A stretch of 64,000 nucleotides of DNA, taken from the NCBI RefSeq assembly GCF_900128895.1, contig NZ_FSQW01000001.1, forward strand, positions 1,674,001-1,738,000, in the 5' to 3' direction. The stretch is from Parasphingorhabdus marina DSM 22363 (GTDB lineage Bacteria; Pseudomonadota; Alphaproteobacteria; Sphingomonadales; Sphingomonadaceae). Positions 1 through 64,000 of this stretch are shown in pieces. The position numbers and the translations under genes were made by a program. Under the pieces are notes generated by a model. That model made no database searches. It had not been told where the DNA came from and was given only the letters and a program-made list of their open reading frames with translations. Numbering within the stretch: position 1 is the first letter of the stretch; each line of letters begins with the position of its first letter.

Positions 1-215
1 AAATCGCGCGCGTCGAATGGTACCGCGAAGGCCGCGTGCCGCTGCATACGCTGCGCGCCAATATCGACTATGCCGAGCATGAAGCGCTCACCGCTTACGG
101 CATTATCGGTATCAAGGTCTGGATTTTCAAAGGCGAGATCATGGGGCACGACCCGATGGCTCAGGACCGGCTGATGGTGGAAGCACAGACTTCCGGCGTC
201 CGTCCGTCGCGATAA
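1..215 (+). CDS. rpsC: 30S ribosomal protein S3, C-terminal part (5' end outside window)
   Basis: The frame is open from base 3 and ends at a TAA at 213-215. The 70 visible residues are the C-terminal domain of S3, which sits at the mRNA entry channel of the 30S subunit; they include the family stretch [15 protein letters not shown] followed by [13 protein letters not shown]. It is followed 30 bp downstream by rplP, the normal S10-operon order. The product ends shortly after the conserved domain, so there is no long C-terminal tail. The identification is secure although the start is not in the window. Confidence 0.97.
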
Positions 216-245
216 CTGCTAGATTTAGGGAATAGGTAGAGCATC

Positions 246-677
246 ATGCTGCAACCAAAGAAAACAAAGTTCCGCAAGGCTCACAAGGGCCGGATCAAGG
301 GCAAGGCGCCCGGCGGCACGACGCTGAACTTCGGTTCCTATGGCCTGAAAGCCCTGGAACCCGAGCGGATCACTGCACGCCAGATCGAGGCAGCCCGCCG
401 TGCGATCACGCGTCACATCAAGCGGCAGGGCCGTTTGTGGATCCGCGTGTTCCCGGATGTGCCGGTTTCGAAGAAGCCTGCAGAAGTCCGTCAGGGCAAG
501 GGCAAGGGCTCGGTTGAATACTGGGCTGCCAAGGTGAAACCGGGCCGGATCATGTTCGAACTGGACGGTGTTCCGGGACCGATCGCTGCCGTTGCTTTCG
601 AGCGCGCTGCGATGAAGCTTCCCATCAAGACGAAAGTTGTGGCGCGCCTTGGCGATACGTCACACCTGGAAGGATAA
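246..677 (+). CDS. rplP: 50S ribosomal protein L16
   Basis: This is a 143-residue L16, the usual length for alphaproteobacteria. L16 binds 23S rRNA near the A site and helps position the aminoacyl end of tRNA. The N-terminal [16 protein letters not shown] and the later [15 protein letters not shown] are family signatures. It lies between rpsC and rpmC with short spacers, as expected in the S10 operon. The ATG at 246 is preceded by a purine-rich AATAGGTAGAGC leader. Confidence 0.98.
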
Positions 678-682
678 GGGTC

Positions 683-919
683 ATGGCCGACAAGAAAAAT
701 TCAAGCAGTGCCAAGATGGAAGACATGCGCACCAAGACCGACGATCAGCTCGAGACCGATCTCGGTGATCTGAAGAAAGAGGCATTCAACCTCCGTTTTC
801 AGGCTGCGACCAACCAGCTCGAAAAGCCGAGCCGGATGCGCGAAGTCCGCCGGACCATTGCACAGATCAAAACATTGCAGACCGAGCGCGCGAAAGCCGC
901 TGCTGCAGAAAAGGCGTAA
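683..919 (+). CDS. rpmC: 50S ribosomal protein L29
   Basis: This 78-residue L29 is a two-helix protein located around the exit of the peptide tunnel, where it contributes to the docking site for trigger factor and SRP. The helical core is seen in DLKKEAFNLRFQAATNQLEK and the family ends in REVRRTIAQIKT. It is about ten residues longer than the E. coli protein because of a charged N-terminal extension (MADKKNSSSAK). It starts 5 bp after rplP and ends 9 bp before rpsQ. Confidence 0.97.
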   Translation: MADKKNSSSAKMEDMRTKTDDQLETDLGDLKKEAFNLRFQAATNQLEKPSRMREVRRTIAQIKTLQTERAKAAAAEKA

Positions 920-928
920 GGAACCGAT

Positions 929-1240
929 ATGCCAAAACGTATTCTCACCGGCACGGTAGTGTCAGACAAGGGCGACAAGACCATTGTCGTCAACGTCGAG
1001 CGCAAGGTGAAGCACCCGCTCTACGGAAAGATCATGCGGCGGTCGAAAAAATACCATGCGCATGATGAAAATAACGAGATGAGCACCGGCGAGACCGTGC
1101 GCATTGAGGAAACGAAGCCGATTTCCAAGCTGAAGACCTGGAAGGTGCTGGAACGCGTTGGCGCTGCCGCCGCTCCTGCCACTCCAAAGGTTTCGGAAGT
1201 CACGGCCGAAGACGAAGGCGAAGTGAAAGCCGAGAGCTGA
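929..1240 (+). CDS. rpsQ: 30S ribosomal protein S17 with acidic C-terminal tail
   Basis: S17 is an OB-fold primary 16S rRNA-binding protein. The core (residues 1-80) begins [19 protein letters not shown] and contains [21 protein letters not shown]. The last 23 or so residues form an Ala/Glu-rich tail ([16 protein letters not shown]) that takes the protein to 103 residues, against about 84 in E. coli. The tail is probably disordered. The gene follows rpmC by 9 bp and is separated by 60 bp from rplN, one of the longer gaps in this operon. Confidence 0.97.
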
Positions 1241-1300
1241 AGCAACGAAGTTTAACTGGGCCCGGGCAATCCGGAGCGGAATGAAGAAGGAATTGGATCC

Positions 1301-1669
1301 ATGATCCAGATGCAATCGAACCTGGAGGTCGCTGACAATAGCGGAGCCAAACGCGTGCAGTGCATCAAGGTGCTGGGCGGCTCAAAGCGTCGCTTTGCCG
1401 GCGTTGGCGACATTATTGTTGTGTCGATCAAGGAAGCGGCTCCTCGCGGCAAGGTGAAAAAGGGCGACGTGCACCGTGCGGTGATCGTGCGCACCAAGAA
1501 GGACATCCGCCGGAAAGACGGATCGGTCATTCGCTTTGACAGCAATGCTGCCGTTCTGGTCAACAATGCGCAGGAGCCGATCGGCACGCGTATCTTTGGC
1601 CCCGTGGTCCGCGAACTGCGTGCCAAAAAGCACATGAAAATCATCAGCCTGGCTCCGGAGGTACTCTGA
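1301..1669 (+). CDS. rplN: 50S ribosomal protein L14
   Basis: This 122-residue L14 has the standard length. It is a beta-barrel protein at the 50S-30S interface (bridges B5 and B8). The start [17 protein letters not shown] and the signature region [20 protein letters not shown] are visible. An AAGAAGGAA ribosome-binding site precedes the ATG. It opens the classical spc operon order rplN-rplX-rplE-rpsN, with rplX only 2 bp downstream. Confidence 0.98.
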
Positions 1670-1671
1670 AC

Positions 1672-1995
1672 ATGGCCAATGCAAAGATCAAAAAGGGTGA
1701 CACGGTTGTCGTTCTGTCCGGCAAGGACAAGGGCAAATCCGGTGAAGTGACCAAGGTCATGCCGAAAGACAGCAAGGTGCTGGTTTCCGGCGTGAATGTC
1801 GCGATCCGTCACCGCAAGCCGACCCAGGCCAACCCGCAGGGCGGTCTGGAACGCAGCGAAGCGCCGATGCACATCAGCAAGGTGGCACTTGCCGATCCGA
1901 AAGACGGCAAGCCGACCCGGGTGCGTTTCGAAAAGACCAAAGACGGAAAAATGCAGCGCGTAGCTGTCAAGTCCGGGGAGAAAGTCGATGGCTGA
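1672..1995 (+). CDS. rplX: 50S ribosomal protein L24
   Basis: L24 is an assembly-initiator protein that binds the 5' region of 23S rRNA. This 107-residue copy starts with the KOW motif ([20 protein letters not shown]) and carries the [11 protein letters not shown] segment. The upstream GGAGG lies within the end of rplN, so translation is likely coupled. Its last 8 bases overlap the beginning of rplE. Confidence 0.98.
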
Positions 1996-2563
1996 CAAAT
2001 ATGTAGCTCGCATGCGCAAGAAATATGACGAGGAAGTCGTCAAGGCGCTGCAGGAAAAATTCAACTATTCCAATCCCATGGAAGTTCCGAAGATCACCAA
2101 GATCACGATCAACATGGGTGTTGGCGAAGGCAGTCAGGACAAGAAGAAAGTCGCGACCGCAGCCGCTGAAATGGAATTGATTGCCGGTCAGAAGCCGGTC
2201 ATCACCAAGGCGAAAAACTCGATCGCGACGTTCAAGCTGCGTGAAGGCATGCCGATTGGCTGCAAGGTCACGCTGCGCCGCGAGCGGATGTACGAGTTTC
2301 TTGACCGTCTGGTGACCGTGGCGATGCCGCGGATCCGGGACTTTCGTGGTCTGAACCCGAAAAGCTTCGACGGACGTGGCAACTTTGCCATGGGCCTGAA
2401 AGAGCAGATTATTTTTCCGGAAATTGCCTATGACGACATCGACGTCGTCCGCGGCATGGACATCATTGTGACGACGAGTGCCAATACAGATGACGAAGCC
2501 CGTGAGCTTCTGAAACTGTTCGGTTTCCCGTTCCCGCAGGAAGAAGAGCAAGAAGCAGCGTAA
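1988..2563 (+). CDS. rplE: 50S ribosomal protein L5
   Basis: L5 binds 5S rRNA and forms part of the central protuberance. The 191-residue product has the family pattern: [17 protein letters not shown] near residue 30, then [21 protein letters not shown], and [20 protein letters not shown]. The ATG overlaps the rplX stop by 8 bp and its GGGGAG site lies inside rplX, which indicates translational coupling. It is about 12 residues longer than E. coli L5, with the excess at the two ends. Confidence 0.98.
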
Positions 2564-2628
2564 TTTCTGCGCAACCAATTTACCCGTTCCCGGTCGGGAA
2601 CACGCAAGAAAGGAAGAGAACTTAAGTC

Positions 2629-2934
2629 ATGGCGAAACTGAGTTCCATTAACAAAAACGAACGACGCAAGAAGCTGGTCAAGAAATATGCCGGCAAATAT
2701 GCGAAGTTGAAGGCGATGGCCAATGACGAGTCTCTCGACGAGACCGAACGTCTGATGGCGCGTCTGAAAATGGCGGAAATCCCGCGCAACGGTAATCCTA
2801 CCCGCGTGCGCAACCGCTGCGAAACCACAGGACGTCCGCGCGGTTATTATCGCAAGTTCCGTCTCTGCCGTATCGAGCTGCGTGACATGGCCAACAAGGG
2901 CCTGATCCCCGGCGTAACGAAATCCAGCTGGTAA
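2629..2934 (+). CDS. rpsN: 30S ribosomal protein S14
   Basis: This 101-residue S14 is the long, zinc-free type: the C-terminal part reads [18 protein letters not shown] and lacks the CxxC pairs of the short type. S14 binds the 3' major domain of 16S rRNA in the head of the 30S subunit. The gene is preceded by a 65-bp spacer with a clear GGAAGAG site, and rpsH follows after 12 bp. Confidence 0.97.
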
Positions 2935-2946
2935 AGGGAAGATAAC

Positions 2947-3342
2947 ATGGCTTTTACCGATCCCTTGGGTGACATGCTCACCCGCATCCGCAACGGACAG
3001 CAGGCTCGCAAGGACAGCGTGGTTTCTCCCGCGTCCAAGCTGCGTGGTGCTGTTCTCGAAGTTCTCCAGCGCGAAGGCTATATTCGCGGCTACAGCGAAG
3101 AAGAGGTGAACAAGCACCCTGGTCTGCGCATTGAACTGAAATATTTTGAAGGCGAGCCGGCGATCCGCCACGTGGCCCGTGTTTCAAAGCCTGGTCGTCG
3201 TATCTACAGCGGATCTTCCGATCTGCCGACCGTACGCAATGGCCTTGGCATCACAATCGTATCCACGCCAAAAGGCGTTCTGTCCGACGCGGAAGCGCGG
3301 CAGCAGAATGTCGGCGGCGAAGTACTGGCCGAGGTATTCTAA
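2947..3342 (+). CDS. rpsH: 30S ribosomal protein S8
   Basis: S8 binds the central domain of 16S rRNA; in gammaproteobacteria it is also the translational repressor of the spc operon. Whether that feedback applies here cannot be read from the sequence. The 131-residue protein starts [18 protein letters not shown] and ends with the signature [19 protein letters not shown]. Only 2 bp separate its stop from rplF. Confidence 0.98.
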
Positions 3343-3344
3343 TC

Positions 3345-3878
3345 ATGTCCCGTATCGGAAAAAAAGCAGTAGCCATTCCTGACGGCGTTATCGCCAGCAT
3401 GGAAGACGGGCTGGTCAAGGTCAAAGGACCCAAGGGCGAACTCTCCACTCCGATGGTGGACGACCTGTCCTATGAACTGGGCGACGGCGGCCTGATGGTC
3501 ACGCCGGCGAACAAGTCGAAACGCGCACGCGCCTTCTGGGGCATGCAGCGGACCCTGGTCCAGAACCTGGTTGAGGGTGTTACCGAAGGCTTTTCCAAGA
3601 CTCTCGAAATCAGCGGTGTTGGTTATCGTGCCGCGGTAAAGGGCAAGGTCCTGAACCTGCAACTCGGTTTCAGCCATGATGTCGATTTTGACATTCCGGA
3701 AGGCATCACCATCAAGACCCCTGATCAGACCACGGTCGAAATCAGCGGGATCGACAAGCAGCAGGTTGGCCAGGTTGCCGCGGAAATCCGGCGCTGGCGC
3801 AAACCCGAGCCTTACAAGGGCAAAGGCATCAAATATCGCGGAGAATATATTTTCCGCAAAGAAGGGAAGAAGAAATAA
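3345..3878 (+). CDS. rplF: 50S ribosomal protein L6
   Basis: L6 consists of two copies of the same alpha/beta fold and binds near the sarcin-ricin loop at the factor-binding site. The 177 residues match the family length. [15 protein letters not shown] opens the first domain, and the C-terminal signature is [16 protein letters not shown]. The ATG lies 2 bp after the rpsH stop and rplR follows after 3 bp. Confidence 0.98.
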
Positions 3879-3881
3879 GCC

Positions 3882-4235
3882 ATGGCGAATATTTCTCAAT
3901 TCAAACGGCGCCAGCAACGCGTTCGCAGCAAATTGCGGAAGCGCGGGCTCACAAAGCCTCGTTTGTCCGTTCATCGTACAAGTCGGCACATGTATGCGCA
4001 GATTATTGACGATGCAGCCGGAACAACCGTGGCCGCAGCGTCGACACTCGACAAGTCCTCCAAGGTCAAGACCGGTGCAGACAGCGCCGCGGCGGCTGAT
4101 GTCGGCAAGCGGGTTGCGGAAGCAGCCAAGAAAGCTGGCGTAAAGGAAGTAATTTTTGACCGTGGCGGTTTCCTGTTTCACGGACGTGTGAAGGCTCTGG
4201 CCGACGCAGCACGTGAAGGCGGATTGGAGTTTTAA
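3882..4235 (+). CDS. rplR: 50S ribosomal protein L18
   Basis: L18 helps load 5S rRNA onto the large subunit together with L5. The 117-residue product has the basic N-terminus ([14 protein letters not shown]), the [18 protein letters not shown] strand pair and the terminal [23 protein letters not shown]. Its TAA at 4233-4235 is separated by one base from the rpsE start. Confidence 0.98.
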
Positions 4236-4236
4236 G

Positions 4237-4968
4237 ATGGCTGACGAAAACAAACCAGCAGAAGGCGCGGAAGCAACCGCTGCACCGGCAGAAGCCGCAC
4301 CGGCAACGGATGCTGCTGCAAAGCAGGATCGCCCGAACGAGCGCCAGGGTCGCGGTGGAAACCGTGGCGGACGTGGTGGTCGTGACGGTGGACGCGGTCG
4401 TGGCCGTGGTCGCGGGCGCGATCAGGACCAGGGCGAAGAGCTGATTGAAAAGCTGGTGCACATCAACCGTGTCTCCAAGACCGTAAAGGGCGGCAAGCGC
4501 TTCGGTTTTGCAGCTCTGGTTGTGGTTGGCGACGGCAAGGGCCGTGCGGGCTTCGGCAAGGGCAAGGCCCGCGAGGTTCCGGAAGCCATTACCAAGGCAA
4601 CTGCGGCGGCGAAGAAGAAAATGGTACGTGTGCCTCTGCGTGAAGGCCGGACGCTGCATCATGATGGCAAAGGCCATTTCGGTGCGGGCAAGGTTACCGT
4701 GCGTTCGGCACCTCCGGGTACCGGTATCATTGCCGGTGGTCCGATGCGTGCCGTGTTCGAAAGTCTTGGCGTATCCGACGTGGTGACCAAGTCCAACGGC
4801 ACGTCCAACCCCTATAACATGATCCGGGCGACCTTTGCGGCGCTTGGTGACCAGAGCAGCCCGAAAGCGGTTTCTCAGCGTCGCGGCAAGAAAGTTGCCG
4901 ACCTGCTGGGCCGCGGGGGTGCTTCGGAAGCGGAAGCCCAGGCTGACGCTGCTGCCGTAACGGAGTAA
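4237..4968 (+). CDS. rpsE: 30S ribosomal protein S5 with a long RGG-rich N-terminal extension
   Basis: S5 sits at the mRNA entrance and affects decoding fidelity. The ATG at 4237, one base after the rplR stop, is preferred over an in-frame GTG at 4213 inside rplR because the ribosome-binding sequence GGATTGGAG precedes it properly. The product is 243 residues. The S5 double-stranded-RNA-binding fold begins only around residue 66 ([15 protein letters not shown]). Before it lies a low-complexity region: Ala/Glu-rich to about residue 30, then an RGG/RG tract at 38-61. The rest ([19 protein letters not shown], then [13 protein letters not shown]) is canonical. Confidence 0.97.
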
Positions 4969-4974
4969 TTCATC

Positions 4975-5154
4975 ATGGCGAAAATCAAAGTCAAGCAGAT
5001 CGGTTCACCGATCCGTCGCCCGGAAGGCCAGCGCAAGACGCTGATCGGACTGGGCCTGAACAAGATGCACCGGGTTTCCGAACTGGAAGACACGCCGGAA
5101 GTTCGCGGCATGATCCGCAAGGTGCATCACCTGGTAGAGGTTGTTGAAGGGTAA
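4975..5154 (+). CDS. rpmD: 50S ribosomal protein L30
   Basis: This short gene encodes 59 residues starting [20 protein letters not shown] and containing the signature [18 protein letters not shown]30 is a small ferredoxin-like protein of the large subunit. It sits between rpsE (6 bp upstream) and rplO, its standard position in the spc operon. Confidence 0.96.
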
Positions 5155-5199
5155 TATCCCCCACAACCGTGCGAATTAAAGCGAAAGCGAGTGCAAAAC

Positions 5200-5754
5200 A
5201 TGAAACTGAACGAAATCAAAGACAATGACGGCGCGCGCAAGCTGCGCACCCGTATCGGCCGCGGCATAGGCTCCGGCAAAGGCAAGACCGGCGGACGTGG
5301 CATGAAAGGCCAGAAGTCCCGCTCCGGTGTCTCGATTAACGGCTTTGAAGGCGGCCAGATGCCGCTCCACATGCGTCTGCCGAAACGCGGGTTCAACAAC
5401 CCGTTTGGCAAGGACCATGCGGTGGTGAACCTGGGCATGATCCAGAAATTTATTGACGAGAAGAAGCTGGCCAACAAGGGCACGCTGGATCACGCGGCTT
5501 TGCAGGCTGCCGGCCTGGCCCGCGGTGGCAAGGATGGCGTCCGTTTGCTCGCCAAAGGCGAACTCAAGGCCAAGATCACGATTGCGGTTGCCGGTGCTTC
5601 CAAGGCTGCTGTTGAAGCGGTTGAGAAAGCTGGCGGCAAGGTCGAGATCCTGAAAGCGGATGTCGAATATCGCGCGAAGGGCGAAAAGAAGAAGACCCCT
5701 TCGAAGCCGGCCAAAGAGAAAAAGGCCGCAAATCGGGCCAAAAAGAAAGCCTGA
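5200..5754 (+). CDS. rplO: 50S ribosomal protein L15 with Lys-rich C-terminal tail
   Basis: L15 binds 23S rRNA late in assembly. The ATG at 5200 gives the family N-terminus [14 protein letters not shown]; a GTG three codons upstream (5191) is possible but less likely. The product is 184 residues, roughly 40 more than E. coli L15. The excess is a Lys/Ala-rich tail ([19 protein letters not shown]). The glycine-rich N-terminal part [18 protein letters not shown] is typical. A strong intrinsic terminator follows 10 bp after the stop. Confidence 0.97.
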
Positions 5755-5764
5755 TCAAGTTAAT

Positions 5765-5809
5765 AGCGGCTCCGGCAGACATTCCCGTCTTCCGGAGCCG
5801 CTCTTTTTC
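5765..5809 (+). terminator. Intrinsic terminator between rplO and secY
   Basis: A perfect 11-bp inverted repeat (AGCGGCTCCGG at 5765-5775, CCGGAGCCGCT at 5792-5802) with a 16-nt loop is followed by CTTTTTC. This is a textbook Rho-independent terminator placed inside the usual spc operon, so secY and adk probably have their own promoter or depend on read-through. Confidence 0.85.
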
Positions 5810-5931
5810 GCCTGTGTCGCGACGGGTTGAAGTCCAAGAGCCTTGTTTTTGAGACCGCAACATCCGATATGGGTTCGATGCATTGAATTGGGACCTGTTT
5901 CCCATGAACAGCGGGGCAAGGAATAACTAGC

Positions 5932-7305
5932 ATGGCATCAAAAGCCGATCAGGTTGCAGCAAATTTGAGCCTGGCCAAGTTCGGAGAAGCCACCGAACTG
6001 CGCAAGCGAATCTGGTTCACGCTCGGAGCTCTGGTAATTTTCCGGCTGCTCAGCTTTGTCCCGCTTCCCGGTGTCGACCCGGTCGTTCTGGCAGATTTGT
6101 ATGACCAGACCCGTGGCGGCGTTCTCGATATCTTCAACACCTTTTCCGGCGGTTCGCTGGAACGGATGAGCCTCATTGCGCTGGGAGTGATGCCCTATAT
6201 CACGGCGTCGATTGTGGTGCAGCTCGCCGCAGCCCTGTCGCCGCAACTCGCTGCGATCAAGAAAGAAGGCGAGGCCGGACGCAAGAAACTCAACCAGTAT
6301 ACCCGCTATGGTACGGTCGGTCTGACCGCCATTCAGGGCTATTTTATCGCCGTTGGCCTGGAGAGCTTCGCCTCTCAATCGGGACTGCAGGCGGTGGTCA
6401 ATCCTGGTCCGATGTTCCGTGTTGGCGCGGTGATCAGCCTTGTTGGCGGTACGCTGTTCCTGATGTGGCTGGGTGAACAGATTACCAGCCGCGGGATCGG
6501 TAACGGTATTTCGCTGATCATCATGGCCGGCATTGTCGCCCAGATGCCGCGTTTCGTGGGCAACCTGCTCGAAGGCAGCCGAACCGGTTCCTACGGCCCG
6601 CTGCTGATCGTTGGCCTGCTCGCCATGGTTATCGGCCTGATCCTGTTCATCAGCTTCATGGAGCGCGCGCAAAGACGGGTGCTCATACAATATCCCAAAC
6701 GCGCGACACAAAATGGCGTGATGCAGGCGGACCGCAGCCATCTGCCGCTGAAGGTCAACACCGCCGGTGTGATCCCGCCGATCTTCGCGTCCTCGCTGCT
6801 GCTGATGCCGCTGACCGTCAGTCAGTTTGCCGGAAACACGACGGCCGGTGAATCGGCATGGGGCGACTTCATCATTGCGCTCAACCAGTATCTGGCGCAC
6901 GGGCAACCGCTCTATATGGGGCTCTACGCTGCCGGCATCATCTTCTTCTGTTTCTTCTACACGGCGGTGGTTTTTAACCCGGAAGAAACCGCTGAAAACC
7001 TGAAGAAGAATGGCGGCTTCATTCCCGGTATCCGTCCCGGCAAGAATACCGCGGATTATCTCGATTATGTGCTGACCCGGATCACCGTGGTCGGGGCAGC
7101 CTATCTCGCCTTTGTCTGTGTTCTGCCGGAATATGTCATGGCGCAGACCAACCTGCCGCTGTTCTTCCTCGGAGGCACCAGCCTGCTGATTGTGGTGAAC
7201 GTGACGGTAGATACCGTGACCCAGATCCAGAGCCACTTGCTGGCCCTGCAATATGGGGACTTGCTGAAAAAAGCGAAGCTCAAGGGTGGCCGGCGGCGGC
7301 GCTAG
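5932..7305 (+). CDS. secY: Preprotein translocase subunit SecY
   Basis: SecY forms the protein-conducting channel of the inner membrane together with SecE and SecG. The 457-residue product has the ten hydrophobic segments of the family. The first signature is visible near residue 85 (GVMPYITASIVVQL), and the cytoplasmic loops contain KKEGEAGRKKLNQYTRYGT and MQADRSHLPLKVNTAGVIPP. The C-terminal tail ends GGRRRR. It is separated from rplO by a terminator and a 120-bp leader, and is followed after 39 bp by adk. Confidence 0.98.
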   Translation: MASKADQVAANLSLAKFGEATELRKRIWFTLGALVIFRLLSFVPLPGVDPVVLADLYDQTRGGVLDIFNTFSGGSLERMSLIALGVMPYITASIVVQLAAALSPQLAAIKKEGEAGRKKLNQYTRYGTVGLTAIQGYFIAVGLESFASQSGLQAVVNPGPMFRVGAVISLVGGTLFLMWLGEQITSRGIGNGISLIIMAGIVAQMPRFVGNLLEGSRTGSYGPLLIVGLLAMVIGLILFISFMERAQRRVLIQYPKRATQNGVMQADRSHLPLKVNTAGVIPPIFASSLLLMPLTVSQFAGNTTAGESAWGDFIIALNQYLAHGQPLYMGLYAAGIIFFCFFYTAVVFNPEETAENLKKNGGFIPGIRPGKNTADYLDYVLTRITVVGAAYLAFVCVLPEYVMAQTNLPLFFLGGTSLLIVVNVTVDTVTQIQSHLLALQYGDLLKKAKLKGGRRRR

Positions 7306-7344
7306 GACCCGAATCAGACAAAATTGCATAAAAGGGGCACAGCC

Positions 7345-7995
7345 ATGGACATCATCTTGTTGGGACCACCAGGCGCGGGCAAAGGCACACAGGCCAGCCG
7401 TCTGGAAGACGAACACGGGATGATCCAGCTGTCGACCGGTGACATGCTGCGTGCAGCGGTCAAGGCCGGCACCGAGGTCGGGCTCAAGGCCAAAGCACTT
7501 ATGGACGCCGGGGAACTGGTTCCCGACGAAGTGGTATCCGGCATTATCGGCGACAAGCTGGACGAGCTAGGTCCGGATCAGGGTGTCATTTTCGACGGCT
7601 ATCCACGTACCGCCGCCCAAGCAGAATCGCTCGACGAGATCCTTTCGGCCCGGGGCCGCAAGCTGTTCCGCGTGATTGAACTCGAGGTCGACGAAGACGC
7701 GCTGGTCACCCGGATTACCGGACGCTTCACCTGCGGCAATTGCGGTGAGGGCTATCACGATACCTTCAAGTTGCCAGCCAAGGAAGGCGTCTGCGACGTC
7801 TGCGGCTCCAGCGAGTTCAAGCGCCGCCCGGATGATACCGAAGAAACCGTGCGCACGCGGATGCAGGAATATCGCGCCAAGACGGCGCCGATCCTGCCGA
7901 TCTACGAAGCACGTGATCTGGTCAGCAAGGTCGACGGCATGGGCAGCATGCAAGCGGTGAGCGACGCGATTGAAGCGGTCCTGTCGCTGGATTAG
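7345..7995 (+). CDS. adk: Adenylate kinase, zinc-lid type
   Basis: Adenylate kinase converts ATP + AMP to 2 ADP in the cytoplasm. The start at 7345 (MDIILLGPPGAGKGTQ) is preceded by AGGGG at the proper distance; an in-frame TTG at 7324 is unlikely. The P-loop is at residues 7-14. The long lid contains two CxxC pairs (CGNCGEGYHD and CDVCGS), so it should bind a structural zinc, unlike E. coli Adk. The length is 216 residues. In related genomes rpsM usually follows directly; here it is 5.7 kb away. Confidence 0.98.
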   Translation: MDIILLGPPGAGKGTQASRLEDEHGMIQLSTGDMLRAAVKAGTEVGLKAKALMDAGELVPDEVVSGIIGDKLDELGPDQGVIFDGYPRTAAQAESLDEILSARGRKLFRVIELEVDEDALVTRITGRFTCGNCGEGYHDTFKLPAKEGVCDVCGSSEFKRRPDDTEETVRTRMQEYRAKTAPILPIYEARDLVSKVDGMGSMQAVSDAIEAVLSLD

Positions 7996-8055
7996 ATTGA
8001 CGCTGCCCCGCGCAGTCCGTTAGGAATCCCCCAAGTCAAACGAGGGGGAACAGTC

Positions 8056-8655
8056 TTGAACAAATCCGCACTGCTGATCGGCTTGGCACTTGTTGCATCA
8101 CCTGCCACCGCAGAAGTCACCAATAGCGCCGAGAACGGATTTACCGTTCGTCACCAGACCCAGATCGCGGGATCGCCGGAAGATGTCTGGAAGGCCCTGA
8201 TTGCCCCGTCCAAATACTGGAACGGCGACCATAGCTGGACCGGCAATGCGGAAAATTTCTACCTCGTGCCGCAGGCCGGTGGCTGTTTCTGTGAACTGAT
8301 CAGCACCACGGACGAAGACAATATCAAGACCTCTGATGGCAGCGTGCAGCATATGCGCGTTATTTTCGCACACAAGAATCGGATGCTGCGGATGTCCGGT
8401 GCGCTGGGTCCGCTGCAGGGCGAGGCGGTGACCGGCACGCTGACCGTGCAAATGAAGCCCGAAGGTGACCAGACCGCGGTCCGTTTCACCTATAAAGTCG
8501 GCGGATATATGGAGTTTCCGGTCGACCAGATTGGTCCGGCTGTGGACGGCGTGATTGGCGAGCAGCTGACCCGTCTCGCAGCGCTGTTCGCACCAGATCC
8601 GGAGCCGGAAGGTGAAGCGTCAGAGGATGCGGAACCCGTCGAAGAAGAGAGCTGA
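8056..8655 (+). CDS. Secreted SRPBCC (START-like) family protein
   Basis: This 199-residue protein begins with a TTG codon placed after GAGGGGGAAC. An N-terminal signal peptide (about residues 1-19, cleavage after ATA) suggests export. The mature part fits the SRPBCC helix-grip fold: the early strand-helix QIAGSPEDVWKALIAPSKYW is characteristic, and the last helix reads VIGEQLTRLAALF. The C-terminus is a run of acidic residues. The ligand is unknown. It sits between adk and gdhA on the same strand with no obvious functional link to either. Confidence 0.75.
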   Translation: MNKSALLIGLALVASPATAEVTNSAENGFTVRHQTQIAGSPEDVWKALIAPSKYWNGDHSWTGNAENFYLVPQAGGCFCELISTTDEDNIKTSDGSVQHMRVIFAHKNRMLRMSGALGPLQGEAVTGTLTVQMKPEGDQTAVRFTYKVGGYMEFPVDQIGPAVDGVIGEQLTRLAALFAPDPEPEGEASEDAEPVEEES

Positions 8656-8789
8656 ACCGGCTGGAATTTCAAGGCTTTACCATTCGAGTAAAATGGCCTT
8701 ATGATGCAAAATCAAATGATCGTGATTCGAGGGAAATCGCGATTAACAATCGGGCGCAGAATTAGTCACTAACCAAGGGGAGTGAGACA

Positions 8790-10145
8790 ATGGCTGTTTC
8801 CGATCATGTAGATTTTCCAACATTCATGGAAGGCGTGAAAAAGCGCAATCCCGGGCAACCCGAATTTGTCCAGGCGGTGCAGGAAGTCGCCACCGATATA
8901 TTCGATTTCATGGAAGACAAGGAAGAATATCACAGCGCGCAGATCCTGCGGCGGATTGCCGAGCCAGACCGGGTTGTCTCCTTCCGCGTCTGCTGGGAAG
9001 ATGACAATCACAATATCCGCGTACAACGCGGATGGCGGGTGCAGAACAACAATGCCATCGGTCCCTATAAGGGCGGCATTCGCTTTCATCCCAGCGTGAC
9101 CGAAAGTGTCCTGAAATTCCTCGCGTTCGAACAGACCTTCAAGAATTCGCTCACCGGGCTGCCCATGGGCGGCGGCAAGGGCGGTGCCAATTTCAATCCG
9201 CGGGGCAAGTCGGATGCGGAAGTCATGCGCTTCTGCCAGTCGTTCATGACCGAACTGTATCGGCATGTCGGACCGGACACCGACGTCCCTGCTGGCGACA
9301 TCGGCGTGGGCGCGCGGGAAATCGGATACATGTTTGGCCAGTACAAGCGCATTACCAATCGCTGGGAAGGCGTGCTGACCGGCAAGGGCATGGAATATGG
9401 CGGCTCGCAGATGCGCCCCGAAGCGACCGGCTATGGCGCGGTCTATTTCATGGAAAACATGCTGAAGCACAAGAAGGACAGCATTGATGGCAAGACGGCC
9501 GTGATCTCCGGATCCGGTAATGTCGCCACCCATGCGGCCGAACAGATTACCAAACAGGGCGGCAAGGTGCTGACACTGTCAGACAGTGGCGGCTTCATCC
9601 ACGACCCGGACGGCATCGATCAGGAAAAAATCGACTGGATCAAGGATCTGAAGAACAACAAGCGTGGCCGGATCAGCGAATATGCCGATCATTATACTGC
9701 CGCGACTTTCCACGCGGGCAAGCGGCCCTGGAATGTGCCTTGTGATCTGGCACTGCCGTGCGCGACACAGAACGAGCTCAATGAGGAAGAAGCCAGGGAG
9801 CTGGTTGATAATGGCGTGATGGCCGTATCCGAAGGCGCGAACATGCCGACCACTCTCGAAGGCGTCCATGTCTTCCATGATGCAAAAATCATGTATGGTC
9901 CCGGCAAGGCTGCCAATGCCGGCGGCGTCGCGGTTTCCGGCCTGGAGATGAGCCAGAATGCCGAGCGGATCAGCTGGAACCACGAGCGTCTGGGCGAAAT
10001 GCTGACCGAGCTGATGGAAGGCATCCACGACAAATGCGTGGAATATGGCGACCAGGGTGACGGCTATGTCGACTATGTAAAGGGCGCCAATATCGCGGGC
10101 TTCAAGAAAGTCGCAGACGCGATGCTGGCCTACGGAGTGGTTTGA
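8790..10145 (+). CDS. gdhA: NADP-type glutamate dehydrogenase
   Basis: The enzyme interconverts 2-oxoglutarate + ammonium and glutamate in the cytoplasm. At 451 residues it matches the hexameric NADP-dependent GdhA subfamily. Visible landmarks are YKGGIRFHPSV, the active-site region LPMGGGKGGANFNP, the catalytic-Asp segment VPAGDIGVGAREIGYM, and the Rossmann part AVISGSGNVATHAAE. A GGGGAG ribosome-binding site precedes the ATG. The location inside the split adk-rpsM interval is unusual. The 134-bp upstream gap suggests an independent promoter. Confidence 0.97.
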   Translation: MAVSDHVDFPTFMEGVKKRNPGQPEFVQAVQEVATDIFDFMEDKEEYHSAQILRRIAEPDRVVSFRVCWEDDNHNIRVQRGWRVQNNNAIGPYKGGIRFHPSVTESVLKFLAFEQTFKNSLTGLPMGGGKGGANFNPRGKSDAEVMRFCQSFMTELYRHVGPDTDVPAGDIGVGAREIGYMFGQYKRITNRWEGVLTGKGMEYGGSQMRPEATGYGAVYFMENMLKHKKDSIDGKTAVISGSGNVATHAAEQITKQGGKVLTLSDSGGFIHDPDGIDQEKIDWIKDLKNNKRGRISEYADHYTAATFHAGKRPWNVPCDLALPCATQNELNEEEARELVDNGVMAVSEGANMPTTLEGVHVFHDAKIMYGPGKAANAGGVAVSGLEMSQNAERISWNHERLGEMLTELMEGIHDKCVEYGDQGDGYVDYVKGANIAGFKKVADAMLAYGVV

Positions 10146-10241
10146 GCGAGGCAAGAGTTTTTCAAATCTCAGACGGGCTGATATTGCATTTAGCTAAGGT
10201 CAACAGCAGCCCGGTTTTTGGAAAAATGGGGAATGATGCCG

Positions 10242-11264
10242 ATGGCCAAGGACGATGACGACACTGGAGCAAGTTCGAAAAGCTCCTTCAACTTGTTCAA
10301 TTTGGTCGCCACGCTGGCATTGATGGCTGCAACTCTGGTCATTACATGGGCGACGTTTGTGTCGACCAATAGTGCCGGGCTGAACAGCTCGGCTGCCAAT
10401 GTCGATCAAAAGCTGCTTGCGTTATATGAAAACTACTTCCGAGCGGCGGAGATAAGGATTTCAGATCCTGAAGCTGCAGAAAATCAGTTGTTCATAATCT
10501 GCGAACTGATCGGCGAAAAAATCCCAAACTACGATGAGTTCGATATGGGGCTCCTCGATTTTGGCGTTGTGGGCGGGCAGATCGCGGCCACCCACGAGCT
10601 GCAATTGAACAGGAAAGAACATCTGGAAGACCTTTTGAGAAACCCACGGCTGTCAGGTACCAAACCGGCGAAATGTCTCGAAGATATCGATGCTGACAAG
10701 GAAGTTGAAAGCGAGCGGTCTCCCACCAGCGGGGGAAACTCTTCCGACTCGCAACCCCCTCCAACAACTGAACAGGAGGCAGCACGAATTGAAAAATCCG
10801 AACAGCAAGATCGAGGCATTGTCGACAATTTGCTAAACAAAGACAGCAGGGGAGTGATGGCCGCACAGTCTGATCCCGAGGCACTGCCAGTCTCATTAAC
10901 CGTAAAGGCGGGTGCAAGAAGAGGTTATGCCATCGACGTTTTTTGGTGCGAGAATTCCGATCCGGTCGTTCAGCAGAAAAATCTGCAGGAAGCGAGACAG
11001 ATAGCCGATTTTCTCAAATCCAGGACATTGTTGGGAGGAAACCTCGCTATCGGCCGAGTTAGATTGCGGACATTATTGACACAGCGGCAAGGAGCCGATT
11101 CCTACCCTGCATCAGGGCGGCAGGTTCGACGAGAGGCAGCGGAAGCATCAATTGGCGAGAATCTTGTTGCAGCGGCCGGAGAAGCAACTGGCGAAAAGTA
11201 TTCCGTCCATACCACTTCCAACACGACCGACTATTATTTGAGTGTTTTTTCCTGCGGTGGCTAA
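10242..11264 (+). CDS. Unknown protein with one N-terminal membrane anchor
   Basis: I do not recognise this family. The ATG at 10242 is chosen because TGGGGA (10227-10232) is 9 bp upstream; earlier in-frame starts at 10218 (TTG), 10233 and 10236 are too close to that site or lack one. The 340-residue product has a charged N-terminus and a single hydrophobic helix at about residues 20-40 (LVATLALMAATLVITW). A helical region follows, then a Ser/Pro/Gln-rich linker around residues 155-195. The C-terminal domain (IDVFWCENSDPVVQQKNL onwards) contains two cysteines and reads like a small periplasmic alpha/beta domain. A truncated rimK remnant follows in the same frame. Confidence 0.7.
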   Translation: MAKDDDDTGASSKSSFNLFNLVATLALMAATLVITWATFVSTNSAGLNSSAANVDQKLLALYENYFRAAEIRISDPEAAENQLFIICELIGEKIPNYDEFDMGLLDFGVVGGQIAATHELQLNRKEHLEDLLRNPRLSGTKPAKCLEDIDADKEVESERSPTSGGNSSDSQPPPTTEQEAARIEKSEQQDRGIVDNLLNKDSRGVMAAQSDPEALPVSLTVKAGARRGYAIDVFWCENSDPVVQQKNLQEARQIADFLKSRTLLGGNLAIGRVRLRTLLTQRQGADSYPASGRQVRREAAEASIGENLVAAAGEATGEKYSVHTTSNTTDYYLSVFSCGG

Positions 11265-11339
11265 GAACCAAAACACCATTCCAGCGATGCGTTAGACCAA
11301 AATCGCCTTGCCGATTCTTTTCTACTGGAGCAGCATCCG

Positions 11340-11903
11340 CCGCTGACGGCCTATGCTAATGACCCCAAACAGGCTGAGGAGATCATCAAGGCGGTTAACG
11401 GTCCGCCGGTAGTGATCAAGTTGCTCGAAGGGACGCAGGGCATCGGGGTCGTGCTCGCCGAAACCATGTCCAGTGCCAAGTCGGTGATAGAGGCCTTTCG
11501 CGGGGCGAACGTGAATATCCTGGTGCAGGAATTCATCAAGGAAGCCGGCGGAACCGACATCCGGGCACTTATTGTGGGCGGAAAGGTGGTCGCGGCCATG
11601 AAACGGACGGGTGCGCCCGATGATTTTCGTTCCAATCTGCACCGTGGCGGCAGTGCGCAGATCATCAAGATCACGCTCGAAGAACCGTCAACCGCGGTTC
11701 GGGCCGCCAAACAAATGGGTCTGAATGTCTGCGGCGTCGACATGCTCCGCTCCAATCACGGTCCCGTGATCATGGAAGTGAACATTTCTCCCGGGCTGGA
11801 AGGAATTGAAATCGCCACCGGCAAGGATGTTGCCGGGCAGATTATCGAATTTGTCGAGAAACATGCGAAAGCCGGAAAGACCAAAACGCGGGGCAGGGGG
11901 TGA
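11340..11903 (+). pseudogene. rimK: 5'-truncated rimK (ribosomal protein S6 glutamate ligase) remnant
   Basis: The translation from about 11343 onward matches the C-terminal two thirds of RimK, an ATP-grasp ligase that adds glutamates to S6: [48 protein letters not shown] and [18 protein letters not shown] are family blocks. Roughly the first 112 residues, including the N-terminal domain, are missing. The frame runs back without an ATG to the TAA of the upstream gene (11262-11264). The first plausible start is a GTG at 11412 inside a beta-strand, with no ribosome-binding site. The ATP-grasp half itself has no internal stop or frameshift, so the decay is recent or the fragment is retained. Confidence 0.8.
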
Positions 11904-11936
11904 GTTTTCGGATGGATTGAGTTCCGCGCCGCGATT

Positions 11937-13376
11937 TCAGTTAATCTTCCCTTTCAGCCGGATTGCGAAGCTGGTTGCGCCTGTGCCGGTGTTGGGGGCC
12001 ATGAAGCCCGCCGGCTGGATCCGGATATGGGTGACCGCGGGATCGGTGCCGTCTCCGGAATCGCTGGGCGTGTAGGTGAAATTCACGCCGTCGGTTGAGA
12101 AATCCACAGAATCGGCAAAATTGCCGAATCCGGCAAAGCTGAAGGACAGTCCGGAACTGGGGCTGCCGTCCTGAAACTGGATCGGTCCGCTGCCCGGGCC
12201 GGCAAAATCGCTGACGACCAGCGAGAGGCTGGAGGGCAGGGCTTCGGTCAGGATAAGGCTGTCGTGATTGGGCGGCGCATTGCCATCATTCTCGACGGTG
12301 ATCAGATACTCGACGACGGCGTCGGGCAGGGCAAATTCACCGCCAAAGGGATCTTCGAAAGTGACATGGACCTTGGAGGCCGAAATGTCGGGTTCGAGCA
12401 GCGCGTGGAAGGAGCGGGAAAAGGCGATGATCGAGGCTCGCTCGGCATCGGCTGAAGCGACACTGCGTTCATTGTCCTGATCGCGGTCTTCGTCCACGCG
12501 CAGGCCGATTGTGCTGCTGTTCAGGCTGCATCGGCGAAACCACCCGCCGTCAGCATTGTTGCGGCTGATTTTCTTTGCCACCACGATACGGCTGCTGCTG
12601 GTCTGGCCAATGCCACTGGTGAAGCAGCCATTGTCCCAGCCGCGAATGGTCGCGCCGGTATTCACGCTACTCCAGGTGACCGGGTTGCTGGCAATATCGG
12701 GAAACGTCCCGGAGAGATTGCCTGGAAAGGCGATCCACCCAATGGTTTCCGACGAGGGTATCGGGCCGCTATTGGCCTGGCTGCGATCCAGAGCAACCTG
12801 AAAGCCGGCGCTGGTCAGACCCTGCATGATCGCCGTGATATGGGGCCGGGACGGCGCATTGGCGACGCTCTGCGTTTCGCTGTTGGCTGACTGGATCTGG
12901 GCGATCACGCTCGGCGTGCCGGGCAAGAGTTCCGAGAAGCTCACCGATTGCCAGCTCGCCGTGCCCGCAACGCCGGAACCGAACTGGGTTGCTGCCGTGC
13001 TGATCCGGCCGGCTTCGACAATCTGCCCGTCTGGAAGTACATGCCGTCCGGGTTCGACGGCGATATAGTGGACATTCTGGGCAATATGCTGACCGTCCCA
13101 GTTGTCCGGTTCGAGGATCAGCTCGTCAAAGCCGGTTGTCGAAACATTGGTGATGCGAATGGAGGCCGAGTTGTTGCCAGCCGTGTCGGCGAGGGCGACG
13201 ACAATGGGCACGGTGTCAAACGGCTGCTGAAAGGTGACACGGACCGGATTGCGATTGCCAAAAGTGTCATGGGCGGTGAACGAGCCAGCTTCAAAGCGCC
13301 CCGCCATTGCAGGCGACAGAAATGCCGGCCACACAGCCAATGCCAACAGCATGGCTGTCCAGCGCGCATTCCGCAT
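11937..13376 (-). CDS. Secreted protein with H-type-lectin-like N-terminal and DUF11-like C-terminal domain
   Basis: This is an antisense gene of about 479 residues. The start is uncertain: ATG at 13376 gives a good signal peptide (MRNARWTAMLLALAVWP, cleavage near PAMAG), but upstream in-frame starts at 13412 and 13418 (TTG) exist. After the signal comes a domain resembling H-type lectin or MSHA-associated modules: FEAGSFTAHDTFGNRNPVRV, then VPIVVALADTAGNNSASIRI. The C-terminal part (VTFEDPFGGEFALPDAVVEY, then DSLILTEALPSSLSL) looks like a DUF11-type conserved repeat of surface proteins. It lies head-to-head with rpsM and is out of place in a ribosomal operon. Confidence 0.6.
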   Translation of the reverse strand: MRNARWTAMLLALAVWPAFLSPAMAGRFEAGSFTAHDTFGNRNPVRVTFQQPFDTVPIVVALADTAGNNSASIRITNVSTTGFDELILEPDNWDGQHIAQNVHYIAVEPGRHVLPDGQIVEAGRISTAATQFGSGVAGTASWQSVSFSELLPGTPSVIAQIQSANSETQSVANAPSRPHITAIMQGLTSAGFQVALDRSQANSGPIPSSETIGWIAFPGNLSGTFPDIASNPVTWSSVNTGATIRGWDNGCFTSGIGQTSSSRIVVAKKISRNNADGGWFRRCSLNSSTIGLRVDEDRDQDNERSVASADAERASIIAFSRSFHALLEPDISASKVHVTFEDPFGGEFALPDAVVEYLITVENDGNAPPNHDSLILTEALPSSLSLVVSDFAGPGSGPIQFQDGSPSSGLSFSFAGFGNFADSVDFSTDGVNFTYTPSDSGDGTDPAVTHIRIQPAGFMAPNTGTGATSFAIRLKGKIN

Positions 13377-13504
13377 TCTGGCCCGTTTCAGTCCCCACAT
13401 ACGCGGAAACATATCCAAACAGGGTTAAGGATAATTTGACCCCGGCGATCAAACTTGTAAAATCTGGTTGGTGCAGATAGCGCCGAAATCGCGGCAAACT
13501 GCTA

Positions 13505-13531
13505 TTGACAGCGGCGGCGACTCAGCCTAAG
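13505..13531 (+). promoter_or_regulatory. Possible sigma-70 promoter for the rpsM (alpha) operon
   Basis: A perfect TTGACA (13505-13510) is followed after 15 bp by CCTAAG (13526-13531), a poor -10. Because rpsM is cut off from adk by an interruption with an antisense gene, a local promoter is required; this is the best candidate seen in the 296-bp gap. Confidence 0.35.
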
Positions 13532-13671
13532 CGACCATTATTCGAAACCCGATAAGACCGGCAACACCTTTGTGGTGCGCGCTGGTTTTGTGCGTTTTGA
13601 GTGTGTTTTTAACAGCTTGGCGATGAGATAGGGCCGGAATTCCGCCGGTTCTGTGGAGCAGGAGAAAAATA

Positions 13672-14040
13672 TTGGCACGTATTGCCGGGGTAAATATCCC
13701 AACAAACAAGCGCGTAATTATCGCGCTCACCTATATTCACGGTATCGGACGCACAAAAGCGGCTGAAATTGTCGAAAAACTGAAAATCGATCCCGCACGT
13801 CGCGTGCAGGACCTGACCGATCAGGAAGTTTTGCACATTCGCGAAACGATTGATGCCGATCATACGGTTGAAGGGGATTTGCGTCGCGAAAACGCAATGA
13901 ACATCAAGCGTCTGATGGATCTCGCCTGCTATCGTGGCCTGCGCCATCGCAAAGGCCTGCCGGTTCGCGGACAGCGTACGCATACCAATGCCCGCACCCG
14001 CAAAGGCAAGCCCAAGGCGATTGCCGGCAAGAAAAAATAG
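13672..14040 (+). CDS. rpsM: 30S ribosomal protein S13
   Basis: S13 contacts the P-site tRNA and forms intersubunit bridges. The 122-residue product begins at a TTG codon (13672) preceded by GCAGGAG, giving [15 protein letters not shown]; no ATG is available nearby, so a TTG start for a ribosomal protein is an oddity here. The helix-two-turn-helix part ([14 protein letters not shown]) and the basic C-terminus ([20 protein letters not shown]) are standard. Confidence 0.97.
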
Positions 14041-14100
14041 GACTGTCCCCGTTTCATACGGCGACATGTCTTTTCTGGAATTTAGGTAGGAATTGATCAC

Positions 14101-14490
14101 ATGGCACGCGAACCTCAGCGCATCAAAAAGCGCGAGCGCAAAAATATCTCGGCAGGCGTAGCGCACGTCAACGCCACATTTAACAACACGATGGTCACCA
14201 TCACCGATGCCCAGGGCAATGCGATAAGCTGGTCCTCTGCAGGCATGATGGGTTTCAAGGGCTCTCGGAAATCGACACCCTATGCGGCACAGGTTGCGGC
14301 TGAAGATGCCGGCAAGAAGGCGGCTGATCACGGTGTCCGGACCCTCGAAGTCGAAGTGAAAGGCCCTGGCTCCGGTCGTGAATCGGCCCTTCGTGCGCTT
14401 CAGGCCGTTGGTTTCACCATCACCTCGATCCGCGATGTAACGCCGATCCCGCACAATGGTGTCCGCCCGTCGAAACGTCGCCGGGTCTGA
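14101..14490 (+). CDS. rpsK: 30S ribosomal protein S11
   Basis: S11 is a platform protein near the mRNA exit and the Shine-Dalgarno helix. The 129 residues include [21 protein letters not shown] and the C-terminal signature [19 protein letters not shown]. It follows rpsM by 60 bp; a stem-loop lies between it and rpoA. Confidence 0.98.
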
Positions 14491-14506
14491 TTGCCTTTCA
14501 AGTTTG

Positions 14507-14539
14507 CGGAGGTTTTCCGGCTGGTTGCCTCCGGTTTTT
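14507..14539 (+). terminator. Stem-loop with T-tract between rpsK and rpoA (possible attenuator)
   Basis: CGGAGG (14507-14512) pairs with CCTCCG (14528-14533) around a 15-nt loop, followed by GTTTTTA. The stem is short, so it may only partly terminate transcription before rpoA. Confidence 0.45.
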
Positions 14540-14598
14540 ACAATTTCAGAGCGGAAATGACGTCCAGCCCGCTCTTTAGAACTCACTAGGGGAAGTCC

Positions 14599-15657
14599 AT
14601 GACTGTCAATATGAAGAACTGGCAAGAACTGAAAAAGCCCAATGTTCTCGACATTAAATCCGGTGGTGATCCCAAGCGCAAGGCAACCTTCATTGCCGAA
14701 CCTCTGGAACGCGGTTTCGGTCTGACCATCGGCAACGCACTGCGCCGTGTTCTGCTGTCCTCCCTTCAGGGTGCCGCCGTCACGTCGATCAAGATCGAAA
14801 ATGCCCTGCACGAATTCTCTTCGCTGCCGGGTGTGCGTGAAGATGTGACCGACATCGTCCTGAACGTGAAGCAGATTGCGCTGAAGATGGAAGGCGAAGA
14901 CGCCAAGCGGCTGCAGCTTTCCGCGACCGGCCCTGCGGAAGTCAAGGCCGGCGACATCGCGGTTTCCGGTGACATCGAAGTGATGAACCCGGATCTGGTG
15001 ATCTGTCACCTCGACGAAGGCGCTTCGCTTAACATGGAACTGACCGTCAATGTCGGCAAGGGCTATGTCCCTGCCGTTGCGAACCGGCCGGCAGATGCGC
15101 CCATCGGTCTGATCCCGGTTGACTCGCTCTATTCGCCGATCCGCCAGGTTTCTTACAAGGTCGACAATGCGCGTGTCGGACAGGAGCTCGACTTTGACAA
15201 GCTGAACCTGACCATCGATACCGACGGCACGGTAACCCCGGAAGATGCGATCGCCTATGCCGCGCGCATTCTCCAGGACCAGTTGCAGCTGTTTGTGCAT
15301 TTCGAGGAAGCCCTCGAAAGCGTGTCTTCGCCCATCGGCATGGCCGCAGCTCAGAGCCAGCAGGAAAGCGATGCCAATCAGCTCAACCGTTACCTTCTCA
15401 AGAAGGTCGACGAGCTGGAACTCAGCGTCCGCTCGGCCAACTGTCTCAAGAACGACAATATCATTTATATTGGCGATCTGGTGCAGAAGACCGAAGCCGA
15501 AATGCTGCGCACCCCGAACTTTGGCCGCAAATCCCTGAACGAAATCAAGGAAGTGCTGTCGAGCATGGGCCTGCGCCTCGGCATGGATATCCCCGGATGG
15601 CCGCCTGAAAATATCGAGGAAATGGCCAAGAAGCTTGAACAAGAGCTGCTGGGTTAA
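14599..15657 (+). CDS. rpoA: DNA-directed RNA polymerase alpha subunit
   Basis: Alpha dimerises to seed RNA polymerase assembly, and its C-terminal domain contacts UP elements and activators. The 352-residue protein has both domains: N-terminal dimerisation region with [20 protein letters not shown], and C-terminal domain with [16 protein letters not shown] followed by [14 protein letters not shown]. The linker around residues 245-260 is Gln/Ser-rich. The order rpsK-rpoA-rplQ is conserved. Confidence 0.98.
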
Positions 15658-15725
15658 ACAGGGAAACTGGCCGACCCTGAAACCGGCCTGAACTGGGGTA
15701 CCTGATACGGCCCCTTTTTGAACGT

Positions 15726-15775
15726 CCGATCCCTTCAGGGAAAGTGGGAACCGGTTTCCCGCCTGGAAGGGTCGG
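15726..15775 (+). other. Long stem-loop in the rplQ leader
   Basis: Nested complementary arms form an extended hairpin: CCGA (15726-15729) with TCGG (15772-15775), CCCTT with AAGGG, CAGG with CCTG, and GGGAA (15746-15750) with TTCCC (15756-15760). It ends before the AGAGGAG ribosome-binding site of rplQ, so it could be a leader that senses a product of the operon, or simply an RNA-processing site. A weaker GGGG/CCCC hairpin with T5 lies just upstream (15695-15719). Confidence 0.5.
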
Positions 15776-15793
15776 CAAAGAGGAGTAAATACC

Positions 15794-16216
15794 ATGCGTC
15801 ATAAAATGAAGGGCCGCCGGATGCAGCGGACCGGAGCACATCGTCAGGCTTTGCTGAAAAACCTGTCGGCCGCTCTGATCAAGCATGAGCAGATTATGAC
15901 TACCTTGCCCAAGGCCAAGGAATTGCGTCCCTATGTCGAGAAGCTGGTCACACTGGCGAAAAAGGGCGGCCTGTCCAACCGTCGCCTTGCCCATGCGCGG
16001 CTGATGGACGATGTGCAGGAAAAGAAGCTGTTTGACGTTCTCGCCGAACGCTACAGCGACCGCAATGGCGGTTATACCCGGATCATCAAGGCCGGTTTCC
16101 GCGACTCCGATGCCGCCGCAATGGCCGTCATCGAACTGGTGGACCGCGACGAAGATGCCAAAGGTCAGGACAGCGGTCCCGACCAGAATGTCGAAGAAGA
16201 CTTCGAAGAGGCATAA
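15794..16216 (+). CDS. rplQ: 50S ribosomal protein L17
   Basis: L17 lies near the tunnel exit of the large subunit. The N-terminus [17 protein letters not shown] and the block [19 protein letters not shown] identify it. At 140 residues it has an acidic C-terminal tail ([19 protein letters not shown]) of about 20 residues. It is the last gene of the alpha operon and is followed by a strong terminator. Confidence 0.98.
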
Positions 16217-16251
16217 ACCGGTCGGACATCATACGGTTTCAATTGATATCA

Positions 16252-16285
16252 GAGGTCGCGGGCGATAAGCTCGCGGCCTCTTTTT
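16252..16285 (+). terminator. Intrinsic terminator at the end of the alpha operon
   Basis: GAGGTCGCGGGC (16252-16263) pairs over 12 positions (two G-T wobbles) with GCTCGCGGCCTC (16269-16280) across a GATAA loop, followed by TTTTT. It closes the rpsM-rplQ transcription unit 36 bp after rplQ. Confidence 0.92.
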
Positions 16286-16300
16286 CGTTGGAGAACAGGT

Positions 16301-18454
16301 ATGCGTATTTCCGGTCTGATTGCCCTGGCCACGGCGGCCACCATGACAGTGACTTCCACTTCAGCGCTGGCGGAAACCGCCGAGAATGAGGACACCAGCC
16401 TTTTGACCTATCCAGAAACGCGTACCGTCGATGTTGTGGACGAACAATTTGGTATCTATGTCTCCGACCCCTATCGCTGGCTGGAAAATGACGTCCGCGA
16501 GGACGAGAATGTGGCGGCATGGGTTACGGCACAAAATGCACTGACTGATGGCTATCTGGACAAGCTGGACGGTACAAAAGCCCTCGCAGCTTCGATGACC
16601 CGGCTGTTTGACTATGACGATCTCGATGCGCCTGTCGAAGCGGGCGGCAAATATTTTTACGAGCGCAAGAGCGGTGGCCAGAACCAGGCGATCCTTTATG
16701 TGCGCGATGTGGACGGCGGGGAGGAGCGTGTGCTGCTCGATCCGTCGACATGGTCCGACGATGGTGCGACAGCGCTGGCAGAATGGGCCCCGTCAGGTGA
16801 TGGCAGCCATCTCGTTTACGCCGTGCAGGATGGCGGATCGGACTGGCGGACGCTGAAGGTCGTGAAAGTCGACACCGGAGAAGTGCTGCCGGACAAGGTG
16901 GAATGGGCAAAGTTCACCAATCTCGCCTGGATGCCGAGATCGAGCGGTTTTATCTATTCACGCTTCCCGGAACCGGAAGAAGGCGCGGCGTTTCAGTCGC
17001 TGAACACAAATCACAGTCTCCATGTCCACGTGCTCGGCACCGTGCAGGCCAAGGACATCAAGGTCTATGAGACGCAGGACCGTCCGGAACTCAATCATTT
17101 TGCCGAGCTGACATCCGACAAGAAATGGGTGGTCATCACTTCCTCTTCCGGTACGGATGACCGCTATGAAATGACGCTCGTCAAGGTGGATTCCCCGGAG
17201 ATCAACGCGGAAACGCTGGTCGAAGGCTTTGATCACAGCTGGTCGCTGATCGATGGCGTGGGCGATACGCTCTATTTTGTCACCAACAAGGACGCCCCGC
17301 GCCAGAGAGTGGTGAAGATTGATCTTGGTGCAGAAAACCGGGAATGGGTTGAGCTGGTCCCGGAACACAGCGCCACGATCGATGAAGCGGTGATGATCGG
17401 AGACAAGATCGCGGTCAATTATATCGATGATGCGAAAAGCCGGCTGGAACTGTTTGCGCTGGATGGCAAGCCGCTGGGCGTGGTCGATCTGCCGGGACTG
17501 GGCCAGGTCAGCCAGTTGCACGGATCGGCGAAGGACGAAACGGGCACCTTTGCGTTTGACAGCTTCAACCAGCCGAGCACGATCTACAAGTTTGACGCGG
17601 CCGGCGCACCAACCGTGTGGGCGCGGCCCGAACTGCCGTTCGATCCGGACATGATCGCCGTTTCCCAGCGCTTCTACGAAAGCAAGGACGGCACCAGGAT
17701 TCCGATGTTCGTCGTCCACAAGAAGGACCTTGACCTGGCGGAAGGCGCGCCGACCCTGCTCTATGGATATGGCGGGTTCAATATTTCGGTTATGCCGCAA
17801 TACAAGCCGGCCTGGCTGGCCTGGATCGAAGCGGGCGGCGTATTTGCCTCGGCCAATCTGCGCGGCGGCGGCGAATATGGCGCCGAGTGGCATGATGCCG
17901 GGCGGCTGGACAACAAACAGAATGTCTTTGATGATTTCATCGCGGCCGGTGAATATCTGATTGCCGAGGGGATTACGCCGAAAGACGGACTGGCGATCGA
18001 AGGGCGCTCCAATGGCGGTCTGCTGGTCGGTGCCGTGATGAACCAGCGCCCCGACCTGTTCACTGCGGGCCATGCTGCTGTCGGTGTCATGGATATGCTG
18101 CGCTTTGACCGGTTCACCGCCGGGCGCTACTGGGTGGATGATTATGGCTATCCCAACAAGGAAGACGATTTCCAGACACTTCTCGCCTATTCGCCCTATC
18201 ACAATATCCAGGACGGGACCGACTATCCGGCGCTGATGGTGTCGACCGCTGATACGGACGACCGGGTGGTGCCGGGCCACAGCTTCAAATATATCGCACG
18301 CCTGCAAGCCGCGAATACTGGCGCAAAGCCGCATCTGATCCGGATCGAGACCCGGGCCGGGCATGGCAGCGGCAAGCCGACCGACAAGGTGATCGCCGAA
18401 TATTCGGACATCTACGGTTTCATGGCCGATGCGATCGGACTGGAGCTGAAATAG
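16301..18454 (+). CDS. Prolyl oligopeptidase family serine peptidase (S9A), exported
   Basis: This 717-residue protein has a signal peptide (about residues 1-24, ending TSALA) and the architecture of prolyl endopeptidase. The N-terminal segment YPETRTVDVVDEQFGIYVSD leads into a seven-bladed propeller, and a C-terminal alpha/beta-hydrolase domain follows. The catalytic triad is recognisable: Ser570 in GRSNGGLLVG, Asp654 in DTDDRVVPGHS and His688 in RAGHGSG. It should cleave short peptides after proline in the periplasm. It stands alone between the ribosomal terminator and a convergent quinoprotein gene. Confidence 0.95.
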   Translation: MRISGLIALATAATMTVTSTSALAETAENEDTSLLTYPETRTVDVVDEQFGIYVSDPYRWLENDVREDENVAAWVTAQNALTDGYLDKLDGTKALAASMTRLFDYDDLDAPVEAGGKYFYERKSGGQNQAILYVRDVDGGEERVLLDPSTWSDDGATALAEWAPSGDGSHLVYAVQDGGSDWRTLKVVKVDTGEVLPDKVEWAKFTNLAWMPRSSGFIYSRFPEPEEGAAFQSLNTNHSLHVHVLGTVQAKDIKVYETQDRPELNHFAELTSDKKWVVITSSSGTDDRYEMTLVKVDSPEINAETLVEGFDHSWSLIDGVGDTLYFVTNKDAPRQRVVKIDLGAENREWVELVPEHSATIDEAVMIGDKIAVNYIDDAKSRLELFALDGKPLGVVDLPGLGQVSQLHGSAKDETGTFAFDSFNQPSTIYKFDAAGAPTVWARPELPFDPDMIAVSQRFYESKDGTRIPMFVVHKKDLDLAEGAPTLLYGYGGFNISVMPQYKPAWLAWIEAGGVFASANLRGGGEYGAEWHDAGRLDNKQNVFDDFIAAGEYLIAEGITPKDGLAIEGRSNGGLLVGAVMNQRPDLFTAGHAAVGVMDMLRFDRFTAGRYWVDDYGYPNKEDDFQTLLAYSPYHNIQDGTDYPALMVSTADTDDRVVPGHSFKYIARLQAANTGAKPHLIRIETRAGHGSGKPTDKVIAEYSDIYGFMADAIGLELK

Positions 18455-18462
18455 GCCGGCTG

Positions 18463-18487
18463 CTGCCCGAAGGTCTTATTCGGGCAG
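18463..18487. terminator. Hairpin between two convergent genes
   Basis: CTGCCCGAA (18463-18471) and TTCGGGCAG (18479-18487) form a perfect 9-bp stem with a 7-nt loop. It overlaps the last codons of the quinoprotein gene and could act for both convergent genes, but there is no T-tract on either side. Confidence 0.45.
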
Positions 18488-20470
18488 AGCGAAGGCGACA
18501 ATATGATCGCCCTGGCGGGTGCCCAGATTGGAGGCGCCGCCAGCGGCAATGACCACATATTGCCGACCCTTCCACACATAACTCATCGGCGTCGCCTGAC
18601 CACCGGCAGGCAGGCGACCTTTCCAGAGCTCCTGCCCGGTCGCGACATCAAAGGCGCGCAAATAGTCATCAGCCGCTGCACCGATGAAGACAAGACCGCC
18701 GGCGGTTATCATCGGGCCGCCGAGGGCCGGTGTGCCCAATTTCAGTCCCAGACCCCCAGGCGCCAGGTCTTCCGTTGTTCCCAGAACCTGCCGCCAGACA
18801 ATTTCACCGCTGGCGAGATCAATCCCTGCCAGCACGCCCCAGGGTGGCGGGGAGCAGGGCAGCCCCAGCGGGGACAGCACCGGCGCCCGGGTCATCGCAT
18901 AGGGTGCCCCTTCCATCGGTGCGAATTCGTCATCATCGCTGATTTCCCCAACCTGCTCACGTTCGGACTTGTCCGGATGCATCTGCATGTAGGAGGCGAT
19001 ATTGTTCATATTGACGACCAGCAGGTTGCGCTGCGGATCATAGGCGGCGCTGCCCCAGTTCGCGCCACCGCCGGTAAAGGGCAGGGACAGGGTACCGCCA
19101 GTCGTGGGCGGAGTGAACAGGCCTTCGGCGCGCAGGGCTTCCAGCCGGGATTTGCAGGCCAGTTTGTCCCAGAGTGTGATGCCGAAAGCATCTGCGGGAT
19201 CCAGTTTGTTCGGGACCACTGGCGGGGTTGCGACCGGAAAGGGCTGGGTTGGAGACAGCAATTCGCCATCCACGCCGCCTTGCGGCACGGCACGCTCCTC
19301 GACCGGCAAGACCGGTTCACCTGTTTCCCGGTCGAGGACGAAAATCAGACCCGTCTTGGTAACCTGGGCCACCACGTCCCGTGCTGCGCCATTGCGCCAG
19401 ACCTGATAAAGCCCTGGCTGAGCCGGTACATCATAGTCCCACACGTCATGGTGCACGGTCTGGAAATGCCAGACGACCTCTCCGGTATTGCCGTTCAGCG
19501 CGACAACGCTGTTGGCGTAGCGATTGTCGCCGGGCCGGTTGCCGCCGTAATAGTCGGGGCTGGGGCTGGAGGTTGGCAGGAAGACCAGTTCGCGTGCCTC
19601 ATCGACGGCGATGGTTGACCAGACATTGGTGTGCCCGGTCGGGGTTTTGGTGGGACCGGCGAGGGGATTGAACGACCAGAGCGGTTCACCGGTCCGGATA
19701 TCAAAGGCGAATACGGTGCCCTGGGGGGCATTGGTGCGGAGGTTGTCGCCAATGGCCGTCCCTGTCACCACAATGTCTCCCATGATGGCCGGGGCGGAGG
19801 TGATCTGAAACTCGCCGGGCCAGCGCAGTGCGATGGACGGTTTGATCCGGACGGTGCCACCCTCGCCAAATTCCTCGCACAGCGCGCCGGTTTTGGCATC
19901 CAGAGCAATCAGTCGGGCGTCGACGGTTCCGGTCAGGATCCGCGAAGAGCACAGGGATTCTTCCCCTTCTGCATCTTCCGTCCAGTAGGAGACACCGCGA
20001 CAGGTATATTGATTGGCCGGTCGGACATCTGTCGGGACCTGTGGATCGTACCGCCATTTTTCTGCGCCCGTACCGGGGTCGATCGCGATGACCTGATTGA
20101 ACTGCGTGCAGAATATCAGGGATCCCTCGACCAGTATCGGCGTGGTTTGCAGGGCGGCCCGGCGCAGGTCCCCTTCTGGGCGATCCGCCAGTGCGCCGCT
20201 GCGGTGTATCCAGGCAATTTCCAGCTGGCCGACATTGTCTGGCGTGATTGATCTGGCCGCAACGAAGCGATGACCGGCCCTGTCGCCGCCATATTGGGCC
20301 CATCGCTGGCCGAGCTTGCCGATATCTTTGCGGACAATTTCGGCCTGTCCATTAATTTTGAGCTTCTCTGCCGAACCAAAAAGCGTCCAGACGGCTGACC
20401 CGCCGGCGATGCTGATGACGCCCAGCAAAAGCAGGAGGAGCAGAAAGATGCGCCGCGGTCTGAATTTCAT
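18476..20470 (-). CDS. Membrane-anchored PQQ-dependent dehydrogenase (quinoprotein glucose dehydrogenase-like)
   Basis: The 664-residue product starts with one membrane helix (about residues 8-28, LLLLLLGVISIAGG) and continues as an eight-bladed quinoprotein propeller. Blocks such as HTNVWSTIAVDEARELVF, FQTVHHDVWDYDVPAQP and GGPMITAGGLVFIGAAAD are typical of the Gcd branch, which oxidises sugars or alcohols in the periplasm and passes electrons to ubiquinone. It has only one anchor instead of the five N-terminal helices of E. coli Gcd. PQQ synthesis genes are not in the window, so the native substrate and cofactor supply are open. Confidence 0.85.
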   Translation of the reverse strand: MKFRPRRIFLLLLLLLGVISIAGGSAVWTLFGSAEKLKINGQAEIVRKDIGKLGQRWAQYGGDRAGHRFVAARSITPDNVGQLEIAWIHRSGALADRPEGDLRRAALQTTPILVEGSLIFCTQFNQVIAIDPGTGAEKWRYDPQVPTDVRPANQYTCRGVSYWTEDAEGEESLCSSRILTGTVDARLIALDAKTGALCEEFGEGGTVRIKPSIALRWPGEFQITSAPAIMGDIVVTGTAIGDNLRTNAPQGTVFAFDIRTGEPLWSFNPLAGPTKTPTGHTNVWSTIAVDEARELVFLPTSSPSPDYYGGNRPGDNRYANSVVALNGNTGEVVWHFQTVHHDVWDYDVPAQPGLYQVWRNGAARDVVAQVTKTGLIFVLDRETGEPVLPVEERAVPQGGVDGELLSPTQPFPVATPPVVPNKLDPADAFGITLWDKLACKSRLEALRAEGLFTPPTTGGTLSLPFTGGGANWGSAAYDPQRNLLVVNMNNIASYMQMHPDKSEREQVGEISDDDEFAPMEGAPYAMTRAPVLSPLGLPCSPPPWGVLAGIDLASGEIVWRQVLGTTEDLAPGGLGLKLGTPALGGPMITAGGLVFIGAAADDYLRAFDVATGQELWKGRLPAGGQATPMSYVWKGRQYVVIAAGGASNLGTRQGDHIVAFALPE

Positions 20471-20728
20471 CCCACCGGGCTAGCACAGTTGTCAGATTTC
20501 TCCCAGCGGTCTGGATCCGGATTGTCAGATTTCACCTCATTTTCAGAGGGGTCAAAGGCCGATATCGAATTTAATTGATGAAAAATAACAAGAATTATTG
20601 TTCATATAAATAGCCTTTAACCTGAACAAAGGCTGTCGAGCCAGTTCAGTCCCTGCTCAAAACGGCACCCCTATAACAGCTCTGCAAGCTCGGGAAATGG
20701 TTTCGGGCAGTGTGAAAGGAAAGTGGAT

Positions 20729-21241
20729 ATGAACACGCTCAATAAAGCGCTCGTTGGAACCGCTGCTGCTGCTGCAATGGCTGTTTCTGCAACCCCGGCT
20801 CAGGCCCGGGACAAGGACAATGGTATCAGCGCTGGAGAAGTATTGGCCGGTGTTGCCGTAGTCGGTGCGATTGCTGCCATCGCCAGCTCGGGCAAGAAAG
20901 ATCGGGGCTATCACGATGTTCGGTACGACCGCGGCTATTATGGTGATCGGGGCTATAACAACGGCTATCGGCACAATTACCGCCGGATCGGCAAGCGCAA
21001 GGCGATCAATCGCTGCATCCGCGCCGCCGAGAACCGGGCACCCACGCGTGGCCGGGCAACCGTAACGCGGGTCCGTGACGTTGACCGCACTCGCTATGGC
21101 TATCGGGTCAAGGGCCGTATCCTGGTCGAAAAAGGCCGCTATGGTCGCTATGTCGACAAGGGCCGGTTCACCTGCCGCATTGACGGCCGCCGGGTGACCA
21201 ATGTGCGCTACAAAGGGCTGGATTATGCCCGGCGCTACTGA
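20729..21241 (+). CDS. Secreted basic Gly/Tyr/Arg-rich protein, unknown function
   Basis: ATG at 20729 follows a GGAAAG site; a GTG two codons upstream is less likely. The 170-residue product has a signal peptide ending in TPAQA, a second hydrophobic segment (EVLAGVAVVGAIAAIASS), a Tyr/Gly/Asp-rich stretch (RGYYGDRGYNNGYR), and a C-terminal basic domain with two cysteines (NRCIRAAENR and FTCRIDGRR). The same plan is seen in the next gene, so the two are probably related. Small proteins of this type are common in sphingomonads, without a known role. Confidence 0.75.
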   Translation: MNTLNKALVGTAAAAAMAVSATPAQARDKDNGISAGEVLAGVAVVGAIAAIASSGKKDRGYHDVRYDRGYYGDRGYNNGYRHNYRRIGKRKAINRCIRAAENRAPTRGRATVTRVRDVDRTRYGYRVKGRILVEKGRYGRYVDKGRFTCRIDGRRVTNVRYKGLDYARRY

Positions 21242-21263
21242 TCACGCCCAGATGTAAAACTAT

Positions 21264-21289
21264 GGTTCAGCCTGGTGACAGGCTGAACC
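21264..21289. terminator. Perfect 11-bp stem-loop after the first RGY-type gene
   Basis: GGTTCAGCCTG (21264-21274) and CAGGCTGAACC (21279-21289) enclose GTGA; TTCTATATATAG follows. It is probably a terminator for the upstream gene, although the T-tract is imperfect. Confidence 0.6.
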
Positions 21290-21351
21290 TTCTATATATA
21301 GTGACATAATGGATTCTTGAGTACAGAATCTGGGGATACAGGGGTAAGTAT

Positions 21352-22002
21352 ATGCATATTTCCAAAACAGTTTCCGCTGTAGCCGCGTCTGCGGCTCTCG
21401 TCATTTCCGGCGCCACTCCGGCTGCCGCCGCACCGGTTAGTCCGGCCACCACCGCACCGGTGATGCCGATTGACATGGACAGTCTCGGCTGGTCGCCGGC
21501 GGCTGAAACCGCGGCTGGCTGGCGTGGATATCGCGGCTACAGAGGCTATCGGGGTTACAGAGGCTATCGCGGCTATCGCCGGCATCGCGGCCGGATTGAC
21601 GGCGGCGATATTCTGGCCGGGATCCTCGTGATCGGCGGCATTGCTGCCATTGCGAGCGCGGCATCCAGGGACAAACGCGACGACCGCTATGAGGACCGCG
21701 ACTATCGACGTGACGACCGGCGCTATGATGACCGGCGTTCGGATCGCCGCAGCAGCCGCGATCAGGACAGGGATCTGCGATCCATGGATATGGCAATCAA
21801 CGTCTGCTCCAATGCCGCCGAACGCCAGGCCGGCCAGGAAGCAAGGGTCGAACAGATCCAGTCCGTCACACGAGATGGCAATGGCTGGCGCGTCGAAGGC
21901 AGCATTTCCAACAGCGGCGAAAGCACGTTTCTCTGCGGAACGACCAATGGGCGTGTGGATTTTGTCCAGCTGGGCTCGGGTGGCCTCGCGCTGGCCAACT
22001 AG
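21352..22002 (+). CDS. Secreted RGY-repeat protein, unknown function
   Basis: The 216-residue product has a signal peptide (residues 1-26, ending AAAAP), then six tandem Arg-Gly-Tyr triplets at residues 58-75, a hydrophobic stretch (GGDILAGILVIGGIAAIASA) and a strongly charged Asp/Arg region (residues 108-140). The C-terminal domain contains two cysteines (AINVCSNAAERQ and FLCGTTNGRVDF). The order hydrophobic segment, charged segment, Cys-containing domain matches the previous gene. This suggests a duplicated family of small envelope proteins. Confidence 0.75.
   Translation: MHISKTVSAVAASAALVISGATPAAAAPVSPATTAPVMPIDMDSLGWSPAAETAAGWRGYRGYRGYRGYRGYRGYRRHRGRIDGGDILAGILVIGGIAAIASAASRDKRDDRYEDRDYRRDDRRYDDRRSDRRSSRDQDRDLRSMDMAINVCSNAAERQAGQEARVEQIQSVTRDGNGWRVEGSISNSGESTFLCGTTNGRVDFVQLGSGGLALAN
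21523..21576 (+). repeat. Six tandem 9-bp units encoding Arg-Gly-Tyr
   Basis: Each unit encodes RGY. Arginine is written CGT, CGC, AGA, CGG, AGA, CGC and the Gly and Tyr codons also vary. The protein repeat is therefore kept while the DNA repeat has diverged, which points to selection on the peptide rather than recent slippage. Confidence 0.85.
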
Positions 22003-22010
22003 AGGTTTCG

Positions 22011-22805
22011 CTAGACTGCTGTCCGGCCAAATTCCTGGCGCGTGACAGGGTGCGAAGCGCTTAACCCGCCATCAACGGCAATCGCCTGTCCATTGACATA
22101 GGATGACCGGTCGGAGGCCAGGAACAAGGCCACTTCCGCCATCTCGATCGGTCCGGCACCACGGCGCAGGGGATTGAGGTAACCGAGCCGGTCCTCCTTG
22201 CCCTTTTCGCGGGCTTTGTCGTAGATGAATTGCGTCATTCCGGTTTCGGTAATCCCGGGGCAGATGGCGTTACAGCGGACATTGGATGTCGCAAATTGCT
22301 GGGCGGCGACTTTCACCAGATTGATCACCCCGGCTTTTGAAGCCGAATAGGCGGGGCCGCCCGCGCCCGAGCGGATGCCGGCGACACTGGCGGTACAGAT
22401 GATCGATCCGCCATGGCCGCTTTCGGCAATAACCTTGCCGGCATATTTGGCCGCCAGAAACGGTCCGATCAGGTTGACGCGCAGGACTTCCTGCCATTCC
22501 GCGACGCTGCTGTCGAAAATGCCTTCGAAGCCGCCGCCGATTCCCGCATTGGCGAAAAAGACATGGAGATCGCCAAAGCGCTGTTCCGCGGCCTCGACGA
22601 GCATTTCCACATCGCCTTCACTCCCGGCATCGGCCTTGATCGCAATAATATTGCCGTCCGATCCGCTGGCCGTCTCATCCACCGCATCGGTGACGTCGCT
22701 GGCGATGACTTTCGCGCCATGATCGGCAAAAAGCCGGGCGGCAGAACGGCCGATGCCGCTTCCCGCTCCGGTAATGATTGCCACCTTGTCCTGAAGATCC
22801 GCCAT
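22011..22805 (-). CDS. SDR family oxidoreductase (classical type)
   Basis: A 264-residue short-chain dehydrogenase. Visible motifs are the cofactor-binding TGAGSGIG (residues 13-20), an acidic residue after strand 2 (IASDVTD) that favours [12 protein letters not shown] in place of the usual NNAG, and the catalytic YSASKAG. The C-terminus keeps the [12 protein letters not shown] block. It is the promoter-distal gene of a minus-strand run with a phosphotransferase, an alcohol dehydrogenase and an acyl-CoA dehydrogenase, so a role in oxidising a hydroxyacyl or alcohol intermediate is plausible. The substrate is not readable. Confidence 0.9.
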
Positions 22806-22821
22806 GTTCTGTTCCTCCCGC

Positions 22822-23883
22822 TCAGGCGCCAGCGCGCTTGGCTGCTTCCCAACCGGCCTGCGCCAGTGGCGTCACCCGGTCGGACATTTCCGCAGCAGCC
22901 GCGCTGTTGGCCGTACCATCCACAACGCGCTTCTGAATGCCCTGCAGAATAGCAGCAATCCGGAAGAGATTATAGGCAAGATACCAGTCCATCGGCGGCA
23001 GCTCGTCAATCCCGGCTTTCTCGCAATAGCGGGCTATCGCTTCTTCACGGGAGGGGATGCCCAGGGCAGCCAGATCGACGCCCTTCAATCCACTTCGGCC
23101 TTCCGGTTCCATTTCATAGGCCATCAGCCAATAGGCGAAATCCGCAATCGGATCGCCGAGTGTGGACAGTTCCCAGTCCAGCACCGCAATCACCCTGGGC
23201 GCGTCATTTTCGAAGATCATGTTGTCGAGACGATAGTCGCCGTGGACGATGCCGAAGCTTTTCTGTTCGGGAATGGTCTTGGTCAGCCATTCGATCAGCT
23301 GATCCATCTCGGGGATCTTTTGCAGTTCGGAGAGCCGGTATTGCTGGGTCCAGCGCGAAATCTGGCGCTCGCAATAATTGCCGGGCTTGCCGTGATTTTC
23401 CAGGCCGAGCTCGGCTGGATCATAGCTGTGCAGCAGCGCCAGCGTGTCGATCATTTCATGATAGATGGCCTTGCGCTCTTCCGGTTCCATGCCGGGCAGA
23501 GTGCCGTCCCACAGGGTCCGCCCGTCTGCCATGCCCATGATGTAGAACATCGTGCCGATGACATCATCATCGTCACACAGGCCATAGGGCTTTGCCACGG
23601 GAAATCCGGCCGGATGCAGTCCGGCAATGACCCGAAACTCGCGATCCACTGCGTGGGCCGAGGGCAGCAATTTGCCGAACGGTTTCTTGCGCAGGACATA
23701 GTCCGTGCCCGGTGTTTCAATCTTGTAGGTCGGGTTGGACTGGCCACCCTTGAACTTGGTGATGGTCATGGGGCCAGCAAAGTCCTCGACATTGGCCTCC
23801 ATCCAGTTCTGCAAACTGGCTTCGTCGAGCTTGTCCTTTTCAGGCACAGCCATGGTGCCAACCATATCTTCTTGTGGGTTCAT
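22822..23883 (-). CDS. Aminoglycoside phosphotransferase-fold protein (ACAD10/11-type)
   Basis: The 353-residue protein has the kinase-like phosphotransferase fold: an N-terminal lobe with [18 protein letters not shown], the Brenner-type catalytic loop [13 protein letters not shown] and the metal-binding segment [15 protein letters not shown]. This subfamily is homologous to the N-terminal domain of eukaryotic ACAD10/11 and is usually found next to acyl-CoA dehydrogenases in alphaproteobacteria. ACAD10/11-type proteins are thought to phosphorylate 4-hydroxyacyl-CoA. The neighbouring acyl-CoA dehydrogenase supports such a role here by inference. It is not an antibiotic-resistance gene. Confidence 0.85.
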
Positions 23884-23907
23884 GGGAAGTTTCCTCTTCC
23901 TGGGTAT

Positions 23908-24993
23908 TTAGTCAAAAACGATGACGGAACGGGCGGTTACACCCTTTTCCATGGCTTCGAAACCCTCGTTCACCTGTTCCAGCGAAATGCGGTCCGAAAT
24001 CAGTTCATCGAGTTTCAGGACGCCTTTCATGTAGAAATCGACCAGCCGGGGAATGTCCACGGGGAAGCGGGTGTCCCCCATGATCGCACCTTGCAGGGTC
24101 TTGCCGGACAGCAGGTCCATCGCGCTGAGACCGACTTTCTCATCCAGCGGCATCATGCCGAGGATGGTGGCGGTGCCGCCACGGCGCAGGACATCGACGG
24201 TGAGCTGCGCAGATTGCGGGCGGCCAACGGCTTCCACTGCATGATCGACGCCGCCCTGGGTCATTTCGACAATTTCCCCGGCAGCGCCTTCGGTGCCGGC
24301 ATCGACAACATCCGTTGCGCCCATGGCCATCGCCATTTCGCGCTTCTCCGGGATAGGATCGGCAGCAATGATCCGGCCCGCACCGGCAATCTTGGCCGCG
24401 TTGATGGTGGCCAGGCCAACCCCGCCGCAACCCACAACCGCCACGGATTCGCCAGGCGTGACATTGCACGAGTTGAATACGGTACCGGCGCCAGTGGTCA
24501 CCGCGCAGCCGATCACCGCCGCCCGGTCGAGCGGCATCTCCGGATCGATCGCGACGCAGGCATTTTCGTGGATCAGCATCTGTTCGGCAAAGGCGGACAG
24601 ATTGAGCATCTGGTTCACCACCGATCCGTCTTCTGCCGAAATCCGTGGCGCATCCTCTGCTCCGCGCCGGGTGTCCCCGCCAAGGCAGAGCGACAGGCGT
24701 CCGCTGACACAGAATTCGCAATGACCGCAATAGGCCGACAGACAGGTGATGACCGCATCGCCGACCTTGACGCTGCGGACCTCGTCACCCACCGCCTCGA
24801 CGATTCCCGCGGCTTCGTGGCCGGGGATCGCGGGCAGGGGATGCGGGTAGCTGCCATTCATGAAATGCAAGTCGCTGTGACAGAGACCGCAGGCGGCCGT
24901 GCGGATCAGCACTTCGCGCGCCCTGGGCCTGTCGATGGAGACATTTTCAACCGTTAGCGGCTGGCCGGCTTCCCGGAGAATGGCAGCTTTCAT
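23908..24993 (-). CDS. Zinc-dependent alcohol dehydrogenase (MDR, class III-like)
   Basis: A 361-residue medium-chain dehydrogenase. The catalytic zinc ligands are in GLCHSDLHF and PGHEAAG; the structural zinc site is the four-cysteine loop CGHCEFCVSGRLSLC. The NAD-binding segment reads VAVVGCGGVGLATINAAK. It probably oxidises a primary alcohol or hydroxyacyl compound to the aldehyde. It sits 10 bp from the acyl-CoA dehydrogenase stop and 24 bp from the phosphotransferase start, so the run is one operon. Confidence 0.92.
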   Translation of the reverse strand: MKAAILREAGQPLTVENVSIDRPRAREVLIRTAACGLCHSDLHFMNGSYPHPLPAIPGHEAAGIVEAVGDEVRSVKVGDAVITCLSAYCGHCEFCVSGRLSLCLGGDTRRGAEDAPRISAEDGSVVNQMLNLSAFAEQMLIHENACVAIDPEMPLDRAAVIGCAVTTGAGTVFNSCNVTPGESVAVVGCGGVGLATINAAKIAGAGRIIAADPIPEKREMAMAMGATDVVDAGTEGAAGEIVEMTQGGVDHAVEAVGRPQSAQLTVDVLRRGGTATILGMMPLDEKVGLSAMDLLSGKTLQGAIMGDTRFPVDIPRLVDFYMKGVLKLDELISDRISLEQVNEGFEAMEKGVTARSVIVFD

Positions 24994-25003
24994 GAATCCG
25001 CTC

Positions 25004-26308
25004 CTAGCGCGTGACGGCGAGGTCGCCGGACGAGAACTCTTCCTTCTTCATCTTGCTGCCCTCGGCGCTTTCGGCATATTTGCCATATTCGATCTTGGCG
25101 ATGGTGCGGTTGTGCACCTCGTCCGGACCGTCGGCGAGACGCAGGGTCCGCTGGTGCGCATAGGCACTGGCCAGACCGAAGTCGTTCGAAACGCCGCCGC
25201 CGCCATGGGCCTGGATCGCATCATCAATGATTTTCAATGCCATCATTGGAGCCTGAACCTTGATCATGGCGATCTCGGCCTTGGCATATTTGTTGCCGAC
25301 CTTGTCCATCATGTCCGCCGCTTTCAGGCAGAGCAGGCGGCTCATGTCGATATCGATCCGGGCGCGGGCGACGCGTTCTTCCCAGACACTATGCTCGGAA
25401 ATGCGCTTGCCAAAAGCGATCCGCGATTGCAGGCGGCGCACCATTTTTTCCAGCGCTTCTTCTGCGACGCCGATGGTCCGCATGCAGTGATGGATCCGGC
25501 CGGGTCCCAGGCGGCCCTGCGCGATCTCAAAACCGCGACCTTCGCCGAGAATGATGTTGGAGGCCGGAACCCGAACGTCTTTCAGTTCGACCTCCATATG
25601 ACCATGCGGTGCATCATCATATCCGAAGACCGGCAAGTGGCGGACGACATTCACGCCCGCCGCATCGGTCGGTACAAGGATCTGGGACTGCTGCGTATAG
25701 CGGCTGCCCTCGAAACTGGTTTTGCCCATCACGATCGCGATTTTGCAGCGTGGATCGCCGAGGCCGGAAGACCACCATTTGCGGCCATTGATGACATATT
25801 CATCGCCATCGCGCTCGATCTTGGTTTCGATATTGGTGGCATCGGAAGAGGCAACGGCCGGTTCCGTCATCAGGAAGGCGGAACGGATCTCGCCGTTCAT
25901 CAGCGGGCGCAGATATTGCTCCTTCTGCTCCAGCGTACCGTAGCGGTGAAACACTTCCATATTGCCGGTATCCGGCGCTGAACAGTTGAACACTTCGGAG
26001 GAGAAGCCCACGCGGCCCATTTCCTCGGCACACAGGGCATATTCCAGATTGTTGAGGCCCGGTCCCTCAAATTCGAACACTTCGTCAATATGCGTCAGGT
26101 TCGGATTGGCAGGCGGCATGAACAGGTTCCAGATGCCGGCTTCCTTGGCCTTTTTCTTTTCTTCCTCGACCACCTGCAGAACTTTCCAGCGTTCGCCGGT
26201 TTCGTCTTCCTTCTGATAATCGGCAATGCGCGGACGGACATGATTCTCGATATGCTCGCGCACCCGGTTGCGCCAATATTCCTGCTTTTCCGTGAGATCG
26301 AAATCCAT
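25004..26308 (-). CDS. Acyl-CoA dehydrogenase family protein (ACAD11-type)
   Basis: The 434-residue FAD-dependent enzyme should introduce a double bond into an acyl-CoA. Landmarks include [37 protein letters not shown] in the FAD-binding middle domain and [20 protein letters not shown] near the C-terminus. This branch resembles the dehydrogenase half of ACAD10/11 and is a natural partner of the phosphotransferase two genes downstream. It is the first gene of the minus-strand operon apart from the transporter. Confidence 0.92.
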
Positions 26309-26410
26309 GCCATTGTCCTTTTCTTGAAGATATCAATTTTAACTATGCGATTAACTTATCAGACCCCTTTGGCCTTTGCCACAGGGAAACGTATCGCTTG
26401 CCGGAAAAAT

Positions 26411-27826
26411 CTACTCCGCCGCGCGGGCGGACATCCGTTCCTCGTGATCCTTCTCTCCCAGCGGGAACAGCGTATAGGCCCAGGCACCAACCAGCGCGAT
26501 GCCGGTGGCGAGGACCACGTAGAACAGCGCAAGATTGTCAACGATTTCCGGATCGACGGTTCCGCTCGCGGCGCCCTGTGGCAAGCCGACCAGCGCGATG
26601 ATCAGTCCGGACAGCAAAATGCCCAGGCCGTTGACCACCTTCTGCATGAAGAACATGCCGGAGGAGAACAGGCCCTCGGTCCGATTTCCGGTATCATGCT
26701 CAAACTGATCCGAGACATCGGCAATCATTGACATGGTCAGGATCATCGCCGAAATGCCCGATGCCGTCGAACTGATCAGGAAGACGAACAGCATGGGCAC
26801 CATGAGTGGGTCGCCGGGCTCGGGGAACACTCCCGCAAATCTCAGCCAGTAGGGCAAGGTGCCGAGCACCAGTGTGAAGAGCGCCAAAATTGCAGCGGCA
26901 TGGGCCTTGCCGAGCTTTTTCGAAATCGGGGTGACCATGATGAACGCGACGGTAGCTGCAACAAACAGCAGGGCCGAATAGGTTTCAAAATTGTCCTGCG
27001 TAAACTCCCAGACATGGGTGAAGAGATAGATGGACAGTGCGAAAATCAGCCACTGGTTGGTGAAGGCGAATACGCCGGCAAACATCAGCAGCAGGAATGG
27101 GCGGTATCGAAAGGCCTGCAATATTTCGCCAAAACTCTCGGCAGATTGGGGATGTTCTGTGGCATTTCGATATTGTCCGACAATCCGCTTGTGGGTGCCG
27201 ATTGCGGAAGACAAGGCTGCGATGATCATCACACCGGCCCCGAATATCGCATAAATACTGTATCCGGCCGGGTTGAGCTGCCCATCGGCATATTCTGCGG
27301 TCGGCGTCAGGAACTGCGAATAGGCGAGAAACATGACGAATATGCCGCCGCCCCAGCCGAACAGGAAGCGATAGCGCATGATCGCTGTCCGGTCGTGATA
27401 GTCACTGCTCAGTTCGGGGAGCAACGCAAGCGCCGGAACTTCATAGGCCGAAAATGCCATGCGGACGCCCATGGCGATGAAAAACAGATAGGCGAATGTT
27501 CCCCATTCGCTGAGCTCCGGAGGGTGCCAGAGCGCGATCCAGATCAGAGCGATGGGAATGACAGCGCCGTAGAGCCAGGGGTGTCGCCGACCAATCTTGG
27601 TCCGGGTGCGGTCGCTCATCTGCCCCACGGCCGGATCAATAAATGCATCGGCGATCAGCGCGAGCGCAATGGCCAGACTGACCAGATCAGCGCGCAGTCC
27701 GACAACCTGATTATAGTAGAACAGCAGGAAAGTGGCGAAGCCATTGTCCTTGATGCCATAGGCGACCGAACCGAAGCCGTAGGCCAGTTTGGATTTCAGC
27801 GGCAGCGTTTGCGAAGCCGCACTCAT
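26411..27826 (-). CDS. MFS transporter of the GPH (glycoside-pentoside-hexuronide:cation) family
   Basis: ATG at 27826 (MSAASQTLPLKSKLAYGFGS) is chosen over an upstream in-frame codon at 27874. The 471-residue protein has about 12 membrane helices. The N-terminal region LAYGFGSVAYGIKDNGFATFLLFYYNQVVGL and the loop DRTRTKIGRRHPWLYGA are characteristic of GPH cation symporters. The substrate cannot be deduced; in sphingomonads many GPH members sit, as here, in acyl-CoA catabolic clusters and not beside sugar genes. Confidence 0.88.
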   Translation of the reverse strand: MSAASQTLPLKSKLAYGFGSVAYGIKDNGFATFLLFYYNQVVGLRADLVSLAIALALIADAFIDPAVGQMSDRTRTKIGRRHPWLYGAVIPIALIWIALWHPPELSEWGTFAYLFFIAMGVRMAFSAYEVPALALLPELSSDYHDRTAIMRYRFLFGWGGGIFVMFLAYSQFLTPTAEYADGQLNPAGYSIYAIFGAGVMIIAALSSAIGTHKRIVGQYRNATEHPQSAESFGEILQAFRYRPFLLLMFAGVFAFTNQWLIFALSIYLFTHVWEFTQDNFETYSALLFVAATVAFIMVTPISKKLGKAHAAAILALFTLVLGTLPYWLRFAGVFPEPGDPLMVPMLFVFLISSTASGISAMILTMSMIADVSDQFEHDTGNRTEGLFSSGMFFMQKVVNGLGILLSGLIIALVGLPQGAASGTVDPEIVDNLALFYVVLATGIALVGAWAYTLFPLGEKDHEERMSARAAE

Positions 27827-28125
27827 GCACGGATTCCCAGGGAAAGGGAGCAGGAGCGACAAGGCGCAAGCCAAATTGATTCGGGCCGCGCGCCCGATTT
27901 CCGGTCATTATTCTGCATCCCGTCCTGCTCCTGTTTTGCCCATTGCATAGGCGTCGCCGGAAAAGTTCGTCAATCAATTCCGATGGACCGTCTGACTGAC
28001 GTTACGGAATCCTGAGCCGCTACTGGCCGGAAATTTTTCTGTCCGGAAATGCGAGGGGATCGTTGAACCTTGGGGCCGTCCTATGTTAATCCCCGTCTTA
28101 ATCGATCAATTAAAGGAACACAATC

Positions 28126-29319
28126 ATGTCCGATCTGGAGACCTTCCGCAAAGAGACCGCGGCGTGGCTCGAAGCCAATTGCCCGCCCGAGATGCGCCAG
28201 CCGATGGTGGATGAAAGCGATGCCTGCTGGGGCGGTCGCAATCCGACCTACAAGCCGGGGCAGAAGGAATGGATGGACATCATGGCCGAGAAGGGCTGGA
28301 CAGTTCCGGACTGGCCAAAGGAATATGGCGGGGGCGGATTGTCGCGCGCGGAAACCAAGATCCTGCAGCAGGAAATGGCCCGGCTGAAATGCCGGTCGCC
28401 GCTGTCCAGCTTTGGCATCTGGATGCTCGGGCCCGCTCTGCTCCATTTCGGCACCGAAGAGCAAAAAAAGCACTTCCTGCCGCAGATTGCCCGCGGTGAA
28501 ATCCGCTGGTGCCAGGGCTATTCCGAGCCGGGATCGGGTTCCGATCTGGCGTCCCTGCAGACCAGTGCGGTCGACCAGGGTGACCATTATATTGTCAATG
28601 GCCAGAAGATCTGGACCAGCTACGCCGACAAGGCCGACTGGATCTTCTGCCTGACACGGACCGACAAGAGCGAGAAGCACAAGGGCATCACCTTCCTGCT
28701 GTTTGACATGGCGAGCGAAGGCGTGACGACCAAGCCGATCAAGCTGATTTCCGGCGCGTCGCCATTCTGCGAGACATTCTTTGATGACGTGAAAGTCCCG
28801 AAATCCTATGGCGAGGGCGTCTCTTCCGTGGTGTTCGAAGAAAATCGCGGCTGGGACGTGGCCAAATATCTGCTCGGTCACGAACGCAGCATGATTTCCG
28901 GCGAAGGCTCCTCCGGGGGCGGCTCGCTCGGCGCGAAATTTGCGGATCAGGTCGGCCGTGATGACATGGGGCGCCTGGATGATCCCATGCTCCGGGCCCA
29001 GATGGCCGATATAGATATCGAGCTGCTTGCCTTCCGCGCCATGGCCGAGCGCTTTGGGGATACGTTCAAGGCAGGCCTGTGCCATCCGGCGCAGCCCAAC
29101 ATGATGAAATATGCCGGTACCGAGATCAACAAGCGGCGGCACGAGCTGATCATGTCGGCTGGTGGCAGTCAGGTCCTGGAATGGGAAAGCGAAGCGACCA
29201 ATGGCGGCCTGACCGCGCGCAGCTGGCTCCGGACCAAGGCCAATAGTATTGAAGGCGGGACCAGCGAGGTGATGCTGAACGTGGTTTCCAAACAGATATT
29301 GCAGCTGCCGAACACATAG
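28126..29319 (+). CDS. Acyl-CoA dehydrogenase family protein
   Basis: A 397-residue flavoprotein that probably oxidises an acyl-CoA. The N-terminal helical domain contains MAEKGWTVPDWPKEYGG, the middle domain WCQGYSEPGSGSDLASLQT and VNGQKIWTSYADKADW, and the C-terminus ends EGGTSEVMLNVVSKQILQLP. Together with the shorter dehydrogenase encoded 115 bp downstream it forms the two-gene arrangement often seen for heteromeric acyl-CoA dehydrogenases of steroid and branched-chain catabolism. An AAAGGAACAC site precedes the start. Confidence 0.92.
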   Translation: MSDLETFRKETAAWLEANCPPEMRQPMVDESDACWGGRNPTYKPGQKEWMDIMAEKGWTVPDWPKEYGGGGLSRAETKILQQEMARLKCRSPLSSFGIWMLGPALLHFGTEEQKKHFLPQIARGEIRWCQGYSEPGSGSDLASLQTSAVDQGDHYIVNGQKIWTSYADKADWIFCLTRTDKSEKHKGITFLLFDMASEGVTTKPIKLISGASPFCETFFDDVKVPKSYGEGVSSVVFEENRGWDVAKYLLGHERSMISGEGSSGGGSLGAKFADQVGRDDMGRLDDPMLRAQMADIDIELLAFRAMAERFGDTFKAGLCHPAQPNMMKYAGTEINKRRHELIMSAGGSQVLEWESEATNGGLTARSWLRTKANSIEGGTSEVMLNVVSKQILQLPNT

Positions 29320-29335
29320 AAACATAATTCATTGT

Positions 29336-29412
29336 GCCCCCGCACAGGCGGGGGCCCATCTTCCGGACTGTGCATGATCAAGCCACAGGAGATGGGTTCC
29401 TGCCTTCGCAGG
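29336..29412. repeat. REP-like palindromic element between two acyl-CoA dehydrogenase genes
   Basis: Two hairpins, CCCCCGC-ACAG-GCGGGGG (29337-29354) and CCTGC-CTTC-GCAGG (29399-29412), are connected by an outer inverted repeat CCCATC (29355-29360) / GATGGG (29391-29396). This composition matches the dispersed palindromic repeats common in sphingomonad genomes. It lies within an apparent operon, where it could affect mRNA processing. Confidence 0.65.
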
Positions 29413-29433
29413 ATCACGAAAAAGGAGGAACAC

Positions 29434-30570
29434 ATGCCCTTATACCTGAATGACGACCAGAAAATGCTGCAGGACAGCGCCGCCGACTTCATGAAAACCG
29501 AGGGCGGCGTCGCCCATTTCCGGGAATTTCGTGACAAGAACTGCAAGGATGGATTTTCCCATGCCTTGTGGAAGCAATTCGCCGAAATGGGCTTTACCGG
29601 CATCCTTGTCGATGAGGAGGAAGGCGGTCTCGGTCTCGGCCATGCCGAAGCCGGTGTAGTGCTGGAGGAGATCGGTCGCAATCTGACTCCGTCCCCGTTT
29701 CTGACCACTGCGGTGGCCGGCGTGGAAGCGCTCAACGCGGGCGGAAAGGCGCTGCGCGACAAATATTTTCCGGGCATCATCGCCGGTGAAACCGTCTTGT
29801 CGCTGGCGATTGACGAAGGGGCAAAACACCGCCCGGACCAGATCGCCATGGCTGCCACTCGGGAAGGAAACGGGTTCAAGCTGGACGGCAAAAAGCAGTT
29901 TGTCGTGCAGGGAGGGTCGGCTGATGCGCTGATCGTGGCAGCCCGAACCAGCGGCAGCGCGGGCGACGAGAAGGGACTGACCCTGTTTGCCGTGGATACG
30001 GATGCAAAAGGCCTGTCGCGCGACAATGTCCGGCTGGTCGACAGCGCGGTCGCGGCCCATGTCGAATTTGACGGCGTGGTTGTTGATGCGGATGCGGTCA
30101 TCGGTGAAGTCGATGACGGCGATGTCGTCCTCAAACGGTTGCTTAATGCCGGTCGCACGGGTGCGGCTGCCGAAACTCTCGGCGTCGGGACGGGAGCGAT
30201 GGACATCACTGTTGACTATATCAAGGGCCGCAAGCAGTTCGACACGACGATCGGCAGCTTCCAGGCGCTGCAGCATCGCGCCGCCCATCTCTACAGCGAG
30301 ATGGAGATTGCCCGGGCCACGGTGCTCAAGGCCCAGCAGTTGCTCGATGAAGGGGCGAAGAGCGCCGAACTGATGGTGTCTGTTGCCAAGTCCAAGGTCG
30401 GCCGGGCGACGTCCCTTTCTGTCAAGGAAGGCGTGCAGATGCACGGTGGCGTTGGCATGACCGATGAATATGATATCGGCCTCTATATGAAACGCGACCG
30501 GGCGTTGCAGGAATTCCTGGGCGATGCGAATTATCACACCAATCTCGTCGCCGAGATGCACGGATATTAG
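29434..30570 (+). CDS. Acyl-CoA dehydrogenase family protein (second subunit type)
   Basis: The start at 29434 (MPLYLNDDQKMLQDSAADF) is fixed by an ideal AAGGAGG 9 bp upstream; the frame is open further upstream only by chance through the REP-like element. The 378-residue product is a divergent acyl-CoA dehydrogenase with MGFTGILVDEEEGGLGLG and the C-terminal VQMHGGVGMTDEYDIGLY. Its middle domain is less conserved than that of its neighbour, as is typical for the partner subunit of heteromeric enzymes. Likely co-transcribed with the gene before and the SDR after it. Confidence 0.9.
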   Translation: MPLYLNDDQKMLQDSAADFMKTEGGVAHFREFRDKNCKDGFSHALWKQFAEMGFTGILVDEEEGGLGLGHAEAGVVLEEIGRNLTPSPFLTTAVAGVEALNAGGKALRDKYFPGIIAGETVLSLAIDEGAKHRPDQIAMAATREGNGFKLDGKKQFVVQGGSADALIVAARTSGSAGDEKGLTLFAVDTDAKGLSRDNVRLVDSAVAAHVEFDGVVVDADAVIGEVDDGDVVLKRLLNAGRTGAAAETLGVGTGAMDITVDYIKGRKQFDTTIGSFQALQHRAAHLYSEMEIARATVLKAQQLLDEGAKSAELMVSVAKSKVGRATSLSVKEGVQMHGGVGMTDEYDIGLYMKRDRALQEFLGDANYHTNLVAEMHGY

Positions 30571-30581
30571 GGGAAATCACA

Positions 30582-31373
30582 ATGGATTTTAACAAACTCT
30601 TCTCGCTGGAAGGGCGGGTTGCTCTGGTTACCGGCGGACAGCGCGGGATCGGCAAGATGATCACCGAAGGCTTTCTCGCGCAAGGGGCGAAAGTCTATAT
30701 TTCGGGTCGCAAGGCCGATCAGGGCGAAGCGGCGGCGGCCGAATTTGGCGAGAACTGCATCTATATTCAGGGCGACATTTCGACTGTTGAAGGTTGCAAG
30801 GCGCTGGCCGAAGCCATTGCGAGCCGGGAAGACAAACTCGACATTCTGGTGAACAATGCCGGCGTGGCCTGGGGTACGGAATATCTCGACTTTCCGGAAT
30901 CCGGCTGGGACAAGGTGATGGACACCAATGTCAAAGGCCTGTTCTTCCTGACCCAGGCCCTGCACCCGCAGCTCAAGGCCGCGGCCAGTTTCGAGCAGCC
31001 CGCCAAGGTGATAAATATCGCTTCGATCGACGGCCTGAAAGTCAATCCGTGGGAAACCTACAGCTATCAGGCATCCAAGGCTGCGGTTATCCACCTGACA
31101 CGGAAAATGGCTTCCAAGCTGGTTCAGGATGACATCATCATGACCGGTATCGCGCCCGGCGCCTTTGCTTCGACGATGAACAAGGCCGCACGCGATCATG
31201 GCGATGCCGTGGCGCCTGGCATCCCGGCGCGGCGGATCGGCAAACCGGAAGACATGGCCTCGGCCGCCGTTTATCTGGCGAGCTCGGCAGGGGACTATGT
31301 CATCGGCTCGACATTGCCTGTGGATGGCGGGGTCGTGAATGCGGCCAATCCGGGTGCATCGATCGACGCCTGA
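30582..31373 (+). CDS. SDR family oxidoreductase
   Basis: A 263-residue classical short-chain dehydrogenase. Motifs: TGGQRGIG at residues 18-25, an Arg after strand 2 (SGRKADQG) that favours NADPH, NNAGVAWG, and the catalytic YSYQASKAA. The last block is VIGSTLPVDGGVV. It starts 11 bp after the second acyl-CoA dehydrogenase, so it may act on the hydroxyacyl or keto intermediate of the same pathway. Confidence 0.9.
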   Translation: MDFNKLFSLEGRVALVTGGQRGIGKMITEGFLAQGAKVYISGRKADQGEAAAAEFGENCIYIQGDISTVEGCKALAEAIASREDKLDILVNNAGVAWGTEYLDFPESGWDKVMDTNVKGLFFLTQALHPQLKAAASFEQPAKVINIASIDGLKVNPWETYSYQASKAAVIHLTRKMASKLVQDDIIMTGIAPGAFASTMNKAARDHGDAVAPGIPARRIGKPEDMASAAVYLASSAGDYVIGSTLPVDGGVVNAANPGASIDA

Positions 31374-31385
31374 GCCGTTCCGGAC

Positions 31386-31433
31386 TTGACCTGACAGCTC
31401 CAAACTGTATTATTCATGCAATACAGTTTGGAG
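31386..31433 (+). promoter_or_regulatory. Sigma-70 promoter overlapped by a perfect 14-bp inverted repeat
   Basis: TTGACC (31386-31391) and TATTAT (31408-31413) are spaced by 16 bp. The arms CTCCAAACTGTATT (31398-31411) and AATACAGTTTGGAG (31420-31433) form a perfect inverted repeat centred on the -10 box. This is the geometry of a repressor operator (for example TetR type). The right arm also contains the GGAG ribosome-binding site of the next gene. Confidence 0.65.
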
Positions 31434-31440
31434 AATAGTT

Positions 31441-31944
31441 ATGAGAAAATCCTGTTTTGTCGCGCTCGCGGCTGCACCGCTTATGCTGACAGCCTGTTCG
31501 GCTTCGGATTCGAGCGATGGCGATACTGTTGAGGACAGCGAAAATTCCAGCAGCATTACGATTGGCGGGGAAGGGGATGACAGCAAGTTCTCGATCCGCG
31601 CAGAGGGCTTCTCTATGGATGTCGACATGCCGTCCCTGTCCATCGACAGCGAGGATTTCGACCTCAACAATGTGAACCTCTATCCCGGCAGCAAGGTGAC
31701 CGGCATGAAGATCGAGGATGTCGACGGGAAAGGCGGTCAGGTCATCCTGGACTTTGTCGCTCCGGCCGGAACCGATGAACTGCTGCCATGGTTTGAAGAG
31801 AAAATGACGCAGGAGCAGTTCACGGTGGAAAAGGACGGCACGACGTTGTCGGGGACGACCGATGATGGCGACCCGTTCGAGCTCAGCCTGTCGGAAACAT
31901 CTGCTGATGAAACCACCGGCCAGCTGAAATTTTCCGAGAAATAG
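31441..31944 (+). CDS. Predicted lipoprotein, unknown function
   Basis: The 167-residue product has a lipoprotein signal with lipobox LTAC (Cys19), followed by an acidic Ser/Asp-rich linker (residues 20-50) and a C-terminal domain with VNLYPGSKVTGMKIEDVDG and VTLDF-like strands. I do not recognise the family with certainty; small periplasmic lipoproteins with this layout are common in sphingomonads. It has its own promoter with an operator-like palindrome, so its expression is probably regulated. Confidence 0.7.
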   Translation: MRKSCFVALAAAPLMLTACSASDSSDGDTVEDSENSSSITIGGEGDDSKFSIRAEGFSMDVDMPSLSIDSEDFDLNNVNLYPGSKVTGMKIEDVDGKGGQVILDFVAPAGTDELLPWFEEKMTQEQFTVEKDGTTLSGTTDDGDPFELSLSETSADETTGQLKFSEK

Positions 31945-32008
31945 GCGCGTTACAGGTTTTTACCCGGCCTGGGGCGACTGTTCAGTTGGCACCCATCATG
32001 ATATGCTA

Positions 32009-32035
32009 GGCTCTCCTGACTTAAACAGGGGAGCC
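32009..32035 (+). promoter_or_regulatory. Hairpin covering the ribosome-binding site of the DUF4197 gene
   Basis: GGCTCTCCTG (32009-32018) pairs with CAGGGGAGCC (32026-32035) over 10 positions (one wobble) with a 7-nt loop. The right arm contains the AGGGGAG site of the gene starting at 32041. It may limit translation, or be a DNA operator. Confidence 0.4.
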
Positions 32036-32040
32036 CCGTC

Positions 32041-32727
32041 ATGAAAAACCGCAAATCACATATCCGCCATGCCTTGGCACTGGGCCTGATGGCCGTGCCG
32101 CTGTCATTGTCACCGCTGATGGCGACATCTGCCCACGCGCAAAGCACGGGCGTCAAGAGCCTGCTCGCTGATGCGTCGGACGGGGCGCTGGACAAACTGT
32201 CACAGCCGGGGGCCTTCTATGCCGACAAGGCCGTCCGTATCCTGCTTCCCGGTCCGCTGAAAAACGCGTCGAAGATCCTGCGCTTCACCAGCAAGGCCGG
32301 GCTGACCCGCGACATTACCCGCGATCTGAATGACGCCGCGGGCAAGGCGGCACTGGAAGCGAAGCCCGTTTTCCGTTCGGCCATCGACAATCTGACCCTC
32401 ACCGAAGGCGTGGGCATTGTCACTGGCGGGAATAGCGGCGGGACAGACTATCTGCGCAAGACCGCCGGCGAAGAACTGGGCGTCAAGATTCGGCCGCTGG
32501 TTGAAAGGGCGCTGGAAGAAGTTGGTGCCTATGATCAGATGGCAAAACTCGGTGATGTTTCGGCGCTGGCCGCGCTCGGCGGCGCGGACTTTTCGCGCGA
32601 TGGTCTGACTGACAGCGTGACCGATCAGGCGCTCGACGGGATCTTCAGCTATATTGCCAGTGAGGAAGCGAATTTCCGCAGCAATCCGCTCGACAAGGGC
32701 AAGGATTTGCTGAAGGGCATTTTTTGA
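32041..32727 (+). CDS. DUF4197 family secreted protein
   Basis: A 228-residue protein with a signal peptide (about residues 1-34, ending SAHAQ). The mature part matches the DUF4197 family: GALDKLSQPGAFYADKAVRI, LPGPLKNASKILRF and IVTGGNSGGTDYLRKTAGEEL. The function of the family is unknown. The protein is all-helical and predicted periplasmic. A hairpin terminator lies 44 bp downstream. Confidence 0.88.
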   Translation: MKNRKSHIRHALALGLMAVPLSLSPLMATSAHAQSTGVKSLLADASDGALDKLSQPGAFYADKAVRILLPGPLKNASKILRFTSKAGLTRDITRDLNDAAGKAALEAKPVFRSAIDNLTLTEGVGIVTGGNSGGTDYLRKTAGEELGVKIRPLVERALEEVGAYDQMAKLGDVSALAALGGADFSRDGLTDSVTDQALDGIFSYIASEEANFRSNPLDKGKDLLKGIF

Positions 32728-32770
32728 GCATAGCTATAAATACCTGAAAAACTTACGATATGGTCAGGAG

Positions 32771-32817
32771 CGGAGTGCTTTGAGTTGCAAAATGTGCAAC
32801 CAATTGTGCTCCGTTTT
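32771..32817 (+). terminator. Probable terminator of the DUF4197 gene
   Basis: The outer arms CGGAG/CTCCG and the inner arms GTTGCA (32784-32789) / TGCAAC (32795-32800) form a bipartite hairpin followed by TTTTC. An internal loop separates the two stems, so strength is uncertain. Confidence 0.5.
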
Positions 32818-32914
32818 CAATTGCAACTTAACTGTTCGGGTACCATTTCACTTCTACAAGTGAAGCAGGAAAAGTGATGTTTGATCGGCGTTTTTGATAA
32901 CAAGGAGAAAATCC

Positions 32915-32989
32915 ATGAAAACGCTTTTCAATATTGTGGCAGCCCTGAGCATGAGCAGCATTATGCTGATTTCAACCGTTCAGATCTGA
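32915..32989 (+). CDS. Possible 24-residue membrane peptide
   Basis: An ATG 6 nt after a strong AAGGAG site opens a 24-codon frame (MKTLFNIVAALSMSSIMLIS at the start) that ends at TGA 32987-32989. The peptide is a lysine followed by a hydrophobic helix, like a signal anchor or a small membrane protein. It is too short to judge by coding statistics. It may also be a truncated signal-peptide gene. Confidence 0.4.
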   Translation: MKTLFNIVAALSMSSIMLISTVQI

Positions 32990-33144
32990 CCTAAAAAGCA
33001 TTCGGTCCCGGCACAGGCATCCTCCTCCCAAAGCGGTGCCGGGATTGCACCGAAGGTCCGGTTCTTTCAATATCCCCTCCCTAAAATGAGAGACCGGACC
33101 AACGGTTGCCCACCACAAAACCCAAGAAAATTGATCAGTCCGCC

Positions 33145-33199
33145 TTTTCCACAAGGTGCGCAGGACTTTTCCACAAGTAAGTTGAAGTGCTGTGGATAA
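33145..33199. other. Cluster of three DnaA-box-like sequences
   Basis: TTTTCCACA occurs at 33145-33153 and 33167-33175 (22 bp apart, about two helical turns), and TGTGGATAA, the complement of the consensus box TTATCCACA, at 33191-33199. This could titrate DnaA or mark a DnaA-controlled promoter. Nothing else around it (no AT-rich unwinding region, no dnaA/hemE neighbours) supports an origin. Confidence 0.4.
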
Positions 33200-33239
33200 G
33201 ATGAGCATTTGCATTTGGCGCGACTCGCGATGGCGTGAC

Positions 33240-33644
33240 ACAAAGGTTTTGTCAGAAGGAAACGACACAAATTGGCGACCCGTCAGCAATGACCCGCCGA
33301 AGCGTGGAAAGACCGGAAGACAATCGAGACGAACAAATTGTTGTCCGCAAGGAAAATGAATTGATCTTTCGATTGATGGCCCGGGAGAAGTCGGGGAAGC
33401 GGAGGCGCAAGCCAAAGCGGAACAGATGGACCGGGGCGATCAGGTGACTGGACCAGTATCGGGTTTGAAACCGAAGGGCAGACGCGCAAGCGTCGGCGCG
33501 GAAAACCGAGAACCGCTAACGATACTGGCCCGGAAACCGGACGCCAGAAAGCGGAAGCTGAAATCGCGAGAGGACAGCATCCCGAACCAGGCGCAGTGGG
33601 AGCCGAAAGCCGGATTTGTCTGGTAATCGGCTCCCATTTTTTTT
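33240..33644 (+). ncRNA. Purine-rich possible RNA ending in a strong terminator
   Basis: The stretch has no convincing gene in any frame but ends in an excellent terminator: GGGAGCCGA (33598-33606) / TCGGCTCCC (33627-33635), then A and T8. Inside are GCAA-tetraloop hairpins (GGC-GCAA-GCC at 33404-33413, GACGC-GCAA-GCGTC at 33481-33494) and a 9-bp long-range pair CCAGTATCG / CGATACTGG enclosing the second one. Two overlapping reading frames of 70 and 66 codons exist and cannot be excluded. The 5' end is a guess. Confidence 0.35.
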
Positions 33645-33701
33645 GCGTGAAGCCTGCGCGCTCGACTTGCTCGATAAATTTTCGGGAAACAATGTGGTCG
33701 G

Positions 33702-33715
33702 GTGATCCTGATCAC
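33702..33715. promoter_or_regulatory. CRP/FNR-type palindrome 1
   Basis: GTGATCCTGATCAC is a perfect palindrome matching both the CRP core (GTGA-N6-TCAC) and the FNR core (TGAT-N4-ATCA). Its centre (33708.5) is 41.5 bp upstream of 33750, where the first stem of RNA candidate 1 begins, which is the class II activator distance. Confidence 0.6.
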
Positions 33716-33748
33716 AGCCCCGTTGCATCGGACATGCCAATAGAGTTT

Positions 33749-33908
33749 TGCGATGCTGCTAATATCGCAGCAAGTTGCGGGGGGCAGCAGCATCGCACCA
33801 TCCGGATCCGAGTTGTGTATCCCGGATGATCCCCTTCAAGGCCCATCGGGGCGGCACGCAGGCAAGCGACCCGACTGCGTACCGTTCCGGTGGGCTTTCC
33901 CCTTTTTC
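33749..33908 (+). ncRNA. Candidate small RNA 1 (GCGACCCG-loop family)
   Basis: Three consecutive stem-loops: TGCGATGCTGCT (33749-33760) / AGCAGCATCGCA (33786-33797), a perfect 12-bp stem; CATCCGG / CCGGATG just after it; and a long hairpin, GCCCATCGG (33841-33849) / CCGGTGGGC (33887-33895) with inner ACGCAG / CTGCGT. The 13-nt apical loop of the last one contains GCGACCCG (33866-33873). TTTCCCCTTTTT follows as a terminator tail. A -10-like TAGAGT (33741-33746) is weak. No reading frame looks coding. Ends are estimated. Confidence 0.6.
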
Positions 33909-34004
33909 CGATCATCCAAAGACCCTCTGTACGGCCAGAAAAAAGCTTTTCTTACAGGATTTTACACCGAAACCACGCTATTATGTAAACGCATGTAAAT
34001 AAGC

Positions 34005-34018
34005 GTGACCTTGATCAC
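34005..34018. promoter_or_regulatory. CRP/FNR-type palindrome 2
   Basis: GTGACCTTGATCAC differs from site 1 at two central positions and keeps GTGA-N6-TCAC. Its centre is 41.5 bp upstream of 34053; TATACA at 34040-34045 is in the right place for a -10 box. Confidence 0.6.
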
Positions 34019-34052
34019 ACTCTGTTCACTTTTTTCGGATATACATGGTTTA

Positions 34053-34130
34053 AGACATCGTAAGCATTAGCATACTTTGTCCTATCGTAATGAGGAGCCC
34101 GATGGTTAGCGACCCGCCCATCGGGCTTTT
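34053..34130 (+). ncRNA. Candidate small RNA 2 (GCGACCCG-loop family)
   Basis: A compact unit of about 78 nt. The predicted start is set by the -10 TATACA. The end is a clear intrinsic terminator: GCCCGATGG (34097-34105) / CCATCGGGC (34118-34126) and TTTT. The 12-nt loop contains GCGACCCG at 34109-34116. There is no open reading frame of note. This is the best-defined of the four candidates. Confidence 0.65.
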
Positions 34131-34178
34131 CTCGTTTTGAAGCTTCCGCAAATTTTTCTGCCGTTTTTTTTGATCAAG

Positions 34179-34192
34179 GTGATCTGCATCAC
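34179..34192. promoter_or_regulatory. CRP/FNR-type palindrome 3
   Basis: GTGATCTGCATCAC, with outer G/C pairs extending the symmetry to 16 bp (34178-34193), belongs to the same set as sites 1 and 2. A class II start would be at about 34227; the -10 there (TATCCG) is poor. Confidence 0.55.
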
Positions 34193-34226
34193 CCGGACGT
34201 CATGACGCCATTGCTATCCGAATGGT

Positions 34227-34345
34227 GCGGCGCCGATCCAGTGAATCGATTCACGAAAACCGGGTGGCACCGTCGTGTCGCTCCTCGCGATACGGTGAGG
34301 TCTGGCAGTATTTGCGACCCGGCTGTCAGACCTCACTCCCTTCTC
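34227..34345 (+). ncRNA. Candidate small RNA 3, or structured leader of the dipeptidase gene
   Basis: Structures in order: a 14-bp palindrome GTGAATCGATTCAC; a hairpin CACCGT / ACGGTG whose apex exposes TCCTC, a possible anti-Shine-Dalgarno loop; and a 14-bp stem GTGAGGTCTGGCAG (34295-34308) / CTGTCAGACCTCAC (34323-34336). The 14-nt loop of the last stem contains GCGACCCG (34314-34321). The downstream TCCCTTCTCTT is only a weak T-tract, and the dipeptidase ATG is 90 bp away, so read-through into that gene is possible. Confidence 0.55.
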
Positions 34346-34435
34346 TTCGACATCACACTCTGCCGCTGTTCGGGACTTGTGCCGGCCAGGCTCCCGTTCT
34401 AGCCTTGTGTCTTCGTGGTAGCAGGGGACAACCGC

Positions 34436-35743
34436 ATGAACAGCAACCGGTCGATGAAGCGCCGAACGGTGCGAACCTGTCTGCAGGTGGCTGCAATGGC
34501 CGGGTTTTTCTCCTGCTTCGCCGCACCAGCCCAGGCCACGGTAGCGCCGCCGGACGCCTCGACGCCTGTTTCAGACCGGGCGGATCAGATCCATCGGGAT
34601 GCCATTGTTATCGATGCCCATGCCGACATTGTTCTGCCGTCCACATCGTCCACCTATCTCGCGGCGGATGGCCTTTCAAAAGTCGATCCTGCGAAGCTGC
34701 GGGCCGGGCAGGTGGATGTGGTCGTCATGGCCGTTGCCGTGGGACCCGGGCCGAGGACGAGCGAAGGCGACGCGGTCGCCAAAGCTGAAGCCGAGGCGAA
34801 GTTGCAGGCGGTAACCCGGCTCGCTGAGGACGATCCGCTGATATCCATTGCCCGGACCCCTGCCGACATAACGGCGCTTGTAGAGGAGGCGCAGACGGCT
34901 TTGCTACTGGGCTTTCAGAATGCCAGAGCCCTGGGTGGCGACGTGGATGAGCTGGATCGCTTGCACGCGGCCGGTGTACGGGTTTTCGGTCTCAATCATC
35001 TCGGGCATAACGATTTTTCGGACAGTTCGCGTCCGGTCTTCAATGGCGAAACCGGGGAATATGAGGCTGACGAAGAGCATGGCGGCCTCTCCGTGCTGGG
35101 CCGCGCGGCGGTGCGCCGGATCAATCAGCTGGGCGGGATTGTTGACGTGTCCCAGATGTCAAAAAATGCGACCCTGCAGGCTGTTACGGTTTCGACCGCG
35201 CCTGTCATCGCGAGCCACAGTAATGTCCGGCAGCTGTCGAACGTCACCCGCAATCTTTCGGATGAAGAGATTGATGCCATCGGCGCGCAGGGTGGCGTCA
35301 TCCATATTGCGGCCTTCGGCGCCTATCTGGTCGACCTGTCGGACCCGGAACTGCTGGCGGCGATAGGCAAGGTTCGGGAACAGGCCGGACTTCCGGAAGC
35401 CTGGTCCTATCCCTACGAGCTTTATTGGGAAATCGATGATCCAGCCAGACGCCAGTCCTTCCTGAGGGCGATGCGGCAGGTGATCGGACCGGGATCCGTC
35501 GAACGCATGATTGATCATATCGACTATGTGGTCAAACGCATCGGCATTGACCATGTCGGGATCGGAACCGATTTCAATCATGGCGGCGGTGTTGCCGGTT
35601 TTACCGATGCCAGCGAAGCCGGGAATGTGACTCGGGCACTGCTGGAACGCGGCTATTCGGAGCAGGATATCGCGAAAATCTGGGGCGGGAATTTTCTGCG
35701 CGTGTTCGCCGATACTCAGCGCGCCGCAAATCCGGACCGTTGA
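34436..35743 (+). CDS. Membrane dipeptidase (peptidase family M19), exported
   Basis: ATG at 34436 follows AGGGGA by 8 bp; an in-frame GTG at 34415 is less likely. The 435-residue product has a signal peptide (ending near APAQA). It shows the renal dipeptidase pattern: zinc-binding VIDAHADI near residue 55, GFQNARAL and LGLNHLGHNDF, a distal ligand in VIASHSN and the C-terminal HVGIGTDFNHGGGV. It should hydrolyse dipeptides in the periplasm. A structured region with a CRP/FNR-type site precedes it. Confidence 0.93.
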   Translation: MNSNRSMKRRTVRTCLQVAAMAGFFSCFAAPAQATVAPPDASTPVSDRADQIHRDAIVIDAHADIVLPSTSSTYLAADGLSKVDPAKLRAGQVDVVVMAVAVGPGPRTSEGDAVAKAEAEAKLQAVTRLAEDDPLISIARTPADITALVEEAQTALLLGFQNARALGGDVDELDRLHAAGVRVFGLNHLGHNDFSDSSRPVFNGETGEYEADEEHGGLSVLGRAAVRRINQLGGIVDVSQMSKNATLQAVTVSTAPVIASHSNVRQLSNVTRNLSDEEIDAIGAQGGVIHIAAFGAYLVDLSDPELLAAIGKVREQAGLPEAWSYPYELYWEIDDPARRQSFLRAMRQVIGPGSVERMIDHIDYVVKRIGIDHVGIGTDFNHGGGVAGFTDASEAGNVTRALLERGYSEQDIAKIWGGNFLRVFADTQRAANPDR

Positions 35744-35757
35744 AATCCAAATGGCCC

Positions 35758-35905
35758 AAAAAAAACCCCGCCGACTAGGAACGGCGGGGCGCTTAGCCGC
35801 ACTTTCGGGTCGCAATCAAGTGCCGCTAAATTTTGTTCTGGAATGCAATCCAGATGATGTTTTTCCGGAAGTGCAACCAGCTTCGCGATTGAAGATCATG
35901 GTTGC
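35758..35905 (-). ncRNA. Candidate small RNA 4 (GCGACCCG-loop family) with terminator, or 3' UTR
   Basis: Read on the minus strand: hairpin GCAACCA/TGGTTGC (35905-35873), hairpin TCTGGA/TCCAGA (35854-35837), hairpin GCACTT (35823-35818) / AAGTGC (35804-35799) whose 13-nt loop contains GCGACCCG (35813-35806), and an excellent terminator CCCCGCCG/CGGCGGGG (35789-35766) followed by T8. It has no CRP/FNR-type palindrome upstream that I can see, so it may be processed from, or be the trailer of, the minus-strand gene at 36047-36313. Confidence 0.55.
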
Positions 35906-36046
35906 GAAATGTCGAATTGCCCCTCCGGCAGAATTTCTACCCAAAACGGGTCTATTCCAAAAAGATGCAAAAAGCGAGTCCCACCGACCCAAATTGTGCC
36001 AAAATGAGACAGGTTTTACATGAACATGCCGAAATATCGGCCGAAA

Positions 36047-36313
36047 TCAGGACTTCACGTCGTCCTTCGGAACAGGTTTCCCCTCGATATCGATCACCGC
36101 TTCTGACGCCGGAATCTCTTCGGCCTCCCGCGACCGGTCATAGAGCGTCTTGGCAACCAGCGCCCCGCCGACCAGTAGCGCACCGGGCACCGAACGGGTC
36201 GCCACCCGGGCAGCCAGCAAGCCGAGGCCGAAATTGAGCAGTCCATTGCCTTTGCCCATTTTGCGGGCCTCGTTGCCGATCGCGGTAGTGAAAATATTTC
36301 TGACGAGTGACAT
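36047..36313 (-). CDS. Small hypothetical protein with a central hydrophobic segment
   Basis: An 88-residue protein starting MSLVRNIFTTAIGNEARKMG. A moderately hydrophobic, Gly/Ala-rich stretch (GLGLLAARVATRSVPGALLVGGALV, residues 29-53) could be one or two membrane passes; the C-terminus is acidic. I do not recognise it. It lies downstream of fumC on the same strand with a 26-bp gap. Confidence 0.6.
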   Translation of the reverse strand: MSLVRNIFTTAIGNEARKMGKGNGLLNFGLGLLAARVATRSVPGALLVGGALVAKTLYDRSREAEEIPASEAVIDIEGKPVPKDDVKS

Positions 36314-36339
36314 GGACCAGCCTTTCGCAAGTTAGCCGT

Positions 36340-37722
36340 TTAGATCATCTGCTCAGGTTTAACATGGGTATCATAGGTATTTTCGTCAACAAGGCCCAGA
36401 TCCAGTGCCGCATCGCGCAGTGTCAGGCCCTCCTTATGGGCATGTTTGGCGATTTGAGATGCCTGGTCATAGCCGATTACCGGCGCCAGCGCAGTGACCA
36501 GCATCAGCGAGTTGTCGACCAGCTCCCTGATCCGGGCTTTGTTGGGCTCGAGACCGGCCACGCATCGTTCGGCAAAACTGGACATGCCAATGCTCAAAAG
36601 CTCGATCGACCGCAGGATATTGGCTCCGATCATCGGTTTGAACACGTTCAGTTCCAGATGTCCCTGCAGGCCGCCGACTGTCACGGCCTGGTGATTGCCG
36701 ATCACCTGTGCGGTGACCATGGTCAGCATTTCGCACTGGGTCGGATTGACCTTGCCGGGCATGATCGAGCTGCCCGGTTCGTTGGCCGGCAATTGCAATT
36801 CTCCAAGTCCGGAACGCGGCCCGGATCCCAGCAGGCGGATGTCATTGGCAATCTTTGTCAGCGCGACAGCCAGCACGTTGAGCGCGCCCGACAGCTCCAC
36901 CATCGTGTCATGCGCCGCCAGCTCGGCATATTTGTTGGGAGAGGAAACAAATTTGAGACCGGTGATCTTGGCGATTTCCCGCGCGATATTGTCCCCGAAA
37001 TTTTCCGGTGCATTGAGACCGGTGCCGACCGCCGTGCCACCCTGGGCCAGCTTCAGCAGGCGCGGCAGGCAATCCGCAATCCGGTCGCGGGCGGCCACCA
37101 GTTGTGCGGCATAGCCCGAAAACTCCTGGCCAAGGGTCAATGGGGTCGCATCCTGCAAATGGGTGCGGCCGATCTTCACGATGTCCTGCCATTGCGCCGA
37201 TTTTTCCGCGATTGTGTCGTGCAGCTGTTCGAGAGCCGGAAACAGCTCCACTTCCAGGGCCAGCGCGGCGGATACGTGCATGGCGGTCGGAAAGCAGTCA
37301 TTGGAGGACTGTCCGCGATTGACATGGTCATTGGGATGAACCGGATCCTTGCCTCCGCGCTGGCCGGTCAGGCGCTCGTTGGCAATTCCGGCAATCACTT
37401 CATTGACGTTCATGTTGCTTTGCGTGCCGGAGCCGGTCTGCCAGATGGTCAGGGGAAACTGTGTGTCATGGGCACCGGAACGCACTTCCTCGGCCGCTTT
37501 TTCGATCACGCCTGCAAGCTCGGGATCAAGTCCGTGGATCCCGTTAACCCGCGCCGCAGCCTGCTTGATCGTGGCCAGCGCGTGAATCAGCCGGATTGGC
37601 ATGCGCTCGTGGCGGGGGAAGGGGAAATTGTCGATGCTGCGCTGGGTCTGTGCGCCCCAATAGGCATCTTCGGGGACGGCGATATCTCCGAGACTGTCGG
37701 ATTCCGTGCGAGTTTGGGTCAT
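36340..37722 (-). CDS. fumC: Class II fumarate hydratase
   Basis: FumC interconverts fumarate and malate in the TCA cycle and needs no iron-sulphur cluster. The 460-residue length is standard. The superfamily signature GSSIMPGKVNPTQ is present, as are GSGTQSNMNVNEVI and the active-site region HPNDHVNRGQSSND. The N-terminus (MTQTRTESDSLGDI) is typical. An sspB gene lies upstream on the same strand, 69 bp away. Confidence 0.97.
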   Translation of the reverse strand: MTQTRTESDSLGDIAVPEDAYWGAQTQRSIDNFPFPRHERMPIRLIHALATIKQAAARVNGIHGLDPELAGVIEKAAEEVRSGAHDTQFPLTIWQTGSGTQSNMNVNEVIAGIANERLTGQRGGKDPVHPNDHVNRGQSSNDCFPTAMHVSAALALEVELFPALEQLHDTIAEKSAQWQDIVKIGRTHLQDATPLTLGQEFSGYAAQLVAARDRIADCLPRLLKLAQGGTAVGTGLNAPENFGDNIAREIAKITGLKFVSSPNKYAELAAHDTMVELSGALNVLAVALTKIANDIRLLGSGPRSGLGELQLPANEPGSSIMPGKVNPTQCEMLTMVTAQVIGNHQAVTVGGLQGHLELNVFKPMIGANILRSIELLSIGMSSFAERCVAGLEPNKARIRELVDNSLMLVTALAPVIGYDQASQIAKHAHKEGLTLRDAALDLGLVDENTYDTHVKPEQMI

Positions 37723-37791
37723 GCCATGCTGTCTAGCACCAGATCGCCTTCGGCGTCATCCCGAACTTTGCGCCGGACTGTTATCGGGAAG

Positions 37792-38277
37792 CTATTTTTT
37801 CTTGCCGAAATCGAGGGTTATGACATTGGATCCGTCTTCGACCGCCGGTTCCTTTTCATCCTCGCCATCATTTTCCGCCGGCTCATGCTCATCGAGATCG
37901 CCTTCGACCTCCTCGACCTGAAATTGCAGGGCGAAATCCACGGCAGGATCAACAAAGGACGTGATTGCTGCGAAGGGAATGTGCAGCATCGAACTGATCT
38001 GGTTGAAGCTCAACCCGACTTCGAAGCGGTCCTCTTTGACCGAGAGATCCCAGTAGCGGTTTTGCAGGACAATGGTCATCTCGTCAGGGAACTTCGCGAT
38101 CAGGTGATCCGGAATGTCCACTCCCGGAGCCCGGGTCTTGAACGTGATGTAAAAATGATGTTCGCCGGGCAGGCCTTCTTTCTCGACTTCGCCCAATACG
38201 CGGCCGACAACCGCCCGCAGCGCTTCCTGCACGATTTCATCATAGGGAATCAGACTGTCGGGGGCACTGTCGGTCAT
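37792..38277 (-). CDS. sspB: SspB-like ClpXP adaptor
   Basis: The 161-residue protein matches the alphaproteobacterial SspB family, which tethers ssrA-tagged and other substrates to ClpX. The substrate-binding domain covers residues 8-120 (YDEIVQEALRAVVGRVL, HHFYITFKTRAPGVDIPDHL, YWDLSVKEDRFEVGLSF). An acidic flexible linker is followed by the C-terminal ClpX-binding motif ITLDFGKKK. It is divergent from hisB, with about 115 bp between the starts. Confidence 0.9.
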   Translation of the reverse strand: MTDSAPDSLIPYDEIVQEALRAVVGRVLGEVEKEGLPGEHHFYITFKTRAPGVDIPDHLIAKFPDEMTIVLQNRYWDLSVKEDRFEVGLSFNQISSMLHIPFAAITSFVDPAVDFALQFQVEEVEGDLDEHEPAENDGEDEKEPAVEDGSNVITLDFGKKK

Positions 38278-38391
38278 TTCCCATTGGTGGCGTGATCACG
38301 GGGCAGGGTCAAGGGGCTTTCGTTGAAATTGTCCGCGCCGGGCAGCGCGAATTTCTTGCCTGAAAAACTCAAGTCTTTATAGGCATCGTCC

Positions 38392-38997
38392 ATGACCAAA
38401 GCGACGCGCAGCGCGACAATAGAGCGAAATACGAAGGAAACCGAGATTTTCGTCGAGGTGAACCTGGACGGCACGGGGACCTATGACGTGTCCACGGGCA
38501 TCGGATTTCTCGATCACATGATCGAACAGTTTTCGCGCCATTCGCTGATTGACCTGACCATGCGGATCAAGGGTGATCTGCACGTGGATCAGCATCACAC
38601 CACCGAAGACAGCGCAATTGCGCTGGGCCAGGCGCTTCAAGAAGCGCTCGCCGACAAGGCCGGGATTGTTCGCTATGGCAGCGCCTATTCCCCGATGGAC
38701 GAGACATTGAGCCGCGTGGCACTCGACATATCCGGTCGCCCCTGGCTGACCTGGAATGCGGGTTTTTCCCAGGAACGGCTGGGCGAGATGGATACCGAGC
38801 TGTTCAAGCACTGGTTCCACAGTGTGGCTGATGCCGCCGGCATCACGCTGCACATGGAACTGCTCTACGGCGAGAATAATCACCATATAGCCGAAAGCCT
38901 GTTCAAGGGCTTCGCCCGCGCCATGCGTCTGGCGATCGAGCGCGACCCGCGCAAGGGCGATGCCATTCCCTCGACCAAGGGCCAGCTTGGTGGCTGA
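38392..38997 (+). CDS. hisB: Imidazoleglycerol-phosphate dehydratase
   Basis: HisB catalyses the dehydration step that yields imidazole acetol phosphate in histidine synthesis. This 201-residue copy is monofunctional. Metal-binding motifs [12 protein letters not shown] (first repeat) and [15 protein letters not shown] (second repeat) are visible, as is [16 protein letters not shown]. It opens the his operon; its last 8 bases overlap hisH. Confidence 0.97.
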
Positions 38998-39610
38998 ACG
39001 CATCGCGCTGATCGATTATGGCGCCGGAAACCTGCACAGCGTGCACAATGCCCTGCAGGCCGCCGGTGCGACCGGGGTGGAAGTCACCGCAGATCCGGAT
39101 TTTGTCGCCAAGGCAGACCGGATCGTGTTGCCCGGAGTGGGGGCCTTTGGTGCCTGTCGGGATGCGCTGATTGCCATTGACGGCATGATTGCGGCCATGG
39201 ACAGCCGGGTTCACACAGATACGGTCCCGTTTCTGGGGATCTGCGTGGGCATGCAATTGCTGGCGGACCGAGGCATTGAATTTGGTGAACATGCCGGTCT
39301 CGGGTGGATAGGTGGCACGGTCCAGGCGATTGAAGCGGCATCGGCAGACATCAAGATTCCCCATATGGGCTGGAATGACGTGGAACCGGTTGCTTCGCAC
39401 GGTCTGCTGGAGGCGGGCGAAGCCTATTATCTGCATGGGTATCATTTTCGTGTCACCGATGAGCAAGACATATTGGCAACCACCGCCCATGGGGTACCGC
39501 TGGTGTCGGCCGTCGGCCGGGACAATGTCATCGGCGTGCAGTTTCATCCCGAGAAGAGCCAGGCTTACGGCCTGTCCTTTCTCCAACGCTTTCTGGAGTG
39601 GAAACCATGA
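38990..39610 (+). CDS. hisH: Imidazole glycerol phosphate synthase, glutaminase subunit
   Basis: HisH releases ammonia from glutamine for HisF. The likely start is GTG at 38990, giving [17 protein letters not shown], overlapping hisB by 8 bp; no ATG fits. The 206-residue product has the nucleophile Cys in [11 protein letters not shown] and the catalytic His-Glu pair in [10 protein letters not shown]. The stop overlaps the hisA ATG (ATGA), so hisH and hisA are translationally coupled. Confidence 0.96.
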
Positions 39611-40332
39611 TTGTTTTTCCCGCCATCGATCTGAAATCCGGCGAAGTGGTGCGACTGGCCGAAGGTGATATGGACCGGGCGACGGTCTATGGCGACAATC
39701 CCGCCGAGCAGGCGGGGCTTTTCGCGCAGGCGGGCGCCGAACATGTCCATGTTGTCGATCTTGATGGCGCCTTTGCCGGAACGCCGAAAAATGCTGAAGC
39801 GGTGGAGGCGATTGTCGCCAGTTTTCCGGGCTATGTGCAGCTTGGCGGCGGGATCCGTGACCGCGAGACGGTGGAACGCTGGTTCGGGCTCGGTGTCGCC
39901 CGGCTGGTGATCGGAACGGCGGCGCTGAAGGATCCGGAATTCGTCAGGGACATGGCGAGGGCATATGAAGGTGGTATTGTCGTTGCTGTTGATGCGCGTG
40001 ACGGAATGGTCGCCACCGAAGGCTGGGCCGATGTGTCCGAAGTCGAAGTTATCGACATGGCGCGGCGGTTTGAAGATGCCGGTGTGGCCTCGGTGCTGTT
40101 CACCGATGTCGGCCGCGACGGCCTGCTGACCGGATGCAATATCGAGGCGACCGTGGATCTGGCGCGGGCGGTGGATATTCCGGTGATCGCCAGTGGCGGG
40201 GTCAAGGGTCTGGATGACATCCACATGCTCAGCCAGTTTGCCCAGGATGGCATCGAAGGCGTGATTACAGGGCGCGCGCTGTATGACGGCCGGCTTGATC
40301 TGGCGACAGCGATAGCGATGGCCAATCGATGA
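39607..40332 (+). CDS. hisA: ProFAR isomerase
   Basis: HisA is a TIM-barrel enzyme opening the ribosyl ring of ProFAR. ATG at 39607, with GGAG 9 bp upstream, gives 241 residues beginning [17 protein letters not shown] with the catalytic Asp in AIDLKSG. The phosphate-binding loops (QLGGGIRDRETVERW, VIASGGVKGLDDI) are intact. Its TGA overlaps the ATG of an unknown membrane gene rather than of hisF. Confidence 0.97.
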   Translation: MIVFPAIDLKSGEVVRLAEGDMDRATVYGDNPAEQAGLFAQAGAEHVHVVDLDGAFAGTPKNAEAVEAIVASFPGYVQLGGGIRDRETVERWFGLGVARLVIGTAALKDPEFVRDMARAYEGGIVVAVDARDGMVATEGWADVSEVEVIDMARRFEDAGVASVLFTDVGRDGLLTGCNIEATVDLARAVDIPVIASGGVKGLDDIHMLSQFAQDGIEGVITGRALYDGRLDLATAIAMANR

Positions 40333-40658
40333 GTTTCAAGAAGGGATCGACCACTAGCCGGTTTACGGCTCCGGAAATGAGAATTTGGTTGTCCTTGGCG
40401 ATTCTCGGGTTTTCTCAGGCGACATGGGGTCTTGAGAAAGGGCTCGGCGCCATCATTGTCTTTCTGGCGAGTGACTTTCTGCTGATAAGAATTCCCATAA
40501 AACGGCGCACAAATCTGCGGCTAGTAACGAGATCGATTGCACTGTGCCTAGCTTTCATTGTGCCAGTTCTGATCAATATCGCAATTGGGAATTGGAATTC
40601 TTATCAATGCGGGAAGTCAGACAGCTGTCAATTTCTTATCGTGGAGGAAAATTTGTAG
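40329..40658 (+). CDS. Unknown small membrane protein inserted in the his operon
   Basis: The ATG overlaps the hisA TGA by 4 bp (ATGA), and the stop lies directly before hisF, so it is translated as part of the operon. The 109-residue product has about three hydrophobic helices ([47 protein letters not shown]) and a short C-terminal part with two cysteines. Its base composition is visibly more AT-rich than that of hisA and hisF. I do not recognise the family; it may be a recent insertion. Confidence 0.7.
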
Positions 40659-40659
40659 A

Positions 40660-41436
40660 ATGACCGTCCGGATCCGAGTCATACCTTGTCTTGACGTCGC
40701 CGACGGGCGTGTGGTCAAGGGCGTTAATTTCGTTGATCTGCAGGATGCCGGCGATCCGGTTGAGCAGGCGCGGGCCTATGACCGGGCGGGCGCCGACGAG
40801 CTGTGTTTTCTGGATATCACCGCTTCGCACGAAAAACGGGACACAATCATTGATGTCGTGCGCCGGACGGCGGAAGTCTGTTTCATGCCGGTTACGGTCG
40901 GCGGCGGCGTGCGCAGTGCGGATGATGCGCGGGCGCTGTTGATGGCGGGAGCAGACAAGGTGGCCGTGAACAGCGCCGCCGTCACGCGTCCGGAGGTCAT
41001 CAGCGACATTGCCGGACGCTTTGGCAGCCAGTGCATGGTTGCCTCGATCGATGCCCGGTCTGTGGAGCCGGGCCACTGGGAAATCTACACTCATGGCGGC
41101 CGCAAGCCGACAGGGGTTGATGCGGTTGAACATGCGATCCGGCTGGCGGAACTCGGGGCAGGGGAGCTACTGGTCACGTCCATGGACCGCGACGGGACCC
41201 GAGATGGCTATGATCTCGAACTGACCCGGACGATTGCCGATGCCACGTCGGTGCCAGTGGTTGCCAGCGGCGGCGTGGGAACGCTCGATCATCTGGTTGA
41301 CGGTGTAAAGCAAGGCCATGCCAATGCGGTCCTCGCGGCCTCGATTTTCCACTTTGGCCAGCACAGCATTTCGGAGGCGCATGCGGCATTGCGCGCCGCG
41401 GGACTTCCGGCGCGTCACAGCTTGCCGCCGGCCTGA
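40660..41436 (+). CDS. hisF: Imidazole glycerol phosphate synthase, cyclase subunit
   Basis: HisF uses HisH-derived ammonia to form imidazole glycerol phosphate and AICAR. ATG at 40660 ([21 protein letters not shown]) is the family start; GGAGG lies 13 bp upstream inside the preceding gene. The 258 residues include the catalytic Asp in CLDVADG and a second Asp in [13 protein letters not shown]. It is separated from hisA by the small membrane gene. Confidence 0.97.
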
Positions 41437-41481
41437 TCCAAATTGGTACAGAATGTCATAATAATCTGTTAACCATCTAAT

Positions 41482-41496
41482 TTAACAGAATATTAA
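41482..41496. promoter_or_regulatory. CtrA-type site upstream of the first PEP-CTERM gene
   Basis: TTAA-CAGAATA-TTAA matches the alphaproteobacterial CtrA consensus TTAA-N7-TTAA exactly. A TTAACCAT half-site lies about 10 bp upstream. Confidence 0.45.
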
Positions 41497-41553
41497 CTCC
41501 GTTTTCCCATTAACGGTTTGGAAACCAGTTCCGGGACGTTGGGGGGAATGATG

Positions 41554-42114
41554 ATGCGCAATATGATGGTTCATGTGACACTGGCAGGTCTGGCGACGGT
41601 TCTGGCAACGCCGGCGCTGGCGATTTATCCGGCGCAGCAGCAAAGCTCCTACGAGAAACCGCGCAAGGGCGGCTCCTCCAGCTATGGCGGCAGTTCCGGC
41701 AGCATCAGCTCGACCTCCACCGGGGGTTCCACGTCCACTTCTACCGGCGGATCGTCTTCCAGCGGCGGTTCCACGTCGACATCGACGGGTGGCATCTCCA
41801 CCTCAACCGGCGGGGTTTCAACATCCACCGGCGGTGTTTCGACATCTACCGGCGGTATTTCGACCTCTACAGGGGGCTCTTCGAGCTTTGGCGGTTCTAC
41901 CAGCTCTTCGTCATCATCCTCGTCTTCCTCCAGTTCCAGCAGCTCGAGCAGTTCGAGCAGCAGCTCCAGCGGCGGTTCAACCGGAGGCCATCCGGGCGGT
42001 TCCACGGGCGGCACACCAGTTCCCGAACCGGCGGTCTTTGTGCTGTTTGGACTGGGTGCTGGTGGCCTGGCCGCAGGGCGCCTGATTCAACGGCGCCGCA
42101 AAAATCGCGACTGA
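41554..42114 (+). CDS. PEP-CTERM sorting domain protein with Ser/Thr/Gly repeats
   Basis: Three successive ATG codons exist; the last (41554) has GGGGGG at the best distance. The 186-residue protein has a signal peptide (ending TPALA), a long low-complexity body of STSTGG-type repeats and a run of serines, and a PEP-CTERM tail: motif VPEPA, a hydrophobic helix (VFVLFGLGAGGLAAG) and a basic end (RRRKNRD). Proteins of this kind are processed by exosortase (EpsH/XrtA type) and displayed outside the cell, often heavily glycosylated. No exosortase gene is in the window. Confidence 0.88.
   Translation: MRNMMVHVTLAGLATVLATPALAIYPAQQQSSYEKPRKGGSSSYGGSSGSISSTSTGGSTSTSTGGSSSSGGSTSTSTGGISTSTGGVSTSTGGVSTSTGGISTSTGGSSSFGGSTSSSSSSSSSSSSSSSSSSSSSSSGGSTGGHPGGSTGGTPVPEPAVFVLFGLGAGGLAAGRLIQRRRKNRD
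41710..41970 (+). repeat. Tandem low-complexity repeat (STSTGG units and poly-Ser)
   Basis: About nine degenerate 18-bp units encode S/I/V-STSTGG variants, followed by a tract of about 20 serines written mainly with TCN and AGC codons. Long tracts like this tend to change length by slippage. Confidence 0.8.
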
Positions 42115-42196
42115 CATTCTCTGCAGATAACTCGAGATAATACATCAGAAGATCTATCTATCTGATTGTAATATAACGTCCATTTGGATCATATAG

Positions 42197-42211
42197 TTAA
42201 TGTCGGATTAA
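42197..42211. promoter_or_regulatory. CtrA-type site upstream of the second PEP-CTERM gene
   Basis: TTAA-TGTCGGA-TTAA matches TTAA-N7-TTAA exactly, as does the site before the previous gene, suggesting shared control. Confidence 0.45.
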
Positions 42212-42351
42212 CTTACACAATCCGGTCCCTGTTACATTCCGTTAACCACTGAAACACCTGAAACGGCTCCCAAAACGTGATTTGGCAGCGTTTTTGCGTG
42301 CCTGACCATTGCGGGTTTTTTGGCTGTTTGGCCAAAAATAAGAGTAGTGGA

Positions 42352-42615
42352 ATGATTTTGTCCAGACTTTCGGTTGTGGCCACAACCGCCTGCATCCTTG
42401 TCACCGTTGCTGCTCCCTTGAGCGCCGGACAAGCTGCTGCCCAAAACGTCACGAAAACGGACCATGCTGCCAGCGCAGCTCCAACTGCGGCACCCGCTGC
42501 GGAACAGGACGGCACACCCATTCCCGAACCTTCCAATATCATCATGCTGGCGCTCGGCATTACCGGGCTGGTGGTCGGTCGCTACGCGGCGAAGAGGCAC
42601 CGCGACGGCAGGTAG
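42352..42615 (+). CDS. Small PEP-CTERM sorting domain protein
   Basis: The 87-residue product starts at ATG 42352; the frame is open further upstream without a ribosome-binding site. It has a signal peptide (SVVATTACILVTVAAPLSAG), a short Ala/Thr-rich body, and a PEP-CTERM tail with IPEPS, a hydrophobic helix (IIMLALGITGLVVG) and a basic end (KRHRDGR). It is a near-minimal exosortase substrate next to a larger one. A weak terminator (42671-42707) follows. Confidence 0.82.
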   Translation: MILSRLSVVATTACILVTVAAPLSAGQAAAQNVTKTDHAASAAPTAAPAAEQDGTPIPEPSNIIMLALGITGLVVGRYAAKRHRDGR

Positions 42616-42670
42616 CGCGAGATATTCAGTTAGCCGCGCGAAGCATTTATGTTGTCGTCGTGGCGGGAAA

Positions 42671-42707
42671 GGGTCGCAAACGGGGGTTTCAGCGGCCCTT
42701 TTCTTTG
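42671..42707 (+). terminator. Probable terminator after the small PEP-CTERM gene
   Basis: GGGTCGC (42671-42677) pairs with GCGGCCC (42692-42698, one wobble), followed by TTTTCTTTG. The stem is 7 bp with a 14-nt loop. Confidence 0.5.
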
Positions 42708-42794
42708 TCTGTTCGCGGGCGGCCCGGAGGGAAAATTGGCAGATATTGTGCAAAGGCTTGACCTGCGGCTTGTCCCGCGCGCAAAACCCGCAGG

Positions 42795-43112
42795 ATGAGC
42801 GATATCCTTGAAAATCTCGAATCCACCATCCGGCAACGGCGCGATGCCGATCCATCGGCCAGTTATGTCGCCAGTCTCACGGGCAAGGGGCGCGCGAAAA
42901 TGGCTGAGAAACTGGGCGAGGAAGCGGTCGAAGCCGTGATCGCGGCAGTGCAGGATGACAAGGCCGGCATGACCGGGGAGGCGGCGGACCTGGTGTTCCA
43001 TTTGCTGGTGCTGCTCGCCGACATGGATCTTTCGATAGACGACGTTCTGGCGGAACTGTCCCGACGGGAAGGCCTGTCCGGGCTGGATGAAAAAGCGGCA
43101 CGAAAGGGCTGA
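42795..43112 (+). CDS. hisE: Phosphoribosyl-ATP diphosphatase
   Basis: HisE hydrolyses PR-ATP to PR-AMP, the second step of histidine synthesis. The 105-residue protein shows the all-alpha NTP pyrophosphohydrolase pattern: KMAEKLGEEAVEAVIAA followed by EAADLVFHLLVLLAD with the metal-binding acidic residues. It is separated from hisF by the two PEP-CTERM genes and is followed 3 bp later by a HIT gene, a linkage often seen in alphaproteobacteria. Confidence 0.96.
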   Translation: MSDILENLESTIRQRRDADPSASYVASLTGKGRAKMAEKLGEEAVEAVIAAVQDDKAGMTGEAADLVFHLLVLLADMDLSIDDVLAELSRREGLSGLDEKAARKG

Positions 43113-43115
43113 CAA

Positions 43116-43496
43116 ATGGCGATTGATGCGACCGAAGCATATGATGACGAGAATATTTTTGCGAAAATCCTGCGGGGGGAGATCCCGAACAAGACGGTCT
43201 ATGAAGATGAGCATGCCCTGGCCTTTCACGACATCAATCCCCAGGCACCCGATCATATCCTCGTGATACCCAAGGGACGCTATGTCAGCTGGGATGATTT
43301 CTCGGCCACGGCAAGCGAAACGGAAATCGCCGGATTCGTCCGCGCGGTCGGCCATGTGGCCCGGACTGCGGGGATGGTCGAGCCTGGCTACCGGCTGCTC
43401 GCCAATATCGGAAAGAACGGGCATCAGGAGATCCCGCATCTCCATGTCCATATTTTTGCCGGGAAACCGCTTGGCCCGATGCTTTCGAGAGTCTAG
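43116..43496 (+). CDS. HIT family nucleotide-binding protein (HinT-like)
   Basis: A 126-residue histidine-triad protein. The catalytic motif HLHVHIF is close to the C-terminus, and FHDINPQAPDHILVIPK is the conserved central part. HinT-type enzymes hydrolyse nucleoside phosphoramidates such as AMP-lysine. It lies 3 bp after hisE and is probably co-transcribed with it. Confidence 0.93.
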   Translation: MAIDATEAYDDENIFAKILRGEIPNKTVYEDEHALAFHDINPQAPDHILVIPKGRYVSWDDFSATASETEIAGFVRAVGHVARTAGMVEPGYRLLANIGKNGHQEIPHLHVHIFAGKPLGPMLSRV

Positions 43497-43547
43497 GTAC
43501 AATTGCAACAATCCGCAGAGACGGAACACAAAACTGAGGGAGTTGAT

Positions 43548-44975
43548 ATGGCAGGCGCAGTTGCACCGGGTGGCGAAGGATGGTCCTCGCGATGGGCCTT
43601 TATTCTGGCAGCGGTGGGCGCGGCCGTGGGACTGGGCAATATCTGGCGCTTTCCCACGCTTGCCGGCGAAAATGGTGGCGGCGCCTTCGTCCTCGTCTAT
43701 TTTGGCTGCGTGGTATTGATCGGCTTGCCAATGGTCCTGTCAGAAGTCCTGATCGGACGGCACGGGCGCAGTGATGCCTATCACAGCGTGATCAAGGTAG
43801 CGGAGGATTCCGGTGTCAGCCGCAAATGGGGCCTGTTTGGCGGTTTTGGCATTTTGGGGGCCGGGGCGATCCTGACCTTTTACAGTGTCGTCGCCGGCTG
43901 GGTCCTCTATTATGTTGGTGTGATGGGCGCGGATTTTCTCGGCGCGCTCTTTTCCGGCAATCCCATGGCGGGGGCGCTGGCCGCGGAATCGCCAGAGACC
44001 ATTCCCACCAGGATGACCGATCTGTTTGCCAATAACTGGCTGCTGCTGAGCATGCACGTCCTGTTCATGGGCGTCACCATCTGGATCGTCGCGCGCGGCG
44101 TGACCGACGGCATAGAAAAAGCCGCCACGATATTGATGCCCGCCTTTTTTGTGCTGCTGGTGATGATCACCATCTACGGGGCGTTTACCGGGGAATTCGC
44201 CAGGGCGCTGGCATTCCTCTTTACCCCGGACTTTTCCAAATTGTCGCCCTCGGTGATCAACGAGGCGCTCGGACAGGCGCTGTTTTCGATGAGCGTCGCT
44301 TCGGCTGCGCTGATTACCTATGGCGGCTATGTCGCGAAGGAGACGAAGCTGGCGCCGACCGCCGTGATGATCGGTCTGACCGACACCGGGGTGGCGATAC
44401 TTGCCGGTCTGATGATTTTTCCGATCGTCTTTGCGGTCGGACTGGATGCGGCCGCCGGACCGACGCTGGTATTTCAATCACTGCCCATCGCCTTTCACAC
44501 CATGCCGGCCGGATCGCTGGTCGGGCTTCTCTTCTTCGTGCTCATCTTCTTTGCCGCTCTGACCAGTTCGATATCGCTGCTGGAAGCCGTCACGGCCTGG
44601 GCGAAGGAGAAAACTGGCTGGAGCCGTCCCAAATCGGCGTGGATTGCCGGCGGCGTGATCTTTCTTGTCGGAGTCGCCTGTGCGCTCTCACTGAACATCT
44701 GGTCTGATGTCCGGCTGTTGCCGTTCTGGCCGCTGTTTGCCGAGGCCAATATTTTCGACACGATTGATGGTCTGGTCGGCAAGGTGCTGCTGCCGCTGAC
44801 GGCCCTGCTGACATCGATATTTATCGGCTGGAAAGCGGACAGGAAGCTGGTCGAGGCGGAAACCGGACTGTCGGGCGGAATGCTCGGCATATATCGTTTC
44901 CTGATCGGCTGGGTGGCACCAATAGCGGTCTTCCTGATCCTGCTCTTTGGCCTGTTCCCGCAGCTTTTGGGATAA
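43548..44975 (+). CDS. Sodium-dependent transporter, SNF (NSS) family
   Basis: ATG at 43548, after TGAGGGAG, gives a 475-residue protein with about 12 membrane helices. The family start WSSRWAFILAAVGAAVGLGNIWRFP and the unwound helix 1 GNIWRFP are clear, as in LeuT-type neurotransmitter:sodium symporters, which import amino acids or related solutes with Na+. Helix 6 and helix 8 regions (FFSMSVASAALITYGGY-like, LFFVLIFFAALTSSISLLE) are present. The substrate is not predictable. Confidence 0.92.
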   Translation: MAGAVAPGGEGWSSRWAFILAAVGAAVGLGNIWRFPTLAGENGGGAFVLVYFGCVVLIGLPMVLSEVLIGRHGRSDAYHSVIKVAEDSGVSRKWGLFGGFGILGAGAILTFYSVVAGWVLYYVGVMGADFLGALFSGNPMAGALAAESPETIPTRMTDLFANNWLLLSMHVLFMGVTIWIVARGVTDGIEKAATILMPAFFVLLVMITIYGAFTGEFARALAFLFTPDFSKLSPSVINEALGQALFSMSVASAALITYGGYVAKETKLAPTAVMIGLTDTGVAILAGLMIFPIVFAVGLDAAAGPTLVFQSLPIAFHTMPAGSLVGLLFFVLIFFAALTSSISLLEAVTAWAKEKTGWSRPKSAWIAGGVIFLVGVACALSLNIWSDVRLLPFWPLFAEANIFDTIDGLVGKVLLPLTALLTSIFIGWKADRKLVEAETGLSGGMLGIYRFLIGWVAPIAVFLILLFGLFPQLLG

Positions 44976-44983
44976 GGCGCAAT

Positions 44984-45187
44984 ATGGCTTCGTCGGAATC
45001 GAAAGATTGCCCGCTCTGTTCAAAACCGGAGTCCCGGCAATTCGCACCCTTCTGCAGCGCCGGCTGCAAGGATCGCGATTTGCTGCAGTGGCTGGGGGAG
45101 GGTTACAAGGTGCCCGGACCGGCGGTTTCACCTGACCAGCTGGCGGACCATCTGCATACGGGATCAGGTCAAGAAAACGACTCCTGA
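44984..45187 (+). CDS. yacG: DNA gyrase inhibitor YacG
   Basis: A 67-residue zinc-ribbon protein with the YacG pattern CPLCSKP...FCSAGCKDRDLLQWL (four cysteines binding zinc). YacG binds GyrB and inhibits gyrase. The ATG is 8 bp after the transporter stop, and tRNA-Phe follows 100 bp later. Confidence 0.93.
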   Translation: MASSESKDCPLCSKPESRQFAPFCSAGCKDRDLLQWLGEGYKVPGPAVSPDQLADHLHTGSGQENDS

Positions 45188-45260
45188 AATCTTGCGAAAA
45201 ATCGGCCATTTTGGACTGGACAATCCCTGCATGTGCCGCCTATAGCGTCGCTTCTTCTTT

Positions 45261-45282
45261 GGGATACACAGCTTTGTATCCC
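45261..45282. other. Palindrome immediately upstream of tRNA-Phe
   Basis: GGGATACA-CAGCTT-TGTATCCC is a perfect 8-bp inverted repeat ending 5 bp before the mature tRNA. It could be a processing hairpin in the precursor or a protein-binding site. Confidence 0.45.
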
Positions 45283-45287
45283 TGATT

Positions 45288-45363
45288 GCCCGAGTAGCTC
45301 AGTTGGTAGAGCAAGCGACTGAAAATCGCTGTGTCGGTGGTTCGAATCCGCCCTCGGGCACCA
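45288..45363 (+). tRNA. tRNA-Phe (anticodon GAA)
   Basis: A full 76-nt cloverleaf: acceptor GCCCGAG/CTCGGGC, D arm GCTC/GAGC, anticodon stem AGCGA/TCGCT with loop CTGAAAA (anticodon GAA at 45321-45323), T arm GGTGG-TTCGAAT-CCGCC, discriminator A and encoded CCA. It marks the left edge of the mobile region. Confidence 0.98.
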
Positions 45364-45571
45364 CCTTTTTCCTAAATTTCCTGTGTCTCTGAACTCTGCG
45401 CACTTTTGTGCAATTCTTCCCTATAATTCCGTGGCTTAGCCCGTTGAACCGGTGCTACTCCGCAACCAGAGACCATTTGTCAGCTGCCGGATCGGGTTAA
45501 AATGGCCGAGTGTCTCGATGGCCCGAAACGCTGGCACCGGATGCACTTTTGGTTTTAGATGGTTTTCGGCT

Positions 45572-47188
45572 TCAGTTGAGGCCGAGAAGCTCGCGCTGTG
45601 CTTTCCAGCAGAGCGGCACATTGCCGATGCGCAGGATCTTGCGACCGGTAAGATCGATCGGTTGCGTGCCATCGACAATGGCACTGATTATATCAGGAGC
45701 GAGATAGCTGATGCGGGCCAGCTGTTGAATATGCCTCTGACTGTATTCTGAGATCATTGAGGACGGTTTTCCGCGTATAAGAATATCTTGAGCTGCAAAT
45801 GCATGAGCAACCAATCGCAGCAGCACGGGATCGGGTTGCCGTTTTGAGCTGCCGTTCCCTGGCGGGATCGCTAGTTTTACTTCGGATCCCTTGCACACCA
45901 GTTTGGCATCAATGGATACAGATGTCGGTCGATCCTGACCTTCGGGTCTAAATATCAATTCTACCGTTGAAGCTTTCACCTGCACCTGGACTTGCAACTC
46001 TGTCAGTATTGCGCGCTGTTTCTTGATCGATAAATCGGGCAGGGCGCTCGCAATTTCCTGTCGGCTATCAAGTTGGTCGGACAGTTTTTGCGCAGTTTCG
46101 TCTCCTATTGCATCGGTGCGTTCCAAATTCTGAACAACTGCATCAACAACCAGCCGCTCAATCTCTCCTGCTGGCATCCGCCATTTGGTCGATTTGTCTC
46201 CCGGTTGAGTTCGGGTGACATAATAGCGATATTTTTTTGATCCCTTGCTCGCATGAGCTGGTGTCATTGGCTTTCCGTCGGGATCGGTGATCATGCCAGT
46301 CAATAAACTGGGATTGCGGCTTTTCTTACCCAGCGCATTGTCTTTGCGGTTAGTGCGAAAGATCGACTGGACCAGATCAAACAGCTCTTGCGAGATTATG
46401 GATTGGTGGATGCCTTCATATACCTCATCCTTGTGTCTCATTTTGCCAACGTAGACAGGATTTTGCAGGAGATGCGTGAGCGTACCTGTCTTGAAGAAAA
46501 TGCCGCCAACCTTCTTTCCGGTCTTCCATTTCCGTTCTCTGGTCTTGATGCCTTTAGCAGCCAATTCGTCGACGAGATGGGGTACGGATTTAATCTGAGC
46601 ATATTGCTCAAACATATGGCGGACCGTTGCTGCTTCGGACTGATTGATCACCAGCTGGCGATCGACAACATCATATCCGAAGGGCACACCACCTCCCATC
46701 CACAAGCCCTTCTTCTTGGAGGCAGCCACTTTGTCGCGGATCCGTTCACCTGTGACTTCACGTTCAAACTGAGCGAAGGACAGAAGCACATTCAGGGTCA
46801 GCCGACCCATACTGGTCGTAGTATTGAATGACTGGGTGACGCTGACAAAGCTGGATTCATTTTCATCCAAGATTTCAACGATCTTGGCAAAGTCAGCAAG
46901 ACTGCGCGTCAGCCGATCTACTTTGTATACGACAATGACATCGACCTTTCCCGCTTTCACATCATCCAACAATTGGGTGAGGGCAGGCCGATCCATATTG
47001 CCGCCTGACCAGCCGCCGTCGTCATAAAGCTCGGGAATAGCCTCCCAGCCTTCGCTGGCCTGGCTCAGGATATAGGCTGCACATGCCTCACGCTGCGCAT
47101 CCAGACTGTTGAAATCCTGCTCCAGACCATCCTCGGTTGATTTACGGGTGTAGATGGCGCAGTGTTTTTTTGACTTTGCTTCACTCAC
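45572..47188 (-). CDS. Large serine recombinase (resolvase/integrase)
   Basis: The 538-residue protein has the serine-recombinase catalytic domain at residues 1-150. The nucleophile is in IYTRKSTEDGLEQDFNSL, followed by VYKVDRLTRSLADF and LLSFAQFEREVTGERIRDK. Then come a recombinase domain (GGVPFGYDVVDRQL, LLQNPVYVGKMRHKDEVYEG) and a C-terminal zinc-ribbon/coiled-coil part. Translation starts at GTG 47188, overlapping the DUF2924 stop by 8 bp. Such enzymes integrate and excise islands. The position 210 bp from tRNA-Phe suggests it moved this island in, though serine integrases do not need tRNA sites. Confidence 0.93.
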   Translation of the reverse strand: MSEAKSKKHCAIYTRKSTEDGLEQDFNSLDAQREACAAYILSQASEGWEAIPELYDDGGWSGGNMDRPALTQLLDDVKAGKVDVIVVYKVDRLTRSLADFAKIVEILDENESSFVSVTQSFNTTTSMGRLTLNVLLSFAQFEREVTGERIRDKVAASKKKGLWMGGGVPFGYDVVDRQLVINQSEAATVRHMFEQYAQIKSVPHLVDELAAKGIKTRERKWKTGKKVGGIFFKTGTLTHLLQNPVYVGKMRHKDEVYEGIHQSIISQELFDLVQSIFRTNRKDNALGKKSRNPSLLTGMITDPDGKPMTPAHASKGSKKYRYYVTRTQPGDKSTKWRMPAGEIERLVVDAVVQNLERTDAIGDETAQKLSDQLDSRQEIASALPDLSIKKQRAILTELQVQVQVKASTVELIFRPEGQDRPTSVSIDAKLVCKGSEVKLAIPPGNGSSKRQPDPVLLRLVAHAFAAQDILIRGKPSSMISEYSQRHIQQLARISYLAPDIISAIVDGTQPIDLTGRKILRIGNVPLCWKAQRELLGLN

Positions 47189-47639
47189 TGGCTGAGACTC
47201 TGGGTTTGTATTCGCTGCGCTTCCTTAATCCGAAAAAACGCGGACCCGACCAGTGAGCCCCGGTTATCTCCCGGGCAATATGGCTAAGGCTGGCATAGTG
47301 ACGCCCCTCAAACTCAAAACCATCATCGCAAACCAGGACGTGATAGCTTTTGCCATTCCATTCTCGGACAAGACGCGTGCCATTCTTTAGAGATATGGCA
47401 TGAGTAGGACCTGCCTTACCCGTCCGCTCGATACGTTTCTGCAATCGCGCAATTTCTCTCTTTGTTGCACCCGTCAGGCTTCCATGAACACGTTCCTGCA
47501 ACCGATTGGCGATCCCGCGCCTCAGCAGATCAGGACCGATATCGGGGGCTGGGGATCGATAAGTATCCCGCCACATCGAACGTAGCTGTGCAGGAGGCAT
47601 GGCCATGAGCGCAGCCAACTGTTGTTCGAGCCCGCTCAT
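47181..47639 (-). CDS. DUF2924 family protein of the integration cassette
   Basis: The 152-residue protein matches DUF2924: PPAQLRSMWRDTYRSPAPDI, then LLRRGIANRLQERVHG, a basic segment, GTRLVREWNGKSYHVLVCDDGFEFEGRHYASLSHIAREITG and a final SGPRFFGLR. This family is regularly encoded between DUF3489 and a serine recombinase in alphaproteobacterial islands; a role as recombination accessory or DNA-binding factor is suspected but not shown. Start (ATGA) and stop (GTGA) both overlap the neighbours, so the three genes are translationally coupled. Confidence 0.9.
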   Translation of the reverse strand: MSGLEQQLAALMAMPPAQLRSMWRDTYRSPAPDIGPDLLRRGIANRLQERVHGSLTGATKREIARLQKRIERTGKAGPTHAISLKNGTRLVREWNGKSYHVLVCDDGFEFEGRHYASLSHIAREITGAHWSGPRFFGLRKRSEYKPRVSASE

Positions 47640-47878
47640 TTTGCAACCTGCTGTACCTTTTGATCGGGCGCCCGCGTAATCCGGTAGATCGTGGCTTCAT
47701 CGCCTCGTTGTTCTCGTGCGAGCACAAATCCCTTTTTGCGTAGGCCGGTGAGGAAAGCACGCACACTGTGCTGCTTCCACTGCGTTGCTTTGCAAATCTC
47801 ATCGATACTCGCGCCTTTGCCGCGCTTCAGCAACGCAATGACTTTTGCGGATTTGGTTTGTGGTTTTGTGGTTGCCAT
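47636..47878 (-). CDS. DUF3489 family protein (winged-helix-like)
   Basis: The start at 47878 (MATTKPQTKSAKVIAL) has GGAG at the right distance; an upstream in-frame start at 47920 is unlikely. The 80-residue product reads as a small winged-helix domain: KSAKVIALLKRGKGASIDEICKATQWKQHSVRAFLTGLRKKG, followed by a basic C-terminus. The protein is the first gene of the recombinase cassette and may be its regulator. A perfect palindrome lies 18 bp upstream of its start. Confidence 0.88.
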   Translation of the reverse strand: MATTKPQTKSAKVIALLKRGKGASIDEICKATQWKQHSVRAFLTGLRKKGFVLAREQRGDEATIYRITRAPDQKVQQVAK

Positions 47879-47895
47879 CTTGGTTCTCCAGCTTG

Positions 47896-47914
47896 GCGCT
47901 GGAGGATCCAGCGC
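47896..47914. promoter_or_regulatory. Operator-like palindrome upstream of the recombinase cassette
   Basis: GCGCTGGA-GGA-TCCAGCGC is a perfect 8-bp inverted repeat between the divergent starts of the DUF3489 gene and the plus-strand gene at about 47990. It could be bound by the winged-helix-like protein encoded next to it. Confidence 0.45.
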
Positions 47915-47989
47915 TTCCACTGACCCGAGCCGCGGATCGCTTATTGGCGCGGGCGGCGTGTCGTCGTGTTTGTGACGACACCAACAGCA

Positions 47990-48298
47990 ATGCTCGAACG
48001 AGCATTGAAGTCCAGTCGTTTATTCGAAATGTTCGAAAAGCTGCATGTGGACTTCCCGGCGAGCGCGAGCATGGGTAGGGACATGGCCGATGATGACGAA
48101 ATTGATCCTGCCAAAGTGCGCTCTGGACTATTTGCGCTGATCACTGCAAGGCTTGAGGATGCCCATGAAATTGCAGTGAAAGGGCAGGCAACCAAAATCA
48201 GTGTTCAAGATATCGGCGATCTGGTCGTTGACCTCCGTTCGGCGTTAGATGAGACAACCATCCACATCGACGCGATCAAATTGATGAATAATCGTTAG
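47990..48298 (+). CDS. Small hypothetical island protein
   Basis: The frame opens at GTG 47966; ATG 47990 is the first ATG, and neither has a clear ribosome-binding site. The product of about 102 residues (MLERALKSSRLFEMFEKLHV, then DFPASASMGRDMADDDEIDP) is mostly helical and acidic, ending DETTIHIDAIKLMNNR. I do not recognise it. It is divergent from the recombinase cassette. Confidence 0.5.
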   Translation: MLERALKSSRLFEMFEKLHVDFPASASMGRDMADDDEIDPAKVRSGLFALITARLEDAHEIAVKGQATKISVQDIGDLVVDLRSALDETTIHIDAIKLMNNR

Positions 48299-48599
48299 CG
48301 TCGGTTTTTGGGCCGTTTGCGGACCGTCTTCTTTGCAGCGGCGGCGGATTGAGAGCTGCCTTGCCGTTTCCAACGCAGTTGCGGACCTTACTGCGAAATC
48401 GGGAGGGGACGGTCGTTCGAAGCACTCTACGTTTGCTTGCACGCCTCCAATCCTTCCAAGCAGCCATGCTCCATATTCCAATCTGACGACTGAAATTTAG
48501 CACTCTTGGTACCGGAGCCAAGGCCAACGGGATTGTCTTCAGGTACCTCAGTGACTCAAAATTCTGGTATAGAAATGATCAGAAAGTTTGGAGTGAGAC
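48299..48599. other. Intergenic stretch without recognisable content
   Basis: About 300 bp between two plus-strand island genes. No open frame with a ribosome-binding site, terminator or repeat is evident. A GGAGTGAGAC ribosome-binding region for the next gene lies at its end. Confidence 0.5.
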
Positions 48600-49424
48600 A
48601 TGGAAACCAATAAACACAATGCAGCAATTTTGAGGTGCGAGGAAGTACTGAGACTTAAACATCAGTACAATTCTGAACGTCAGATCTGGCCAAGTGAAAA
48701 TAGTGTCATAGAAGTTATGCTGAAGAGGCGTCCGGAGCTAGTCGACGCCTATAGTGAGCTTTGCGAGAATCTAAATGATCGGCCCGAAGCGCTGGAATTG
48801 TTCTTTGATCGATTGTTCAGCATTGCGATCCTCTGGAGGCCTGAACAGTCGGCAAAGATGCGAGATGATCGCAAGCAGATCGACAACCTAAACATGGTGA
48901 TCGCCGATAAAGCAGCTGAAGTCGCAAATTTGATCCGAGAACGGGAAGCGCTACATGAGAAGTCAGAGTTCTACAGCCGTACTCACTATCACATTTGCGA
49001 TGTAATCGAGGAGGCGGGGAAAGATAACGTCCTATTTGAACACTGGGTCAAAGAGGAACTGGAGGTTTTAACTCACAGATTTGGCCTCAAGTATTGGCCC
49101 CACTTGGGTCAAATTATCGACGTAATTGCAATGGATGCACGAGAAGCTAAGGCTACACCAAATGATCAGGTTACTGCAGCAGCGACTAGCGGAACTCGAT
49201 CATCACGTGCCGACTTCTTCAAAGCCCTGCTTCAGTCTTTGAAAGAAGCTCAAGAATACAGCAGCTTGCAGCTTCCTGAAAAATTTAACCTCACTGATGA
49301 CACGTTGGCCTCACTAGCAAATTGCGCATTGGATATCGGACCGGATGATTTGTTTGATGCGCCATATGTCAAAAGATTTCGACAAAGGGAAAGAGAACGC
49401 GCTAGTCGTACAGGCGTCCTATAG
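48600..49424 (+). CDS. Unknown helical island protein
   Basis: The 274-residue product has a good GGAG site 7 bp before ATG. It is predicted all-helical, with a likely coiled coil around residues 85-125 (RDDRKQIDNLNMVIADKAAE) and a conserved-looking aromatic part (HRFGLKYWPHLGQIIDVIAM). No enzyme motif is seen. Codon use is more AT-rich than in the ribosomal region. It precedes the giant HNH/NTPase gene by 200 bp on the same strand and could be its partner; this is inference from position only. Confidence 0.65.
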   Translation: METNKHNAAILRCEEVLRLKHQYNSERQIWPSENSVIEVMLKRRPELVDAYSELCENLNDRPEALELFFDRLFSIAILWRPEQSAKMRDDRKQIDNLNMVIADKAAEVANLIREREALHEKSEFYSRTHYHICDVIEEAGKDNVLFEHWVKEELEVLTHRFGLKYWPHLGQIIDVIAMDAREAKATPNDQVTAAATSGTRSSRADFFKALLQSLKEAQEYSSLQLPEKFNLTDDTLASLANCALDIGPDDLFDAPYVKRFRQRERERASRTGVL

Positions 49425-49626
49425 TTCCTCAACCCAGATTCTCTTGCTTTCGTCGAAGGGTCGACCTTCCTAACCGAAAGAATTGAATGTTTGGGTCGTT
49501 AAAGGTCCTTCCGATTTCCGCCATCTTTGCGCGTGAGTAGACTTCCGTTGGGTTCATCACCGTGATTTGCACTAGACGTTCTCAATTTTTGTTTGTGCCT
49601 ACACCTTAAAGTCGTAGATATTGGAT

Positions 49627-52600
49627 ATGGCAGACCGGGATGATTTCACAGCTGCGACGAAGCGCAGGATCGCAGAACGCGCCGGTTATATCTGCTCGCA
49701 TCCCACCTGCGGTCGGATGACCGTTGGCCCTTCTGAAGATCGCGCGAGTGGGATCACAATGACGGGTGTTGCTGCTCATATTGTTGCGGCCGCCACCAAA
49801 GGTCCGCGTAGTGACGCGACGCTCTCTGCGTCGCAAAAAAGCGCTGCGTCAAACGGGATATGGATGTGTGCGATCCATGGCAAGTGGATCGATGACAATC
49901 CCTCGATTGCAACTGTCGAGAAGCTACACGAATGGAAGGCTGCGCACGAGGCGGAGATCAGTGCCTGGGTTGAGTATGGCCATTCCGGCATCTTCAAATC
50001 ATGGGATCGTCTCGCTGCGCTGACCCGAGACCAACGCGATACCATTGAGACCAGTCTACCGAATGGCCATGCGGTGATCCGCGACGGTAAAAAGCTGCTG
50101 GCGGCACTGGAAGCTGCTGGCTCCTGTGTTGTCAGCGGTGATTCCGGCGTCGGGAAGTCTGCCTTGGTCAAAACGATGCTCGACACACACTTTCCCGACG
50201 CGCGTCAGGTCTGGCTCGGCCCGGAAGCACTTCAGGCTGCGTTGAGCGAAGCCGAACGTGGCCGGCTGGAACTCACCGCGCCTCTTGCCGACTTGCTCAA
50301 GGCGACAACCAACTCGCAAAACATCTTGGTTCTGGATGCGGTCGAGCGGGCTGATGCCATAACCATCTCCCGGCTCAGCGAGATGGTGCTCAGTCTCGTC
50401 GATCATCGCTTGAACGGCGACAGGAGCTGGTGGGTTATCGCCATTGGACAACGCGCAGGCTTCGAGGTGCATCTTGACCCGCTAGTCAATGCGCTCGGTG
50501 GCAATGCCATCGTCGTCTCAGCCCTAGAACCAGAGCAAGTCCAAGAAGCACTCCAGAGCATTCCAGCCCTAGCTCAGCATGCCTATGACGATGCTTTGGT
50601 CGCCGTACTAGGCAATCTTCGTGTGCTGGCCTGGATCATCGCTGCCGGGTCTTTATTCGCTGGCGCCGATGCGGGTCGAATGGCGGCGCGCTCGCAGATT
50701 GCCGACCGGCTTTGGGCACACTGGACCGGCGGCGATCCTGACCTTCACAGCTTCATGATCGCATTTGCCCTTAGAGACGCGGAATATGAACGCAGCTTTG
50801 CATTATCGGGCCTCAGCGCAGCTGAACGCTCCGCCTGGAAATCCGGTCGCCAGCAAATGCCATTGAAGTTGAGTGATCGAAACAGACTCAGTTTCGAGCA
50901 CGACTTGGCCTCCGATTGGGCACGCTATCAGTTTTTGAAGGAAATCACTGATGAGGTAAAGAGATGGGCGGCGCTCGCCAACCAGCCCTTATGGGTCGCG
51001 GCACTTCAAATGTTTGGTCAATATCTTTTGCGTGAGCCCGATCAGGCGAATAAAGGCTGGGATTGGGCATTCGCTGCCGCCCAGTCAGCGAAGCTTACGG
51101 ACGCTGTCGACGTATTGCTGGACGCACTGTGCCTTGACCCATTTGCAGACAACTATCTAACCGCGCGAACCAGCCTGCTTTTCGCCAACAATGGCAAGTT
51201 GCTCGATAGGCTGCTCGCGAGATTCATGCATATCGCAACCGTTCCAGAGCAGTCGCTGGTCGGTTCACTCGATTCAGACATTGGACTCTACGCCGAGGCC
51301 GAGATGCGTTCGCCGATCTGGGCATTCTGGTCGCCACTGATACGCTTCCTTGTTAAACATCGATTAGAGATTGCTCCCTTCGGTTCGAGGATCGTCTCGA
51401 AAATCTGCCGGTTTTGGCTGACTAAGACTCCTACACGCATCAACGATAATCTTGTGCTTGGTCGTGCCGGGATAGTGGAGCTTGCTATCGAAACAGCGCG
51501 CGTCGTTCAGATTGAAAATATTGTCTATTCCCTTCACGGGGGGGGCTCGGACAAAGAAAGTGAGCTCTTCACGGCTGCTTTGGCTGGTGCCGAAGACAAT
51601 TTGGAAGCGGTAACAGCGTTTGCGTTAGAGATGGCTCGCCGCAAACCGTTGGGAGAAGAGGTACAAGCCAAGGTCGACGTGCTAAAGGCGGAAGAGTGGA
51701 AGCGCCGTGAAGAGGCAAAGAAGCGAGCCTCGCAACCCCGGTCGAAAGCGACTCCATTCATACCGATATCTAGCCCCCGCAAACTTCCTCCTTGGCCACT
51801 AGGCCCAGAAGGGCGCCTCAACGAGGCTTTCCGGAGGGCTGTGCTGAGAGATGGAGCGCTGGGTCCGCTCATGAAGGTTGCACCAGAAATCGCAGCGGAG
51901 GTTCTCCTAGCCTGCATTGTCGAAGATATTCCTGTCGAGGAAATGAGGGCCATGAGCCTAGATTTTCGCTTGGGCCTAAACTGGAATCATGACGACCGCC
52001 CAGTTCTCTACTGGAACAGTCCATTTTTTCCTTTTCTGCTGCAGTCTGCAAAACCCGCGCTGGTCGCTTTGCTGCAGCTCGTGCAATTTTGCACCGAGCA
52101 ATGCGCCAAAGAAGAATACAACAATCGCTCTGCGCCGATACGACTAGTCTTGATAGATGGTACAAAACGAGAGTTCGTTGGCGGTTCACAGGTGCTCGAC
52201 TGGTCGCACACACGGCGTGCCACGAATAGTCAGCTTTTCTCAGCCTTAGACGCTCTTGAGCGCTGGTTATGGATAAAAATCAATGCAGGCGAAAATGTTG
52301 AAGATCTGTGCACTTTTTTGCTTGAGCGGTCCGGCTCTACGGCTATCCTCGGTATTCTGGCCGATTGCGCGAAGCTCGACCCACAGTTGCTTCGCGGCCC
52401 GCTTGCACCGCTCCTAACCTCTCCATTTCTAATCTTGAACGACGAGTACCGCTTGAACCACCGCTTTGGCCATGACGCGTTTACTTGGTATCGCGCCGGC
52501 GAGAAGATTCGTGAAATCGGACTTGAATGGGAGCATGCAGAGCATCGCGTAATATCACTCAAGCAGATCATCCGCGATCTGAGGCGGCGTGACCCGGCGT

Positions 52601-54411
52601 TTGATAATGAGGCCAAAAAGGCCTTCACGGCCTGGCCCGCAGCAGAAAACGAATTTGACCTGCGTCTGCGCGTACTGGTGGCGGAACTCGACCCCGTGAA
52701 CTGGCAGGAGGAACCCGACGCCGAGGGCCAGATGGTCTGGGCCTTCCGATATCCCGAGGACATGGCAGCTGAGATCGAAGCCCTTCAACCGACTCAACCT
52801 GATAAACCCAATCTCGCCATGGTGCTCCGAAGTTTAGAGCAGATGCTCGGTACGATGCTGAGTGCAGAACAATCGTCAGAGCTCTACGGTGCGCTGGATG
52901 AGCGGGATGACCTAGATCATTTCGATTCTGTCGAACGGAGCATCATCGAGACAGCAATTGCGGCACTGTTGTTTGCTCGTGCGGGCGAGTGGGTGACAAG
53001 GGACACAGCTGTCGCGGAAAGACTGAGCTTAGCACTCGAACGTTCCATGCCCCCTTTAGAAGACATACAGGAGCCGCTGGACGACTGCCATGATTATGGC
53101 CCAGGCCTCGCCTGGGCATCGGTGGGTGCTATTTATGCCAAAGCTCTTGGCTATGGATCGCCTGATCGTTGGGATGGAATCCTAAGTTATGCCCTGGCGA
53201 CAGGCGAAATCAGTATCGTTCGTACCATCACGGCGGCAGCTCGGGGCCTTCGCGATGAGCTCGGCCTATCTTATAACGCGATCATCGAGGTCGCCGTCTT
53301 TGCTGCCGTGTTGAATGGGTTGTCTCCACGATATCACGATGAACCTGGGTCCATTGAAGTAATCCTTCGCTGGCGCCGTCGCTTGGCCCTTCGGTCCCTC
53401 GTTGCAAGCAAATGTCCCGCAACCTTCGATCTTGTCTCACTAGCCCAACGCATCGAGCGGCTTTGGAAGAGCCGCTTCCGTCGATCCTCCGGGCAACAGA
53501 TGAATGAAGATGGTCACCGCAATCTGCATCGACGCTATTCGTTTGGCATGGGCACGCAAATCCTTGCTGCTACCTTTGACTGGGCGCTTCAAGAGGAGAT
53601 ATCTCCCTCGACCGATGAGTACGCGGAACACCGTCGGGTAATCCGCATGCTGTGGGATTTCGTGGAATGGCGGTTACGCGATGATCCCTATAAGCCACTC
53701 GACGAGTATGACGGTTTTGATCGTGTTGATGACTTTGGCCTGGCTGTTATTCGCACGATAGCGGCGCGTATTCCGATGGGCAATGCTAGCGAAAGCCGGA
53801 TACTTTGGGAACCTGTATTGGCGCTTGGCCCGCGTGGCGAGTTCACGCTTGAGCATATGATTGATTGCCTGTTCCTGCGTTTGTACAAAAATGTTGATCC
53901 GGCAAACTTCATTGCCAACTGGGACGCGATGCTTGCGTTCGTGTTCACTCCAGACTGGCTAAAAGGAGGCAAATGGTGGCAGGGCCGCAGTATCCTGCGA
54001 CACATCTTAGGGATTGATGCCGCACATCAGATCGCCAGCAATTCGGAGGTCATGGCGCATGTCAAAGCGCTCGCATCCTACTACGAAGCCTTCGCATCAA
54101 GTCATATCGCGCATGACGATAGCGCGCTTGCTTCGTTTGCGAACTTCTTTGCCTCGACCGCGGGATCGAGCCTCAGAATCGATGCAATCCGCTGGATCAA
54201 GAAGGCGTTAGATGAAGACCAGTCCAAGCTTCGGGGTAATGCCGGGTCGGCGCTCGCTGAATTGGCTCAGGCCCTGCTGGCAGAACACAGCGTCGAGCTT
54301 ATTGCCAATCGTGACTCTCGCCAAGCTCTGAACAACATAATCGGCCGCATGGTCCGGGACCAGGTACCCTATGCACTCACCTTGCAGGATCGCGCTCGCG
54401 CTCTGCGGTGA
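49627..54411 (+). CDS. HNH-type zinc domain fused to P-loop NTPase and long C-terminal region (candidate STAND-like defence protein)
   Basis: ATG at 49627 gives 1594 residues. Residues 13-91 form an HNH-like nuclease domain: zinc pair in CSHPTC (Cys23, Cys28), AAHIVAAATKGPR with His51, NGIWMC with Asn76 and Cys81, and HGKWID with His84. Residues about 160-330 are a P-loop NTPase: Walker A GDSGVGKS (171-178) and Walker B ILVLDAVER (233-241). The remaining roughly 1200 residues are alpha-helical without recognised repeats. Nuclease plus NTPase plus large sensor is the plan of STAND/Avs anti-phage proteins, but I see no sequence proof of a particular family. An upstream 200-bp gap suggests its own promoter. 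Confidence 0.75.
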   Translation: MADRDDFTAATKRRIAERAGYICSHPTCGRMTVGPSEDRASGITMTGVAAHIVAAATKGPRSDATLSASQKSAASNGIWMCAIHGKWIDDNPSIATVEKLHEWKAAHEAEISAWVEYGHSGIFKSWDRLAALTRDQRDTIETSLPNGHAVIRDGKKLLAALEAAGSCVVSGDSGVGKSALVKTMLDTHFPDARQVWLGPEALQAALSEAERGRLELTAPLADLLKATTNSQNILVLDAVERADAITISRLSEMVLSLVDHRLNGDRSWWVIAIGQRAGFEVHLDPLVNALGGNAIVVSALEPEQVQEALQSIPALAQHAYDDALVAVLGNLRVLAWIIAAGSLFAGADAGRMAARSQIADRLWAHWTGGDPDLHSFMIAFALRDAEYERSFALSGLSAAERSAWKSGRQQMPLKLSDRNRLSFEHDLASDWARYQFLKEITDEVKRWAALANQPLWVAALQMFGQYLLREPDQANKGWDWAFAAAQSAKLTDAVDVLLDALCLDPFADNYLTARTSLLFANNGKLLDRLLARFMHIATVPEQSLVGSLDSDIGLYAEAEMRSPIWAFWSPLIRFLVKHRLEIAPFGSRIVSKICRFWLTKTPTRINDNLVLGRAGIVELAIETARVVQIENIVYSLHGGGSDKESELFTAALAGAEDNLEAVTAFALEMARRKPLGEEVQAKVDVLKAEEWKRREEAKKRASQPRSKATPFIPISSPRKLPPWPLGPEGRLNEAFRRAVLRDGALGPLMKVAPEIAAEVLLACIVEDIPVEEMRAMSLDFRLGLNWNHDDRPVLYWNSPFFPFLLQSAKPALVALLQLVQFCTEQCAKEEYNNRSAPIRLVLIDGTKREFVGGSQVLDWSHTRRATNSQLFSALDALERWLWIKINAGENVEDLCTFLLERSGSTAILGILADCAKLDPQLLRGPLAPLLTSPFLILNDEYRLNHRFGHDAFTWYRAGEKIREIGLEWEHAEHRVISLKQIIRDLRRRDPAFDNEAKKAFTAWPAAENEFDLRLRVLVAELDPVNWQEEPDAEGQMVWAFRYPEDMAAEIEALQPTQPDKPNLAMVLRSLEQMLGTMLSAEQSSELYGALDERDDLDHFDSVERSIIETAIAALLFARAGEWVTRDTAVAERLSLALERSMPPLEDIQEPLDDCHDYGPGLAWASVGAIYAKALGYGSPDRWDGILSYALATGEISIVRTITAAARGLRDELGLSYNAIIEVAVFAAVLNGLSPRYHDEPGSIEVILRWRRRLALRSLVASKCPATFDLVSLAQRIERLWKSRFRRSSGQQMNEDGHRNLHRRYSFGMGTQILAATFDWALQEEISPSTDEYAEHRRVIRMLWDFVEWRLRDDPYKPLDEYDGFDRVDDFGLAVIRTIAARIPMGNASESRILWEPVLALGPRGEFTLEHMIDCLFLRLYKNVDPANFIANWDAMLAFVFTPDWLKGGKWWQGRSILRHILGIDAAHQIASNSEVMAHVKALASYYEAFASSHIAHDDSALASFANFFASTAGSSLRIDAIRWIKKALDEDQSKLRGNAGSALAELAQALLAEHSVELIANRDSRQALNNIIGRMVRDQVPYALTLQDRARALR

Positions 54412-54717
54412 ACGCACCTCAAATAGAGATCTGCTAGATCAGTTGCATACACTGCATGACGACTGCTTCCGGGATCAACTTTTAGGCTTCTGAACGTCGT
54501 GAACTGGGGCGCAATGCGGACTTTAGGAAGCGGTTGATAATTTATCTTATGTTGAAGGGGAGAGGTGCAGTGTGTCCGCTTAATCCCGAAAGCGGACATT
54601 CCAAAGAGCATATCCCACGTCCCAAACTGTGGGTGAAAGCGAACATTTGCAAAGCCCGGCCTAAGTGCAATCAACCTAAGCCAGCGGAGACTTGCCGCGC
54701 AAACTGGGCGCTGATTG
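54412..54717. repeat. Intergenic stretch with GCGGAC-type palindromic repeat
   Basis: The 306-bp stretch between the giant gene and the LysR stop contains GTCCGCTT (54574-54581) / AAGCGGAC (54590-54597) with an 8-nt loop, and near-copies of the AAGCGGACATT half (an AAGCGAACATT about 45 bp later, a GCGGACTTT earlier). This looks like a dispersed intergenic palindromic repeat. Confidence 0.45.
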
Positions 54718-55644
54718 TCACAGTCCATCCTCAGTATTGTTGGATCGCCTATACTCCTGGCGAAAATTGTCGAAAAAGAAGTCGGTAAATTTGCGCGTCG
54801 CTGCAGAACGGTAAGGGGTTGGAGGGAACACGGCAGAAATCGTTCCAGATGGCAACGCAAATTCTGGAAGTATGTCGATGAGCTTACCTGTCTCTAACGC
54901 GTTGACGACTGCGAAATCTGGCATGTTTGCTATGCCACCACCGGCCTTGGCGACCGCCAGTACGGCCTGTGTCGTGTCTCCGCTTACAGACGGCTGAAAA
55001 GTTATGTCCCGTATCTGGCCCCGCTCGTCGGTGAAGGTCAGTTTGGAGCGAGTCTTTAGCGCTCTGTTCTCGATGAATGGGAGGCGTGCAAGATCGTCAA
55101 GCGTCTGCGGCATGCCGAATGTCTCAACAATAGATGGGGCCGCAATCATGACCTGAGAGAACCCGGTCAGTTTCCGGGCAGTGTTGGCGGAATCCTCCAA
55201 CCAGCCGACGCGAAAGGCGATGTCGAACCGTGCTTCTACCGGATCGAAGCGCGTATCGCTTAGCGTTAGATCAATCGCGAGAGCAGGATAGAGAAGGCTG
55301 AACGCTGCAACGGCAGGCGCAACATAGGCAATGCCAAAGTCAAGCGGTGCCGTAATGCGAAGCTCTCCTGAGGGCTCATCGCGACCTTTCCTTACGAGAT
55401 GAAAAGCATCTTTCGCTTGCACAACCGCGACGCGGGCTGCCTCATAGAAAGCCTCTCCCGTCTCGGTCAGATGGAAATGCCGGGTGTTTCTAAGAACAAG
55501 CGTCGCCCCAAGGTCATCTTCCAACAGTTGAAGCTGCTTGCTTACAACCGCTTTGGACACCCGCAAGCGAGCGGCTGCTGCGGTAATTGTGCCTTCCTCG
55601 GCAATCGCCACGAAGTAGGCAAGCCTATTCAGGTTCTCAGACAT
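54718..55644 (-). CDS. LysR family transcriptional regulator
   Basis: The 308-residue protein has the LysR winged helix-turn-helix at residues 1-60 (NRLAYFVAIAEEGTITAAAARLRVSKAVVSKQL), followed by a periplasmic-binding-protein-like effector domain (GELRITAPLDFGIAYVAPAV). It is transcribed divergently from the thiol oxidoreductase operon that starts at 55801, with about 155 bp between; the usual reading is that it regulates that operon. Confidence 0.93.
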   Translation of the reverse strand: MSENLNRLAYFVAIAEEGTITAAAARLRVSKAVVSKQLQLLEDDLGATLVLRNTRHFHLTETGEAFYEAARVAVVQAKDAFHLVRKGRDEPSGELRITAPLDFGIAYVAPAVAAFSLLYPALAIDLTLSDTRFDPVEARFDIAFRVGWLEDSANTARKLTGFSQVMIAAPSIVETFGMPQTLDDLARLPFIENRALKTRSKLTFTDERGQIRDITFQPSVSGDTTQAVLAVAKAGGGIANMPDFAVVNALETGKLIDILPEFALPSGTISAVFPPTPYRSAATRKFTDFFFDNFRQEYRRSNNTEDGL

Positions 55645-55800
55645 GTATGCCGTCTCCGCTTTGAAAGCACTGCTATGAACGCGCCTTAGATCGTCATCTT
55701 TTAGTTGACTCTGATTATACAGAGTTTGCCTTTCAATGACAAGTTGGGGCGCTTAGATCTACCCCAACAGTTGAAACACACTCAGGAAAAGGCAAAAGCA

Positions 55801-56409
55801 ATGTCCCGTCGGTTCACATACATCTACGATACATTCTGCGGTTGGTGCCGAGGCGCGCATCCCACAATTGCCGCGCTGATCGAAAGCGGTGCCGAAGTGG
55901 AGATGCTCCACCTACACCTTTTTCAAGGCGCAAAAGCCCATCGTATGGCTGATGGTTTCGGAACAGTGGCGCTCGCACATGACAAACGGGTCGCCGGGCT
56001 GTCCGGGCAGGACTTTGATCAGCGCTACGTGGATCAGGTGATCCAATCGCCCACTGAAGTTCTGGATTCGACGTTTACTGCTTGGGCAGCGGGATTGGTG
56101 CACGATCACGGTGCAGCAACGGAAATTGCGCTTGCGCACAATCTACAAAACCAACGCTACATCGATGGCGTATCTGCGCAAAACCGCTCCGCCGTTGAAG
56201 CGGCTATTGTGCGGTTCGGAGTGAGCGCAGCCCTTGAAGAGGGCGCGGAAACCGCTGGTCAAACCGCAGCGCGGGCCAGAGCGACCCTGGCAAGTCTGAA
56301 CCTTCGCGGCGTCCCGCAACTGATACTCGAAGAGAACGGACAGCGAAACGCCCTCTCGATCGCTGATTTCTACAAATCTCCCACCGCTGTGACCGCTTTG
56401 GCCAGCTAA
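55801..56409 (+). CDS. DsbA/FrnE-like thiol oxidoreductase
   Basis: ATG at 55801, after AGGAAAAGG, gives 202 residues; the frame is open 96 bp further upstream. The N-terminus RFTYIYDTFCGWCRGAHPTI contains a CGWC redox motif in a thioredoxin fold. A helical insertion follows, and the end (LNLRGVPQLILEENGQ) contains the cis-Pro loop. No signal peptide is visible, so it is probably cytoplasmic, like other FrnE-type proteins. It leads a four-gene operon. Confidence 0.88.
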   Translation: MSRRFTYIYDTFCGWCRGAHPTIAALIESGAEVEMLHLHLFQGAKAHRMADGFGTVALAHDKRVAGLSGQDFDQRYVDQVIQSPTEVLDSTFTAWAAGLVHDHGAATEIALAHNLQNQRYIDGVSAQNRSAVEAAIVRFGVSAALEEGAETAGQTAARARATLASLNLRGVPQLILEENGQRNALSIADFYKSPTAVTALAS

Positions 56410-56437
56410 ACCGCTAACCCATGACGGAGGACCGACC

Positions 56438-56836
56438 ATGAAAAAGATTACAGACCTCTACGCTTCCTTTCGACGCCTTACTGTGCCGACCCAAATTTGG
56501 ATGATGCTTGTTCTTGCGCCGGCAAACTTCCTGACACTTGCGCTTGTCGATGGCCCACTCGGCTTCATCATTCCACTCCTATCGATGCTTGGCTTCATCC
56601 CCAACCTTGGCATTGCCTGGGTGCAAAACGGGTTTTCCGCTGCGATGGCGCTTCCTCATCTCGTCTTCTGGACGCCACAGGTTCTGATCCTAGGAGCCTA
56701 TTTCGCTCAGACCCCTGCAAACTCGAGCTTCACCCATATCGCCTATGCGCTGATCTTTGTCGTAAACTCGATTTCGCTGCTGTTCGACATCCGCGAGACC
56801 GCAAAATGGTTCGGCGGACAAAAGAGCATTGCCTAA
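56438..56836 (+). CDS. Small integral membrane protein, unknown function
   Basis: The 132-residue protein has about four hydrophobic helices (IWMMLVLAPANFLTLALV, LGFIIPLLSMLGFIPNLGIA, MALPHLVFWTPQVLILGAYF, IAYALIFVVNSISLLF). A GGAGG site is located before the ATG. It is the second gene of the putative LysR-controlled operon. The function is unknown. Confidence 0.75.
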   Translation: MKKITDLYASFRRLTVPTQIWMMLVLAPANFLTLALVDGPLGFIIPLLSMLGFIPNLGIAWVQNGFSAAMALPHLVFWTPQVLILGAYFAQTPANSSFTHIAYALIFVVNSISLLFDIRETAKWFGGQKSIA

Positions 56837-56877
56837 CCCCATCGCTTTCCAACCATCTATGAAAAGGAGACTTCCCA

Positions 56878-57444
56878 ATGACTAGACTTACCAGACACAC
56901 CGTTGAAACCGCACCCGAAGGTGCAAAAGAGACACTTGCACAGACCGAAAAAACCTTCGGCTTCGCGCCCGGACTGTTTCAAGTGATGGCTGGCGCACCA
57001 CAGCTGCTTCAGACATACAATTCCATTCACCAAGCCTTTCAAAAGACTAGCTTCAATGCCAGAGAGCTGACTGTCGTCTGGCAAACCATCAATGTTGAGC
57101 ATGAGTGCACGTATTGCGTTCCGGCGCATACCGCGCTTGCAGGCATGATGAATGTAGATCCAAAGCTAAGTGAAGCGCTTCGAAACGAGGCACCCTTGAA
57201 TGATGCCAAGTTGGAAGCCTTGCGCATCTTTGTACTTCTGGTTGTGCGTAATCGCGGCCACCTCACAAATGCTGACCTGGAGGCATTTTATGCCGCTGGA
57301 TATGGCGAGCAGCAAGTCCTCGAGGTCATCCTCGGCGTAGCACAAAAGGTTATAAGCAACTACACCAATCACATCGCTCAAACACCGGTTGATCTTGCGT
57401 TCACGAAATTTACGTGGACCCGAAGCAGCGCTGAGGCGGCTTGA
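56878..57444 (+). CDS. Carboxymuconolactone decarboxylase family protein (AhpD-like)
   Basis: The 188-residue protein carries the AhpD-type redox motif CTYCVPAHTALAG (CxxC plus His) in a six-helix bundle. Such proteins act as alkylhydroperoxidase-like disulphide enzymes. An AAAAGGAGA site precedes the ATG. Next to a CGWC thiol oxidoreductase it suggests a thiol-stress function for the operon, as an inference. Confidence 0.88.
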   Translation: MTRLTRHTVETAPEGAKETLAQTEKTFGFAPGLFQVMAGAPQLLQTYNSIHQAFQKTSFNARELTVVWQTINVEHECTYCVPAHTALAGMMNVDPKLSEALRNEAPLNDAKLEALRIFVLLVVRNRGHLTNADLEAFYAAGYGEQQVLEVILGVAQKVISNYTNHIAQTPVDLAFTKFTWTRSSAEAA

Positions 57445-57451
57445 ACTCTGT

Positions 57452-57484
57452 TGCGGCGAGAGGGGCAGGCAACCTCTTGCCGCA
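57452..57484 (+). terminator. Stem-loop after the AhpD-like gene
   Basis: TGCGGC-G-AGAGG pairs with CCTCT-T-GCCGCA (12 positions with one wobble) around a 9-nt loop; TTTT follows after a few bases. It may attenuate transcription before the last gene of the group. Confidence 0.5.
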
Positions 57485-57559
57485 GCACAATTTTAACACT
57501 GCCGGATGGCGCCCGACGGGCCCAATCCCAAGCTGGTAGCTAATTGTAAGGAGATGATT

Positions 57560-57964
57560 ATGGCGAGCTCTTCAAAGGAACTAATTGAGAGAATTTATGC
57601 GGCGTTTGCGGCAGGAGATATCGAGGCATTCACGAACGCGTTGGCGGTCGACGTTGTATGGAACGAGGCGGAAAACTTTCCATACGCGGATCGAAATCCC
57701 TATCGCGGCATCAAACAAATCATGGAAGGCGTTCTTAGCCGCACGGCTGAAGACTGGGATGGGTTCTCCATCCAAATGAACGACATTGTCGATGGCGGGG
57801 ATCGGGTCGTGACAATGGGACGCTACAGCGGAATGCACAAGAAAACAGGTAAGAAACTTGACGCACAAGCCGCCCATGTTTGGACGGTTAAGGACGGCAA
57901 AGTTGTCCGCTTCCAACAGTATATTGATACACTCACCACAGCCCGCACAGTGCAAGCGAGTTGA
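57560..57964 (+). CDS. SnoaL-like / NTF2-fold protein
   Basis: AAGGAG (57548-57553) favours the ATG at 57560 over one at 57554. The 134-residue protein has the NTF2-like pattern: helices KELIERIYAAFAAGDIEAFTNALA, then VVWNEAENFPYA, and strands ending KVVRFQQYIDTLT. It may be a small-molecule-binding or isomerase-type enzyme; the substrate is unknown. It closes the group after the AhpD-like gene. Confidence 0.82.
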   Translation: MASSSKELIERIYAAFAAGDIEAFTNALAVDVVWNEAENFPYADRNPYRGIKQIMEGVLSRTAEDWDGFSIQMNDIVDGGDRVVTMGRYSGMHKKTGKKLDAQAAHVWTVKDGKVVRFQQYIDTLTTARTVQAS

Positions 57965-58795
57965 ATCGAGCCGTCATACGTCTTTAACTGGGTCGCCATC
58001 TGAATGTCAGCTTGCATCGAACTAGTATCCGATTTTGCGCCCAAAACGGACACTGATCCCCTTCCCTGCACAAATGCATTAATTACCTGATTTTGTTCGA
58101 GAATTTCCTACTTTGTTCTTTAGGAAATTCGTCATGAAAACTCGCAGAAACACAACGCTCCAAGCAATGAGATTCCTCCGACACAGCCCAAATTTGCAAG
58201 ATTTCTCTATAAATTCCCGCGGAACAAGGAATTTCGCCGCCCAGACCGGTTCACTGAGGATTGCAACCGTCATCACACAATTTACTCTTTTATATCTGTA
58301 ACTTATCTTAGATTTCGGCGCGGTTTTATCGCATCTTTCTGGGGACTTGCGTACCCGAAAATCGGTGCTTCAAACAGACAGACTGTATCGGGCGAGAGTT
58401 TGAGCGAAAACAACTGTGCTATTAGGGGAGACCAGATGTTACGTCTGCTCCACAGGCTAAAGTGGGCAAGGGTTTGGATTGATATGGCGGACCATGTTAA
58501 GGCCAGAGGGTGCAAGCATCTGTTCAATAGCGCGTCTGCATTTCATCTGCTGGCATATATAATATCCCATCGAAATGTAGAGCTAATCTTGGGGTACCCC
58601 ATCGGTTCATGGATCATCTTTGCCAACCGGTCAGGGAGTTGCCATATGGCCGGACCGCGGGAAACTGCCCGCAAGAAATTTACGGACCATTTCCTGAATC
58701 ACCATCGCCATTTCGTGAATGGCGGGTATCAAGGGCATAGCCGGTTTGGATCAACGCGGGAACAGCGGGAGCAGAAACATCCGCACACCTAGAAA
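57965..58795. other. Long intergenic stretch with a perfect inverted repeat; no convincing gene
   Basis: This 830-bp region is AT-rich. The one clear structure is GAATTTCCTA (58101-58110) / TAGGAAATTC (58121-58130), a perfect 10-bp inverted repeat 4 bp before an ATG (58134) that opens a 55-codon frame with no other support. A 130-codon frame at 58400-58792 has an unusual composition and no ribosome-binding site. The stretch may be remains of a mobile element. Confidence 0.4.
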
Positions 58796-59089
58796 CTAAA
58801 CCCATTCTCCCGAAGCGGCCTTGAAGGCCTTTACATCGAACTCGGACCAGACACCCTTTGAAACGAATGGATCGCCATCGAGGAGCTGCAACGCCGCTCG
58901 GGCGCTGTCAGCCTTTACGATTATCAATGATCCTGCGCTGTCCCCATTACCGTCGATCAAAGGCCCCGCCACGGCAATCGAGCTTGCGATCTGACGAAAA
59001 TGATCAAGATGACCATCACGATATTGCTTGCGCGCCGCACTTCCGCCCGGATTGTCATGGGCGACGATGGCAAATAGTTTCTGCGTCAT
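58796..59089 (-). CDS. YciI family protein
   Basis: The start at 59089 has GAGG about 9 bp upstream, giving 97 residues that begin MTQKLFAIVAHDNPGGSAAR. The ferredoxin-like fold with the catalytic-type His (RDGHLDHFRQIA) and the block AGPLIDGNGDSAGSLIIVKA are characteristic of YciI. The family includes dehydrochlorinases and proteins of unknown role. Alone on the minus strand. Confidence 0.88.
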   Translation of the reverse strand: MTQKLFAIVAHDNPGGSAARKQYRDGHLDHFRQIASSIAVAGPLIDGNGDSAGSLIIVKADSARAALQLLDGDPFVSKGVWSEFDVKAFKAASGEWV

Positions 59090-59303
59090 TGATTTGTTCC
59101 TCAAGATGATTCCAACAGGCAACTGCATATTTCCCAATTCATTTTGGGCCCGCATTATCTATGTCATGGTGAGGGTGGATGTGATGCAGACCAGGCCTGA
59201 ATACTCATCAGGCGATAATTAGGATCAAAAAGTTGCCGTGACCGAAAATCGTTCGCTTACCCTTTAGCGAAATAGACAACACCAAAGGGATCGGGGAAGA
59301 ATC

Positions 59304-61628
59304 ATGACATCAGTAACATCATCACCTTCAAGAATGTTGAAGTTCATGCTGCTGGCCGGCGCGGCCTCGCTTGTTCCGACGGGCCAGGCCTTGGCACAGG
59401 AAACCGCGGAAACCGCCGACAGCGATGAAGGCAATATTATCATTGTCACGGCCCGCAAGCGGGAAGAATCACTCCAGGAAGTGCCGATATCGATCACCGC
59501 CATCGGGGAAGATGAGCTGCGAGATGCCAATGTGTTCGGCTTGGAAGATGTCGCGCAATTGACGCCCGGACTATCATTTCGGCAACTGGGTGGTTTTTCA
59601 GAACCAACCATTCGCGGCCTTGCACAGACCGATCAGCTGGCCATTCAGGGCAATGTGGGTGTGTTTATCGATGGTATTTTTATAAACAATCGCGCAGCGC
59701 TTGAGTTTGCCAACCTGGATATCAGCCAGGTTGAAGTCTTGAAAGGCCCGCAAAGTGCATTGTTCGGCCGAGATACATTCGCCGGTGCCATTAACTATCG
59801 CACACGAGCTCCTGAAATAGGCGAATTTGATGCGACAATCGAAGGGGAAATCGGAAGCGACGAACTCTACAGTATCAAAGGCTCGGTAAACTTGCCTTTA
59901 GGTGAAAATATTGCAGTCCGGGTCTTTGGCGGCAGAAGTGAATTTGATGGCACCATCAACAATGTTCGCTCAAACAATAATCTGGGTGGTTGGGATGAGC
60001 GCCTTACCTATGGCTTGTCCGCAGTCTTCGAAGCTGGCCCACTTAAACTGAATGTTTTTGCAGCCAGAAATGAAATTGCAGAAGATCAGCCAGCACTCAG
60101 CCTTCTCCCCGTTGCAGCCAACACCGGTGGCGCGAGCTTCGACATCGGTGGCACCACAGTCTTCAGCCTGTTCGAAGGTGATGTTCCAAACGTCAACAGT
60201 GTTGATTTGATTGGCTCTGGAACCGGTAATGTCGGCGATTACACGTTGATTTATGCCAATGCGGAAGTTGATCTCGACTTTGCAACCCTGACGTTCAACG
60301 GCTCACATTCTGATTCGAGTTTTGTAGCCCGATTTGACAATGTGGGAGATCCCAATGCTGTAAACGTTCCCTTCTTCGGAACCTTTACGACACAGTTCTT
60401 GACCAATTCCACCGGAGATGAATCTGATCAACAATCTTATGAAGTAAGGCTGGCATCCAAACCGGACTCAAGCTTCGATTGGTTGGTTGGTTACTCCCGA
60501 TATGACTCCACTTCGGGGGTTGTGTTGGGAACGATCACCCCATTGTTTGCTGATCCAACAACGCTAGAGGCTATCACTTCTGTTCGAAATCGATTGATAC
60601 AGGGAATCGATGCGGTCTTTGGCTCTGTTTCGGTTCCGGTAACAGACCAGCTCAATATCGGTGGTGAATTCCGCTATACCTGGGAAGATCAGACAGCAAC
60701 CGACCAAGCTGACATCTTTTTCCTCCCGGCGTTTAGCAGACCGCTGACATCAGCTGAAGCAAGCTTCAACTACTGGAGCGGCCGCGCGTCTATTGACTAT
60801 AAGCTCAATGATGACGTTCTGGTTTATGCTTATGCAGCCCGAGGTACAAAAAGTGGCGGCATCAATGCCAGCTTGGCGACCACGGATCCCAATTTCGTAT
60901 TCGAACCAGAAAGAAACTGGACATACGAAATAGGTACAAAGGCGACTTTGTGGAATGGCCGTGCGGTCGTGAACGCTGCTCTATATTATATCGATTGGAC
61001 AGAACTTCAGTCTACTGCCCCGCCATCTTTGGGACTGGGCCCAATTACCTTCAATGGTATCGGTGCAACCTCCAAAGGTATCGAGGTTGATGCCACGGTG
61101 AGTTTGACCGACAATCTTACCGTCCGGGCGGCGGCCACTTACATTGATGCAAGCTACAATGACGGCTTCATTGATGGTGCGGTTGAACAGTCATGCGGTT
61201 TGGTCATGCCAGCGGTCGTTCCATTGTCGACCTGTAGTGCCGATGTAAGCGGTAACCGGATTGCGAGAACCTCCAAAGTCTCGTTCTTCGGAAGCGCAAC
61301 ATATACCATTCCGGAGGTTTTTGATGGATATGATCTATATGGCAGGCTTGATTTCAGCCATGAAGGTTCAAGCTTCCCGCTCAGCCTCAACCTTGCACGC
61401 CTTGGACCTACCAATCTGGCCAATGCAAGAATAGGATTGAAAGGTGAAAATTATGAATTTTCGCTCTGGGTTGACAATCTCCTGAACACCAAGTCGATTA
61501 CGCGTTTGACACCTGTCAATGATGGGGCTTTCCTTGGGTCGTGTAATGCTTGTGGGATCAGAAGTACGCGGACATTCCCTGGCAACACACGGACATTTGG
61601 TTTGACGGCCGTTGCCCGCTTTAACTGA
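59304..61628 (+). CDS. TonB-dependent receptor
   Basis: The 774-residue outer-membrane protein has a signal peptide (ending GQALAQ), a TonB-box-like segment (GNIIIVTARKREESLQEVP), the plug domain (LEDVAQLTPGLSFRQLGG, VEVLKGPQSALFGRDTFAGAINY) and a 22-stranded barrel ending in Phe-Asn. This branch (KREESLQEVP-type) is expanded in sphingomonads and takes up diverse organic substrates; the ligand is not predictable. A strong terminator follows, so it is a single transcription unit or the end of one. Confidence 0.95.
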   Translation: MTSVTSSPSRMLKFMLLAGAASLVPTGQALAQETAETADSDEGNIIIVTARKREESLQEVPISITAIGEDELRDANVFGLEDVAQLTPGLSFRQLGGFSEPTIRGLAQTDQLAIQGNVGVFIDGIFINNRAALEFANLDISQVEVLKGPQSALFGRDTFAGAINYRTRAPEIGEFDATIEGEIGSDELYSIKGSVNLPLGENIAVRVFGGRSEFDGTINNVRSNNNLGGWDERLTYGLSAVFEAGPLKLNVFAARNEIAEDQPALSLLPVAANTGGASFDIGGTTVFSLFEGDVPNVNSVDLIGSGTGNVGDYTLIYANAEVDLDFATLTFNGSHSDSSFVARFDNVGDPNAVNVPFFGTFTTQFLTNSTGDESDQQSYEVRLASKPDSSFDWLVGYSRYDSTSGVVLGTITPLFADPTTLEAITSVRNRLIQGIDAVFGSVSVPVTDQLNIGGEFRYTWEDQTATDQADIFFLPAFSRPLTSAEASFNYWSGRASIDYKLNDDVLVYAYAARGTKSGGINASLATTDPNFVFEPERNWTYEIGTKATLWNGRAVVNAALYYIDWTELQSTAPPSLGLGPITFNGIGATSKGIEVDATVSLTDNLTVRAAATYIDASYNDGFIDGAVEQSCGLVMPAVVPLSTCSADVSGNRIARTSKVSFFGSATYTIPEVFDGYDLYGRLDFSHEGSSFPLSLNLARLGPTNLANARIGLKGENYEFSLWVDNLLNTKSITRLTPVNDGAFLGSCNACGIRSTRTFPGNTRTFGLTAVARFN

Positions 61629-61653
61629 CCAATGCCGTCAGGTTTGAAATTTT

Positions 61654-61689
61654 GGCGAGGGCTGGCATTGTCGGCTCTCGCCTTTTTTT
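61654..61689 (+). terminator. Intrinsic terminator of the TonB-receptor gene
   Basis: GGCGAGGGC (61654-61662) / GCTCTCGCC (61674-61682), one G-T wobble, then TTTTTTT. Located 26 bp after the stop. Confidence 0.9.
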
Positions 61690-61723
61690 AGCGACCGAGG
61701 AACGCAATTTATAAGATGGCAAT

Positions 61724-62485
61724 ATGATGACGAACTATCTGCTGAAATTGCCGGCAATGATTTTGTTTCTATTCCTCGCACCGGCATCGACGCAGGCCCA
61801 GGAACAGCCTTTTCAGATGCGTCTGAATGTCACGCTGGATATTGACGGCAGCCAAGCTGCGGCATTTGACAAATCATGGCGAGTCATTGCGGACAGAGCC
61901 ATGAAAGACAGCTTCCCATTCTATACGGTGGTCAGTGAAAGCGGTAACAGGCGTCTGATATTATTTATTATCAAATCTTACGCCGATTTGGCCACAATCG
62001 CAGAGCATATTGATAAATATCGCAATAGCGACGATGCAGATTTGAGGGCAGCCGTGACCAAGCTGCAGCAAATCAGCGGGTCTTATAACAGCTATGTCTC
62101 GCGTATCGCAGGTGAGCTGACATACAGCCCGCCGGAGTCCTATCGCAGCGGATTTGTGCGCTATTCCCATTATACAATGGAAAGTGAAAACAAGGCAGCT
62201 GTGAAAAAGCTTGTAATGGATTATCGCGATCGCATGGAACAGGCCGGTGTCTCCTCGGCCTTGCATGCAAGATGGCTGTCAGTTGGCAGCGAAGGCACTG
62301 TGCTGGAATTGCTGAAAGCGGCAAATTCGGCAGAAGAAATGCGTGACTTTGACGAGGAAATAGCCGTCAAGATCGATGCCCGTCACAGCGCCGAATTTGA
62401 ATCTCAACTGCAACGCCTCACGACATCTGTATCACATCGATATTGGAAACCACGCGCCGATCTCTCGATCAGCATAAACCGGTAG
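61724..62485 (+). CDS. Secreted protein of unknown function with two similar halves
   Basis: The 253-residue protein has a signal peptide (residues 1-26, ending STQAQ). The mature part reads as two ferredoxin-like alpha/beta halves (MRLNVTLDIDGSQAAAFDKS in the first, RYSHYTMESENKAAVKKLV in the second), reminiscent of NIPSNAP-like or antibiotic-monooxygenase-like dimeric barrels, but no motif is conclusive. It follows the receptor terminator by 34 bp and converges with the minus-strand beta-propeller gene. Confidence 0.6.
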   Translation: MMTNYLLKLPAMILFLFLAPASTQAQEQPFQMRLNVTLDIDGSQAAAFDKSWRVIADRAMKDSFPFYTVVSESGNRRLILFIIKSYADLATIAEHIDKYRNSDDADLRAAVTKLQQISGSYNSYVSRIAGELTYSPPESYRSGFVRYSHYTMESENKAAVKKLVMDYRDRMEQAGVSSALHARWLSVGSEGTVLELLKAANSAEEMRDFDEEIAVKIDARHSAEFESQLQRLTTSVSHRYWKPRADLSISINR

Positions 62486-62493
62486 CTGCAAAT

Positions 62494-63648
62494 CTAGCTG
62501 CCCGGCCGGGGACGTTTGAATGATTTCATATCCTCGCCATTGCTGATGGCCAGACCAATCCCGCGGCCTGGCTCTTCCTTGTTATATTTGTTGGCAAATC
62601 CATAGTAGACCATGTGGAAATTGTCACCGACCGGAAAAATATGCGGATAGGCAGTGCCTCCACCGTCCCAGTTGTTGATACTCCCCGGCCCGAAAATCGG
62701 CTCATCGTAGAGATGATCCCAAAGAAATCCATCATCCGAGGTCGCCAGGGCCACTTGCCGGATCGCCGGAAAGAAGCGGCCATCCAGACCCGCGTAGACC
62801 TTTAGCCATTTACCGCCAACAGACAGTGGGTTTCTAATGATATGACGGGTAACAATGCCTTGTGTTTCCCATCTTTTGGGCTCTTGCTTCCATTGTGCAG
62901 AGCCTTTCTCCTCCCAATCCACTAGGTTTTTTGAGACCGCCACGCGTGTGTCCCAGTAAGCGACTTTGGGTGACAGGGCCGTGTAATACATGACGAATTG
63001 TTCGCCATCATGAAATGTGGTTGGAAAGGCGCTATAGATATAGTCTTCACCGCTTACAGACGCGCCGCCGACAGACGCCCCCTTGATACGTGTCCAGTTG
63101 ATACCGTCCTTGCTCCGCGCCATTCCCGGACGACAACGATATCCCTTATATTTATACCCTTCGTGAACTTCCACACCATCAACGATTTCAGGGGCAACTG
63201 AATCACCGCCGAAATAGGTCATGATCCATTCGCCATCATGATAGATGACATTGCCAAGCCCGAGCGCCTCGGAATCGAACGCCCCCGGTGTTTCCTTTTC
63301 AGGGACCATGATGGCGCCCCCTTTCAGTGGACCATCAAAACGTTCCCAGTTCATGGCATCTTTGGACTTGGCGAGCGCAATACTGCCTGTACCAAAGCCC
63401 GGCGCCACGCCCTCGGGAAAGTCTGTGCTCCGGCAATAATAATATAGCCACCAAAGCTGTTCATCTTCACGCCAGACAACAAACGGGCCTCCGTTTTTGG
63501 CATCGTCACACCGTCCCTTTGGACCTTTCCCCAGAATCAGGCCGTCCTGACGGGTGACCTGGGCCTTTGCCAGACCTGGAAAGCCCAACATCGAGACAGA
63601 ACCCGCAGCCGCGGCATTGAAAACAAATTTTCGCCTTGATAATTCCAT
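62494..63648 (-). CDS. Tat-exported five-bladed beta-propeller protein (glycoside hydrolase GH43/GH130-like fold)
   Basis: The start at 63648 gives MELSRRKFVFNAAAAGSVSM, a twin-arginine signal (SRRKF). The 384-residue product has repeated blade segments with WxxF/W patterns (PFVVWREDEQLWWLYYY, GNVIYHDGEWIMTYFGG, TFHDGEQFVMYYTAL, YPHIFPVGDNFHMVYYG), as in glycosidases of clans with five-bladed propellers. The catalytic acids cannot be assigned with confidence. A secreted role on an extracellular glycan is plausible next to a TonB-dependent receptor. Confidence 0.7.
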   Translation of the reverse strand: MELSRRKFVFNAAAAGSVSMLGFPGLAKAQVTRQDGLILGKGPKGRCDDAKNGGPFVVWREDEQLWWLYYYCRSTDFPEGVAPGFGTGSIALAKSKDAMNWERFDGPLKGGAIMVPEKETPGAFDSEALGLGNVIYHDGEWIMTYFGGDSVAPEIVDGVEVHEGYKYKGYRCRPGMARSKDGINWTRIKGASVGGASVSGEDYIYSAFPTTFHDGEQFVMYYTALSPKVAYWDTRVAVSKNLVDWEEKGSAQWKQEPKRWETQGIVTRHIIRNPLSVGGKWLKVYAGLDGRFFPAIRQVALATSDDGFLWDHLYDEPIFGPGSINNWDGGGTAYPHIFPVGDNFHMVYYGFANKYNKEEPGRGIGLAISNGEDMKSFKRPRPGS

Positions 63649-63684
63649 TATGACCTCTCCGGCTGAGTGGAACGGAGCCAAACC

Positions 63685-64000
63685 TCAAACCCGATCGGGA
63701 TATTTGGCTACAAGATTGTCTCTCACCAAGTCAGGGAAGTCATCGGCAGAGTGCATTTTGGTGCCTTTGACATTCCAGAGAACCTGGGCATCATCATCCT
63801 TTCCAATTCCGATCCATGGCCTTGCCCAGGCACGCATGATGCCGGCGAAATTATAATCGGTTTTAACCAGGCCAACTCCCGGATTCATCACATCCGCATA
63901 GTTGGAAGTCCAGATGGAGTTGTCCATTCTGGGTTGATGTGGGCCTTCACTTTGAAAAATGCCGTCCAGGAAAGTTGCGATATCATCGCCCCAACGCAAC
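63685..64000 (-). CDS. C-terminal part of an unrecognised protein (runs off the window)
   Basis: The minus-strand frame is open from the window edge to a TGA at 63685. The visible 105 residues include WGDDIATFLDGIFQSEG, MNPGVGLVKTDYNFAGIMRAWARPW and end LVAKYPDRV. I do not recognise the family. It is 36 bp upstream of the Tat-exported propeller gene on the same strand, so the two are probably one operon. Confidence 0.6.
   Translation of the reverse strand, partial: LRWGDDIATFLDGIFQSEGPHQPRMDNSIWTSNYADVMNPGVGLVKTDYNFAGIMRAWARPWIGIGKDDDAQVLWNVKGTKMHSADDFPDLVRDNLVAKYPDRV

Follow-up and report, generated by a model that had tools for sequence, protein, structure and literature searches.

Three short tandem units in the genome of Parasphingorhabdus marina DSM 22363 are probably siblings in a new, locus-bound family of small RNAs whose members would each be transcribed from a class II-type promoter of their own and activated by a CRP-type regulator. 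Working from the sequence, we give this interpretation a probability of roughly three in four. As comparison of the sequences supports, each unit comprises a palindrome centered 41.5 bp upstream of the predicted start, a 5' hairpin (weak in B-type units), a middle part, and, at the 3' end, a covarying hairpin whose loop shows the invariant 7-mer GCGACCC. To our knowledge, few small RNAs have been described in sphingomonads, and this family offers a likely regulator, predicted transcription starts, and a single invariant loop.

All three units lie on the forward strand of the window, by which we mean the whole 64,000-nucleotide stretch of DNA that was analyzed. Upstream of unit 1 is a CRP-type palindrome at 33702 to 33715 (center, 33708.5). 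The unit itself, of A type, is predicted to span 33750 to 33905, with a predicted start and an approximate 3' end. Its first element is the stem GCGATGCTGC, and its 5' hairpin can be aligned with those of 12 relatives; the terminal hairpin (33838 to 33898) carries GCGACCCG in its loop at 33866 to 33873. Unit 2, of B type, is predicted at 34053 to 34137, downstream of a palindrome at 34005 to 34018 (center, 34011.5) and a −10-like TATACA at 34040 to 34045, and its terminal hairpin (34096 to 34127) has GCGACCCG at 34109 to 34116. For unit 3, the palindrome is at 34179 to 34192 (center, 34185.5), the predicted RNA at 34227 to 34343, and the terminal hairpin at 34295 to 34336 with GCGACCCG at 34314 to 34321; its start resembles that of the C type in relatives (GCGGC...). 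The initial annotation had placed the palindromes at 33702, 34005, and 34179 and the 8-mer at 33866, 34109, and 34314. All six positions are exact, and all three 8-mer copies fall within apical loops of strong hairpins. Its description of these hairpins as terminators fares unevenly: a fair T-run follows in unit 2 and a later one in unit 1, while that of unit 3 is poor, as are those of A-type units in general. A simple scan for terminators missed all three units; its loop limit of 8 excludes these hairpins. A simple sigma-70 promoter scan of 33150 to 34450 found no promoter.

The clustering of GCGACCCG is well beyond chance. The 8-mer has 230 copies in the 3.55-Mb genome, or about one per 31 kb per strand, so that the frequency of one per 65 kb assumed earlier was too low; the expected number on one strand of 456 bp is 0.015, and the probability of three or more is still only about 5e-7. 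The three units also fold more stably than shuffled sequences (200 shuffles each), with z-scores of −4.3, −5.0, and −5.3 for units 1, 2, and 3 and with 0, 1, and 0 shuffles, respectively, folding as well. In the window as a whole, the 8-mer occurs 10 times. One copy, at 33275, was considered as the mark of a fourth unit and rejected: it sits inside an adjoining conserved RNA-like element, and none of the 15 aligned relatives has it there, which places it outside the pattern.

The locus is a feature of the genus. A DNA search of 60 genomes returned the window itself and three other members of the genus, with the alignment confined to the 5' hairpin of unit 1; each of these three relatives carries, at its locus, a tandem pair of units that share this loop. 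The initial annotation had suggested a covariance-model search as a check, and a model of the 3' hairpin built from nine sequences matched all 32 genomes of the genus at E ≤ 1. Reading of the DNA confirmed the hairpin family at the same locus in 29 of the 32 (L005 to L033). The three genomes lacking a confirmed locus are 80% (G002), 67% (G004), and 82% (G008) complete, and the G002 match, when fetched (L034), was an ordinary hairpin. In the window's own genome, the model had three matches, all at this locus.

Alignment of the 44 terminal hairpins from the 29 genomes supports a conserved RNA structure. All 44 share the 7-mer GCGACCC without a change; part of this invariance comes from the search itself, because the covariance model rewards that loop. 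Across this alignment, which was fitted to the covariance model, the 11-pair stem is 97.4% paired, and 8 of its 11 pairs show two-sided changes. None of 500 shuffled alignments reached any of five measures of this support, and when the pairing partners were slid by 1 to 3 columns, only 16 to 52% of the stem was paired. Frequent G-U pairs in the stem fit an RNA of this strand. In 39 of the 44 units, the predicted unpaired value of the loop exceeds 0.6; for units 1, 2, and 3 it is 0.97, 0.47, and 0.93. The 5' halves, by comparison, fall into three kinds, A, B, and C. Two-sided changes occur in six pairs of the A units (n = 13; four within the 5' hairpin), in an alignment in which the window's unit 1 is misaligned in its 3' part; in five pairs of the B units (n = 13; one within the weak 5' stem); and in four pairs of the C units (n = 11; one within the 5' stem). 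These differing 5' modules might confer copy-specific stability or extra partners.

The palindrome and its spacing are conserved along with the hairpin. A strict GTGA-N6-TCAC stands upstream of the loop in 37 of the 44 units, including all three in the window, against a chance expectation, based on the window's own count, of about 0.017 per unit. Of the seven units without it, five are the second units of L009, L010, L013, L024, and L029; the other two are in L023, where a contig end truncates one of them. The spacing of 41.5 bp had been claimed for unit 2 alone. If +1 is predicted as the palindrome center plus 41.5, units 1 and 3 fit as well, with predicted starts (33750 and 34227) that fall on the opening base of a 5' stem. 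Among the non-B units folded, which left out the first unit of L023 because of too little sequence, the first paired base fell at the predicted +1 (28 units) or +2 (1 unit) in 29 of 29; past the first bases, a few units, L009 among them, fold differently. A class II geometry, with the center at −41.5, would follow from these predicted starts. Among the 37 palindrome-bearing units, there is a T at −12 in 26 and an A at −11 in 31. Altogether the 29 loci hold 40 strict palindromes, and GCGACCC lies downstream of 38 of them. The other two are extra palindromes in L028 and L031, each followed, where the start is expected, by a 5' hairpin and also by a C-run, with no GCGACCC hairpin; these could be units in decay or a loopless variant. 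The window contains one more strict palindrome, its fourth, GTGATGCCTATCAC at 43771 to 43784, within a reading frame that we take to be transporter-like.

The search was also extended beyond these 32 genomes. Six of 296 genomes sampled from the order matched at E ≤ 1e-4 under stricter filters: the window's own genome, another of the genus, and four others, of which two lacked GCGACCC and two, of genus g31, had a GCGACCC hairpin. At the g31 loci (L035 and L037), a GCTAGCGACCCAGC hairpin lies shortly 3' of the isocitrate lyase gene (identified by HMM for L035), and no palindrome was found within either locus; the hairpin may be due to chance, or it may mark a 3'UTR RNA that shares the loop. From 38 other genera of the family, one genome apiece was scanned, with weak covariance matches only. 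Among 19 such loci (L041 to L059), 16 of the stretches lack GCGACC and were rejected, most of them as ordinary hairpins, and those of L055 and L059 are too short to be read. L057, from another genus (G332), has GCGACCCG between short complementary arms, with an E value of 0.007 and no T-run. When the loop pattern was sought in further contigs, a palindrome lay upstream of it in at least 6 loci among the 120 matches listed: L162, from Sphingorhabdus sp. 109, a named record that has the locus, and L110, L111, L134, L154, and L155, from uncultured Sphingomonadaceae. Most of the remaining matches among those listed we attribute to chance in GC-rich genomes.

If the units are small RNAs, their exposed loop would be the active motif. 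Its most likely partner would be GGGUCGC in the leaders of mRNAs, close to the ribosome-binding site, where pairing would lower translation; this pairing step, taken by itself, we regard as an evenly balanced possibility. A search for GGGTCGC placed before AGGA-ATG in 10 genomes gave 79 matches, compared with 101 for a reversed control seed before the same SD-ATG, and thus no overall enrichment. Reversing the whole pattern gave 17 matches, which makes a poor control because it breaks the SD-ATG. The reversed 7-mer is probably commoner than the seed; the reversed 8-mer has 438 copies in the genome versus 230 for GCGACCCG. Control matches recur too, one of them in 5 of the 10 genomes by matched string. 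The initial annotation had viewed the common loop as the seed of a small-RNA family under Crp/Fnr-type control and had named complementarity in mRNA leaders as a check. The structured family and control from within the Crp/Fnr superfamily are well supported by comparison; the loop may act as a seed, for which these counts show no enrichment.

Individual leaders recur among the seed matches. The most recurrent string, GGGTCGCTTG..., is in the leader of mutL in 9 of the 10 genomes, the exception being the window's own; the MutL protein was read in seven loci and HMM-tested in one. This leader is conserved over about 40 nucleotides, longer than the seed. The mutL leaders of L180, L182, L185, L197, L198, L199, and L206 contain GGGTCGCTTG and a second TCGCTTGG, and the frame divergent from the mutL leader is presumably MreB-like. 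Leaders of GMC oxidoreductase, RodZ-like, and acetylornithine transaminase genes recur in three to four mostly close genomes. The window's own genome has eight seed matches, one of which is the back strand of unit 2; another lies just before nuoF (L184) and is found in G003 as well. Taken together, these matches lend the pairing idea weak support.

Alternatively, the loop of these same CRP-type-activated RNAs could be a protein-binding site, with the tandem copies titrating or guiding an RNA-binding protein as CsrB or RsmY does through a different motif. A loop conserved beyond its stem, its tandem repetition, and the lack of seed enrichment are what such a function would lead one to expect. 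However, single-unit genomes are common among the relatives (e.g., L007, L014, and L022), which is few copies for a sponge, and we know of no candidate protein. CsrB/RsmY-type sponges carry repeated GGA loops, and the loop shared here is GCGACCC. We consider protein binding unlikely. Whatever its partner, a motif that is confined to the loop of the 3' hairpin and better conserved than the stem offers a clear setting in which to ask how such loops choose partners.

The most likely regulator of the units, judged from sequence, is a CRP-like protein encoded on the minus strand at G000:C1:695212-695895. The palindrome pattern GTGAYNNNNRTCAC has 13 copies genome-wide, compared with 3 for the reversed pattern; these 13 strict palindromes comprise the 3 described here, 1 before the CRP-like gene, 8 inside open frames, and 1 between frames. 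The copy before the CRP-like gene is 47 to 68 bp upstream, depending on the gene start. Orthologues were found in 31 of 32 genomes of the genus, and 26 of 30 loci have a strict palindrome before the gene; in L263 the palindrome has one base changed, and L257, L266, and L269 are without it. The protein combines a cyclic-nucleotide domain with the helix SREHINR, which all 28 orthologues that were read share. The closest relatives with a solved structure are Crp/Fnr-type regulators, which we take to be mycobacterial CRP. We call it CRP-type, and not CRP proper, because it scores 68.1 bits against an NCBIfam CRP cutoff of 266. The protein would read a signal, perhaps a cyclic nucleotide, and the siblings would then be made together; the genome contains a class III cyclase gene.

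It is improbable, in our assessment, that the same RNAs answer instead to another Crp/Fnr protein (FNR-like L217 or FixK-like L218 or L212), with oxygen or another cue as the signal. Palindromes recognized by members of the Crp/Fnr superfamily are similar, and the genome does encode several such proteins, among them the FNR-like one, with an ETVSR helix. FNR-type sites, however, read TTGAT-N4-ATCAA, whereas all three sites here read GTGA...TCAC, and the palindrome before the SREHINR-type gene (26 of 30 loci) favors the SREHINR protein. FNR or FixK control, with which the initial annotation had drawn a comparison, is less likely, given the GTGA half-site and the fact that the FNR-like ETVSR protein is the product of a different gene. 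Poor T-runs in some units and the empty promoter scan might suggest that the units yield no RNA of their own and are elements at the DNA level or ordinary hairpins that follow a regulator site, but the invariant loop, the G-U-rich covariation, the fixed promoter geometry, and the agreement of start with stem across 29 genomes make this very improbable.

Should the CRP-type protein have few other sites, its output may run largely via small RNAs, which would be unusual for a protein of this type. A more ambitious extension is a genus-wide regulon in which it controls chiefly its own gene and the RNA cluster, much of its output passes through the invariant 7-nt loop in each sibling's 3' hairpin, and the loop acts on mutL- or nuoF-type leaders, tying genome maintenance or respiration to nutritional state; we regard this as distinctly unlikely.

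The family appears to be distinct from those already described. Rfam scans, which had been put forward as a check, matched no family to the window units, and in the loci of seven relatives, the only match was an unrelated terC in L035. Among the literature matches listed, no such small-RNA family was named. In enterobacteria, the small RNAs Spot 42, CyaR, and FnrS are controlled by CRP or FNR. The units resemble them in their predicted control by a Crp/Fnr-superfamily protein but differ in having tandem copies, sites of their own, and a common loop, and Rfam scans gave no sequence relation. In design, the units come closest to alpha-r14/NfeR1 of Sinorhizobium meliloti (Rfam ar14, RF02344), in which an identical unpaired hairpin motif is kept while the stems diverge, and the anti-Shine-Dalgarno sequence CCUCCUCCC occurs three times in one RNA (PMC10746234). 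Here, the motif is GCGACCC, present once per unit, and each unit has its own regulator site. Membership in alpha-r14 was rejected, as the loops do not hold CCUCCUCCC and motif, layout, and sequence all differ; the only ar14 match near the units, at 33001 to 33086, scored 15.5 bits, where the gathering score is 58.8.

The alphaproteobacterial siblings alpha-r8/SuhB/SisA-D are tied to carbon state, and SuhB has a role in carbon catabolite repression of a sphingomonad (PMC12559287, PMC6563040). The four Sis copies are scattered, with unrelated promoters, and the active stretch is single-stranded UUUCCUCCCU (PMC12559287), whereas in our units the motif is in a terminal loop. No alpha-r8/SuhB match was found by Rfam in the window region or in the loci of seven relatives, and we rejected membership; some A-type units do have a short TCCTC stretch. 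The CcsR1-4 (cuckoo) RNAs of Rhodobacter are likewise tandem homologous small RNAs of an alphaproteobacterium, but they are processed from a single transcript, shared with a DUF1127 gene, under an RpoH-type promoter (PMC10253847). Each unit here has its own palindrome. NmsRA and NmsRB of Neisseria, two tandem siblings acting on metabolism, differ in their link to the stringent response, bacterial class, and anti-SD stretches (PMC5362039).

The surroundings of the units are conserved as well. In eight of eight 10-kb loci, a DUF4197-like ORF (identified by Pfam in the window and by a similar start in relatives) and a purine-rich noncoding element lie upstream of the units. Further neighbors, where the stretch reaches, are presumably an SDR enzyme and an acyl-CoA dehydrogenase, and the next gene downstream in the window encodes a peptidase M19. 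The purine-rich element (33220 to 33645, forward strand) ends in a hairpin and T-run (GGCTCCCATTTTTTTT). It is probably a noncoding RNA of about 400 nucleotides, since 80 of 94 indels among 16 aligned sequences are not multiples of 3 and there are stops in all frames. It had no Rfam match, and its DNA matched in 2 of 149 genomes of the family, both of this genus. Just 5' of the element, at 33145 to 33199, stand three DnaA-box-like motifs (TTTTCCACAA twice and TGTGGATAA) that are conserved in the 16-sequence alignment; we rejected their reading as an origin, there being no clear skew switch in the window. A 24-codon frame (32915 to 32989, forward strand) precedes the purine-rich element, and the DNA around it aligns in several relatives.
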